From: a virus
Strand: one strand, 5' to 3'
Virus record (IMG/VR): IMGVR_UViG_3300043099_000429
Coordinates: 1 to 29,662 of that record
Length of the DNA: 29,662 nucleotides
Part shown: piece by piece, positions 1-29,662 of the stretch
Layout: each line of letters begins with the position of its first letter
Position numbering within the stretch: position 1 is the first letter of the stretch
Program-made: the position numbers and the translations under genes
Notes under the pieces: generated by a model
The model's database searches: none
Seen by the model: the letters and a program-made list of their open reading frames with translations, nothing else
What the model was told of the DNA's origin: nothing

Positions 1-257
1 ATCTTCTCCAGGCTGCAGAGAAGGCTACATGCTCAGCCGCAGTAATGCTGACCATGGAAGGTCTGGAAAAGGCTGGTATTCCGTATCAACCTTGTATCAT
101 GATGCATGACGAAGAGGATTTTATGGTCCCTGAAGAGCATGCAGAGGCGGCAGCTAAAATCAGCAAGCAAGCATTCATCGATGGTCCTAAGTTATTCGGC
201 GTAGAGATCATGGACGGTGAGGCTAAGATAGGAAATAACTGGTATGAAGTACATTAA
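1..257 (+). CDS. DNA polymerase, family A (T7 gp5-like), C-terminal fragment
   Basis: The reading frame is open from base 3 and enters from upstream, so only the last 84 residues of the replicative DNA polymerase are present. The string IMMHDEEDF carries polymerase motif C (HDE), whose acidic residue binds a catalytic metal in family A enzymes. The tail, with a Gly-Glu-Ala-Lys-Ile-Gly-Asn-Asn-Trp segment just before the end, matches the way T7 gp5 finishes (EGKMGPNW and a terminal His). The protein copies the phage genome and would work with the primase-helicase at 9418. Family assignment is firm; exonuclease domain and full length lie outside the window. The next gene starts inside its last codons. 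Confidence 0.85.
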   Translation, partial: LLQAAEKATCSAAVMLTMEGLEKAGIPYQPCIMMHDEEDFMVPEEHAEAAAKISKQAFIDGPKLFGVEIMDGEAKIGNNWYEVH

Positions 258-408
258 TAAATTAATCTTGAAAATTACGCATCGTATCTGGAACAGAGAA
301 ATTAGTCGGATTTTATGCAACGCTTATAGCAAACAATTGATCAATTCTAAGCAATTGCACGAGTTGACTTCTAAGTTTGATCCAACGCAGAAGCACGAGG
401 TATACTAA
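244..408 (+). CDS. Conserved small phage protein (54 aa)
   Basis: A short basic protein starting at ATG 244 inside the end of the polymerase gene, behind an AGGAAA Shine-Dalgarno motif about 10 bases upstream. It ends TAATG, sharing a base with the next start. The C-terminal half (RILCNAYSKQLINSKQLHEL, then FDPTQKHEVY) reads like a small protein I recall next to replication genes in several phages, but no function is known to me. Translational coupling on both sides supports it as a real gene. Confidence 0.7.
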   Translation: MKYINKLILKITHRIWNREISRILCNAYSKQLINSKQLHELTSKFDPTQKHEVY

Positions 409-635
409 TGGGTATAGCAGCCGAGCGACTAGAGTTTGGATTAGGTGACATTGTAGAGCATCTCAACACAGGAAATCTTTACCTTGTCTTTGCGTTCGGC
501 AAGATTGAAAGTACGTTAGAGGACTCTGTGGTGTACGTTGAAGCATCAAAGAATGGGGCATTGCGAAACGGTAACGTTTGGATACGCCCTCGAAAGGAGT
601 TCTATGACGGACGCTTTGTCAAGACGTATTACTGA
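408..635 (+). CDS. DUF1653-like small protein (75 aa)
   Basis: The order V-x-H-x(2)-G-x-L-Y-x-V, then ST-x-E-x(3)-VVY, then N-x-WIRP-x(3)-F resembles the DUF1653 domain, a small SH3-like beta fold with typical core HYKGxxYEV...ExxVVY...WVRPxxxF. Function of that family is unknown. The start overlaps the previous stop (TAATG). The assignment rests on motif resemblance only. Confidence 0.6.
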   Translation: MGIAAERLEFGLGDIVEHLNTGNLYLVFAFGKIESTLEDSVVYVEASKNGALRNGNVWIRPRKEFYDGRFVKTYY

Positions 636-723
636 GTTGAAGCGTATCATGTTCCCGAAGTTGTACTGGTGGAGATTAAATCGTCTAATAAGGAGGTTAA
701 GTGATCTTCGTATTTGGAAATGA
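604..723 (+). CDS. Small basic hypothetical protein (39 aa)
   Basis: Starts at ATG 604 four bases behind an AAGGAG ribosome binding site that lies in the end of the preceding gene, so the two overlap by 32 bases in different frames. The product is strongly basic and aromatic (ends LIRRLSDLRIWK). No family recognised. The strong ribosome binding site is the main evidence; it could be a non-functional overlap. Confidence 0.45.
   Translation: MTDALSRRITELKRIMFPKLYWWRLNRLIRRLSDLRIWK
701..719 (+). repeat. 19-bp direct repeat, upstream copy, with mini-ORF
   Basis: Bases 701-719 (gtgatcttcgtatttggaa) are identical to 927-945, the initiation region of the A1S_2505-family gene. Here the copy follows a perfect AGGAGG at 691-696 and encodes only MIFVFGNEL before TGA at 728-730, which overlaps the ATG of the next gene. 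It is either a relic of a duplicated or interrupted gene start or a tiny leader that couples translation into the gene at 727. Confidence 0.8.
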
Positions 724-726
724 GCT

Positions 727-930
727 ATGAAAGAACCCTTCAATCGCTGTGAATGGAGCACGGTAATATTAGTGCCTACTTTTTGGTGGAGGGTGAAGTC
801 ACTATTCAAGGCCCCTACAATAACTTTTTGCTGGGGGCAAGATCGGTACACCGTCCGGGGACTAGAAGATGCTGAATATCTGTCTATAGGCGGCGTCCCT
901 GCTAGTATAGAAAAGGAGCTTCAAAGGTGA
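727..930 (+). CDS. Hypothetical protein (67 aa)
   Basis: ATG 727 overlaps the stop of the nine-codon mini-ORF (ATGA), and its own stop overlaps the GTG of the next gene (GTGA), so it sits exactly between the two copies of a 19-bp direct repeat. The product has a Trp-rich hydrophobic N-terminal half and an acidic/basic C-terminus (SIEKELQR). No family recognised. The position suggests a gene inserted between a ribosome binding site and the gene that followed it. Confidence 0.5.
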   Translation: MKEPFNRCEWSTVILVPTFWWRVKSLFKAPTITFCWGQDRYTVRGLEDAEYLSIGGVPASIEKELQR

Positions 931-945
931 TCTTCGTATTTGGAA
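927..945 (+). repeat. 19-bp direct repeat, downstream copy
   Basis: Identical to 701-719. This copy forms the GTG start and first codons (MIFVFG) of the A1S_2505-family gene and is presumably the original. Confidence 0.8.
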
Positions 946-1265
946 GTAATCTGGAAGGCCGTCATGAGCGTGGTGCTGCTAAAGATGCGCTTGATAGCTA
1001 TGGGGCAGTATATGGTCAAGGTATAGGTCACTTTGGAAACTCATATGCACTGCCTACAAAGCGGACTAAGTGGATAAAGATGTCGCTGGCAGAGGTCTCG
1101 TATCATATAGAGGTCTTTCTGCGTTACGCAACTATGCATCCTGAGCTACAGTTCAATGTTACAAAGGTTGGATGTGGCTTAGCTGGTTTCACTGAAGCAC
1201 AAATAGCGCCGTTCTTTGCTGAAGCACCCTCTAATTGCTCTCTCCCAGACGGCTGGAGAGCATAA
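927..1265 (+). CDS. A1S_2505-family phage non-structural protein (112 aa)
   Basis: GTG start with AAGGAG about 9 bases upstream. The N-terminus IFVFGSNLEGRHERGAAKDA, then GAVYGQGIGHFGNSYALPT, and the C-terminal VTKVGCGLAGFTEAQIAPFF and NCSLPDGW match the protein family commonly annotated as A1S_2505 phage non-structural protein. The glycine-rich loops suggest a macro-domain-like nucleotide or ADP-ribose-binding fold, which is my inference. Its biochemical role is not established. The stop overlaps the next ATG (TAATG). Confidence 0.8.
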   Translation: MIFVFGSNLEGRHERGAAKDALDSYGAVYGQGIGHFGNSYALPTKRTKWIKMSLAEVSYHIEVFLRYATMHPELQFNVTKVGCGLAGFTEAQIAPFFAEAPSNCSLPDGWRA

Positions 1266-1468
1266 TGGGTGAGTATGCGGACGATTATTACCGCAAGGAA
1301 GTAAAAGAAAAGTTCGGGTTTGATCCAGGTTCTATGTACACTGATAGGAGAAGCAATGAGCGACAGCGCAAAAAATCATCCAAAGGCTCCACACAATCAA
1401 CCATTCCAACTCAAGGGAGATCAGATCAAGCGCAGCAAGAAAGTCCGCAAACAAACAAAGAAGGGTAA
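1265..1468 (+). CDS. Hypothetical hydrophilic protein (67 aa)
   Basis: ATG 1265 overlaps the previous stop and follows GGAG at 1255. The first 30 residues (MGEYADDYYRKEVKEKFGFD and PGSMY) look like ordinary coding sequence, while the rest is Ser/Gln/Lys-rich and probably disordered. The second half overlaps, out of frame, another small gene at 1356. No family recognised. Confidence 0.6.
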   Translation: MGEYADDYYRKEVKEKFGFDPGSMYTDRRSNERQRKKSSKGSTQSTIPTQGRSDQAQQESPQTNKEG

Positions 1469-1475
1469 TAAATGA
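1356..1475 (+). CDS. Small basic protein in an overlapping frame (39 aa)
   Basis: ATG 1356 lies five bases behind AGGAG and is nested in the preceding gene in another frame. The product MSDSAKNHPKAPHNQPFQLK followed by a Lys/Arg-rich tail ending KKGNK has about 13 Lys/Arg in 39 residues, which suggests nucleic acid binding. Its TGA overlaps the ATG of the next gene (ATGA), typical of the coupling seen throughout the window. Both overlapping frames may be used. Confidence 0.5.
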   Translation: MSDSAKNHPKAPHNQPFQLKGDQIKRSKKVRKQTKKGNK

Positions 1476-1708
1476 TCAAAGACACAGGCAACTCTGCGCA
1501 GGCAGTCCTACCGGCCATTATTCCTACAAAGGCTGTTAAGGCAATGGTCCTGCAAAACCACTCTTTGAGAAGCACATACAAGGGCGGTGTATCGCGTGTG
1601 TATTACATTGACCACAAAGCCCTTGAGCGCAATATCTATGCGCCCTGGGGTCGTGGCCATGCAAGCGGCCTTGATGGTCGTAGGGAAATACCCGTAGGTA
1701 ATCGTTAA
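1472..1708 (+). CDS. Hypothetical protein (78 aa)
   Basis: ATG 1472 overlaps the previous small gene's stop and follows GAAGGG with good spacing. The product has an Ala/Pro-rich N-terminus and a basic C-terminal half (Arg/Gly-rich, ending GRREIPVGNR). No family recognised. It is the last gene before a tRNA. Confidence 0.6.
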   Translation: MIKDTGNSAQAVLPAIIPTKAVKAMVLQNHSLRSTYKGGVSRVYYIDHKALERNIYAPWGRGHASGLDGRREIPVGNR

Positions 1709-1727
1709 GTAGTTTAATTGTAGCAGT

Positions 1728-1803
1728 GGTCCTGTAGCTCAGTGGTAAGAGCAGCTCCCTCATAAGGTGTTGGTCATTGGTTCAAATCCAATCGGGATCA
1801 CCA
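1728..1803 (+). tRNA. tRNA with CAU anticodon (Ile2 favoured over Met)
   Basis: Full cloverleaf: acceptor GGTCCTG/CGGGATC with two G-U pairs, D stem GCTC/GAGC, anticodon loop CTCATAA with anticodon at 1761-1763, T stem ATTGG/CCAAT with loop TTCAAAT, discriminator A and an encoded CCA. The anticodon stem has one T-T mismatch. A CAU tRNA can be elongator Met or AUA-reading Ile2 after lysidine modification. The C4-G69 and C5-G68 pairs, which TilS recognises, and the overall likeness to E. coli tRNA-Ile2 favour Ile2. Phage tRNAs of this kind supply rare AUA decoding. Confidence 0.9.
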
Positions 1804-1816
1804 TTTGGAGATAATT

Positions 1817-2410
1817 ATGGAAGTTAAGCGCAGGAAAGCTTATTCGTTCCTTTTAGGGTTGTACTTAGGTGATGGTTCGATTTACAAAGATCCTACTTGC
1901 GAACACTATAGACTAACAATAGCGTTAGATATGAAGCACTTAAATCTCATATCTGAGACTGTTACAGCGATGGAATGTGTCTTTGAAAGACCAGTACAAG
2001 AGCAAGACAGGGAAGGTTGTATTAATCTGAAACTTACAGTAACTAACTTTATGGATTTATTCCCGCAGTATGGGACCGGCTTTAAGCACGATCGTAAAAT
2101 TGAGTTAGCAGATTTTCAAAAGGAAATTGTAGAAGAATTCCCTGAGATGTTCTTGCGTGGTTTGATCGCAAGTGATGGTTCGATTTGTTATACATACACC
2201 AATCCAAAGTATAAAGAAAAGCTGTATAAGACATATACATTTTCTAATAGATCTAGTGATATCTTTTCGATCTTTATTTGGGCGTTGTCATTAGTTGGAA
2301 TAGACAAGCAAATGCCTAATTTCTATGCGAACAGAATTTATAAGATAACTATTAGAGACAAGGCTTCAGTTAAGATTCTAGAGACTGAAGTTATATCTGA
2401 AAAATCCTAA
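1817..2410 (+). CDS. LAGLIDADG-type homing endonuclease, free-standing (197 aa)
   Basis: Two LAGLIDADG-like motifs, FLLGLYLGDGSI (residues 11-22) and FLRGLIASDGSI (112-123), are spaced as in single-chain two-domain enzymes, each with the catalytic Asp. Such enzymes cut DNA at long sites and spread their own gene by recombination. ATG 1817 was chosen because GGAG sits six bases upstream. The gene begins 14 bases after the tRNA CCA and no intron is visible, so it is free-standing and intergenic. It is AT-richer than its neighbours, consistent with independent acquisition. Confidence 0.82.
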   Translation: MEVKRRKAYSFLLGLYLGDGSIYKDPTCEHYRLTIALDMKHLNLISETVTAMECVFERPVQEQDREGCINLKLTVTNFMDLFPQYGTGFKHDRKIELADFQKEIVEEFPEMFLRGLIASDGSICYTYTNPKYKEKLYKTYTFSNRSSDIFSIFIWALSLVGIDKQMPNFYANRIYKITIRDKASVKILETEVISEKS

Positions 2411-2426
2411 ACTTAAGAGAATAAAA

Positions 2427-2873
2427 ATGACACAGTTGACACAAGCAGACGAAGCAAGAGTTATTATGGCGCTGATAGACATCGCTCGTATCCTACTCCC
2501 GAATCATGAAATAACCATGCTTCGCAAACCTCTTAGCGTTAAACCTAAGCTGAAGGTCGCGAAGCCTGAGAAGAATCCGAACCGTTACAACGTTAAGACA
2601 CGTAAAGGCGCCACCGGTGTTGTGCGTCAAAAGAAATTTGACTGGTCCGGAGCGAACATTGACCGTGATGTAAAGCGGATCGCAGAAAAGGGTGGTCGTC
2701 ATGTGTTCTTTACCAGCATGCTTGATGAAGAAAAGGCTAAGTCTTTCCATTCCGCTATCTGCAATGTTGCGGATAAGCTTATTGGTAAGGAGCCTGACAA
2801 CACGAAGCGCTGGAGAACTGAGCGCGATAAGCTGGCAAACACGATTACACTGTTTGTGAAAAAGGCAGTTTGA
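2427..2873 (+). CDS. Hypothetical basic protein (148 aa)
   Basis: Starts at ATG 2427 after a weak AAGAGA motif and ends TGATG, overlapping the next gene. Residues 30-80 are rich in Lys/Arg/Pro and could be an unstructured DNA- or RNA-binding linker; the C-terminal half looks helical. No family recognised. It lies directly behind the homing endonuclease, so it may be the original neighbour of the tRNA. Confidence 0.65.
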   Translation: MTQLTQADEARVIMALIDIARILLPNHEITMLRKPLSVKPKLKVAKPEKNPNRYNVKTRKGATGVVRQKKFDWSGANIDRDVKRIAEKGGRHVFFTSMLDEEKAKSFHSAICNVADKLIGKEPDNTKRWRTERDKLANTITLFVKKAV

Positions 2874-3049
2874 TGGAGGCCTACTCAGTGTGTCTGTGGT
2901 TTACGAATGCTGAGGGCTTCCGCCAACAGATTATTCGGACTGAGTTCATTAATGGTGACTCGAAAGATCAGCATGAAGAAGCAAAGAGACGCGCTATGCT
3001 GTATTATAAGGGACGAAATCCTGAAATTGTAAGTGTTAAATACCAATAG
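2873..3049 (+). CDS. Hypothetical protein (58 aa)
   Basis: Starts within TGATG at the end of the previous gene and runs to TAG 3047. The product begins MEAYSVCLWFTNAEGF and ends RNPEIVSVKYQ, a short alpha/beta pattern with a two-strand and helix look. No family recognised. Translational coupling to the upstream gene supports it. Confidence 0.55.
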   Translation: MEAYSVCLWFTNAEGFRQQIIRTEFINGDSKDQHEEAKRRAMLYYKGRNPEIVSVKYQ

Positions 3050-3057
3050 GAGCGTCA

Positions 3058-3189
3058 ATGGATGCAATTTACTACGAATCACATGTAACAATCGATATCC
3101 TTGAGAACACCGAGTCTGCCCTCTGGTCTTTACGAGAGGAATGGTCCAAGCTGGAAGACGGCTCGAGAATTCATGAGTACCGTACGTAA
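3058..3189 (+). CDS. Hypothetical protein (43 aa)
   Basis: ATG 3058 follows AGGAG (3048-3052) with five bases between. The small protein has Trp, Glu and Lys residues in its second half (ALWSLREEWSKLEDGS) suggesting one amphipathic helix. No family recognised. It is the last gene before two tRNAs. Confidence 0.5.
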   Translation: MDAIYYESHVTIDILENTESALWSLREEWSKLEDGSRIHEYRT

Positions 3190-3217
3190 CGGTCTGGAAA
3201 GAAAAGACTGATCAACA

Positions 3218-3302
3218 CCCCGGATGGTGGAATTGGTATACACAAGGGACTTAAAATCCCTCGACTTTGGTCATATCGGTTCAAGTCCGATTCCGGGGAC
3301 CA
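3218..3302 (+). tRNA. tRNA-Leu(UAA)
   Basis: Acceptor CCCCGGA pairs perfectly with TCCGGGG, with discriminator A and an encoded CCA. The anticodon arm AGGGA/TCCCT carries loop CTTAAAA with anticodon TAA at 3252-3254. There is a class II long variable arm, and T stem ATCGG/CCGAT with loop TTCAAGT. It closely resembles E. coli tRNA-Leu(UAA), including the GGTGGAAT D-arm start, and reads UUA/UUG codons. Confidence 0.95.
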
Positions 3303-3306
3303 CATA

Positions 3307-3383
3307 CTGCCCTTAGCTCATCTGGATAGAGCACCGCCCTTCTAAGGCGGGGGTAGCTGGTTCGAATCCAGCAGGGCAGGCCA
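3307..3383 (+). tRNA. tRNA-Arg(UCU)
   Basis: Acceptor CTGCCCT pairs with AGGGCAG, with discriminator G and CCA. D stem GCTC/GAGC, anticodon stem CCGCC/GGCGG with loop CTTCTAA (anticodon TCT at 3341-3343), T stem GCTGG/CCAGC with loop TTCGAAT. It lies four bases after tRNA-Leu, probably on the same precursor transcript. It reads AGA/AGG, codons rare in enteric hosts but common in this window. Confidence 0.95.
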
Positions 3384-3398
3384 TTCAAAGGAGTATTG

Positions 3399-3596
3399 AT
3401 GGATTTCAAAGCAGTAAGGAAAGTAATCGATCTGTGTATTAACGAGATTGGTCCGCTGATTTTAACGACCCCGACAGGCGACATGCGGAATCAGCTGTGT
3501 GATGCAAATATACACTTGCACGAGGCGGCTAGAAATCTGCTAGCAGTTGAATGTGGAAAAGTATTGGAGAAAGAAATTGTCCCGGAAATTAACTGA
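3399..3596 (+). CDS. Hypothetical helical protein (65 aa)
   Basis: ATG 3399 is chosen over the adjacent TTG because AAAGGAG ends five bases before it. The sequence MDFKAVRKVIDLCINEIGPL through HLHEAARNLLAVECGKVLEK is largely helical. No family recognised. Its last 20 bases overlap the next gene. Confidence 0.6.
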   Translation: MDFKAVRKVIDLCINEIGPLILTTPTGDMRNQLCDANIHLHEAARNLLAVECGKVLEKEIVPEIN

Positions 3597-3882
3597 TAGA
3601 AATCCTCACACTGGTGAAAAGTTACAGACCAAGCAGACGAGTGATGCGTATAGGTCTAACTATGACGCCATCTTCAGAAAGAGCGGTCTGCTGCTTACGC
3701 CTATTGAGGACTTTGCAGAGCTAATTGAGCTTAACAAAGACATAGAGATGGATACTATATGCTTTGGTCCAGATGACGGTATTGGCTACTTTGCAACGAA
3801 AGATGGGTACTCAAACCAACATCCTCTTGGATATACAACACGACCCGAGTGGGCCACCCACTTTGTATGGTACAATAAATAA
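3577..3882 (+). CDS. Hypothetical protein, TTG start (101 aa)
   Basis: TTG 3577 is the likely start because GGAG lies seven bases upstream and the following residues (LTDRNPHTGEKLQTKQTSDA, then YRSNYDAIF) look like a typical small-phage-protein N-terminus. An in-frame TTG at 3547 lacks a ribosome binding site. The C-terminus is rich in aromatics (TTRPEWATHFVWYNK). No family recognised. It ends TAATG into the next gene. Confidence 0.6.
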   Translation: MSRKLTDRNPHTGEKLQTKQTSDAYRSNYDAIFRKSGLLLTPIEDFAELIELNKDIEMDTICFGPDDGIGYFATKDGYSNQHPLGYTTRPEWATHFVWYNK

Positions 3883-4091
3883 TGCAATCTAATATAAGAA
3901 TAACAATAGAGCCAGCTGAGAATGGCTTCATCGTAATGGACTGTTATGACGATGCGAGAGGATACAGACCGTCCGAGAAATGTGTATTTCAAAGCATGCA
4001 AGAGTTACAGATCTTTATAACAGAACACTTCAGTCATAGGTGTTCTGAATTACATGAGGACGCCGTTAACTCTAGCGAGGATGAAATATGA
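3882..4091 (+). CDS. Hypothetical protein (69 aa)
   Basis: The start overlaps the previous stop (TAATG) and the stop overlaps the next start (ATGA). The product begins with a beta-rich segment (IRITIEPAENGFIVMDCYDD), continues with a helix (SMQELQIFITEHF) and ends acidic. No family recognised; it sits immediately before the exonuclease gene and is presumably co-translated with it. Confidence 0.6.
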   Translation: MQSNIRITIEPAENGFIVMDCYDDARGYRPSEKCVFQSMQELQIFITEHFSHRCSELHEDAVNSSEDEI

Positions 4092-5143
4092 CTACGGCAC
4101 TAATAGACGGTGATGTCGTCGCATATATGGCTTGTGAGAGTCGCTACAGAAATGGTAATGGTGTCACAATCGTTAGTCTAGAACAACCGGTCTTTACGCC
4201 AGATCAAGATCAGCAATATCTTAATAATGCGTGGCTAAAGTTTCAAGAGATCGTAATTGAGCTAGGCGAGTGCTGCTTTACAGATAAGTACAAGATGGCT
4301 GTGAAGGGTGAAGGTAATTTTAGAAATGATATGTATCCCGACTATAAGGCAAATCGGCATGCAGATCCCTCTAAACGGAACCCCTTTGTTCCGTTATTGA
4401 GAAAGATGGCAGTAGAAGCAGGGATGGCAGTCGCTGCTGACGGCCAAGAGGCAGATGACTTGCTTCGAATCTGGCAGCAAGAGTGCGTTATGCAAGGTGA
4501 AGATTACGTTATTTGTAGCATTGATAAAGATCTTCGTTGCATGCCAGGTCGACATTACCTGATGCATAAGAATGAGTTTCTAACTGTTACTGAGATGGAG
4601 GCTACACGTTTCTACTATGAGCAGCTTCTGCAAGGTGATCCTACAGATAACATCAAAGGGATTCCAAAGATTGGCCCAAAGAAAGCAAAGGCATACTTAG
4701 CTGATTTCAATACAGAACCGATGTTTCAGTACACAGTAACAGAGGCGTATCAGAGCTACTTTGGAAACACATGGGAAGAAGAACTGATCTTCAACGGTAA
4801 GCTGATTTACCTTAAGAAGACAATGAATGACGAGTTTAGTCTGGTCGGTTGGAACGTTTGTCCGTATACACCTTACGTGCCAGCTCCTGAGATTTCCGAA
4901 GACTTCTTGAAGGAGCCTCCTACGGAGAATGTGGTAAAGAAAGTCACTCCATGGGAACAGTTGCTTGGACATGACAATCTCACCCATCAGCTTGAAATTG
5001 CAAATGACAAACTGGAGATTGAGCTAGGCCTCAAGCCTCGTCCAGTAGAACCGCCCTTAATGTTCGACTTCCTCAAAGAGAAAATAGCAAAGGAAGCCGA
5101 GATAAATCCCAAGACGGGAAAGCCAAAATTTTCGTTAGGCTAG
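4088..5143 (+). CDS. 5'-3' exonuclease, FEN/T5 D15-like (351 aa)
   Basis: A structure-specific 5' nuclease of the FEN superfamily that removes RNA primers, trims flaps and degrades host DNA. Visible motifs, in order: N-terminal metal Asp in ALIDGDVVAYMA (residues 4-15), FRNDMYPDYKANR (78-90), acidic EADD (121-124), SIDKDL (144-149), and the helix-three-turn-helix DNA-binding segment GDPTDNIKGIPKIGPKKA (183-200). The arrangement matches T5 D15-type enzymes, with a C-terminal extension of about 70 residues. It is translationally coupled to the preceding gene and completes the T7-like replication set with polymerase, primase-helicase and ligase. Confidence 0.88.
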   Translation: MTTALIDGDVVAYMACESRYRNGNGVTIVSLEQPVFTPDQDQQYLNNAWLKFQEIVIELGECCFTDKYKMAVKGEGNFRNDMYPDYKANRHADPSKRNPFVPLLRKMAVEAGMAVAADGQEADDLLRIWQQECVMQGEDYVICSIDKDLRCMPGRHYLMHKNEFLTVTEMEATRFYYEQLLQGDPTDNIKGIPKIGPKKAKAYLADFNTEPMFQYTVTEAYQSYFGNTWEEELIFNGKLIYLKKTMNDEFSLVGWNVCPYTPYVPAPEISEDFLKEPPTENVVKKVTPWEQLLGHDNLTHQLEIANDKLEIELGLKPRPVEPPLMFDFLKEKIAKEAEINPKTGKPKFSLG

Positions 5144-5289
5144 GACAGTCCGGTGGCCCTAGGGGTCACTGGCCCCTCAGCTACCCCGAAAGTTTCAGTT
5201 ATACGAATAGCCGCCTTTGCCAGTTTCGGCTTAGTGCGGCCAAAAACCGCTAGTTTCCGCAACCGCGCATATCAGAGTGAGAAAATACG
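5144..5289 (+). promoter_or_regulatory. GC-rich non-coding leader before the NAD cassette
   Basis: This 146-base stretch has no gene. It begins with direct repeats of TGGCCC and a short hairpin (AGGGG/CCCCT), then carries AGTTTC three times at roughly 30-35 base intervals and two further small hairpins (AGCCG/CGGCT and GCGG-CCAAAAA-CCGC). It separates the exonuclease from the five-gene cassette, so it probably holds a terminator, a promoter or both. I see no convincing -35/-10 pair and no U-tailed terminator. Confidence 0.4.
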
Positions 5290-5733
5290 ATGAGAGCTGT
5301 TAGCAAGAAAGTCATGAAGAGTATTCAGATTGTACCCTTCGTCGAAAAGGCAAATGAACTTTATAGCAAGATAATGGAGAACACTCCAAAGATGGTAGAT
5401 CTTGTCTGGAAGATTAACAAGAGGTTTCCTGGCAAGTTTTCCACTCCTTCCCTAACTGGTCCGCGTTATACAGCATACCTTTCGCTGTATGGTCTCGAGG
5501 GGTTCAAATGTGAGGAACTTACAGAAGTCTTGGAATTCCTTATTAGTCTAGACCCAAAGGGGACCAGCTCTAACGAGTATCCAGGCTCCTTCAATATAGA
5601 CTATCACTTTGATTTTGAGTATCTGAAACTCTCAGTCTTTGCGCATGTGAAGCAGGATTCTCAAAACTGCAGACGAGTGGTTGTCGGTGAGGAGACGATC
5701 ACTCAGTATAAGTATGAGTTAGTGTGTGATTGA
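5290..5733 (+). CDS. Hypothetical protein heading the NAD cassette (147 aa)
   Basis: First gene after the non-coding leader, with only a weak GAGTGAGA motif before ATG 5290. The N-terminal third is helical and basic; the centre carries LYGLEGFKCEELTEVLEFLI and the C-terminal part is beta-like with many aromatics (FNIDYHFDFEYLKLSVFAHV). No family recognised. Its stop overlaps the next start (TGATG), tying it to the membrane protein and the NAD-related genes that follow. Confidence 0.65.
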   Translation: MRAVSKKVMKSIQIVPFVEKANELYSKIMENTPKMVDLVWKINKRFPGKFSTPSLTGPRYTAYLSLYGLEGFKCEELTEVLEFLISLDPKGTSSNEYPGSFNIDYHFDFEYLKLSVFAHVKQDSQNCRRVVVGEETITQYKYELVCD

Positions 5734-5918
5734 TGGAAACAAACGCCATCAAATTAGCGCTTCTCGTGCTTATTATCAGTGCCTTCTATCACGCTATTTT
5801 TGATAAAGAGGAGGGCTGCTTCCTCTTAGATTTTGTAATGGGCGCAATCAAGGGCGCTGCATGGGTGGCAGTTGTAGGTGCTGTAATATGGGCAATTCTC
5901 TTTATAATCTCAGCCTAA
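5733..5918 (+). CDS. Small membrane protein with two TM helices (61 aa)
   Basis: Two hydrophobic segments, about residues 5-21 (IKLALLVLIISAFYHAIF) and 30-60 (MGAIKGAAWVAVVGAVIWAI onward), flank a short charged turn (DKEEGC). It would sit in the inner membrane as a hairpin with both ends on one side. It starts inside TGATG of the preceding gene and ends 12 bases before the PRPP-synthetase-like gene, so it is part of the same operon. No family recognised; small hydrophobic phage proteins can be inhibitors or holin-like, but nothing here proves either. Confidence 0.65.
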   Translation: METNAIKLALLVLIISAFYHAIFDKEEGCFLLDFVMGAIKGAAWVAVVGAVIWAILFIISA

Positions 5919-5930
5919 GGGGTGAATCAA

Positions 5931-6746
5931 GTGATCAAGATCGTTGTGGATGGTTCCGTAGTAAAAGATTCAAAAGTATGGAAGTTCCCTGGCGGTGAAA
6001 TGGGTGTTAATATCGGGACTGTTCCAAAGCAATGTAATGAGGTCGTCATAGAGGCTTTTCTAAAGAATTCTGACGACGTAATGACACTGCTGATGATGTC
6101 AGATGCCTTTCAGCGTACTGTTGATTGCACTAAGTTCAGTTTGATTCTGCCATACTTTCCGTATGCAAGGCAAGATCGTGTTTGCAATCAAGGCGAGTCC
6201 TTAAGCGTTTCCGTATTTGCCAAACTGATCAACAGCATGCACTTCAACGATGTCATAGTGGACGATCCACATTCGCCAATGGTTCTGAAGTATCTGCACA
6301 ATGCTATTGCAGTGCCACAGCATGAACTCATGTGGCAGCACAGAGATGTTCGTGACTTCATTAACACGAATAGTCCTGTTATGGTTGCACCTGACAAAGG
6401 GGCGGCTGCAAAGGTCTACTCACACTTCGCGAGGCATTCAAAGCTCAATTCGTGTGTCATTCAGCTGGATAAGCTTCGGGACTTAAAGACAGGAGAGGTT
6501 ATTGGACTCACTGTCGATAATGTCTTCAACAGTAGTGTACAAGGTCAGCACTTGTTGATCGTAGATGATATCTGTGATGGCGGCAGGACGTTCATAGAGG
6601 CAGCTAAACTGCTTCAACGGGAGTTCAAGCCTGCGTCAATCTCTCTGTATGTATCGCATGGTATCTTCAGCAAAGGTCTGGAGGTATTGCACGATGCAGG
6701 GATTCAAAATGTCTGGTGTACTAACAGCTTCCTGGAGAGACAATGA
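5931..6746 (+). CDS. PRPP-synthetase homologue; candidate ADPR-pyrophosphate synthetase (271 aa)
   Basis: Ribose-phosphate pyrophosphokinase family. Visible motifs: PYFPYARQDR (residues 74-83, ATP binding), GESLSV (88-93), DDPHSP (111-116, the metal-binding His loop), PDKGAA (154-159), the PRPP loop VDDICDGGRTF (211-221) and VSHGIFSKG (241-249). It is shorter than cellular Prs (about 315 aa). GTG 5931 is preferred over GTG 5922 because AAGGGG sits eight bases upstream. Family members transfer pyrophosphate from ATP to ribose-5-phosphate; phage members paired with a NAMPT homologue include Adps, which acts on ADP-ribose. The NAMPT homologue lies two genes downstream, so Adps is a strong candidate role, but the substrate is not readable from motifs alone. 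Confidence 0.88.
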   Translation: MIKIVVDGSVVKDSKVWKFPGGEMGVNIGTVPKQCNEVVIEAFLKNSDDVMTLLMMSDAFQRTVDCTKFSLILPYFPYARQDRVCNQGESLSVSVFAKLINSMHFNDVIVDDPHSPMVLKYLHNAIAVPQHELMWQHRDVRDFINTNSPVMVAPDKGAAAKVYSHFARHSKLNSCVIQLDKLRDLKTGEVIGLTVDNVFNSSVQGQHLLIVDDICDGGRTFIEAAKLLQREFKPASISLYVSHGIFSKGLEVLHDAGIQNVWCTNSFLERQ

Positions 6747-7060
6747 TTTACATAGCAGCACCTTACTACAGTCCATATCCTGTCGTAATTGAGACTCGAA
6801 TGTTTGCCGTATACGCATATGCAGCAAAGCTAATGCAAGTTGGTAAACACTGTATCACTCCGATGTTCTTTCATCCAGTCGTGAAGCTTCATGAGTTGCC
6901 TAACGACTTTGCATTCTGGGGTGATCTTTCGCTGGATCTCTTGAAGCGGTGCGATGAAATGCATCTACTCAAGCTGGAGGGTTGGTCTGTATCAAGAGGT
7001 GTGAAAGAAGAATTAGACTTTTGCCATAAGAATGGTATAAAGGTTTCATATGTGGAGTAG
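6743..7060 (+). CDS. DUF1937 / nucleoside deoxyribosyltransferase-like protein (105 aa)
   Basis: The N-terminus MIYIAAPYYSPYPVVIETR and the region DFAFWGDLSLDLLKRCDEMH then LKLEGWSVSRGVKEEL match DUF1937, a small Rossmann-like family related to nucleoside 2-deoxyribosyltransferases. The SRGVKEE stretch (residues 84-90) corresponds to the S-x-G-x(2)-x-E site that supplies the catalytic Glu in that superfamily. Relatives bind nucleotides and cleave or exchange N-glycosidic bonds. The gene overlaps the PRPP-synthetase homologue (ATGA) and precedes the NAMPT homologue, so it may process a nicotinamide- or ADP-ribose-linked nucleoside. The function is inferred. Confidence 0.75.
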   Translation: MIYIAAPYYSPYPVVIETRMFAVYAYAAKLMQVGKHCITPMFFHPVVKLHELPNDFAFWGDLSLDLLKRCDEMHLLKLEGWSVSRGVKEELDFCHKNGIKVSYVE

Positions 7061-7114
7061 TGAGCTGCCAATATTAAAGTGCTCACAAAACTTTCTGTTA
7101 AGAAAGGTATCAAA

Positions 7115-8581
7115 ATGTTTAAAGTAAAAGCAATAAACGCCATAGACTTCTACAAGTCGGGCCACATCTTTCAGTACCCTAAGGGTACGACGGGTGTATA
7201 CTCCAACTTCACGCCAAGAAGTGACAAACACATGAACGTGGAACGGAGCATGTATGACGGGAAGTTCGTGTTTTATGGCCTCGAGATGCTGATTATCTAC
7301 TATCTCATCGAGATGTTCAATGATACGTTCTTCAATATGCCAGCTGAGGAGGTTGTTCCGGCGTACAAGAACAGAATGGACACATCGCTGTTCTGTGATT
7401 TCAAAGTTGAACACATAGCTGCTTTGCACAAGCTTGGCTATATTCCGCTGAGAATCAAGGCGCTGCCGGAGGGTGTTAAAGTGAATCCAGGAATTCCTGT
7501 GTTTACGATTAGGGAGACTATTTCGTCTTTCTACTGGCTCACGAACTATGTCGAGTCGGCTCTATCTTCGGAGCTGTGGAAAAAGATGTTGAATGCCACG
7601 ATAGCGAATCACTATCGTCAGATTTTCAAGACGTTCGCAATACGCACAGGAGCACCGCTGGACTTTGTGGATTGGCAAGGGCATGACTTCTCGATGCGTG
7701 GCATGTCGGGTATTGTGGATGCGGCAATGACTGGCACTGCGCACTTGACCTCGTTCTACGGAACGGATACAGTGACAGCTCTCGACGCAATTGAGTACTT
7801 CTACAATGCGAAGGGACTGCTTGGTGGAAGTGTACCTGCAACTGAGCACTCAGTAATGTGCTTGGGTGAAGAGGCCGGTGAACGCGAGACTATCAAGCGT
7901 CTTATTACCGAAGTGTATCCATCAGGTATCGTGTCAATCGTCTCTGATACATGGGACTTCTGGAGTGTGATTGCAGTAACAGCGCCATCACTGAAAGAAG
8001 AGATCATGGCTCGCGACGGAAAGGTTGTGTTCAGGCCTGACTCTGGTGACCCTGTGAAGATCATCTGCGGTGATCCAAAAGCACCTGTAGGGAGCAATGA
8101 GTGGAAAGGCGCTGTACGGATTCTTGCAGAGCGTTTCGGAACCACTATGACCGAAGCTGGTTATATGGTTCTGGACAAGCACGTCGGTCTTATTTACGGA
8201 GATTCTATTACTCCTAGACGTGCCTATCAGATCCTCTCTAATCTTGAGGATATGGGCTATGCAAGCTGTAACTGTGTGTTCGGCATCGGTTCATACACAT
8301 ACAATTACAGCACTCGTGACAGTCTTGGTGCTGCTATCAAGTCCACGTCAGGCTCTGTAAACAATGTTCGCAGGGACATCTTTAAGAATCCAAAGACAGA
8401 CGACGGCATAAAGAAGTCTGCCAAAGGGCTGTTAAGGGTGGAGCTGCTGAACGGTGAGTACGTGCTCTATGACAACCAGACGCCAGAGGAAGAGGCGCTT
8501 GGCGAGTTGAAGATTGTATTCGAGGATGGAAAGTTGCTTCGCAGGACACCATTCGAGGATATTCGTGCACGCTTAATGTAA
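7115..8581 (+). CDS. Nicotinamide phosphoribosyltransferase homologue (NAMPT/NadV or Namat) (488 aa)
   Basis: Full-length NAMPT-family enzyme. Visible features: AIDFYKSGHIFQYP and YSNFTPRSD near the N-terminus, FSMRGMSG (192-199), GTAHLTSFYGTD, the active-site His in VPATEHSVM (H245, equivalent to the phosphorylated His of human NAMPT), SDTWDFW (277-283), FRPDSGDP (307-314, PRPP site), GLIYGDSITPRRAYQIL (358-374) and FGIGSYTYN. It joins nicotinamide to PRPP giving NMN, or, in NARP1 phages, to ADPR-pyrophosphate giving NAD+ directly. ATG 7115 was chosen for the AAAGG seven bases before it. No NMN adenylyltransferase gene is visible in this window, which favours the one-step NAD+ product if the pathway is self-contained. 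Confidence 0.92.
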   Translation: MFKVKAINAIDFYKSGHIFQYPKGTTGVYSNFTPRSDKHMNVERSMYDGKFVFYGLEMLIIYYLIEMFNDTFFNMPAEEVVPAYKNRMDTSLFCDFKVEHIAALHKLGYIPLRIKALPEGVKVNPGIPVFTIRETISSFYWLTNYVESALSSELWKKMLNATIANHYRQIFKTFAIRTGAPLDFVDWQGHDFSMRGMSGIVDAAMTGTAHLTSFYGTDTVTALDAIEYFYNAKGLLGGSVPATEHSVMCLGEEAGERETIKRLITEVYPSGIVSIVSDTWDFWSVIAVTAPSLKEEIMARDGKVVFRPDSGDPVKIICGDPKAPVGSNEWKGAVRILAERFGTTMTEAGYMVLDKHVGLIYGDSITPRRAYQILSNLEDMGYASCNCVFGIGSYTYNYSTRDSLGAAIKSTSGSVNNVRRDIFKNPKTDDGIKKSAKGLLRVELLNGEYVLYDNQTPEEEALGELKIVFEDGKLLRRTPFEDIRARLM

Positions 8582-8588
8582 CAGACTC

Positions 8589-8614
8589 GCTACCGTGCCT
8601 TCGGGTGCGGTAGC
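8589..8614 (+). terminator. UUCG-capped hairpin closing the NAD cassette
   Basis: Eleven-bp stem (GCTACCGTGCC with GGTGCGGTAGC, two G-U pairs) capped by TTCG, an exceptionally stable tetraloop. It starts seven bases after the NAMPT-homologue stop. No U-run follows, so it may protect the 3' end of a processed message rather than stop transcription outright. Confidence 0.65.
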
Positions 8615-8629
8615 AGTTGAAGGAGGACT

Positions 8630-9265
8630 ATGGATGAGAGTGATAAGGAGAAACCAAAGTTTAAGCTACCTGATGACCTTGTTGGCTATACCCACAAGCC
8701 TCTTAATGTTGTTCCTGTGGTTACTCAGCGAGTTCGTAGCGTAGTTAGTCTGGAAGGTAAGGCCAATTCGCGTGTAGATGCAAGAGATTACAGAGGTAAT
8801 GGGCACTGGGATTTCCCTGAAGATCTCGGCGGAAAAGGTTTCATTGGATTTATCTACGTTATCGTAGACAACAATGCTAATAAGATTTATTTAGGTAAGA
8901 AGAACTTTACTACTCTTAAGAAAGTAGAAGGGACTGTTCGCCGACAACAGACTGATATGAACTGGCGATGGTATATCTCGTCCAGCAAAGAATTGAGTGC
9001 ATCAGTCAAGAACTTTGGCAAAGAAGGTTTTGAATTTATTGCCATTGAGCAGTATCACAGCAAGGGCACACTGAGCTACGCCGAATCATGGTCGCTATTA
9101 CATGTAGAAGCGCCTTATCGACAAGACAAGTGGTATAATCTCTTGATCAACAAGGTGTCTTGGGCGGTCAAGGAGCCGATAACAGAACGCCATAAGCAGC
9201 GTCTAGCAAAGGCAATGCAAATGGTTGGTGCAGATAAACCAAGGAAGGAAATAACAGATGTTTAA
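8630..9265 (+). CDS. GIY-YIG family endonuclease, SegE-like (211 aa)
   Basis: The central GFIYVIVDN (73-81) and KIYLGKKNF (85-93) form the GIY...YIG strands, followed by MNWRWYISSSKELSAS (110-125) and an active-site-like Glu in SYAESWSLLHVEA (149-161). This order matches the phage SegE-like putative endonuclease family. Such enzymes are homing endonucleases or DNA-exclusion nucleases. AGGAGG lies only three bases before ATG 8630, tighter than usual. The N-terminal 65 residues and basic C-terminus may read the DNA target. Confidence 0.78.
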   Translation: MDESDKEKPKFKLPDDLVGYTHKPLNVVPVVTQRVRSVVSLEGKANSRVDARDYRGNGHWDFPEDLGGKGFIGFIYVIVDNNANKIYLGKKNFTTLKKVEGTVRRQQTDMNWRWYISSSKELSASVKNFGKEGFEFIAIEQYHSKGTLSYAESWSLLHVEAPYRQDKWYNLLINKVSWAVKEPITERHKQRLAKAMQMVGADKPRKEITDV

Positions 9266-9467
9266 GTTTATAGGTGTCCTCTTAGGATTAGTAGGTCTTA
9301 GCCTGCTGATTCAGGGCGCATTTGTAGCATTTGCAAAAGCAAATCCAGAGTCCTCTGATACTCTGCTGATGGGCATCTCATTGATGTTCTTAGCACAATT
9401 CTTTATGAGCATTTCTAATGGGAAAGATAGTAACGCACAACCAACCCTGCCTGAATCCAAACTGTAA
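9258..9467 (+). CDS. Small membrane protein (69 aa)
   Basis: Two hydrophobic stretches, residues about 4-26 (FIGVLLGLVGLSLLIQGAFV) and 36-52 (LLMGISLMFLAQFFMSI), with a hydrophilic tail. It overlaps the preceding gene by eight bases, and its last 50 bases overlap the primase-helicase start in another frame. No family recognised. Confidence 0.6.
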   Translation: MFKFIGVLLGLVGLSLLIQGAFVAFAKANPESSDTLLMGISLMFLAQFFMSISNGKDSNAQPTLPESKL

Positions 9468-11076
9468 GAGTTCAGACGGCAGACAAATCTATGAAGAAGG
9501 AACCTCATGGTGCTTTGTTTGTAGTACTTTCTTCAAAAAAGACCAAGACCCGAACGAACCCCACATTGCGCCAAAAGTTGAAGTCGTTCAGAGTAAAGAG
9601 TCTCGAGCAGCTGCGTTGGCAGAGGTCAAAACGTTTAAAGCGCGCGGCTTCCAAGAGAGAAATATCACAAAGCTAGTATGTGAGTTTTTCAATGTGAAGG
9701 TTAGCTACAAAGGTGACGGTGAGATTGATAAACACTATTACCCTTACGCTAATGAGACTGGCTATAAGTGCAGAACACTCCCGAAGACATTTACGTGGAT
9801 TGGTGAGCCTGCAGTACACAGTCTCTTCGGTAAAGATCAATTTAATGGCGGCGGTAAGCGTCTGATCATTACTGAAGGCGAATTAGATGCACTCAGTGTT
9901 GCTCAGGCCACGTATTTAAAGTACGGCAAATTCTACCCTGTTGTTAGCGTATCATCTTCAGGGGCAGCAGAGAAGACACTCTTGGAAAATCGAGATTGGA
10001 TTCGTAGCTTCAAAGAAGTTGTGTTATGTCTGGATAATGACGAAGCTGGTGAGAAGGCCACTCAGAAGGCTATTAAGATCATTGGTCCGGATAAAGTAAA
10101 GGTATGGAATCCTGGTGTACACAAGGACGCAAGTGATGTCTTTACAAAAGAAGGCTTTGAAAGGTTAAATCAGATAATCTGGGATTCAACATCATATTCA
10201 CCAGCTGGTATAATCTCTAAAGAAGACATCTGGAAACAAATTAGCGAACGCAATTCAGTTCCTAGCGTACCCTACCCTGATTGTATGAAGGGTGTCAACG
10301 GTAAGATCAAAGGTATGCGTCCGGGTGAAATCGCCTTGTTTTGTAGTGGAACAGGTAGCGGTAAGTCGACCTTGCTACGTGAGATAATGCTGCATATTAT
10401 CAAGACTACAAAGGCAAAGATTGGTATCATCTCGCTCGAAGAGTCACCTGGTGAGACTGGTATTAAGCTAGCTGCAATGGCTATTAGTCGGAACCCCTCA
10501 AATGAAGAGATATCTGATGATGATCTCAAGGTTGGTTTCGATGAAGTGTTCGGATCAGACCGTGTAGTAGTGCTTGATCACCAAGGCTCTATTTCAGACG
10601 ATTCTGTGCTAGAGAAGCTTGAGTATATGGCTTTGCTTGGATGCGAGTACTTGTTCATTGATCACGTAACTATCTTAGTGTCAGAAGGTGCTGAAGGTAA
10701 AACAGGGAATGAGGCAATTGACCTTGTAATGAATCACCTGCTACGGCTTGTAAAGCGTCACCCTGTTTGGGTTGGTCTTGTAAGTCACCTGCGCAAAGTC
10801 TCGACCGGCGGTAAGTCCTTTGAGGAAGGTCGTATGCCTACGATGGATGATATCAGAGGCTCAGGCTCGATTAAACAAATCTCATTTGACATTCTGGCAT
10901 TCTGTAGAAATATGACTGCAGCAGACGAGACTACACGAAATGCAATTGCAATGTCAGTTCTGAAATCAAGAACAATTGGTCTTACAGGGCCAGTACCTGG
11001 TGCTACTTATGACCATGTAACTGGAAGATTAACAGCCTCAGAATACATGGGAACAGAATCTTTTGATGATCTCTGA
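9418..11076 (+). CDS. Primase-helicase, T7 gp4-like (552 aa)
   Basis: One protein with both replication-fork activities. Domains in order: N-terminal zinc ribbon (Cys 11, 16, 32, 35), TOPRIM primase core with ITEGELDAL (151-159) and acidic CLDNDEAG (204-211), then a RecA-like helicase with Walker A GTGSGKST (311-318), Walker B YLFID (411-415) and GSGSIKQISFD (481-491). The acidic end (ESFDDL) resembles the T7 gp4 tail that contacts the polymerase. It unwinds DNA 5'-3' as a ring and lays RNA primers, working with the family A polymerase at the window start. The ribosome binding site is weak and the start overlaps the preceding gene. Confidence 0.92.
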   Translation: MGKIVTHNQPCLNPNCKSSDGRQIYEEGTSWCFVCSTFFKKDQDPNEPHIAPKVEVVQSKESRAAALAEVKTFKARGFQERNITKLVCEFFNVKVSYKGDGEIDKHYYPYANETGYKCRTLPKTFTWIGEPAVHSLFGKDQFNGGGKRLIITEGELDALSVAQATYLKYGKFYPVVSVSSSGAAEKTLLENRDWIRSFKEVVLCLDNDEAGEKATQKAIKIIGPDKVKVWNPGVHKDASDVFTKEGFERLNQIIWDSTSYSPAGIISKEDIWKQISERNSVPSVPYPDCMKGVNGKIKGMRPGEIALFCSGTGSGKSTLLREIMLHIIKTTKAKIGIISLEESPGETGIKLAAMAISRNPSNEEISDDDLKVGFDEVFGSDRVVVLDHQGSISDDSVLEKLEYMALLGCEYLFIDHVTILVSEGAEGKTGNEAIDLVMNHLLRLVKRHPVWVGLVSHLRKVSTGGKSFEEGRMPTMDDIRGSGSIKQISFDILAFCRNMTAADETTRNAIAMSVLKSRTIGLTGPVPGATYDHVTGRLTASEYMGTESFDDL

Positions 11077-11077
11077 A

Positions 11078-11236
11078 ATGCACGGCTTTAACACCGATAG
11101 AGAAAAATATCGGTTTATTGTAGATACAGAGCAGCAGAAAGTGCGACTGTTTAAGAAGGCAGGTGACAAGCTAGTGCCGCTGACAGTCTGGTCGTTTCAA
11201 CAGCTCGTAAATGAAATGCTATCCATCGAGGATTGA
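11078..11236 (+). CDS. Hypothetical protein (52 aa)
   Basis: ATG 11078 is one base after the primase-helicase stop, so it is probably re-initiated by ribosomes finishing that gene; no clear Shine-Dalgarno is present. The product (YRFIVDTEQQKVRLFKKAGD then LTVWSFQQLVNEML) looks like a small beta-helix fold. No family recognised. Confidence 0.55.
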   Translation: MHGFNTDREKYRFIVDTEQQKVRLFKKAGDKLVPLTVWSFQQLVNEMLSIED

Positions 11237-11255
11237 ATGATAAGCGAAAGAGAGA

Positions 11256-11456
11256 ATGTCTACTAACATCTGTCCAGCATGTCTTAACAGATGGCATGAA
11301 GACATCGAAGAAGATACGGGGAAACCGTACACGTGCAGTACCTGTTATAATGGAACAATAACGCAGTTTGAGGAAGATAATGACTACAACAAAAAGAGGC
11401 TCAAAAAGTCCGCGCTCAAAAGGAAAAGATCAACAGACTCCGCCCACGAATGGTAA
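11256..11456 (+). CDS. Small zinc-ribbon protein (66 aa)
   Basis: Two Cys pairs, CPAC (residues 6-9) and CSTC (27-30), make a compact zinc ribbon, followed by an acidic stretch and a basic tail. The last 77 bases overlap the RNR gene in another frame. A very short open frame at 11237 (MISERENVY) ends just inside it and may help loading. Zinc ribbons of this size usually bind nucleic acid or protein; the specific role is unknown. Confidence 0.6.
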   Translation: MSTNICPACLNRWHEDIEEDTGKPYTCSTCYNGTITQFEEDNDYNKKRLKKSALKRKRSTDSAHEW

Positions 11457-13353
11457 GATTGAGACTCCGTGGTCTTCTGTTGGGTACCTTACGTATAAGC
11501 GTACATATTCTCGGCAAGTGCTAGGTACAGATCGTACTGAGGAGTATGAAGAAACGACTGACAGAGAAATACGAGCGTGTGATGAGCAGCTTCACTGTGG
11601 TTTTACTAAGGAAGAAGAGAGACGCCTTAAGTATTACTCGATGAGCCTTAAAGGGAGTGTTGCAGGTAGATTTAAGTGGCAATTAGGGACGACGACTGTG
11701 GATCGCTTAGGTCTTGCAAGTCTTCAGAACTGTGCGTTCACAACTGTCAATCATCCGATTGTGCCATTTACTTGGTGCATGGATATGTTAGCACTAGGAG
11801 CAGGTGTTGGATACAATATCCAGAGACACAACGTTGAAAAGATACCAGCAGTCAGAGAGTGGTTCAAGGCACCAACAAGAGTTGACAACGGTGGGGCCGA
11901 CTTTATTATCCCAGATAGCCGCGAAGGGTGGGTCAGATTCTTGGCAAAGACTCTTAAAGCTGCATTTCTATCAGAGCGAGCTGAAAAGGGTACGTTTACA
12001 TATTCCACTCAAGTTGTACGAGGAAAAGGCACCCCAATTAAAGGCTTTGGAGGAGTCGCATCTGGCCCTGAGGATCTTGTATGGGGTATCGGAAAGATCT
12101 CCGAGATTTTAATTAAGCGTAGTGGTAAGAAGGTTCGCCCGATCGATTGTCTTGACATCATGAATATCATCGGCCATATTATCGTCGCCGGTAATGTCCG
12201 CAGGTCTGCCCAGATTGCGATTGGTGATCCGGATGACGTGGAGTTCCTTCTCGCAAAGACATGGTCTTTAGGTAACATTCCTTCATGGAGAGGGATGAGT
12301 AATAACTCAGTCGCATGTGATGATATCAGAGACTTGCACGATTACTTCTGGTCCACCTATGAGAACAAAGGTGAGCCATATGGTCTTATCAACATGCGCC
12401 TTTCGAAGAAGTGTGGCAGGCTAGGAGAGACGCAGTATCCTGATCCTCATATCGAAGGCTATAATCCGTGTGCTGAGCAGAGTTTGGAACCGTACGAAAC
12501 GTGTTGTCTTGCAACAATCTTTCTGCCAAATATAGAGACAAAAGAAGAACTCTTAGATGTGGCAACGCTTCTGTATCGTGTGAATAAGCACTCACTGCAA
12601 TTAAGGGCGCATCATCCTGAAACAGATGCGGTAGTGAAGAAGAATCAAAGAATGGGCATCTCATTGACAGGTGTCCTACAGGCTTCAAAGGAACAAATGT
12701 CATGGCTTGATGAGTGCTATGAGCACCTTCGTGACTACGATAAACGCTACAGTCAACTTCATGGATTTAATGTATCCATCAAACTGACTACAATACAGCC
12801 AAGTGGCACACTTTCGCTTCTTCCTGGAGTCGTTCCAGGAATCCATCCTGGCTATGCCCAATACATGTTCAGACGTATTCGGATTGCCAGTGATCATCAC
12901 CTTGTAACAGTATGTAGAGAGCATGGTTATCCTGTAGAGTTTCAAAAGAATCTTGATGGCAGCGATGACTATAACACAGTTGTTGTAACATTCCCATTTG
13001 CGTATCCGGTGGGGACTACACTTGCTTCTGATGTGACAGCTATTGACCAGTTGAAAGCTGTTAAGCATATGCAAGAAGTCTGGTCAGATAATGCGGTTTC
13101 CTGTACAATCTATTACAAGAGGGAGGAACTACCGGAAATAAAAGAATACCTATCGAAGCATTATCGTAGTAACCATAAGACATTGTCCTTCCTTCAGCAT
13201 TCTGAGCACGGCTTTGTGCAAGCGCCGTATGAGGAAGTGTCAAAGGAAAAGTATGATGACTTAGTAAAGGCTACCAGATTAATCTCGTCTATTTCGAATG
13301 CCGTCTTTGAGGCAGCAGATGAGTGCGCTGGAGGAGTTTGTCCTGTAAAATAA
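11380..13353 (+). CDS. Class II (adenosylcobalamin-dependent) ribonucleoside-triphosphate reductase (657 aa)
   Basis: Makes deoxynucleotides from ribonucleotides using a cobalamin-generated thiyl radical. Visible residues: first redox Cys in LQNCAFT (C118), the finger-loop string GYNPCAEQSLE with thiyl Cys 364 and Glu 366, the partner Cys in ETCCLA (375/376), and a C-terminal redox pair CAGGVC (649, 654). The sequence layout is that of monomeric RTPR-type class II enzymes, slightly shorter than the Lactobacillus enzyme. There is no class I radical subunit or class III activase nearby, as expected. ATG 11380 has AGGA five bases upstream. B12 dependence implies a host that makes or imports cobalamin. 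The N-terminal 30 residues are basic and probably disordered. Confidence 0.9.
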   Translation: MTTTKRGSKSPRSKGKDQQTPPTNGKIETPWSSVGYLTYKRTYSRQVLGTDRTEEYEETTDREIRACDEQLHCGFTKEEERRLKYYSMSLKGSVAGRFKWQLGTTTVDRLGLASLQNCAFTTVNHPIVPFTWCMDMLALGAGVGYNIQRHNVEKIPAVREWFKAPTRVDNGGADFIIPDSREGWVRFLAKTLKAAFLSERAEKGTFTYSTQVVRGKGTPIKGFGGVASGPEDLVWGIGKISEILIKRSGKKVRPIDCLDIMNIIGHIIVAGNVRRSAQIAIGDPDDVEFLLAKTWSLGNIPSWRGMSNNSVACDDIRDLHDYFWSTYENKGEPYGLINMRLSKKCGRLGETQYPDPHIEGYNPCAEQSLEPYETCCLATIFLPNIETKEELLDVATLLYRVNKHSLQLRAHHPETDAVVKKNQRMGISLTGVLQASKEQMSWLDECYEHLRDYDKRYSQLHGFNVSIKLTTIQPSGTLSLLPGVVPGIHPGYAQYMFRRIRIASDHHLVTVCREHGYPVEFQKNLDGSDDYNTVVVTFPFAYPVGTTLASDVTAIDQLKAVKHMQEVWSDNAVSCTIYYKREELPEIKEYLSKHYRSNHKTLSFLQHSEHGFVQAPYEEVSKEKYDDLVKATRLISSISNAVFEAADECAGGVCPVK

Positions 13354-13363
13354 AGGAGTCTTA

Positions 13364-13465
13364 ATGTTGCCCGAGCTTAAAGCAATTCTTGTATCGCTAA
13401 AAGAAGAAACTATAAAGAAGTGGACACATGAAGCTTGGACTATAAGGATGTTACAGGAAAGATAA
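13364..13465 (+). CDS. Small hypothetical protein (33 aa)
   Basis: ATG 13364 follows AAAGGAG (13353-13358) with ideal spacing directly after the RNR stop. The product MLPELKAILVSLKEETIKKW continues as a single amphipathic helix and ends MLQER. No family recognised. A terminator follows. Confidence 0.5.
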   Translation: MLPELKAILVSLKEETIKKWTHEAWTIRMLQER

Positions 13466-13475
13466 CTGTGAAAAT

Positions 13476-13511
13476 GGCGGGTACTCTATCAAGGGTATCC
13501 GCCTATTAATT
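13476..13511 (+). terminator. Terminator-like hairpin after the RNR operon
   Basis: Ten-bp stem (GGCGGGTACT with GGTATCCGCC, two wobble pairs), eight-base loop, then the AT-rich tail TATTAATT. It closes the primase-helicase/RNR block. The tail is not a pure U-run, so efficiency is uncertain. Confidence 0.65.
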
Positions 13512-13520
13512 GGAGAGGTT

Positions 13521-13910
13521 ATGCCAGATTGGTTACCAGGAGGTCTTAGGAATGACGCGAGTCATAGTAGGCAAGGATACGGTTGGTCTGGGGCCGAAAG
13601 AGGCTGTTTATTGCAGCTATATAGAGAGGGTTACTCTACTGCCATAATCGCTGCGCATCATGGTCGGACGGAGATGGCTATAACATGCCAGCTTGAAAAT
13701 CTTTTAAAGGGAACTATTTTGAAGAAATATTGGATGGTACATTGCCTCGGAAAGAACCCAGGAACAGTACAACACCAGGACGTTAATAGCGCGATTGCAG
13801 AAGCAACACGACTCGCTGCAGCCAATCCTGGGATGATCTTTAACGTACTGGAGACGGTTCTGGCATTTCAGACAGAGCTGCCGAAAGTAGTGCAGATAGC
13901 GTTTGACTAA
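13521..13910 (+). CDS. Protein with N-terminal Myb/HTH-like segment (129 aa)
   Basis: GGAGAGG precedes ATG 13521. Residues about 22-62 (WSGAERGCLLQLYREGYSTA, then IIAAHHGRTEMAITCQLENL) resemble a SANT/Myb-like helix-turn-helix, where the spacing W-x(2)-x-E and GRT-x(2)-A is typical. The C-terminal half carries AIAEATRLAAANPGMIFNVL, a segment I recall from other phage small proteins. A DNA-binding or regulatory role is inferred. It is the first gene after a terminator, so it should have its own promoter, which I could not define. Confidence 0.6.
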   Translation: MPDWLPGGLRNDASHSRQGYGWSGAERGCLLQLYREGYSTAIIAAHHGRTEMAITCQLENLLKGTILKKYWMVHCLGKNPGTVQHQDVNSAIAEATRLAAANPGMIFNVLETVLAFQTELPKVVQIAFD

Positions 13911-14050
13911 TGAGTTACGACGAGATGTTAGTTAAGGACGCTGTAGTTCTATACGGCGAAATTCGAACCGCAATCTACATTTCAGGCGCATTTCCCTCGG
14001 AGTACACTGGCGCAGTCAAGGACGAATTCTATAAGGCGATTTTACAATGA
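13910..14050 (+). CDS. Hypothetical protein (46 aa)
   Basis: Starts in TAATG of the previous gene and ends in ATGA of the next. The product MSYDEMLVKDAVVLYGEIRT through AVKDEFYKAILQ is helical and acidic. No family recognised; supported by coupling on both sides. Confidence 0.5.
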   Translation: MSYDEMLVKDAVVLYGEIRTAIYISGAFPSEYTGAVKDEFYKAILQ

Positions 14051-14253
14051 AGGAAGTTTCGATTGCAATAAGCGGTGTGGTCATATCAGTTGCGTTAATG
14101 TTATGGGCGCTCTCAGTCAATAATGAGCGAAATAACAATGTATACCTCGAGTGTCTGAAGACGCAAGAGAAGATTGCAAACACGCTGGCCGCTAATAGAG
14201 AGAAAGAGAATACCTTTAGGACATACAGCATACCTGATTGCAAAAAGTCATAG
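14047..14253 (+). CDS. Small membrane-anchored protein (68 aa)
   Basis: One N-terminal hydrophobic helix (residues 4-23, VSIAISGVVISVALMLWALS) followed by a hydrophilic, mostly helical domain with two Cys. There is no signal-peptidase or lipobox motif, so it is probably inserted as an anchor with the tail on one side of the inner membrane. The Asn/Lys/Glu-rich tail and terminal Cys might suggest a spanin-like protein, but no partner or lysis gene is near. Confidence 0.6.
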   Translation: MKEVSIAISGVVISVALMLWALSVNNERNNNVYLECLKTQEKIANTLAANREKENTFRTYSIPDCKKS

Positions 14254-14262
14254 GAGACTCAA

Positions 14263-14988
14263 ATGGGTTTATGTTTACATGCAGGAGCGCAGCACAAGAC
14301 AAGACAGCAAATCAAGGAGCTACCCCTAGGACTTCCTATGGGTCGGCATCATGTAATACGTCCATTCATCGATGACATACTCTTAATCGAGGAGTATCTA
14401 GGTAAGGAAGGTCTACAAGTCTGCGATGAGGCATTTGGAGTAACCTTCAATGAGGGCCTCCCTGCTAAGTTTTTCGGAGCAATGGAAATAAACTCGATGA
14501 ACAAAGAGTTCGCCCTGGCTGTCGGTATCCGTGGAAGCTACGACCAGTCCCTGCCGAGGGGTTTAGCCGTTGGTTCGCGAGTATTTGTATGTGACAACTT
14601 AGCGTTCTCGAGCGATATCGTGCTTACGACACGTCAGACCACATATATCAATGATCGTATGCCCTTTATGCTACGAGAGGCGATCTCAGAGATACCCTTG
14701 CTGGCACATCGTCAAGAGAAAGATTACGCAAACTACAAGGGCATTTGCATTACACCGCGTGATGGTGATACGCTGCTCCTACAGTGTCTGCGAAAGGAAG
14801 TCATAAATACACAACAGTTTGCAAGAGCACTCGCCTCATGGGACACCATGCCTGGCAATAGCACAGTATGGGATTTGTATAACGTAGTCACAGCCGCGAT
14901 CAAGCCGCCTGCGGATAAGCCGAACATCCTGAACGCATGGACACGCGGTATTGGTCTAACCGATATCATCAATAAGGCATGTCTATGA
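14263..14988 (+). CDS. DUF932-like protein (241 aa)
   Basis: AGGAG precedes ATG 14263. The stretch AVGIRGSYDQSLPRGLAVGS followed by RVFVCDNLAFSS matches the conserved core of DUF932, found in phages and plasmids (its neighbourhood is often called phage/plasmid-like protein). The family has no proven activity. Asn/Asp/Ser conservation around the core suggests a beta-rich fold. The gene is the first sizeable one in a long run of small genes and its stop overlaps the next start. Confidence 0.65.
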   Translation: MGLCLHAGAQHKTRQQIKELPLGLPMGRHHVIRPFIDDILLIEEYLGKEGLQVCDEAFGVTFNEGLPAKFFGAMEINSMNKEFALAVGIRGSYDQSLPRGLAVGSRVFVCDNLAFSSDIVLTTRQTTYINDRMPFMLREAISEIPLLAHRQEKDYANYKGICITPRDGDTLLLQCLRKEVINTQQFARALASWDTMPGNSTVWDLYNVVTAAIKPPADKPNILNAWTRGIGLTDIINKACL

Positions 14989-15173
14989 AAAAGTTCTGGG
15001 TGATATACCATAATGGCAAGGTCGTTGATCAGATATGGGACTTAGCGGTTGTCAGGGCTAATGCGAGAAGGTTGGCGCATGATTATCCAAAGAGCAGCGT
15101 ATTTATCCTAGAAGCCACTTCAGTATTCGTAACCTCGGTAACGGATGCTGTAGAGGAGCGCATAGATGTGTGA
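14985..15173 (+). CDS. Hypothetical protein (62 aa)
   Basis: ATG 14985 is preferred over ATG 14979 because AAGG lies seven bases upstream and the start overlaps the previous stop (ATGA). The product opens with a beta strand (KKFWVIYHNGKVVDQIWDL) and an Ala/Arg helix. No family recognised. Confidence 0.6.
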   Translation: MKKFWVIYHNGKVVDQIWDLAVVRANARRLAHDYPKSSVFILEATSVFVTSVTDAVEERIDV

Positions 15174-15369
15174 TCTTACACTGATGCAAAAGAGTGCAAT
15201 AAGATGTGCCTACCTGGATCTAAAAGGTCTTCATGAATGCCTAACAAAAGGTCTTACGGTCCATGAACATATCGAGGTAGATACGATTGAGATCACACTC
15301 GCAGAAATAGAAGCTGCATTCTCGGAAATAATTTCTAGCGCCGTGGAGACAGATAATGAAGGATCATAG
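15166..15369 (+). CDS. Hypothetical helical acidic protein (67 aa)
   Basis: AGGAG sits about seven bases before ATG 15166, overlapping the previous gene by eight bases. The sequence has alternating helix-forming stretches with an acidic C-terminal half (VDTIEITLAEIEAAFSEIIS). No family recognised. Confidence 0.6.
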   Translation: MCDLTLMQKSAIRCAYLDLKGLHECLTKGLTVHEHIEVDTIEITLAEIEAAFSEIISSAVETDNEGS

Positions 15370-15487
15370 ATCTGCGGCAGTTCCTAAGTCTACGGTGATG
15401 ATAACGGCTGCTACAATCCGCTGCTGGCTATCAGCTGGCATTCGGTTAAAGATAGTGGGTAATCGAGTATTTGTGTATGGTCCGTAA
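15356..15487 (+). CDS. Small basic protein (43 aa)
   Basis: ATG 15356 follows GGAG (15344-15347) and overlaps the previous gene's end. The product MKDHRSAAVPKSTVMITAAT through RLKIVGNRVFVYGP has a helix followed by a beta hairpin, with the pattern of a very small winged or helix-turn-helix excisionase-like fold (ITAATIRCWLSAGIRLKIVG). A DNA-binding role is possible but weakly supported. Confidence 0.5.
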   Translation: MKDHRSAAVPKSTVMITAATIRCWLSAGIRLKIVGNRVFVYGP

Positions 15488-15707
15488 GTACTATATAGAG
15501 GCATTCCGAAAAGATGACACGCCAATCTTAGGCAACTTAGATGGGCAAGGCGTCATTTATGCGACTTTGTATAGGCGTACGGAGCAATACAAGGCACTCT
15601 TCAATCGGATAGGTCGCATGAGGTATGTTGGTTATTACCTGATCATTGATGCGATCACAAACAAATCTGTAGAAAGGATTGATTGTAATTATGATGCAAG
15701 TACCTGA
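15477..15707 (+). CDS. Hypothetical protein (76 aa)
   Basis: ATG 15477 overlaps the previous gene in a different frame; upstream GAG is a weak ribosome binding site. The sequence is aromatic and basic (VRKYYIEAFRKDDTPILGN, then GYYLIIDAITNKSVERIDCN), consistent with a beta-alpha fold. No family recognised. Confidence 0.55.
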   Translation: MVRKYYIEAFRKDDTPILGNLDGQGVIYATLYRRTEQYKALFNRIGRMRYVGYYLIIDAITNKSVERIDCNYDAST

Positions 15708-15933
15708 GCATAGCTGGAGTAACGACGAGGATCTTCCGATTCATAAGCGTGATGGATACATGGAGCGAGTGATGGAGGCAGCCGACATGAGACGTAAAGA
15801 GTTGCGTGAAGAAGGCGCTAGCTGCAACAATTGCGCGCAATGTAAAGACAACCCTGGACATCATTGCCATATGTTTCAAAAGCGTCCTGAACACAATGTA
15901 TGCTATCATTGGGCGCGTACAAATGGTAACTAA
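15691..15933 (+). CDS. Cys/His-rich small protein (80 aa)
   Basis: ATG 15691 lies 12 bases behind AAAGGA and is the best start. The C-terminal part holds CNNCAQC, HHCHMF and NVCYHW, a spacing suitable for one or two zinc sites. Similar Cys-rich phage proteins are widespread but uncharacterised. It overlaps the preceding and following genes by about 10-17 bases. Confidence 0.6.
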   Translation: MMQVPEHSWSNDEDLPIHKRDGYMERVMEAADMRRKELREEGASCNNCAQCKDNPGHHCHMFQKRPEHNVCYHWARTNGN

Positions 15934-16138
15934 AGAAGAGTTAGCCGCAATGAATGGTATTGGATACTTGTACCACATTCATCTGAAAGACTCAGGAGGG
16001 GCACCAAGACTGATCCGCCTCAATGGTAAGCTAAAAACTTGGAAGACACGTCCTGAGCAATTCAGACAGCCTGTCAAGGAGGGGTTGTATAACGGTTTCT
16101 ATATCACGGAAGATAATGCGGAGTATTGGGTAAAATGA
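15923..16138 (+). CDS. Hypothetical protein (71 aa)
   Basis: ATG 15923 overlaps the end of the Cys-rich gene, and its TGA overlaps the ligase ATG. The product carries LKDSGGAPRLIRLNGKLKTW then RPEQFRQPVKEGLYNGFYIT, an SH3-like strand-rich pattern. No family recognised. Upstream GGG is a poor ribosome binding site, so coupling probably drives it. Confidence 0.6.
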   Translation: MVTKEELAAMNGIGYLYHIHLKDSGGAPRLIRLNGKLKTWKTRPEQFRQPVKEGLYNGFYITEDNAEYWVK

Positions 16139-17124
16139 CGATTTCAATAGCTGGTTTCAAACAGCCAATGTTTGCGCCAAGAGAGAATCCTCTGAAGTAC
16201 CTGCCATTCTTCGAGAAGCTACAATATCCATTGCTTGTCAGTCCAAAGGTGGATGGTATTCGCTGTGTAGTAAAGAATGTGGAGAGCTTTTCGTACTGTG
16301 GCGGTCTGGAAGAGACCTCTATGGGCTTCAAGAATCAATGTATGAGTAGGACGCTTATAGCTCTTCCGAGTCGTCAAGTGCAAGAATTATTCAGTGGATT
16401 TGCAGAGCTAGATGGTGAGTTGATAGTCGGTAATGAGACCGACTTTGAGGTCTGTAATCGTACACAATCATTTGTGATGTCTGATGAAAAATACGCGGAT
16501 GACATCTCCTTTAGGGTGTTTGATTGTGCTGATGTGAATCTTTGTAATGAAGAGTTTGAGATGCGTCTTGAACATGCTAGAAGGTTAATCGGCGAGTATA
16601 AGGAGATCTACCCTGGAGTGAATGTATCATTGATTGAGCATGAGTGGTGTGATTCGCTAGAAGAGCTGCTAGAAATAGAGGAGCGTTTCTTAGTAATGGG
16701 CTACGAAGGAGTAATGATGCGCTCTCCTTTTGGTAGGTATAAGCACGGTCGTGGCACTTTCAAAGAGGGCATCATCTATAAACTGAAGAGGTTTCAAGAT
16801 GACGATGGGGTATTGGAAGGAATCGAGGTTGGCGAGAACAATCGCAATGCTGACATCAGAAGTAATTATGGTACAGCAAAACGGCAAACCCTGAAAGCTA
16901 ATATGTTCCCCTCAGACATGGCAGGGAACTTGAGAGTGCGCTTTAAGGGCGAGATCATTAATGTCGCTCCTGGTACATTGACACACGATGAACGAAGAGA
17001 TATGCTAGCAAATCCTGACAAATATCTTGAGCGCGATTTGACGTTTAGGCATTTTGCGCATGGTGCAAAAGACTTACCAAGGCAAGCAAGATTTGCTAAT
17101 TGGAGGAGTAAGATTGATCTATGA
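16135..17124 (+). CDS. ATP-dependent DNA ligase (329 aa)
   Basis: Seals nicks left by Okazaki-fragment synthesis and repair. The nucleotidyltransferase motifs are clear: motif I PKVDGIR with AMP-accepting Lys 38, motif III ELDGELI (91-97), motif IV EGVMMR (191-196) and motif V IYKLKRF (214-220). A C-terminal OB-like region follows (LRVRFKGEIINVAPG). The length suits a compact T7-type ligase. ATG 16135 overlaps the previous stop; an upstream in-frame TTG at 16126 is too close to the CGGAG motif. Confidence 0.9.
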   Translation: MTISIAGFKQPMFAPRENPLKYLPFFEKLQYPLLVSPKVDGIRCVVKNVESFSYCGGLEETSMGFKNQCMSRTLIALPSRQVQELFSGFAELDGELIVGNETDFEVCNRTQSFVMSDEKYADDISFRVFDCADVNLCNEEFEMRLEHARRLIGEYKEIYPGVNVSLIEHEWCDSLEELLEIEERFLVMGYEGVMMRSPFGRYKHGRGTFKEGIIYKLKRFQDDDGVLEGIEVGENNRNADIRSNYGTAKRQTLKANMFPSDMAGNLRVRFKGEIINVAPGTLTHDERRDMLANPDKYLERDLTFRHFAHGAKDLPRQARFANWRSKIDL

Positions 17125-17300
17125 GAATAAGCCTTGGAGACGGTAAATACGAGTACGTTCTGGATAATGATAGACAATTTGTATTGAGATACGGGGAGCT
17201 TTGGAAGGACCTCACAGGTGATAAATTCACGTATCTAATGGCTGCAAGGATAAGCGAGTTAGAGGAGCAGCTTAGACTGGCAAAGGAGACACATGAATGA
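17121..17300 (+). CDS. Hypothetical protein (59 aa)
   Basis: Starts in ATGA of the ligase gene after GGAGGAG. The product ISLGDGKYEYVLDNDRQFVL begins as a beta meander and ends as a coiled helix (ISELEEQLRLAKE). I recall similar short proteins in other phages, without known function. Confidence 0.6.
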   Translation: MRISLGDGKYEYVLDNDRQFVLRYGELWKDLTGDKFTYLMAARISELEEQLRLAKETHE

Positions 17301-17499
17301 TCTGACAGAATGGTATCCTGGTGATATCAAGCCTATCAGAATTGGTATCTATCAACGTAAACGTAACGGGATAGTAATATACTCATTCTGGGATGGCAAA
17401 GAATGGAAGGCCGGAGGCGAAACAATTAGGGACGCCCTGCGAATGAAGGTTTGGATAGCTGTTTATCAAGATGCTGAGTGGAGAGGAGTCGTATTTTGA
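17293..17499 (+). CDS. Hypothetical protein (68 aa)
   Basis: AAAGGAG four bases before ATG 17293. The composition is Trp-rich and strand-rich: WYPGDIKPIRIGIYQRK, YSFWDGKEWKAG. The W-x-P-x(3)-KP-x-R-x-G-x-Y pattern recurs in small phage and prophage proteins, with no function known to me. Overlaps the previous gene by eight bases. Confidence 0.6.
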   Translation: MNDLTEWYPGDIKPIRIGIYQRKRNGIVIYSFWDGKEWKAGGETIRDALRMKVWIAVYQDAEWRGVVF

Positions 17500-17642
17500 G
17501 ATACCTCTGGCTGCTGATTCAGTACAAAATTCAAAAAGCTCTAATGGAGCTTGCATGGGCTAGAGATGATACCTGGAGTGCGCTGTGTTATGAAGAGCGT
17601 ATGAAGGAAATAAAAGAGGAAATGGATGAGTGCGATAACTGA
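17496..17642 (+). CDS. Small helical protein with TTG start (48 aa)
   Basis: TTG 17496 overlaps the previous stop and lies seven bases after a perfect AGGAG, the feature that decides the start. The product MRYLWLLIQYKIQKALMELA runs into an acidic helix ending EEMDECDN. It may associate with membrane through its N-terminus. No family recognised. Confidence 0.5.
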   Translation: MRYLWLLIQYKIQKALMELAWARDDTWSALCYEERMKEIKEEMDECDN

Positions 17643-17847
17643 TCCCGACACAATTGGTTTGTTTAGATTAAAAGTATTGTCAAAAGGGCTTGGACTAGAG
17701 ATCCGAGGTATGATAAAAGCAGCCCCTACTTGCTACACAGTTGTGAAGCGTGAGTTCGGCTTTGTAGGCAGCAAGCAGCGCGTTCTGGAACAGTTGAATG
17801 CGTATATAAGCAACAAGGAGAAAGAGCTTGGTTACAATAACGCGTGA
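17626..17847 (+). CDS. Hypothetical protein (73 aa)
   Basis: GAGGA six bases before ATG 17626; overlaps the previous gene by 17 bases. The middle holds IRGMIKAAPTCYTVVKREFG then VGSKQRVLEQLNAYI, a strand-turn-helix pattern. No family recognised. Confidence 0.6.
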   Translation: MSAITDPDTIGLFRLKVLSKGLGLEIRGMIKAAPTCYTVVKREFGFVGSKQRVLEQLNAYISNKEKELGYNNA

Positions 17848-18088
17848 CCCTGATATGGTTGACAAATTAGGTACCAAGTGGTACAAAGATAGATTAGGCT
17901 CACAGTATGCTGACCAGCGCCTTGCAGGTGCTACTGTGTGGCTCATTGAAGAATTAAATGGAAGACAATGTTTTTGTCTTGTGTACAATAATAAAGTCAT
18001 CCATGAAGACGTCACCATAGAAGCTATGGGAATCGCTATCGATCAAATGAAGGACAAGACACAGGGAGTCATACATGTCAACGGATAA
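17828..18088 (+). CDS. Hypothetical protein with TTG start (86 aa)
   Basis: TTG 17828 follows AAGGAG by seven bases, inside the end of the preceding gene. The product reads TITRDPDMVDKLGTKWYKDR then a beta-rich part (TVWLIEELNGRQCFCLVYNN). No family recognised. The next gene starts 14 bases before its stop. Confidence 0.6.
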   Translation: MVTITRDPDMVDKLGTKWYKDRLGSQYADQRLAGATVWLIEELNGRQCFCLVYNNKVIHEDVTIEAMGIAIDQMKDKTQGVIHVNG

Positions 18089-19025
18089 GCCTCAGATGGG
18101 TTTCAAGAAGAGCAGTATTAGACGTCATCTCGCTGCCAAGATAGATGACTGGTTGGCCTCAATCACAGACGATATCCTTGTAAATGAGATCAAGGATGAG
18201 ATCATCGTAACAGGTGGTAGTATAACCTCGATGCTCTTGGGTGAAAAGATTAATGACTATGATATTTATTTCAAGTCATTAGGTGCTGCCGAAGCTATCG
18301 CCAAGTACTATGTAAAAGAGTTTAATGACCGTGTGGGTGAGCTTCCTACAGCTGGTACTAATCCGTGCAACCCTGCAGTGATGCGTAAGGAAATTAAGAA
18401 CTGTAAGGGTATTACAGAAGAGCGCATTGTAATTTATATCAAGTCCGCAGGTGTGGCTGCAGAAGCTCAAGAGACTTATAGATATTTCGAAGGTTACCAC
18501 GGTGACAAAGCAGAGAACTTTGCTGAGTCCACTGCAAAGACTGATGAAGCGCAGAAGAAGTATCGTGCAGTGTTCATGTCACAAAATGCAATCACGCTCA
18601 GTGATAAGATTCAGCTGATAATTCGATTTGCTGGCAGCCCTGGTATTATTCACACTAACTTCGATTTCGTGCATGCCACATGCTGGTATGATTACGGTGA
18701 GAATAAGCTTGTGCTACCGCCTGAGGCACTTGAGTGTATGCTGGCGCGTAACTTGATCTACAATGGATCGCTATACCCTGTTGCATCAATCTTCAGAGCA
18801 AAGAAGTTTATCGAGCGTGGTTGGAGAATTTCTGCAGGGCAATTGCTGAAAATAATGTGGCAACTCGGCGAGATCAATCTAAAAGACATGGAGGTCCTAC
18901 AAGAACAACTCACAGGTGTTGACCAAGCTTATATGTATCAGTTGATAGAAGCGCTAAAGGGTGTAAATCCTGACAAGCTCAATAGTGCCTATATCGCAAC
19001 AATCATCGACAAAATCTTTGAATGA
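18075..19025 (+). CDS. Nucleotidyltransferase-fold phage protein (316 aa)
   Basis: IIVTGGSITSMLLGEKINDY followed by DIYF (residues 43-66) is the helix-capping GGS plus D-x-D signature of the polymerase-beta nucleotidyltransferase superfamily (GGS 47-49, Asp 61 and 63). A second conserved block, FDFVHATCWYDY, supplies a further acidic position, and LECMLARNLIYNGSLYPVAS is typical of the phage branch. Superfamily members add nucleotides to RNA, proteins or antibiotics; this branch has no known substrate. GGAG precedes ATG 18075. Confidence 0.72.
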   Translation: MSTDKPQMGFKKSSIRRHLAAKIDDWLASITDDILVNEIKDEIIVTGGSITSMLLGEKINDYDIYFKSLGAAEAIAKYYVKEFNDRVGELPTAGTNPCNPAVMRKEIKNCKGITEERIVIYIKSAGVAAEAQETYRYFEGYHGDKAENFAESTAKTDEAQKKYRAVFMSQNAITLSDKIQLIIRFAGSPGIIHTNFDFVHATCWYDYGENKLVLPPEALECMLARNLIYNGSLYPVASIFRAKKFIERGWRISAGQLLKIMWQLGEINLKDMEVLQEQLTGVDQAYMYQLIEALKGVNPDKLNSAYIATIIDKIFE

Positions 19026-19033
19026 GGTATGCT

Positions 19034-19240
19034 ATGAATCTCTCTCCTGTCTCGGCACTGCTACGAAAAAGAATCGAAGAAAATTATGATGTATACGCCG
19101 TGGTAAGTCGCTTGGATAACAGTATCTTTGGAATTTGTAGTTCTAGACACCAAGCGGAGAGGATGAAGGCTGAGTTGGAAGACAAGGGTTACGGCAGTGT
19201 AATTAAGCCATGGCAATTGGACAAATGTGCTCATGCATAA
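19034..19240 (+). CDS. Hypothetical protein (68 aa)
   Basis: ATG 19034 is chosen because GAGG lies six bases upstream; ATG 19022, which overlaps the previous stop, is the alternative. The product has a basic helix, then YDVYAVVSRLDNSIFGICSS and a helix ending in EDKGYGSVIK. No family recognised. Confidence 0.6.
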   Translation: MNLSPVSALLRKRIEENYDVYAVVSRLDNSIFGICSSRHQAERMKAELEDKGYGSVIKPWQLDKCAHA

Positions 19241-19484
19241 TCACTATAACGAAAAGACAGCTGTGGTGCAACACTATACCACCCAGTTAGCTGCAATCGA
19301 GGAGAACACACAACGGTACTCAACCTTGCTTGATAAGAGTCATAGAGGCGGCTGTTGTCGTAAGTGTAAGTTAGCTACAGTTACAAGATTCGGATTAGTG
19401 AGATGCAAACCTAAGAACAAGACGGTGAATGGTTTATCAATCTGTGACAAATACGATGGAGAGCTTCATGAGCAAAAAGTTTGA
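19233..19484 (+). CDS. Cys-rich small protein (83 aa)
   Basis: Starts at ATG 19233 (GTG 19227 is also possible) within the end of the preceding gene. The second half carries CCRKC, then C and C spaced over about 25 residues (VRCKPKN...SICDKYD), suitable for one zinc site. No family recognised; the ribosome binding site is weak. Confidence 0.55.
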   Translation: MHNHYNEKTAVVQHYTTQLAAIEENTQRYSTLLDKSHRGGCCRKCKLATVTRFGLVRCKPKNKTVNGLSICDKYDGELHEQKV

Positions 19485-19737
19485 GACTAATATGGCGCTG
19501 GTTGAAGATCTGATGAATCACAGCCCTATGGGTGGCCTTTGCCAGGGCTTCATCATAGAGGCAATTCGGTATTATGCGGAGCAAGTGGCAGCACAACCTG
19601 AACCAGTGGACAATGGCTCAACATTCATCAATCCGGTGGCTTGGCACAAGATCGCAGTAGATATTTCCAAGAGGCTTGAAGACCAATTCGGAGCAGCTGA
19701 AACACCACCTGAGATGCCATCAAATGACGCCAAATGA
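19468..19737 (+). CDS. Conserved phage protein (89 aa)
   Basis: GGAGA five bases before ATG 19468. MALVEDLMNHSPMGGLCQGF then IIEAIRYYAEQVAAQ resembles a widespread phage hypothetical protein with the core F-[IV]-IEAI-x(2)-YAE-x-V. Function unknown. The gene overlaps its neighbours on both sides by about 15 bases. Confidence 0.65.
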   Translation: MSKKFETNMALVEDLMNHSPMGGLCQGFIIEAIRYYAEQVAAQPEPVDNGSTFINPVAWHKIAVDISKRLEDQFGAAETPPEMPSNDAK

Positions 19738-19975
19738 TCTTGATGTTTTGATACACTACCATGCATTTCGGAACGAGCACCCGCATATATCTTCTCCTGC
19801 AGTTCGAGAGACGATAGACATGTTCAGAAAAGAGGGGATTTTGGAGATGCACTCGATAAAGTCCACCGTTATTCATGATAACACTTACTTCGTTACAGAT
19901 AAGGGTTTGTGCTTGATAGAAATGCTGTGCAACACACCTTTCCCTGTAGCATTTTGGAGGGATCCGCGTGAGTGA
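19724..19975 (+). CDS. Winged-helix-like small protein (83 aa)
   Basis: The pattern DLDVLIHYHAFRNEHPHISS, AVRETIDMFRKEGIL, then YFVTDKGLCLIEMLCNTPFP is that of a small winged-helix protein: helix, recognition helix, wing and the T-x-KG turn. Many phages carry this kind of protein without known target. A second protein of similar design lies at 28493. Confidence 0.6.
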   Translation: MTPNDLDVLIHYHAFRNEHPHISSPAVRETIDMFRKEGILEMHSIKSTVIHDNTYFVTDKGLCLIEMLCNTPFPVAFWRDPRE

Positions 19976-20279
19976 ACTTTTAGAAGACCTGCAAGAAGCT
20001 GTCTTTAGGGGTCAAAAGGTGCCTGCGTACATGCATGAAGGTATTGTTATGTACGTAGAGAAAGGTGTTCTTCCAGGTGCGTTTTTACAAGCGGTAATTT
20101 GTAATGATCTTAAAGCCGCCTGCATGAATGCAGATGACACCAATATCGAGCTCCTTCTTGCATATGTGTGTTTCTTTTATAATTTTACTCCATCGCCTTG
20201 TTGGGGTAGCAAAGAGAAAATGGAGGCATGGCATACAAGGCTAATGGAAGAGGTAGTTGAGCGCGGTGAGACGGCATGA
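19968..20279 (+). CDS. Conserved phage protein (103 aa)
   Basis: GTG 19968 with GGAGGG six bases upstream. The recognisable core is MYVEKGVLPGAFLQAVICND then LKAACMNADDTNIELL and FYNFTPSPCWGSKEKMEAW. This composition recurs in a family of small helical phage proteins of unknown role. Overlaps the previous gene by eight bases. Confidence 0.7.
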   Translation: MSELLEDLQEAVFRGQKVPAYMHEGIVMYVEKGVLPGAFLQAVICNDLKAACMNADDTNIELLLAYVCFFYNFTPSPCWGSKEKMEAWHTRLMEEVVERGETA

Positions 20280-20359
20280 AGGAAGGTCAATTCTTTTTGT
20301 TGTGCGGTCTCCTAGGTGTAATAATCGGCATGTTAATCGTAATATCAGGTAAACTATGA
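20276..20359 (+). CDS. Single-span membrane peptide (27 aa)
   Basis: ATGA overlaps on both sides place this 27-residue peptide between two coupled genes. FFLLCGLLGVIIGMLIVIS is one hydrophobic helix. It may be a genuine small membrane peptide or just a coupling linker to the DHH gene. Confidence 0.45.
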   Translation: MKEGQFFLLCGLLGVIIGMLIVISGKL

Positions 20360-21213
20360 AAAGACCAATCGTAATCTTTCACAAAGACTGTGCTGATGGC
20401 TTCGGAGCATGTTGGTCGTTCTGGAGGCACTTTGGGGATAATGCCATGTACTACGCGGGTAGCTATAATGCACCTGTCCCTGACGTAGTTGATCGTGATG
20501 TGTATCTGGTTGATTTCAGCTATAAACACGATCAAGTCGAAACAATGCTCAAGTTTGCAAAATCCGTAACACTGATCGATCACCACAAGAGTGCTTTGGA
20601 GGATCTTTGGCCGTTGCAGGCTAAAGGTCTTGATATGAAATTCTGTTCGAACGAGAAGTCTGGCGCAATGCTGGCCTGGGAGTTCATGCAGACAATCAGA
20701 CAAAAGAAGGAGACGACTCCTCGGATGATTGCTTACATTCAAGATCGTGATCTGTGGAGGTTTGAGTTGCCTGGCTCCAAGGAAGTAAGCATGTTCTTGT
20801 TCTCACATGAGTATGATATGAAGGTGTGGGATAAGTTCATGAAGGCGACCAAACGTGAGATTGATGGCTATATCAAGCTTGGCGCTATCCTAGAGAAGAA
20901 GCATATCAAAGATGTAAATGAGATGATTCGGGTAGCGAAGCGTTATGTCGACTTGGGTGAGTACAAGTACGTACCACTGTTGAATGTTCCATACCTAATG
21001 GCATCTGACGCTGGCACGATAATGTCGATGGACGCGCCCTTCTCTGCAACATATTACGACAACAGAGACAATCGTATATTCTCTCTAAGGAGTAATAAAG
21101 ACAATCCCTCTGCAGCTGATGTGAGTGCAATCGCATTTGCATATGGCGGTGGTGGGCACTTTCATGCAGCTGGTTTTAAGGTTCCAAGAGAACATGAACT
21201 TGCAAAAGTCTAG
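20356..21213 (+). CDS. DHH/DHHA1 phosphoesterase (285 aa)
   Basis: Metal-dependent phosphodiesterase of the DHH superfamily. Motifs: DCADGFGA (11-18), the Asp of LVDFSY (51-56), LIDHHKSA (73-80), IQDRDLW about residue 128-134, and the DHHA1 glycine motif GGGGHFHAAGF (264-274). Relatives include RecJ, nanoRNase/pAp phosphatase and cyclic-dinucleotide phosphodiesterases. The short length and lack of extra domains favour an NrnA-like enzyme acting on small substrates such as oligoribonucleotides or pAp. The substrate cannot be read from the sequence. Confidence 0.82.
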   Translation: MKRPIVIFHKDCADGFGACWSFWRHFGDNAMYYAGSYNAPVPDVVDRDVYLVDFSYKHDQVETMLKFAKSVTLIDHHKSALEDLWPLQAKGLDMKFCSNEKSGAMLAWEFMQTIRQKKETTPRMIAYIQDRDLWRFELPGSKEVSMFLFSHEYDMKVWDKFMKATKREIDGYIKLGAILEKKHIKDVNEMIRVAKRYVDLGEYKYVPLLNVPYLMASDAGTIMSMDAPFSATYYDNRDNRIFSLRSNKDNPSAADVSAIAFAYGGGGHFHAAGFKVPREHELAKV

Positions 21214-21382
21214 AGACATCAACTACTGCAAGGTACTTTTAGATGCGCATGAACAACTCAAAGAGGAACTGTTTAATGAGGAAGTAGTGCGTATGAAGAA
21301 TGAACTTCGCAGTCAGTATTTAGCCAAGCGGTGGTGGCATAGACTGTTTCCATTTACAATCAAAATTGAGAGGCGTAAATAA
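21194..21382 (+). CDS. Hypothetical basic helical protein (62 aa)
   Basis: ATG 21194 overlaps the end of the DHH gene by 20 bases after a weak AAGAGA. LDAHEQLKEELFNEEVVRMK is a charged helix, followed by a basic aromatic end (RWWHRLFPFTIKIERRK). No family recognised. Confidence 0.55.
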   Translation: MNLQKSRDINYCKVLLDAHEQLKEELFNEEVVRMKNELRSQYLAKRWWHRLFPFTIKIERRK

Positions 21383-21628
21383 ATGCTAAGAGCGCGATTC
21401 CACGCAAACGAGAATGACTATAGACCTGTAGTGTGGCCAATAGAGCATCCGTACTGGTGTTCAGGCTATGGTGAAGGCTATGCTATCGTAGTGGCCTATG
21501 TAGACAGCATCCCAGAGTTGCTACGTTTGTGGCCTGAGGCGACTAGTATCACTTTCGAAACAGTGTATGAGTACCAATTTTCAGGACGTTTCCCTAAACC
21601 AAAATGGATGGAGCTAAGTAATGTTTGA
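21383..21628 (+). CDS. Conserved phage protein (81 aa)
   Basis: Starts directly after the previous stop with GAGG upstream. RPVVWPIEHPYWCSGYGEGY, then VAYVDSIPELLRLWPEA and GRFPKPKWM, is a pattern I recall from many phage small proteins with RPV-x-WP...HPYW. The function is unknown. Confidence 0.65.
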   Translation: MLRARFHANENDYRPVVWPIEHPYWCSGYGEGYAIVVAYVDSIPELLRLWPEATSITFETVYEYQFSGRFPKPKWMELSNV

Positions 21629-21809
21629 TATCAAATTAGCAAAAGAAGCAGCAAACAAGCAAATCGCCGAAGAGAAGGCAGCACTGGCTACCAAGGCGCT
21701 GGTCAAGAAGTTGCGCGAGCTGGATGCGGCAAAGAGTATTGTAAAGAACATCGAGCGCGAGATTGCTGATCTCGAGCAGAGTATTTCCGATGGCTCTTTT
21801 ACGGGTTAA
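21621..21809 (+). CDS. Small coiled-coil protein (62 aa)
   Basis: GGAG precedes ATG 21621. Almost the whole sequence is heptad-like helix rich in Ala, Lys and Glu (AKEAANKQIAEEKAALATKA, then IVKNIEREIADLEQSI). It probably oligomerises. No further clue to function. Confidence 0.65.
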   Translation: MFDIKLAKEAANKQIAEEKAALATKALVKKLRELDAAKSIVKNIEREIADLEQSISDGSFTG

Positions 21810-22371
21810 TCCACCCTGTCCTGTACTCTTCGAGGGATGGGAAACAACCACAGAAGCACTTGGCAGACGTGGCTGGAGAATATCTCTCGAGGAGGAATAT
21901 CGTCCTTATGATTTTGCAAGCGAGAAGCGTCTACTTCTGTATCACGATAAGTCTAATTTAAAGATGCTGGCCGTCAGTCGTGAGTATCGTGAGTATATGG
22001 AACGGGATCGTTACAATAGCTTTCAACACCAGTATATGCAAGAGTGGAACGGCCCTACATTTAATGTAGTACACGTAGCAAATGATTTTGTGTTCAAGTA
22101 TGATACGTGTATGCCACAGTTTATTGAATGGGGCGAAACGAGGCCGAGAACGATAGAAATGCATGAGCAGGATATAATGATGACGCCGCTATTCCTGAAG
22201 CTAAAGGAAGCGGAAGCTAAGGAAATCATTGTGGAACCTCAAGAAGTCTCTCAACTACTTGAGCAGATCATGCGGATGCAATCTCCAGGACAGGCTGAGA
22301 TACGTAAGCGTAACAGGTTGATAACACCACAAGTGCATGCATCAATATTGACATTTCCAGGAGCAGCTTAG
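21790..22371 (+). CDS. Hypothetical protein (193 aa)
   Basis: ATG 21790 overlaps the previous gene by 20 bases in another frame. The N-terminal half shows VLFEGWETTTEALGRRGWRI and repeated strands, and the middle holds HEQDIMMTPLFLKLKEAEAK. The composition (W-x-T-x(3)-AL-x(3)-GW) recalls a recurring phage hypothetical family. No catalytic motif seen. Confidence 0.65.
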   Translation: MALLRVNPPCPVLFEGWETTTEALGRRGWRISLEEEYRPYDFASEKRLLLYHDKSNLKMLAVSREYREYMERDRYNSFQHQYMQEWNGPTFNVVHVANDFVFKYDTCMPQFIEWGETRPRTIEMHEQDIMMTPLFLKLKEAEAKEIIVEPQEVSQLLEQIMRMQSPGQAEIRKRNRLITPQVHASILTFPGAA

Positions 22372-22715
22372 TGATCATTGCGTTGGACTATGATGGTTGT
22401 TTTACGGAAGATATAATGCTATGGAGAATCTTTGCTTCAGGTTGTGATGCACAAGGACATAGGCTTATCGCAGTCACTATGCGGTATCCATCAGAACTTA
22501 TGCATGATCACTTGTATGAGATAATCGGAGAGGGCAACATCTTCTGTACAGGTCGGAAAGCAAAGAAGCCATTCTTAGAAGCAGTTGGTATCAAGCCTAA
22601 TGTATGGATAGACGATCATCCGCAATCTGTATTCATGGATGCAGAACAAATATGGGGCATAGCTACACCTGAAGGCCACACTAATTCGACTAATGCTGTT
22701 GATCTAAAGGACTAA
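22371..22715 (+). CDS. HAD-superfamily phosphatase-like protein (114 aa)
   Basis: GTG 22371 with CAGGAG about six bases upstream. Motif I ALDYDGC (Asp 6 and Asp 8), motif II Thr in AVTMR (36), a Lys near 65 and motif IV WIDDHP (79-84) define the HAD phosphotransferase core with almost no cap. Phage relatives are small 5'-nucleotidase or 3'-phosphatase-like enzymes. The substrate is unknown. Confidence 0.72.
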   Translation: MIIALDYDGCFTEDIMLWRIFASGCDAQGHRLIAVTMRYPSELMHDHLYEIIGEGNIFCTGRKAKKPFLEAVGIKPNVWIDDHPQSVFMDAEQIWGIATPEGHTNSTNAVDLKD

Positions 22716-22716
22716 A

Positions 22717-22932
22717 ATGAAGTTTAGATTTTATATTACTGACACCGCTGATGGCAGTATCCGTGGCACGAATGATGAACTTATTGCTCGTGACTACGCT
22801 GAGAGTGAAGATAACTTCGTGGTTGATACTGAAACTGGTATGTGGTTGCAGCCAGATGACGGCCAAGAAGAAGTGAAAGAGGCTGATGACAACCGTATCG
22901 AAGATGATGGTAGCGACGAGGAAATTGAATAA
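22717..22932 (+). CDS. Acidic hypothetical protein (71 aa)
   Basis: AAAGGA six bases before ATG 22717. An N-terminal strand-rich part (FRFYITDTADGSIRGTND) is followed by a very acidic tail (last 25 residues mostly Asp/Glu). It could mimic nucleic acid, but many phages carry such proteins without known role. Stop overlaps the next start (TAATG). Confidence 0.6.
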   Translation: MKFRFYITDTADGSIRGTNDELIARDYAESEDNFVVDTETGMWLQPDDGQEEVKEADDNRIEDDGSDEEIE

Positions 22933-23147
22933 TGGCTAAGACAACAGTACTATCGCTTGGAGAAGTCCAGGCAGCACTAGAGACAGCTACACGCAACTTG
23001 AAGCTGGCTCAATCGAACTTCATTAAGGCATCTGTACGCCTTACTGAAGCTGAAGAAAAGCATGCTCAAACTACACTTGAGCTTGTGAACACTGCTAATA
23101 CGGTTCGGGCGGCAAGTAAGGTGATCCCGATCGCACTGCGAGGTTAA
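22932..23147 (+). CDS. Small coiled-coil protein (71 aa)
   Basis: Starts in TAATG of the preceding gene. The sequence LGEVQAALETATRNLKLAQS through VRLTEAEEKHAQTTLELVNT is a long amphipathic helix. Oligomerisation is likely; no family recognised. Confidence 0.65.
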   Translation: MAKTTVLSLGEVQAALETATRNLKLAQSNFIKASVRLTEAEEKHAQTTLELVNTANTVRAASKVIPIALRG

Positions 23148-23148
23148 G

Positions 23149-23661
23149 ATGTCTGCCGAGGAATGGAGACCAGTAGTTGGTAACACTAATTACGAGGTTT
23201 CATCTCTTGGCAGGGTAAGAATGTTACCTCTAAAGAATGAGTTACCTCTGAAATTGAATAAAGGCTATGTGTATGTGTATTTAAGAGTACCAGACAAGCT
23301 ATACACAGGCGTACATAGACTAGTGGCTGCGGCGTTTCTACCAAGGTCATTATGCGATACAGAAGTAAATCATAAAGACGGGATTAAATGTCACAACAAG
23401 TTTGATAATTTAGAGTGGTGTACACCTCGAGAGAACGTAAGACATGCACATAAAATGGGTTTAATGAAGCGGAGTGCCAGGGTGTTGCTAACTGAAAGAG
23501 ACATTCCAGAAATATACAGATTACATTTAAGTGGTATGTCAAACGGTGCAATTGGGAAGATCTACGGAGTGCACAACGCGACTATCAGCAGTATTGTTAC
23601 TCGTCGCACTTGGGCAGATGTCACTCCAAAACCCGCGCAGGGCTGCTCTAGTGGGCCATAG
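23149..23661 (+). CDS. NUMOD4/HNH homing endonuclease (170 aa)
   Basis: Domains in order: NUMOD4 (EEWRPVVGNTNYEVSSLGRV, residues 4-23), a His-Asn-type HNH nuclease (VHRLVAAAF, EVNHKDG 72-78, NLEWCTPREN 87-96) and a C-terminal helix-turn-helix that reads DNA (about 115-150, SNGAIGKIYGVHNATISSIV). This is the common architecture of phage homing endonucleases. It is free-standing between an unrelated coiled-coil gene and a non-coding island, starts one base after the upstream stop, and is AT-richer than neighbours. Confidence 0.88.
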   Translation: MSAEEWRPVVGNTNYEVSSLGRVRMLPLKNELPLKLNKGYVYVYLRVPDKLYTGVHRLVAAAFLPRSLCDTEVNHKDGIKCHNKFDNLEWCTPRENVRHAHKMGLMKRSARVLLTERDIPEIYRLHLSGMSNGAIGKIYGVHNATISSIVTRRTWADVTPKPAQGCSSGP

Positions 23662-23907
23662 CGGACCGATTGTGGGGTAGGGTAGGGGCAAGTGCCAACA
23701 AAATTCGGCAGCCCCTATGACCAAACCTAGCCACCCCTTGAGGGCGCGACCTCGTTAAATTAATGATAGAATCAGTTTGAGGCTGGCCAGTTTGCCGAGA
23801 AGTATTAAACTGGTGCAACAACCTTGATCTAGCAATTGTGCAAGACGAGGTATCTTATATGGCATACAATATCGTGTGTCGTATTACTATAAAAGAGGAA
23901 ATAGAAA
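23662..23907 (+). promoter_or_regulatory. Structured non-coding island before the three-repeat gene
   Basis: No gene. The first part is GC-rich and folds: AGGGGC (23684-23689) pairs with GCCCCT (23711-23716) around an inner TGCC/GGCA, and GGGGTAGG (23674 onward) can pair with CCTA and CCCC beyond. The second part turns AT-rich with GTATCTTATATGG and TACAAT (23865-23870), which is the likely promoter area for the strongly translated gene at 23908, although no good -35 is visible. The word GTATCTTATATG recurs at 26501. Confidence 0.45.
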
Positions 23908-24519
23908 ATGAGCAATCCTAACATGACGCTGCAAAAAGGTGTAATGACCGCTGATGGCAAATGGTTCGCTACTGTTGGAGAAGCGAAAGACTATCTGCGT
24001 AAGCCTTTGATCACTGCTGCGTTGAAGAAGGTCGCTAACGGCAACGAGAATCTGGCTCAATTCCTTCTGGAAAATGATGATGAAATCCAAAAGGCTTTCG
24101 AAGCTGGTACGGTTGCGCGCGTCACCAAGGCTGAGCGTAATAAGCTGAAGAAGGCTCTGGATCACCTGTGTTCGCTTGGTGATACAAAGCTGCGTTTCAT
24201 TACTGACAATGCTGAAGCTGTTCTTGATTCGTTCCGTTGGCCCAGCGTCAAGCGTTTGACTGCTGAAGAGAAGGCTGCTGAAACCATGAAGGCTCTGACT
24301 GCTCTGGCTGATGCCAAGGCTGCTGAATGGGTTATCGCAAACAAAGATGCAATTCTGAATGCATACGAAGCTGGCATTGAGAAGCGTGCTGCTCCTGGTG
24401 GTACTGGTCTGGCTGAGTACCAGGCTGCTAAGGCCGCTGGTCCGGAAGCTCTTGCCGCCTACAATAAGGCGCGTGATGAGAAGAAGGCTGCTGAAAAGGC
24501 TGCAAAGAAGGCCGCTTAA
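23908..24519 (+). CDS. Three-repeat Ala/Lys-rich protein, probably abundant (203 aa)
   Basis: Three copies of a roughly 45-residue helical unit: FLLENDDEIQKAFEAGTVAR (52-71), FITDNAEAVLDSFRWPSVKR (97-116) and WVIANKDAILNAYEAGIEKR (141-160), each with N at position 5 and a closing Arg. The tail from 165 on is Ala/Lys/Glu-rich. Codons are strongly biased to GCT, CTG, AAG and CGT, unlike the neighbours, pointing to high expression. The gene stands alone between non-coding islands behind a GAGGAAA ribosome binding site. No family recognised; an abundant DNA- or protein-binding factor is my inference. Confidence 0.75.
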   Translation: MSNPNMTLQKGVMTADGKWFATVGEAKDYLRKPLITAALKKVANGNENLAQFLLENDDEIQKAFEAGTVARVTKAERNKLKKALDHLCSLGDTKLRFITDNAEAVLDSFRWPSVKRLTAEEKAAETMKALTALADAKAAEWVIANKDAILNAYEAGIEKRAAPGGTGLAEYQAAKAAGPEALAAYNKARDEKKAAEKAAKKAA

Positions 24520-24736
24520 GGAACCACTGAGGCTACTGAGCCTGTGTCATCCTTAAAGTGAAACAGGTTCGGGTTGTGTGTCACCCTCCTGCTGCCAAAG
24601 GTCTCTCCTCCCTTGACGAGGCGGTAGTAAAAACACTCACCAATATACGACCAAGTGGTCACAAATTCAGGGCTAGCATCATGGCCCAAGGCACTACCCT
24701 ACTTGTAGGATGTTGCTTAAAAGATGATGATTAACT
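24520..24736 (+). other. Structure-rich non-coding stretch after the three-repeat gene
   Basis: Up to the terminator at 24737 there is no convincing gene except a possible 17-codon frame. Visible pairings: AGGCT-ACTG-AGCCT, CTGCTGCC with GGCGGTAG (eight pairs, 23-base loop), the palindrome GACCA-AG-TGGTC (24649-24660) and CCTAC-TT-GTAGG. It could be a 3' untranslated region that protects the upstream mRNA, or a small RNA released from it. The first 13 codons after the upstream stop remain open in frame. Confidence 0.4.
24681..24734 (+). CDS. Possible 17-residue peptide
   Basis: ATG 24681 lies eight bases after AGGG and encodes MAQGTTLLVGCCLKDDD, stopping three bases before the terminator stem. 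Its position at the end of a transcript is gene-like, but the length gives no statistical support and the frame crosses a hairpin. Confidence 0.2.
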   Translation: MAQGTTLLVGCCLKDDD

Positions 24737-24777
24737 AGCCCTACTTTACTCCACGAGAGTTTAGTAGGGCTCTTTAA
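24737..24777 (+). terminator. Strong intrinsic terminator
   Basis: Nine-bp outer stem (AGCCCTACT with AGTAGGGCT), two mismatches, then an inner ACTC/GAGT stem with loop CACGA, followed by CTTTAA. This is the best rho-independent terminator in the window and ends the transcript of the three-repeat gene. Confidence 0.8.
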
Positions 24778-24808
24778 TTAATAGGCTTGTCGCAGGTCTA
24801 TTAATTAA
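24774..24808 (+). promoter_or_regulatory. 11-bp inverted repeat abutting a ribosome binding site
   Basis: TTAATTAATAG (24774-24784) and CTATTAATTAA (24798-24808) are perfect inverted repeats around a 13-base loop. The right arm runs directly into AAGGAGG (24807-24813), so folding would crowd the ribosome binding site of the gene at 24820. As DNA it could equally be an operator for a dimeric repressor. Confidence 0.55.
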
Positions 24809-24819
24809 GGAGGTAGCAC

Positions 24820-24867
24820 ATGCTGTACATAATTGGGTATTCAGGGCAACAGGCAATTGATGTATGA
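24820..24867 (+). CDS. 15-residue leader-like peptide
   Basis: MLYIIGYSGQQAIDV is encoded behind a perfect AAGGAGG and ends ATGA into the next gene. The strong ribosome binding site with so short a product suggests a leader peptide that loads ribosomes onto the operon starting at 24864. Confidence 0.4.
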   Translation: MLYIIGYSGQQAIDV

Positions 24868-24986
24868 TAAAATTTAAACATGGTATGTCTCAAAGGCAAC
24901 TTGCCTTAATGTGGAACGACCACCCTGAATGGTGCAATCGCGGGCCTACTTGGTGGCGGCTATTGTTCATACATGCGGAGAAGTAA
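24864..24986 (+). CDS. Small basic Trp-rich protein (40 aa)
   Basis: Coupled to the leader peptide by ATGA and to the next gene by TAATG. The product includes MSQRQLALMWNDHPEWCNRG and ends PTWWRLLFIHAEK. Four Trp in 40 residues is unusual. No family recognised. Confidence 0.5.
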   Translation: MIKFKHGMSQRQLALMWNDHPEWCNRGPTWWRLLFIHAEK

Positions 24987-25126
24987 TGCGATACAAATTA
25001 ATCTATGAACACGCGCTTCTTGAATTCGAGCGCAGATGCTCAGAAATGCTACAAAACGATTGGACGCCATTAGGTGGTGTCTCCATAATGGAAGGCCATT
25101 GGTTTGCGCAGGCTTTTGTAAAATGA
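24986..25126 (+). CDS. DUF1737-like protein (46 aa)
   Basis: The whole sequence matches the small DUF1737 fold: a strand (YKLIYEHALLEFERRCSEML), then W-x-PLGGVS and a closing strand (FAQAFVK). Members are common in phages and bacteria, with no known activity. It begins in TAATG and ends in ATGA. Confidence 0.7.
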   Translation: MRYKLIYEHALLEFERRCSEMLQNDWTPLGGVSIMEGHWFAQAFVK

Positions 25127-25365
25127 GCTGGAAGACTAAGCGCACTAAGCCGTATCTCGCAGAGACGATTCATCGTCAACCTTGTATACGCTGTGGTAAA
25201 CCTTCAGTGTTTCAATGGCAGATCTGCTCAGATACCCGATACTACCGCCCTATCTGTATTGAGTGTGACATGGCATTAAATGCAATGTTACTTGTGTGGT
25301 TCAATCATCCCGACCCAAAAGGTGCAATGGAAGCGTATAAAAGGAAATTGTTAAATGCAGTTTAA
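25123..25365 (+). CDS. Zinc-finger small protein (80 aa)
   Basis: CIRC (residues 21-24) and a later C plus CIEC (about 48-51) form a treble-clef-like zinc site around PSVFQWQICSDTRYYRPI; the C-terminal helix carries WFNHPDPKGAMEAYKRKLL. I recall near-identical small proteins in other phages. The arrangement suggests nucleic acid binding. ATGA overlap with the DUF1737 gene. Confidence 0.7.
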   Translation: MSWKTKRTKPYLAETIHRQPCIRCGKPSVFQWQICSDTRYYRPICIECDMALNAMLLVWFNHPDPKGAMEAYKRKLLNAV

Positions 25366-25537
25366 TTCTACAACCAAATGTGAGTACTGTGGACATTATC
25401 GCAGTGCTCGTGACCATTCTAAATGTTCCAAGCGGAGACAAAAAGATGAGCGCATTAGAGATCTTAGTAGAGGCAAGTCCGGAGGATCTGACACCGGCCT
25501 GCAAAGTACACAAACGGCGAATCTTCAGTCGTCTTAA
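25355..25537 (+). CDS. Zinc-knuckle-like small protein (60 aa)
   Basis: AAAGGA precedes ATG 25355. CEYC (9-12) with H and C 11-15 residues later (DHSKCSKRRQ) makes a compact zinc knuckle followed by a basic stretch. The last 30 residues are low-complexity and overlap the next gene out of frame, so the true product may depend mainly on its first half. Confidence 0.5.
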   Translation: MQFNSTTKCEYCGHYRSARDHSKCSKRRQKDERIRDLSRGKSGGSDTGLQSTQTANLQSS

Positions 25538-25721
25538 GCGTACTGGTTATTTCATGAGAGTGGTCCCGACAGACTACCTTCTGAACTCGCATACAATTCA
25601 AGAAAGCATTAACGACAACAAGGTGCTTATTTTGAATCTTTATGAGGGAACTGTGCACTTCATAAAAGGCGACGAAATGGTCAAGCCAGTGACTAGCGCT
25701 AATTTGAAGATACAGAAATGA
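25446..25721 (+). CDS. Hypothetical protein (91 aa)
   Basis: ATG 25446 has CGGAG eight bases upstream and overlaps the zinc-knuckle gene by 92 bases. The product runs MSALEILVEASPEDLTPACK, a basic helix, then strands (VLILNLYEGTVHFIKG). No family recognised. Confidence 0.6.
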   Translation: MSALEILVEASPEDLTPACKVHKRRIFSRLKRTGYFMRVVPTDYLLNSHTIQESINDNKVLILNLYEGTVHFIKGDEMVKPVTSANLKIQK

Positions 25722-25939
25722 AAAGATGCTATGGAAGCGGCCCTGATGAAGATTGCGGGGATTGCTATCTCAAGAGTGCTTGTTATAGTCGGTTTATGGC
25801 CGATAAAGAGTACTCTAATGCTGAGCTGACAGAGATCTACCACAGGGCCAACAACACAGAGATAGGTAAATCTGTTCCTATTACCACACAGCGGGTCTTT
25901 ACTGCAATGCGGGAGTGCCTAAGGATGAAGCGTAAATGA
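25718..25939 (+). CDS. Cys-rich small protein (73 aa)
   Basis: The first 22 residues hold four Cys (CYGSGPDEDCGDCYLKSAC), a spacing suited to one zinc or iron-sulphur site; the remainder is a charged helix (AELTEIYHRANNTEI onward). Coupled by ATGA at both ends. No function known. Confidence 0.6.
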   Translation: MKRCYGSGPDEDCGDCYLKSACYSRFMADKEYSNAELTEIYHRANNTEIGKSVPITTQRVFTAMRECLRMKRK

Positions 25940-26118
25940 AGAAGGATTTGGATAAATTAAGGCGCTCGATCGATGCATATCTGACTGAAGCAATTGAGCT
26001 TACTGAAAAGGAGCCTAGCAGAGCTATGGACAAGGTTGATTCAGCTAGGCTGCTAATGCAGGAGTTCAGCTATGATATATGGATGCGTCATCACACTTCA
26101 GGAAAGGTCGGTAAATGA
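25936..26118 (+). CDS. Hypothetical helical protein (60 aa)
   Basis: ATGA overlaps at both ends. The sequence is two charged helices (KDLDKLRRSIDAYLTEAIEL, then SARLLMQEFSYDIWM). No family recognised. Confidence 0.6.
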   Translation: MKKDLDKLRRSIDAYLTEAIELTEKEPSRAMDKVDSARLLMQEFSYDIWMRHHTSGKVGK

Positions 26119-26501
26119 ATACACAGGTGTTCGTGGAAGAGCTTCACCAAGTAGCAGAGGAGTTCAAGCTACCTCGAAGAACCCCTATAGAACGCGATAA
26201 TATTCTTCTAGAGACAATCGTTCGTCTACGAAAGTTGCCAATATCGGGTTTCTATGGAGACCGTGTACCTACTTTCAAACAAGGCATGCCTACACATGAG
26301 CTTCAGGATCTTGTAACCGCAGAGGAAGTTACAGGATATATACGAAAGTGCGAAGAGCTGCAAGCGAAGATCGACGCGCTTATACTCGAGTACTGCCCTG
26401 ATGAGATGACAGAGGAACAACTCCGAATCTGGAGTGAGTCTCAAAAGACAGTCAGCAAGGAAACAGAGTCAGCTGTAGAAGAGGCTTTGCGCAGAACTTA
26501 G
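26115..26501 (+). CDS. Hypothetical protein (128 aa)
   Basis: Coupled to the previous gene by ATGA. An N-terminal helix (FVEELHQVAEEFKL), a central HELQDLVTAEEVTGYIRKCE and an acidic C-terminal helix suggest an all-helical protein. No family recognised. It is the last gene before the hairpin that precedes the HNH endonuclease. Confidence 0.6.
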   Translation: MNTQVFVEELHQVAEEFKLPRRTPIERDNILLETIVRLRKLPISGFYGDRVPTFKQGMPTHELQDLVTAEEVTGYIRKCEELQAKIDALILEYCPDEMTEEQLRIWSESQKTVSKETESAVEEALRRT

Positions 26502-26548
26502 TATCTTATATGAATACCACAAGGTACTCATAAACCAAATATAAGATA
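26502..26548 (+). promoter_or_regulatory. Two-tier hairpin abutting the HNH ribosome binding site
   Basis: TATCTTATAT (26502-26511) pairs with ATATAAGATA (26539-26548); an inner stem GAATACC/GGTACTC with one mismatch closes an ACAA tetraloop, and AATAAACCA-like bases bulge on the 3' side. The right arm stops two bases before GGAG (26550-26553), so folding could limit initiation at ATG 26559. ATATAAGATA also resembles a T4-type late -10 box, which fits the I-TevI precedent of an early hairpin hiding the site and a late promoter inside it. Confidence 0.65.
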
Positions 26549-26558
26549 TGGAGTGACC

Positions 26559-26951
26559 ATGCAAGCAATCTGTATACACTGTAACAAGGAATACACCACC
26601 AAAGCTAGCTACAATAGCAAATATTGTGGCAACCAATGCCAGAAGGACTTTGAATACGAGTTCTATATCCGTGAATGGAAGGACGGACTTGTAGACGGTT
26701 TGAAGGGTAGCAAGGCACACGGCCAACTTAGTGGACACCTTATGCGATACTTGCATGAGAAGTATACAGCTTGCTGCGAATGTGGAATAACAAACTGGTG
26801 TGAGATGCCTATAACACTAGAAGTAGAACACATTGATGGTGTATTTCAGAACACAAGCGAAGCCAACCTAATCCTTTTATGTCCTAATTGTCACAGCCAG
26901 ACAGATACCTATAGGGCAAAGAATAAAGGAAACGGCAGAGCACGTTATTAA
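26559..26951 (+). CDS. HNH homing endonuclease with zinc ribbon (130 aa)
   Basis: Residues 5-27 form a zinc site (CIHC...CGNQC), a putative DNA reader, and residues 72-112 an HNH nuclease: CxxC, EVEHIDG (88-94) and LLCPNCHSQTD (106-116). The second Cys pair (108, 111) with C72/C75 holds the structural zinc and His 91 is the likely catalytic base. The gene is free-standing and ends three bases before a tRNA, the same setting as the LAGLIDADG gene at 1817. Confidence 0.85.
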   Translation: MQAICIHCNKEYTTKASYNSKYCGNQCQKDFEYEFYIREWKDGLVDGLKGSKAHGQLSGHLMRYLHEKYTACCECGITNWCEMPITLEVEHIDGVFQNTSEANLILLCPNCHSQTDTYRAKNKGNGRARY

Positions 26952-26954
26952 CAA

Positions 26955-27030
26955 GCTACCTTAACTCAGTTGGTAGAGTACCTGACCTGTAATCAGGCTG
27001 TCGTCTGTTCGAATCAGACAGGTAGCACCA
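26955..27030 (+). tRNA. tRNA-Thr(UGU)
   Basis: Acceptor GCTACCT/AGGTAGC, discriminator A, encoded CCA; D stem ACTC/GAGT; anticodon stem CCTGA/TCAGG with loop CCTGTAA (anticodon TGT); T stem GTCTG/CAGAC with loop TTCGAAT. A canonical cloverleaf that reads ACA and other ACN codons. It sits between the HNH gene and the first tRNA-like element. Confidence 0.93.
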
Positions 27031-27034
27031 GTCT

Positions 27035-27113
27035 TCTTCCTTAGCTCAGTGTTAGAGCGCGCTCACCACATACTAGAGCGAGGTAGCATGTTAAACTCAT
27101 GCAGGAAGAACCA
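27035..27113 (+). tRNA. Atypical tRNA-like element, copy 1 (11-nt anticodon loop)
   Basis: Acceptor TCTTCCT pairs perfectly with AGGAAGA, discriminator A and CCA follow; D stem GCTC/GAGC; anticodon stem CGCTC/GAGCG closes an 11-base loop ACCACATACTA instead of seven; variable AGGTA; T stem GCATG/CATGC with loop TTAAACT. D loop AGTGTTA has U at 19 and the T loop has A at 56, where G19 and C56 are normal. No anticodon can be assigned with confidence. It starts four bases after tRNA-Thr. Confidence 0.7.
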
Positions 27114-27134
27114 TACAATCCAAGTGGAGACACA

Positions 27135-28019
27135 ATGAAGACACTTATTAGTGGAATTAACGGTAATGATGTCAGACTTCCAAAAGATCCAGAAGGTGAT
27201 ACACCTGGCTTCAAAATTGCGAGTATATCGATCAGTGGTCTGTTACTCGAGTTTAAGAATGCCCCTGTATTCAAAATACCTAATGATGGCGTTCTGATTA
27301 ACACAAAGAAGTTCACTGTAAGACGCTTTTGTCTACCATACCGAAAGATGGTGGTGGAGTTTCAAGAGGGAGCTAACAAAGGTGATTTGTGTAATATACT
27401 ACTGCTCAGGCAAGCAACGCCCGAGGGATTAATAACGCTGAATTACTTTACACGTACCATAGGCTCTCCTTGGGTATTTGCACCTATTCTTGCCGCGTTT
27501 TCCTTGGCGGAAGGTGAGACAGAGATAGTTGTAGAAGCTAATCCGAACGTCCCGACAGAGAATGGTAATGTTGTTGGCTTTTATCGTCCTGACAATTTGG
27601 TCACGAGAAAGTTCGGCACTTACAATTTTGAAGGAAGCGATACGCATGTTGGAAGGATGAATTGGGTCTTCACAACTGTATTGCAAATGATGATGCTACT
27701 TGCTTGTAAGAATGTCGCAGTAAAGGACTCTATGCCCAAGCCAAAAAAAGGTTGTAAGCTAAGAGAACGTATGGGCACTCACTACAAGGAACTAGTAATC
27801 GAGGTTAAAAATAAAATCAGTAGTGTGAGTGCTGAGGCTCCAGATAGCACAGATGTAATTGAAAGATATCGACCAGGAGAGCACATTCGTATGGGGCACG
27901 ATCATCGTTTCAAGACCAAAGAAGGTTATGTTACATATTGGATACAGGATATAGTGGTAAATGCTGGCGTCGGCTATAAAGTCGAAAAGACCTACAAACT
28001 ACAGCCGAGTCACTGCTGA
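27135..28019 (+). CDS. Hypothetical protein between tRNA-like repeats (294 aa)
   Basis: ATG 27135 has GGAGA seven bases upstream; an earlier ATG at 27099 lies inside the tRNA-like element and is unlikely. The N-terminal half is strand-rich; a mildly hydrophobic patch (WVFTTVLQMMMLLACKNVAV) lies near residue 180, then a basic linker and a C-terminal block RYRPGEHIRMGHDHRFKTKE ending with YWIQDIVVNAG. That block has a distant look of C-terminal RGHFR-type domains in some phage and plasmid proteins, too weak to use. The flanking repeats suggest a cargo gene. Confidence 0.7.
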   Translation: MKTLISGINGNDVRLPKDPEGDTPGFKIASISISGLLLEFKNAPVFKIPNDGVLINTKKFTVRRFCLPYRKMVVEFQEGANKGDLCNILLLRQATPEGLITLNYFTRTIGSPWVFAPILAAFSLAEGETEIVVEANPNVPTENGNVVGFYRPDNLVTRKFGTYNFEGSDTHVGRMNWVFTTVLQMMMLLACKNVAVKDSMPKPKKGCKLRERMGTHYKELVIEVKNKISSVSAEAPDSTDVIERYRPGEHIRMGHDHRFKTKEGYVTYWIQDIVVNAGVGYKVEKTYKLQPSHC

Positions 28020-28025
28020 CGATCT

Positions 28026-28108
28026 TCTTCCTTAGCTCAGTGTTAGAGCGCGCCAACCATATGAAAACTCTGGCGAGGTCACATGTTAAACTCATGTAGG
28101 AAGAACCA
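28026..28108 (+). tRNA. Atypical tRNA-like element, copy 2 (15-nt anticodon loop)
   Basis: Same design as the element at 27035: acceptor TCTTCCT/AGGAAGA, CCA, D loop AGTGTTA, T loop TTAAACT. The anticodon stem is CGCCA/TGGCG and the T stem ACATG/CATGT, both changed from copy 1 with pairing kept, which is strong evidence for a conserved RNA fold. The anticodon loop is ACCATATGAAAACTC, alignable with copy 1 if GAAA is an insertion. Confidence 0.7.
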
Positions 28109-28214
28109 TAATTCCGATGCTCAGTTTGCCAGTCGTGACGGCAAGCGACCTAGGGATGAGATTGCCAGACAGATTAACTGGATAGAGAATGTTACTGGTG
28201 ACATACATTCTTGA
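28083..28214 (+). CDS. Possible small protein starting in the T arm (43 aa)
   Basis: ATG 28083 lies in the T stem of the second tRNA-like element, with GAGG of the variable loop acting as a possible ribosome binding site. After the tRNA the frame reads SDAQFASRDGKRPRDEIARQ then INWIENVTGDIHS, which looks like plausible coding sequence. It may instead be the remnant of a longer gene. The rest of this intergenic stretch to 28303 holds a terminator and nothing else I can support. Confidence 0.25.
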   Translation: MLNSCRKNHNSDAQFASRDGKRPRDEIARQINWIENVTGDIHS

Positions 28215-28234
28215 CAGTAAGGCACTCGCGGTTT

Positions 28235-28260
28235 GCCGATGCGTTATTCGGCTATTTTTA
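28235..28260 (+). terminator. Intrinsic terminator
   Basis: Five-bp stem GCCGA/TCGGC with an eight-base loop, followed by TATTTTTA. Short stem but a good U-tract; it separates the tRNA-like region from the gene at 28304. Confidence 0.6.
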
Positions 28261-28303
28261 ATGCAACATATAGAAGCTAAACTTTTGATAAAGGAGTATA
28301 ACA

Positions 28304-28450
28304 ATGCCTAATCAATATGTGGGAAAGTCAGCCTCTGGGAGGAATATGTTGTTTGTAGCAAACCTGCGTTACCCGTTTTACCCAGGCGACGGGTGCCGTA
28401 GGTGCCAATTGAACTTACTGGTAGTTTTTGCTTTTGGAGTTTATTCTTAA
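28304..28450 (+). CDS. Hypothetical protein (48 aa)
   Basis: AAGGAG lies seven bases before ATG 28304, just after a terminator. The product MPNQYVGKSASGRNMLFVAN continues to PGDGCRRC and ends in a hydrophobic stretch (LNLLVVFAFGVYS). The Cys pair and hydrophobic end may form a small membrane-linked fold. No family recognised. Confidence 0.5.
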   Translation: MPNQYVGKSASGRNMLFVANLRYPFYPGDGCRRCQLNLLVVFAFGVYS

Positions 28451-28492
28451 CAGCAAACTGTTTAGAATACATTTCAACCAAGGAGAGTAAAG

Positions 28493-28708
28493 ATGAAGAT
28501 GCAAAGAGTTTTCAAGCTGAATACCCTGCAATTTCTGATCTGTTTGGAACAAGCGGGCACATTCAAGGTATGCGACACGAATGTCATCATGCTGGAGATC
28601 CTGCAGGAGATGGGTTATGTTTCCTTTAAGGGCAAACCTGCAGGTCTCATCGCAGTGCTCACCAGAAAAGGCCGAAAGGCTATTGACGAAGCACTAGCAA
28701 CACTTTAA
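28493..28708 (+). CDS. Winged-helix-like small protein (71 aa)
   Basis: AAGGAG precedes ATG 28493. LNTLQFLICLEQAGTFKVCD, IMLEILQEMGYVSF and LIAVLTRKGRKAIDEAL follow the helix, recognition helix and T-x-KG wing pattern of MarR/PadR-like winged helices, similar to the protein at 19724. It is an isolated gene bounded by non-coding stretches, as expected for a regulator, but its target is unknown. Confidence 0.6.
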   Translation: MKMQRVFKLNTLQFLICLEQAGTFKVCDTNVIMLEILQEMGYVSFKGKPAGLIAVLTRKGRKAIDEALATL

Positions 28709-28715
28709 GGTTCTC

Positions 28716-28737
28716 GCTGACCCACATCAGCTTGTTT
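28716..28737 (+). terminator. Short terminator-like hairpin
   Basis: GCTGA/TCAGC stem with a six-base loop followed by TTGTTT, directly after the winged-helix gene. Weak alone; it is followed by a larger hairpin. Confidence 0.4.
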
Positions 28738-28741
28738 CCGT

Positions 28742-28795
28742 GCGCAGTCGAGCGGCCTTGGACCCACACCAATGTCCAATCGACTGCGCTAAAAA
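28742..28795 (+). terminator. Large two-tier terminator hairpin
   Basis: Perfect ten-bp stem GCGCAGTCGA/TCGACTGCGC encloses a second stem TTGGAC/GTCCAA with loop CCACACCAAT; GCGGCC bulges on the 5' side only. A TAAAAATTT tail follows. The size and the one-sided bulge suggest more than simple termination, such as RNase processing or protein binding. Confidence 0.65.
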
Positions 28796-28805
28796 TTTCT
28801 CGCGA

Positions 28806-28829
28806 GTCCCGACGGGTTAATATCGGGAT
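28806..28829 (+). promoter_or_regulatory. Hairpin upstream of the gene at 28857
   Basis: TCCCGA/TCGGGA, six pairs (plus one wobble) with a ten-base loop, followed by ACCTTATTTC. It could be another terminator or the 5' leader of the next message. Confidence 0.4.
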
Positions 28830-28856
28830 ACCTTATTTCAACAGAAGGAGAGTAGC

Positions 28857-29063
28857 ATGAGCAGAAGAGTAATAATCGTAGTTAGACAACTGAAGGGCCA
28901 TGCGCCTGTAGCTTTCTTTGTCAAGGAAGCTGAAGTAGAGCGTAGCGTAGTGGCTACAGACGACTTCTTGGAGATCGAGGCTGATAAGGTTATCGAGGAC
29001 TTCAAGGAGGCGTTTGTAGAGTTCGAGAACGCTACTTTCTACAAGTACATCCTGGACCTCTGA
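28857..29063 (+). CDS. Hypothetical acidic protein (68 aa)
   Basis: GGAGAG lies seven bases before ATG 28857. The product starts with a strand (RRVIIVVRQLKGHAPVAFFV) and continues as an acidic helix (DKVIEDFKEAFVEFENATFY). No family recognised. Confidence 0.65.
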   Translation: MSRRVIIVVRQLKGHAPVAFFVKEAEVERSVVATDDFLEIEADKVIEDFKEAFVEFENATFYKYILDL

Positions 29064-29064
29064 T

Positions 29065-29169
29065 ATGTACTACGAGGAGAAGATCATCAACGGAATCATC
29101 TGGTTCCGCACATCGCCCGATACGGAGTTCCGTACTCGGTTCAACAGCCTATACCAAGAGGAGAAGTAA
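29065..29169 (+). CDS. Small hypothetical protein (34 aa)
   Basis: ATG 29065 is one base after the previous stop; no strong ribosome binding site, so coupling is likely. MYYEEKIINGIIWFRTSPDT then FNSLYQEEK resembles short phage proteins with a strand-turn-strand fold. The next gene begins directly after its stop. Confidence 0.5.
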   Translation: MYYEEKIINGIIWFRTSPDTEFRTRFNSLYQEEK

Positions 29170-29662
29170 ATGATTAAAGTGGGAGATATTTGGAACAGGG
29201 AAGATGGAGGAAATCGTATCCTTGTTACAAAGATATATGAGAGCATGCCTAATAACGCCGATATAATTTTTCTGGACAGGGATATGCGTGACTGCTCCCT
29301 ATTCGCTATAATCGGCGGTGGGGATAAGTATGTGCTCTTCTCCCGCAGAGTGCTGCTAAAGCCGAAACGCGATGTCATCCTTCTTAAGGCCTTCGATGAC
29401 TCAATCGCGGCATGGCAGAGTCGTTGCTACGGCGACTTCACGAGAGGTATTGGGCACAAGGAATGCGCACTGTGCGATCTGTTTTTTCACAAAGGCTGCG
29501 TTGGCTGCCCTGTAAGTGAGAGCGCCAAGAATACACATTGTATTGGTTCTCCGTATGAGCTCTTTGCGGAGGAGTACCAAGCTTTGCAGAGACTGGCCAT
29601 CCTGAGAAAAGTCGCAGGTGAGGAAGTCAGCTTTCTGGTGGATTTGAAGGAAGAGTACTTGA
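29170..29662 (+). CDS. Cys-rich conserved phage protein, 5' part (164+ aa)
   Basis: AGAGGAGAA precedes ATG 29170, and the frame is still open at the window end. The N-terminal half begins IKVGDIWNREDGGNRILVTK; the C-terminal half carries CALCDLFFHKGCVGCPVS then HCIGSPYELF, a C-x(2)-C...C-x(2)-CP...C-x-G-x-PY pattern found in many phage proteins of unknown role and suited to a zinc or iron-sulphur site. The C-terminus is missing here. Confidence 0.65.
   Translation, partial: MIKVGDIWNREDGGNRILVTKIYESMPNNADIIFLDRDMRDCSLFAIIGGGDKYVLFSRRVLLKPKRDVILLKAFDDSIAAWQSRCYGDFTRGIGHKECALCDLFFHKGCVGCPVSESAKNTHCIGSPYELFAEEYQALQRLAILRKVAGEEVSFLVDLKEEYL

Follow-up and report, generated by a model that had tools for sequence, protein, structure and literature searches.

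The window analysed here, a 29,662-nucleotide stretch of a phage contig, carries a block of five co-directional open reading frames between positions 5290 and 8581, all on the forward strand, as the original prediction had proposed in describing a five-gene cassette. The reading frames are real, but that description was incomplete, since two of them are orphans and one encodes an NDT/TIR-fold protein that it did not mention. The block is preceded by a leader (5146-5289, same strand) that contains no ORF, as had been predicted. The RNA fold of this leader was weakly better than that of shuffled sequences (z -1.5, with 15 of 200 shuffles equally good). Neither the leader nor the hairpin downstream of the block matched an Rfam family above its gathering score, and the leader was rejected as a known RNA because its best Rfam match lay far below the cut-off.

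The first gene of the block is a 147-aa orphan ORF (5290-5733), whose relatives were confined to three sibling contigs from the window's own population. Searches of Pfam, PHROG, NCBIfam and PADLOC, and tblastn against phage records, gave no match, and on these grounds we rejected both an RyR identity and assignment to any other known protein. With a TGATG overlap, this ORF is followed by a hydrophobic orphan ORF of approximately 61 aa (ATG at 5733, ending at 5918), which from its composition is probably a membrane protein. It also recurs in the sibling contigs only, and was without a match in Pfam and PHROG. On the 3' side of the last gene, namat, lies an RNA hairpin with a UUCG loop (-22.9 kcal/mol, z -3.7). 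The hairpin had been correctly predicted, although not its end at position 8614, as it spans 8584-8618 on the forward strand. Because GAAGGAGG and the next start codon follow where a U-run would stand, it is not a standard terminator, and it is absent from the list of terminator-like sites.

The third gene (5931-6746, forward strand) encodes a homologue of Adps (ADP-ribose pyrophosphate synthetase), a member of the PRPP-synthetase fold family, and lies upstream of namat on the same strand. Translation could start at 5922 or at a GTG at 5931, and the latter is likelier given an AAGGGG site. The assignment draws on Pfam (Pribosyltran_N, 4e-13), PHROG (Prs, 2e-77), NCBIfam, a phylogenetic tree and individual residues, and the closest relative is 44% identical. 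The VDDICDGGRTF loop by which the protein had been recognised as a PRPP-synthetase homologue is present. In a tree of Adps and Prs proteins, proposed with the original prediction as a check, the window protein sorted with Adps of Namat-linked loci and apart from Prs (SH-aLRT 99), with long branches among the Adps rows and only three Prs as outgroup. It did not group with the Adps of two other loci, L005 and L006, though the corresponding Namats do group. The window protein contains YFPYARQDR, DPHS and GGRTF, corresponding to the Pro of YxPx[AS]R, the Ser of [DE]xHS and a Phe that follows the loop. We found adps and namat side by side in 109 non-redundant loci, which were chosen by similarity to the window. 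The Pro, Ser and Phe marks were present in 103, 102 and 103, respectively, of the 109 Namat-linked Adps and absent from the E. coli, 4twb and 1u9y Prs, a correlation drawn in the present analysis with these three Prs for comparison.

The last gene of the block encodes a homologue of Namat (nicotinamide ADP-ribose transferase). We place its start at the ATG at 7115 (7115-8581, forward strand), as the GTG at 7079 chosen by the ORF-calling program has no clear ribosome site. The protein matched Pfam NAPRTase (3e-33) and PHROG Nampt (4e-183), and its closest relative is 70% identical. The active-site EHS from which it had been called a NAMPT homologue is found within TEHSVM. The best PDB sequence matches were the two structures of Namat from the Bacillus phage SPbetaL1 (9w5x and 9w5w; 457 bits, versus 194 for human Nampt), and 9w5x was also the nearest solved structure by fold. 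Residues D13, Y15, F189, R192, D215, A242, H245, R306 and D308 of the SPbetaL1 catalytic core are all identical in the window protein, and every listed nicotinamide- and ribose-phosphate-binding residue is retained.

The SCH motif as defined for Namat (PMC12774641) is present in the window protein as GSYTYNYSTRD. This motif was found in 106 of the 109 surveyed Namats and in none of four Nampts, human Nampt and three phage Nampts being without the SCH aromatics, and it is absent from HdNadV. The published SCL signature requires Arg, or Lys or Tyr followed by a stacking fourth residue (PMC12774641). The window protein has Lys-His at the positions of Arg40 and Val41, which agrees with the second form, and this His would be expected to stack on adenine. 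In the Namat tree, also proposed with the original prediction, the window protein grouped with 54 other rows and apart from the four Nampts (SH-aLRT 100). However, HdNadV, an enzyme used for NMN production (PMC6095924), branches on the Namat side of this tree together with SPbetaL1 Namat, and clustering is therefore not decisive between Namat and Nampt. We likewise rejected overall fold as a means of separating the two, since the Z score was 45.6 versus 44.4 for HdNadV. HdNadV has Gln and Arg at the two stacking positions and lacks the adenine clamp.

The two genes are thus homologous to adps and namat and co-linear, and they encode an intact catalytic core and the adenine-clamp residues typical of Namat. 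Because of the published Namat signature, together with the grouping and the residues of Adps, the block is best read as a NARP1 operon of a phage, an interpretation we regard as very probable and one which supports the original prediction at the level of sequence. Adps would use ATP to put pyrophosphate on ADP-ribose, its presumed preferred substrate, and Namat would convert this product and nicotinamide to NAD+ in one step. Probably expressed from a single transcript, the pair would be predicted to undo the NAD+ depletion caused by host TIR, SIR2 or SEFIR defences.

Ordinary NMN salvage is the main alternative for this pair. Here Prs would supply PRPP, Nampt would form NMN and a host or phage adenylyltransferase would complete NAD+, either in the manner of NARP2 or as part of metabolism. 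The names given to the two proteins by general libraries, ribose-phosphate pyrophosphokinase and nicotinate/nicotinamide phosphoribosyltransferase, agree with such a pathway, as does the position of the NMN-maker HdNadV on the Namat side of the tree. Namat also retains the ability to form NMN from PRPP in vitro (PMC12774641), so an NMN route is in principle open to the pair. The Nampt component of canonical NMN salvage and of NARP2 has its fold and catalytic residues in common with the window protein. However, the window protein has an adenine clamp that is missing from HdNadV and the Nampts, and the residues of the Prs homologue are of Adps type rather than Prs type. Canonical salvage and NARP2 also require an NMN adenylyltransferase, and a search for this domain (PF01467), validated with positive control genomes, found none in the window and an overlapping 41 kb contig (a union of approximately 54 kb). 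The original prediction had used this same lack as an argument for NARP1, and while it holds over the larger region it is a weak argument, as the genome is incomplete. Overall, NMN salvage appears very unlikely. On the NARP1 reading, the block is a further, divergent NARP1, recognised by residue criteria rather than by annotation, where public libraries would call the pair NMN salvage.

Characterised systems show both the likeness and the distinctiveness of the locus. SPbetaL1 NARP1 has adjacent Adps and Namat homologues in the same order, and its Namat is approximately 48% identical to that of the window, with shared clamp and catalytic residues, whereas its Adps is only 28% identical over part of the length. 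The mycobacteriophage DyoEdafos encodes a Namat 49% identical to that of the window, and likewise places a further small gene between the pair, in the order Adps-RyR-Namat. Homologous Adps and Namat are also encoded by NrsAB of the Vibrio phage ICP1, which increases NAD+ in infected cells (PMC11559045); the ICP1 isolate that we compared (MW794185) has a stop within the Namat frame. SPbetaL1 and ICP1 differ from the window in having no DUF1937 gene between the pair. In DyoEdafos the extra gene product, RyDEP, matches the RyR domain, whereas the middle gene of the window gave no RyR match and encodes a DUF1937 protein instead.

The DUF1937 gene (6743-7060, forward strand) has an ATGA overlap with adps, which suggests that the two are translationally coupled. 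Its 105-aa product matched PF09152 (7e-10) and was modelled with a pLDDT of 97. Against the PDB, the model gave Z 15.7 to 1t1j and approximately 9-11 to NDT, MilB, DNPH1, and the SPARTA and SARM1 TIR domains, placing the protein in the NDT/TIR fold. It shares the fold with these proteins and has a conserved Glu that may correspond to theirs, but it is shorter (with 8-25% identity to them), and it is a candidate enzyme only. Glu90 is retained in at least 90% of 28 DUF1937 relatives, and falls on ClNDT E88 and MilB E103 when counted back from the aligned ends rather than residue by residue. The gene product is most likely an NDT/TIR-fold glycosidase that acts on nucleotides or ADP-ribose.

Two roles compatible with NARP1 can be considered for this protein, of which a passenger unrelated to NAD+ is more likely than a supplier of ADP-ribose. 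As a passenger with a role of its own, for example in deoxynucleotide trimming, it would be one more member of a widespread family of small phage proteins, most of which occur without NARP1, in keeping with its PHROG name of nucleoside 2-deoxyribosyltransferase and with a gap that accepts homing endonucleases. This is a real possibility, if somewhat short of an even chance, and the ATGA overlap argues against it, as does the same placement in two divergent lineages: the gene also occupies the adps-namat gap in L005, another phage lineage, whose Adps is only 39% identical. As a refinement of the NARP1 reading, the protein might instead release ADP-ribose for NARP1 by cleaving cyclic ADP-ribose signals or some other ADP-ribosyl compound. 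A precedent is RyDEP in the same slot of DyoEdafos, an enzyme that converts cyclic ADP-ribose signals to ADP-ribose, the starting material of NARP1; 2'cADPR treated with RyDEP is converted to NAD+ by the DyoEdafos pair (PMC13232231). The retained Glu90, the position in L005 and a fold shared with NAD+-cleaving TIR domains and nucleotide N-glycosidases are also consistent with such a role. However, only the window population and L005, among 40 viral DUF1937 loci, adjoin adps or namat, and DUF1937 was rejected as a general NARP1 partner for this reason; two weak relatives were found when bacterial genomes were scanned. L006, with a Namat as close as that of L005, carries a different ORF in the gap and has no DUF1937 in its 22.5 kb, and HNH endonucleases insert in the same slot. 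We know of no activity for the DUF1937 family. A role in supplying ADP-ribose is plausible but rather unlikely. The fuller proposal of a three-enzyme NARP1, in which a TIR/NDT-fold phage protein opens ADP-ribose-based host signals or other ADP-ribosyl compounds and passes ADP-ribose to Adps and Namat, as a second solution beside RyDEP, we consider unlikely. Should ADP-ribose signals prove to be substrates of DUF1937, the fold of the host NADases would have been turned by phages against the host's own signal.

Other neighbours of the pair were also surveyed. Enrichment of macro, SLOG and HD genes near NARP1 was not established (0 in 35 control loci; Fisher p 0.11-0.20), and positions 927-1265 of the window were rejected as a macrodomain, the best PDB macrodomain match having a non-significant E of 0.85. 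Across the surveyed loci, a HAD-like protein recurred in the Adps-Namat gap (six times there versus once in the flanks), and DUF1937, a macrodomain and an RyR protein were also found in it, which marks this gap as a place to seek partner enzymes.

The 29,662-base window, a phage record catalogued as a fragment, contains a block of five co-directional ORFs encoding, in order, a 147-aa protein, a protein of ~61 aa, an Adps-like protein (5931-6746), a DUF1937 protein (6743-7060) and a Nampt-like protein (7115-8581). Neighbouring ORFs overlap or almost abut, the first pair sharing TGATG, and adps and the DUF1937 gene sharing ATGA. The only relatives found for the 147-aa and ~61-aa proteins came from three contigs of this phage's own population. 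The leader (5146-5289) folded slightly better than shuffles, and the UUCG hairpin said to close the block proved real (8584-8618; z -3.7), but lacks a U-run. The block is flanked by a 5'-3' exonuclease gene on one side and, immediately after the operon, by a GIY-YIG homing endonuclease gene of SegE type (8630-9265), for which the PHROG 447 label "NAD synthetase" looks wrong. Homing endonucleases of the LAGLIDADG (1805-2410) and HNH (23149-23661) types are also present.

The original prediction proposed that this block is NARP1, the phage pathway in which Adps and Namat rebuild NAD+ from ADP-ribose and nicotinamide. As far as sequence reaches this is right, on the basis of the Namat clamp and catalytic residues and of the grouping and marks of Adps. 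The Namat homolog carries GSYTYNYSTRD and the Lys-His, with catalytic-core residues intact at every position checked. The clamp, a published criterion comprising the SCH aromatics and the SCL stacking residue (PMC12774641), was not found by residue comparison in four Nampts (human and three phage) or in Haemophilus ducreyi HdNadV. By sequence the nearest solved structure was SPbetaL1 Namat with 457 bits, where human Nampt scored 194. Foldseek likewise matched the predicted model best to Namat, in structures 9w5x and 9w5w.

A quick tree separated the window Namat and 54 other rows, verified Namat among them, from the four Nampts. However, this clustering, which had been proposed as a test, cannot decide Namat identity, since row PDB9ke8, titled in the PDB as HdNadV with NMN, fell beside SPbetaL1 Namat, and HdNadV has been employed for NMN production in E. 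coli (PMC6095924). The clamp residues are the better discriminator. HdNadV (PDB 9ke8 / 9keo) has Gln and Arg where Namat has the clamp aromatics, making it and SPbetaL1 Namat a natural pair for clamp testing.

The Adps homolog, only 28-44% identical to other Adps, fell among Adps encoded at Namat-linked loci, in a tree whose branches are long but whose split from three Prs has an SH-aLRT of 99. Three marks, which are a correlation drawn here rather than published criteria, occurred in 102-103 of 109 surveyed loci: Pro in YxPx[AS]RxD, Ser in [DE]xHS and Phe after the PRPP-type loop. All three are present in the window protein and missing from the E. coli, 4twb and 1u9y Prs. The window Namat clusters with those of two surveyed loci, L005 and L006, but its Adps does not, a discordance that may reflect fast change or exchange of adps. 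The lack of an NMN adenylyltransferase had been cited in favour of NARP1. Its domain, PF01467, was indeed not found in the window or in a 41 kb contig that overlaps it and belongs to the same population (~54 kb union), and 14/14 control genomes scored; this lends NARP1 weak support, because the genome is incomplete.

In Vibrio phage ICP1 isolate MW794185 (L172, 4001-5467) an in-frame stop lies near the start of the Namat frame, and the record annotates a shorter ORF. A record named Acinetobacter phage MD-2021a (L171) has a full-clamp Namat adjoining an Adps homolog and, amid bacterial-looking genes, one annotated NMN adenylyltransferase/ADP-ribose pyrophosphatase; it may be a bacterial NARP1 whose contig has been mislabelled.

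The DUF1937 gene is the part of the block that merits experimental work. Its predicted model was confident (pLDDT 97) and closest to solved structure 1t1j (Z 15.7), followed by the TIR NADase domains of SPARTA (Z 11.2), AbTir (9.8) and SARM1 (9.7); nucleoside deoxyribosyltransferases (NDTs) and nucleotide N-glycosidases gave Z about 9-10.6. Counted back from the aligned C-terminal ends, which presumes a gap-free last 15 residues, the conserved Glu90 matches Chroococcidiopsis NDT E88 and MilB E103, both mutated in listed structure entries. By the same count it falls on the catalytic residues SARM1 E642 and DNPH1 E104. In one further phage lineage, L005 (Namat 69%, Adps 39%), the order is Adps, PGDYG protein, DUF1937, Namat. 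The corresponding gap of mycobacteriophage DyoEdafos holds RyDEP, which converts cyclic ADP-ribose signals to the ADP-ribose that NARP1 consumes (PMC13232231). Retron-Eco1, an NAD+-hydrolysing defence, has an NDT-like effector (PMC12405507). Together, this fold, residue, placement and precedent make it plausible that DUF1937 would act as a feeder or signal-opener for NARP1. Against this, the majority of viral DUF1937 genes lie away from NARP1, and the same gap also accepts HNH endonucleases. In L006 the gap ORF is unrelated to DUF1937.

The 109 non-redundant loci were picked by similarity to the window, so counts describe its relatives. The adps-namat distance was below 100 bases in 66, and 38 had a gap ORF of at least 60 aa. 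The gap makes up 3.8% of the bases surveyed. HNH endonucleases were over-represented in it (5 loci, 3e-5), so it is in part a general insertion site. PHROG 1238, assigned as HAD-like by motif and by eye, occupied the gap in six loci (L011, L046, L053, L067, L091 and L160) and the flanks in one (binomial 2e-8), and is a candidate NARP1 partner. The L053 copy is a fusion with a Pfam NDT-like domain. A HAD-like protein in the window (22371-22715) belongs to PHROG 4256, the second-best family of the L011 gap protein.

Macrodomains, which bind ADP-ribose, occurred in 10/109 neighbourhoods, lying between adps and namat in L020 (5491-5925) and L108 (6744-7304) and nearby in L036, L059, L075, L076, L114, L124, L128 and L156; this enrichment was not significant against a small control set of 35 loci. 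A 112-aa window protein of PHROG 2072 (unknown function; 927-1265) has a start, VFGSNLEGRHERGAAKDA, resembling ADP-ribose-binding macro-like proteins, with database support that was not significant. SLOG (YAcAr) proteins lie within 4 kb of NARP1, mostly upstream, in eight loci (L057, L059, L074-L076, L097, L127 and L160).
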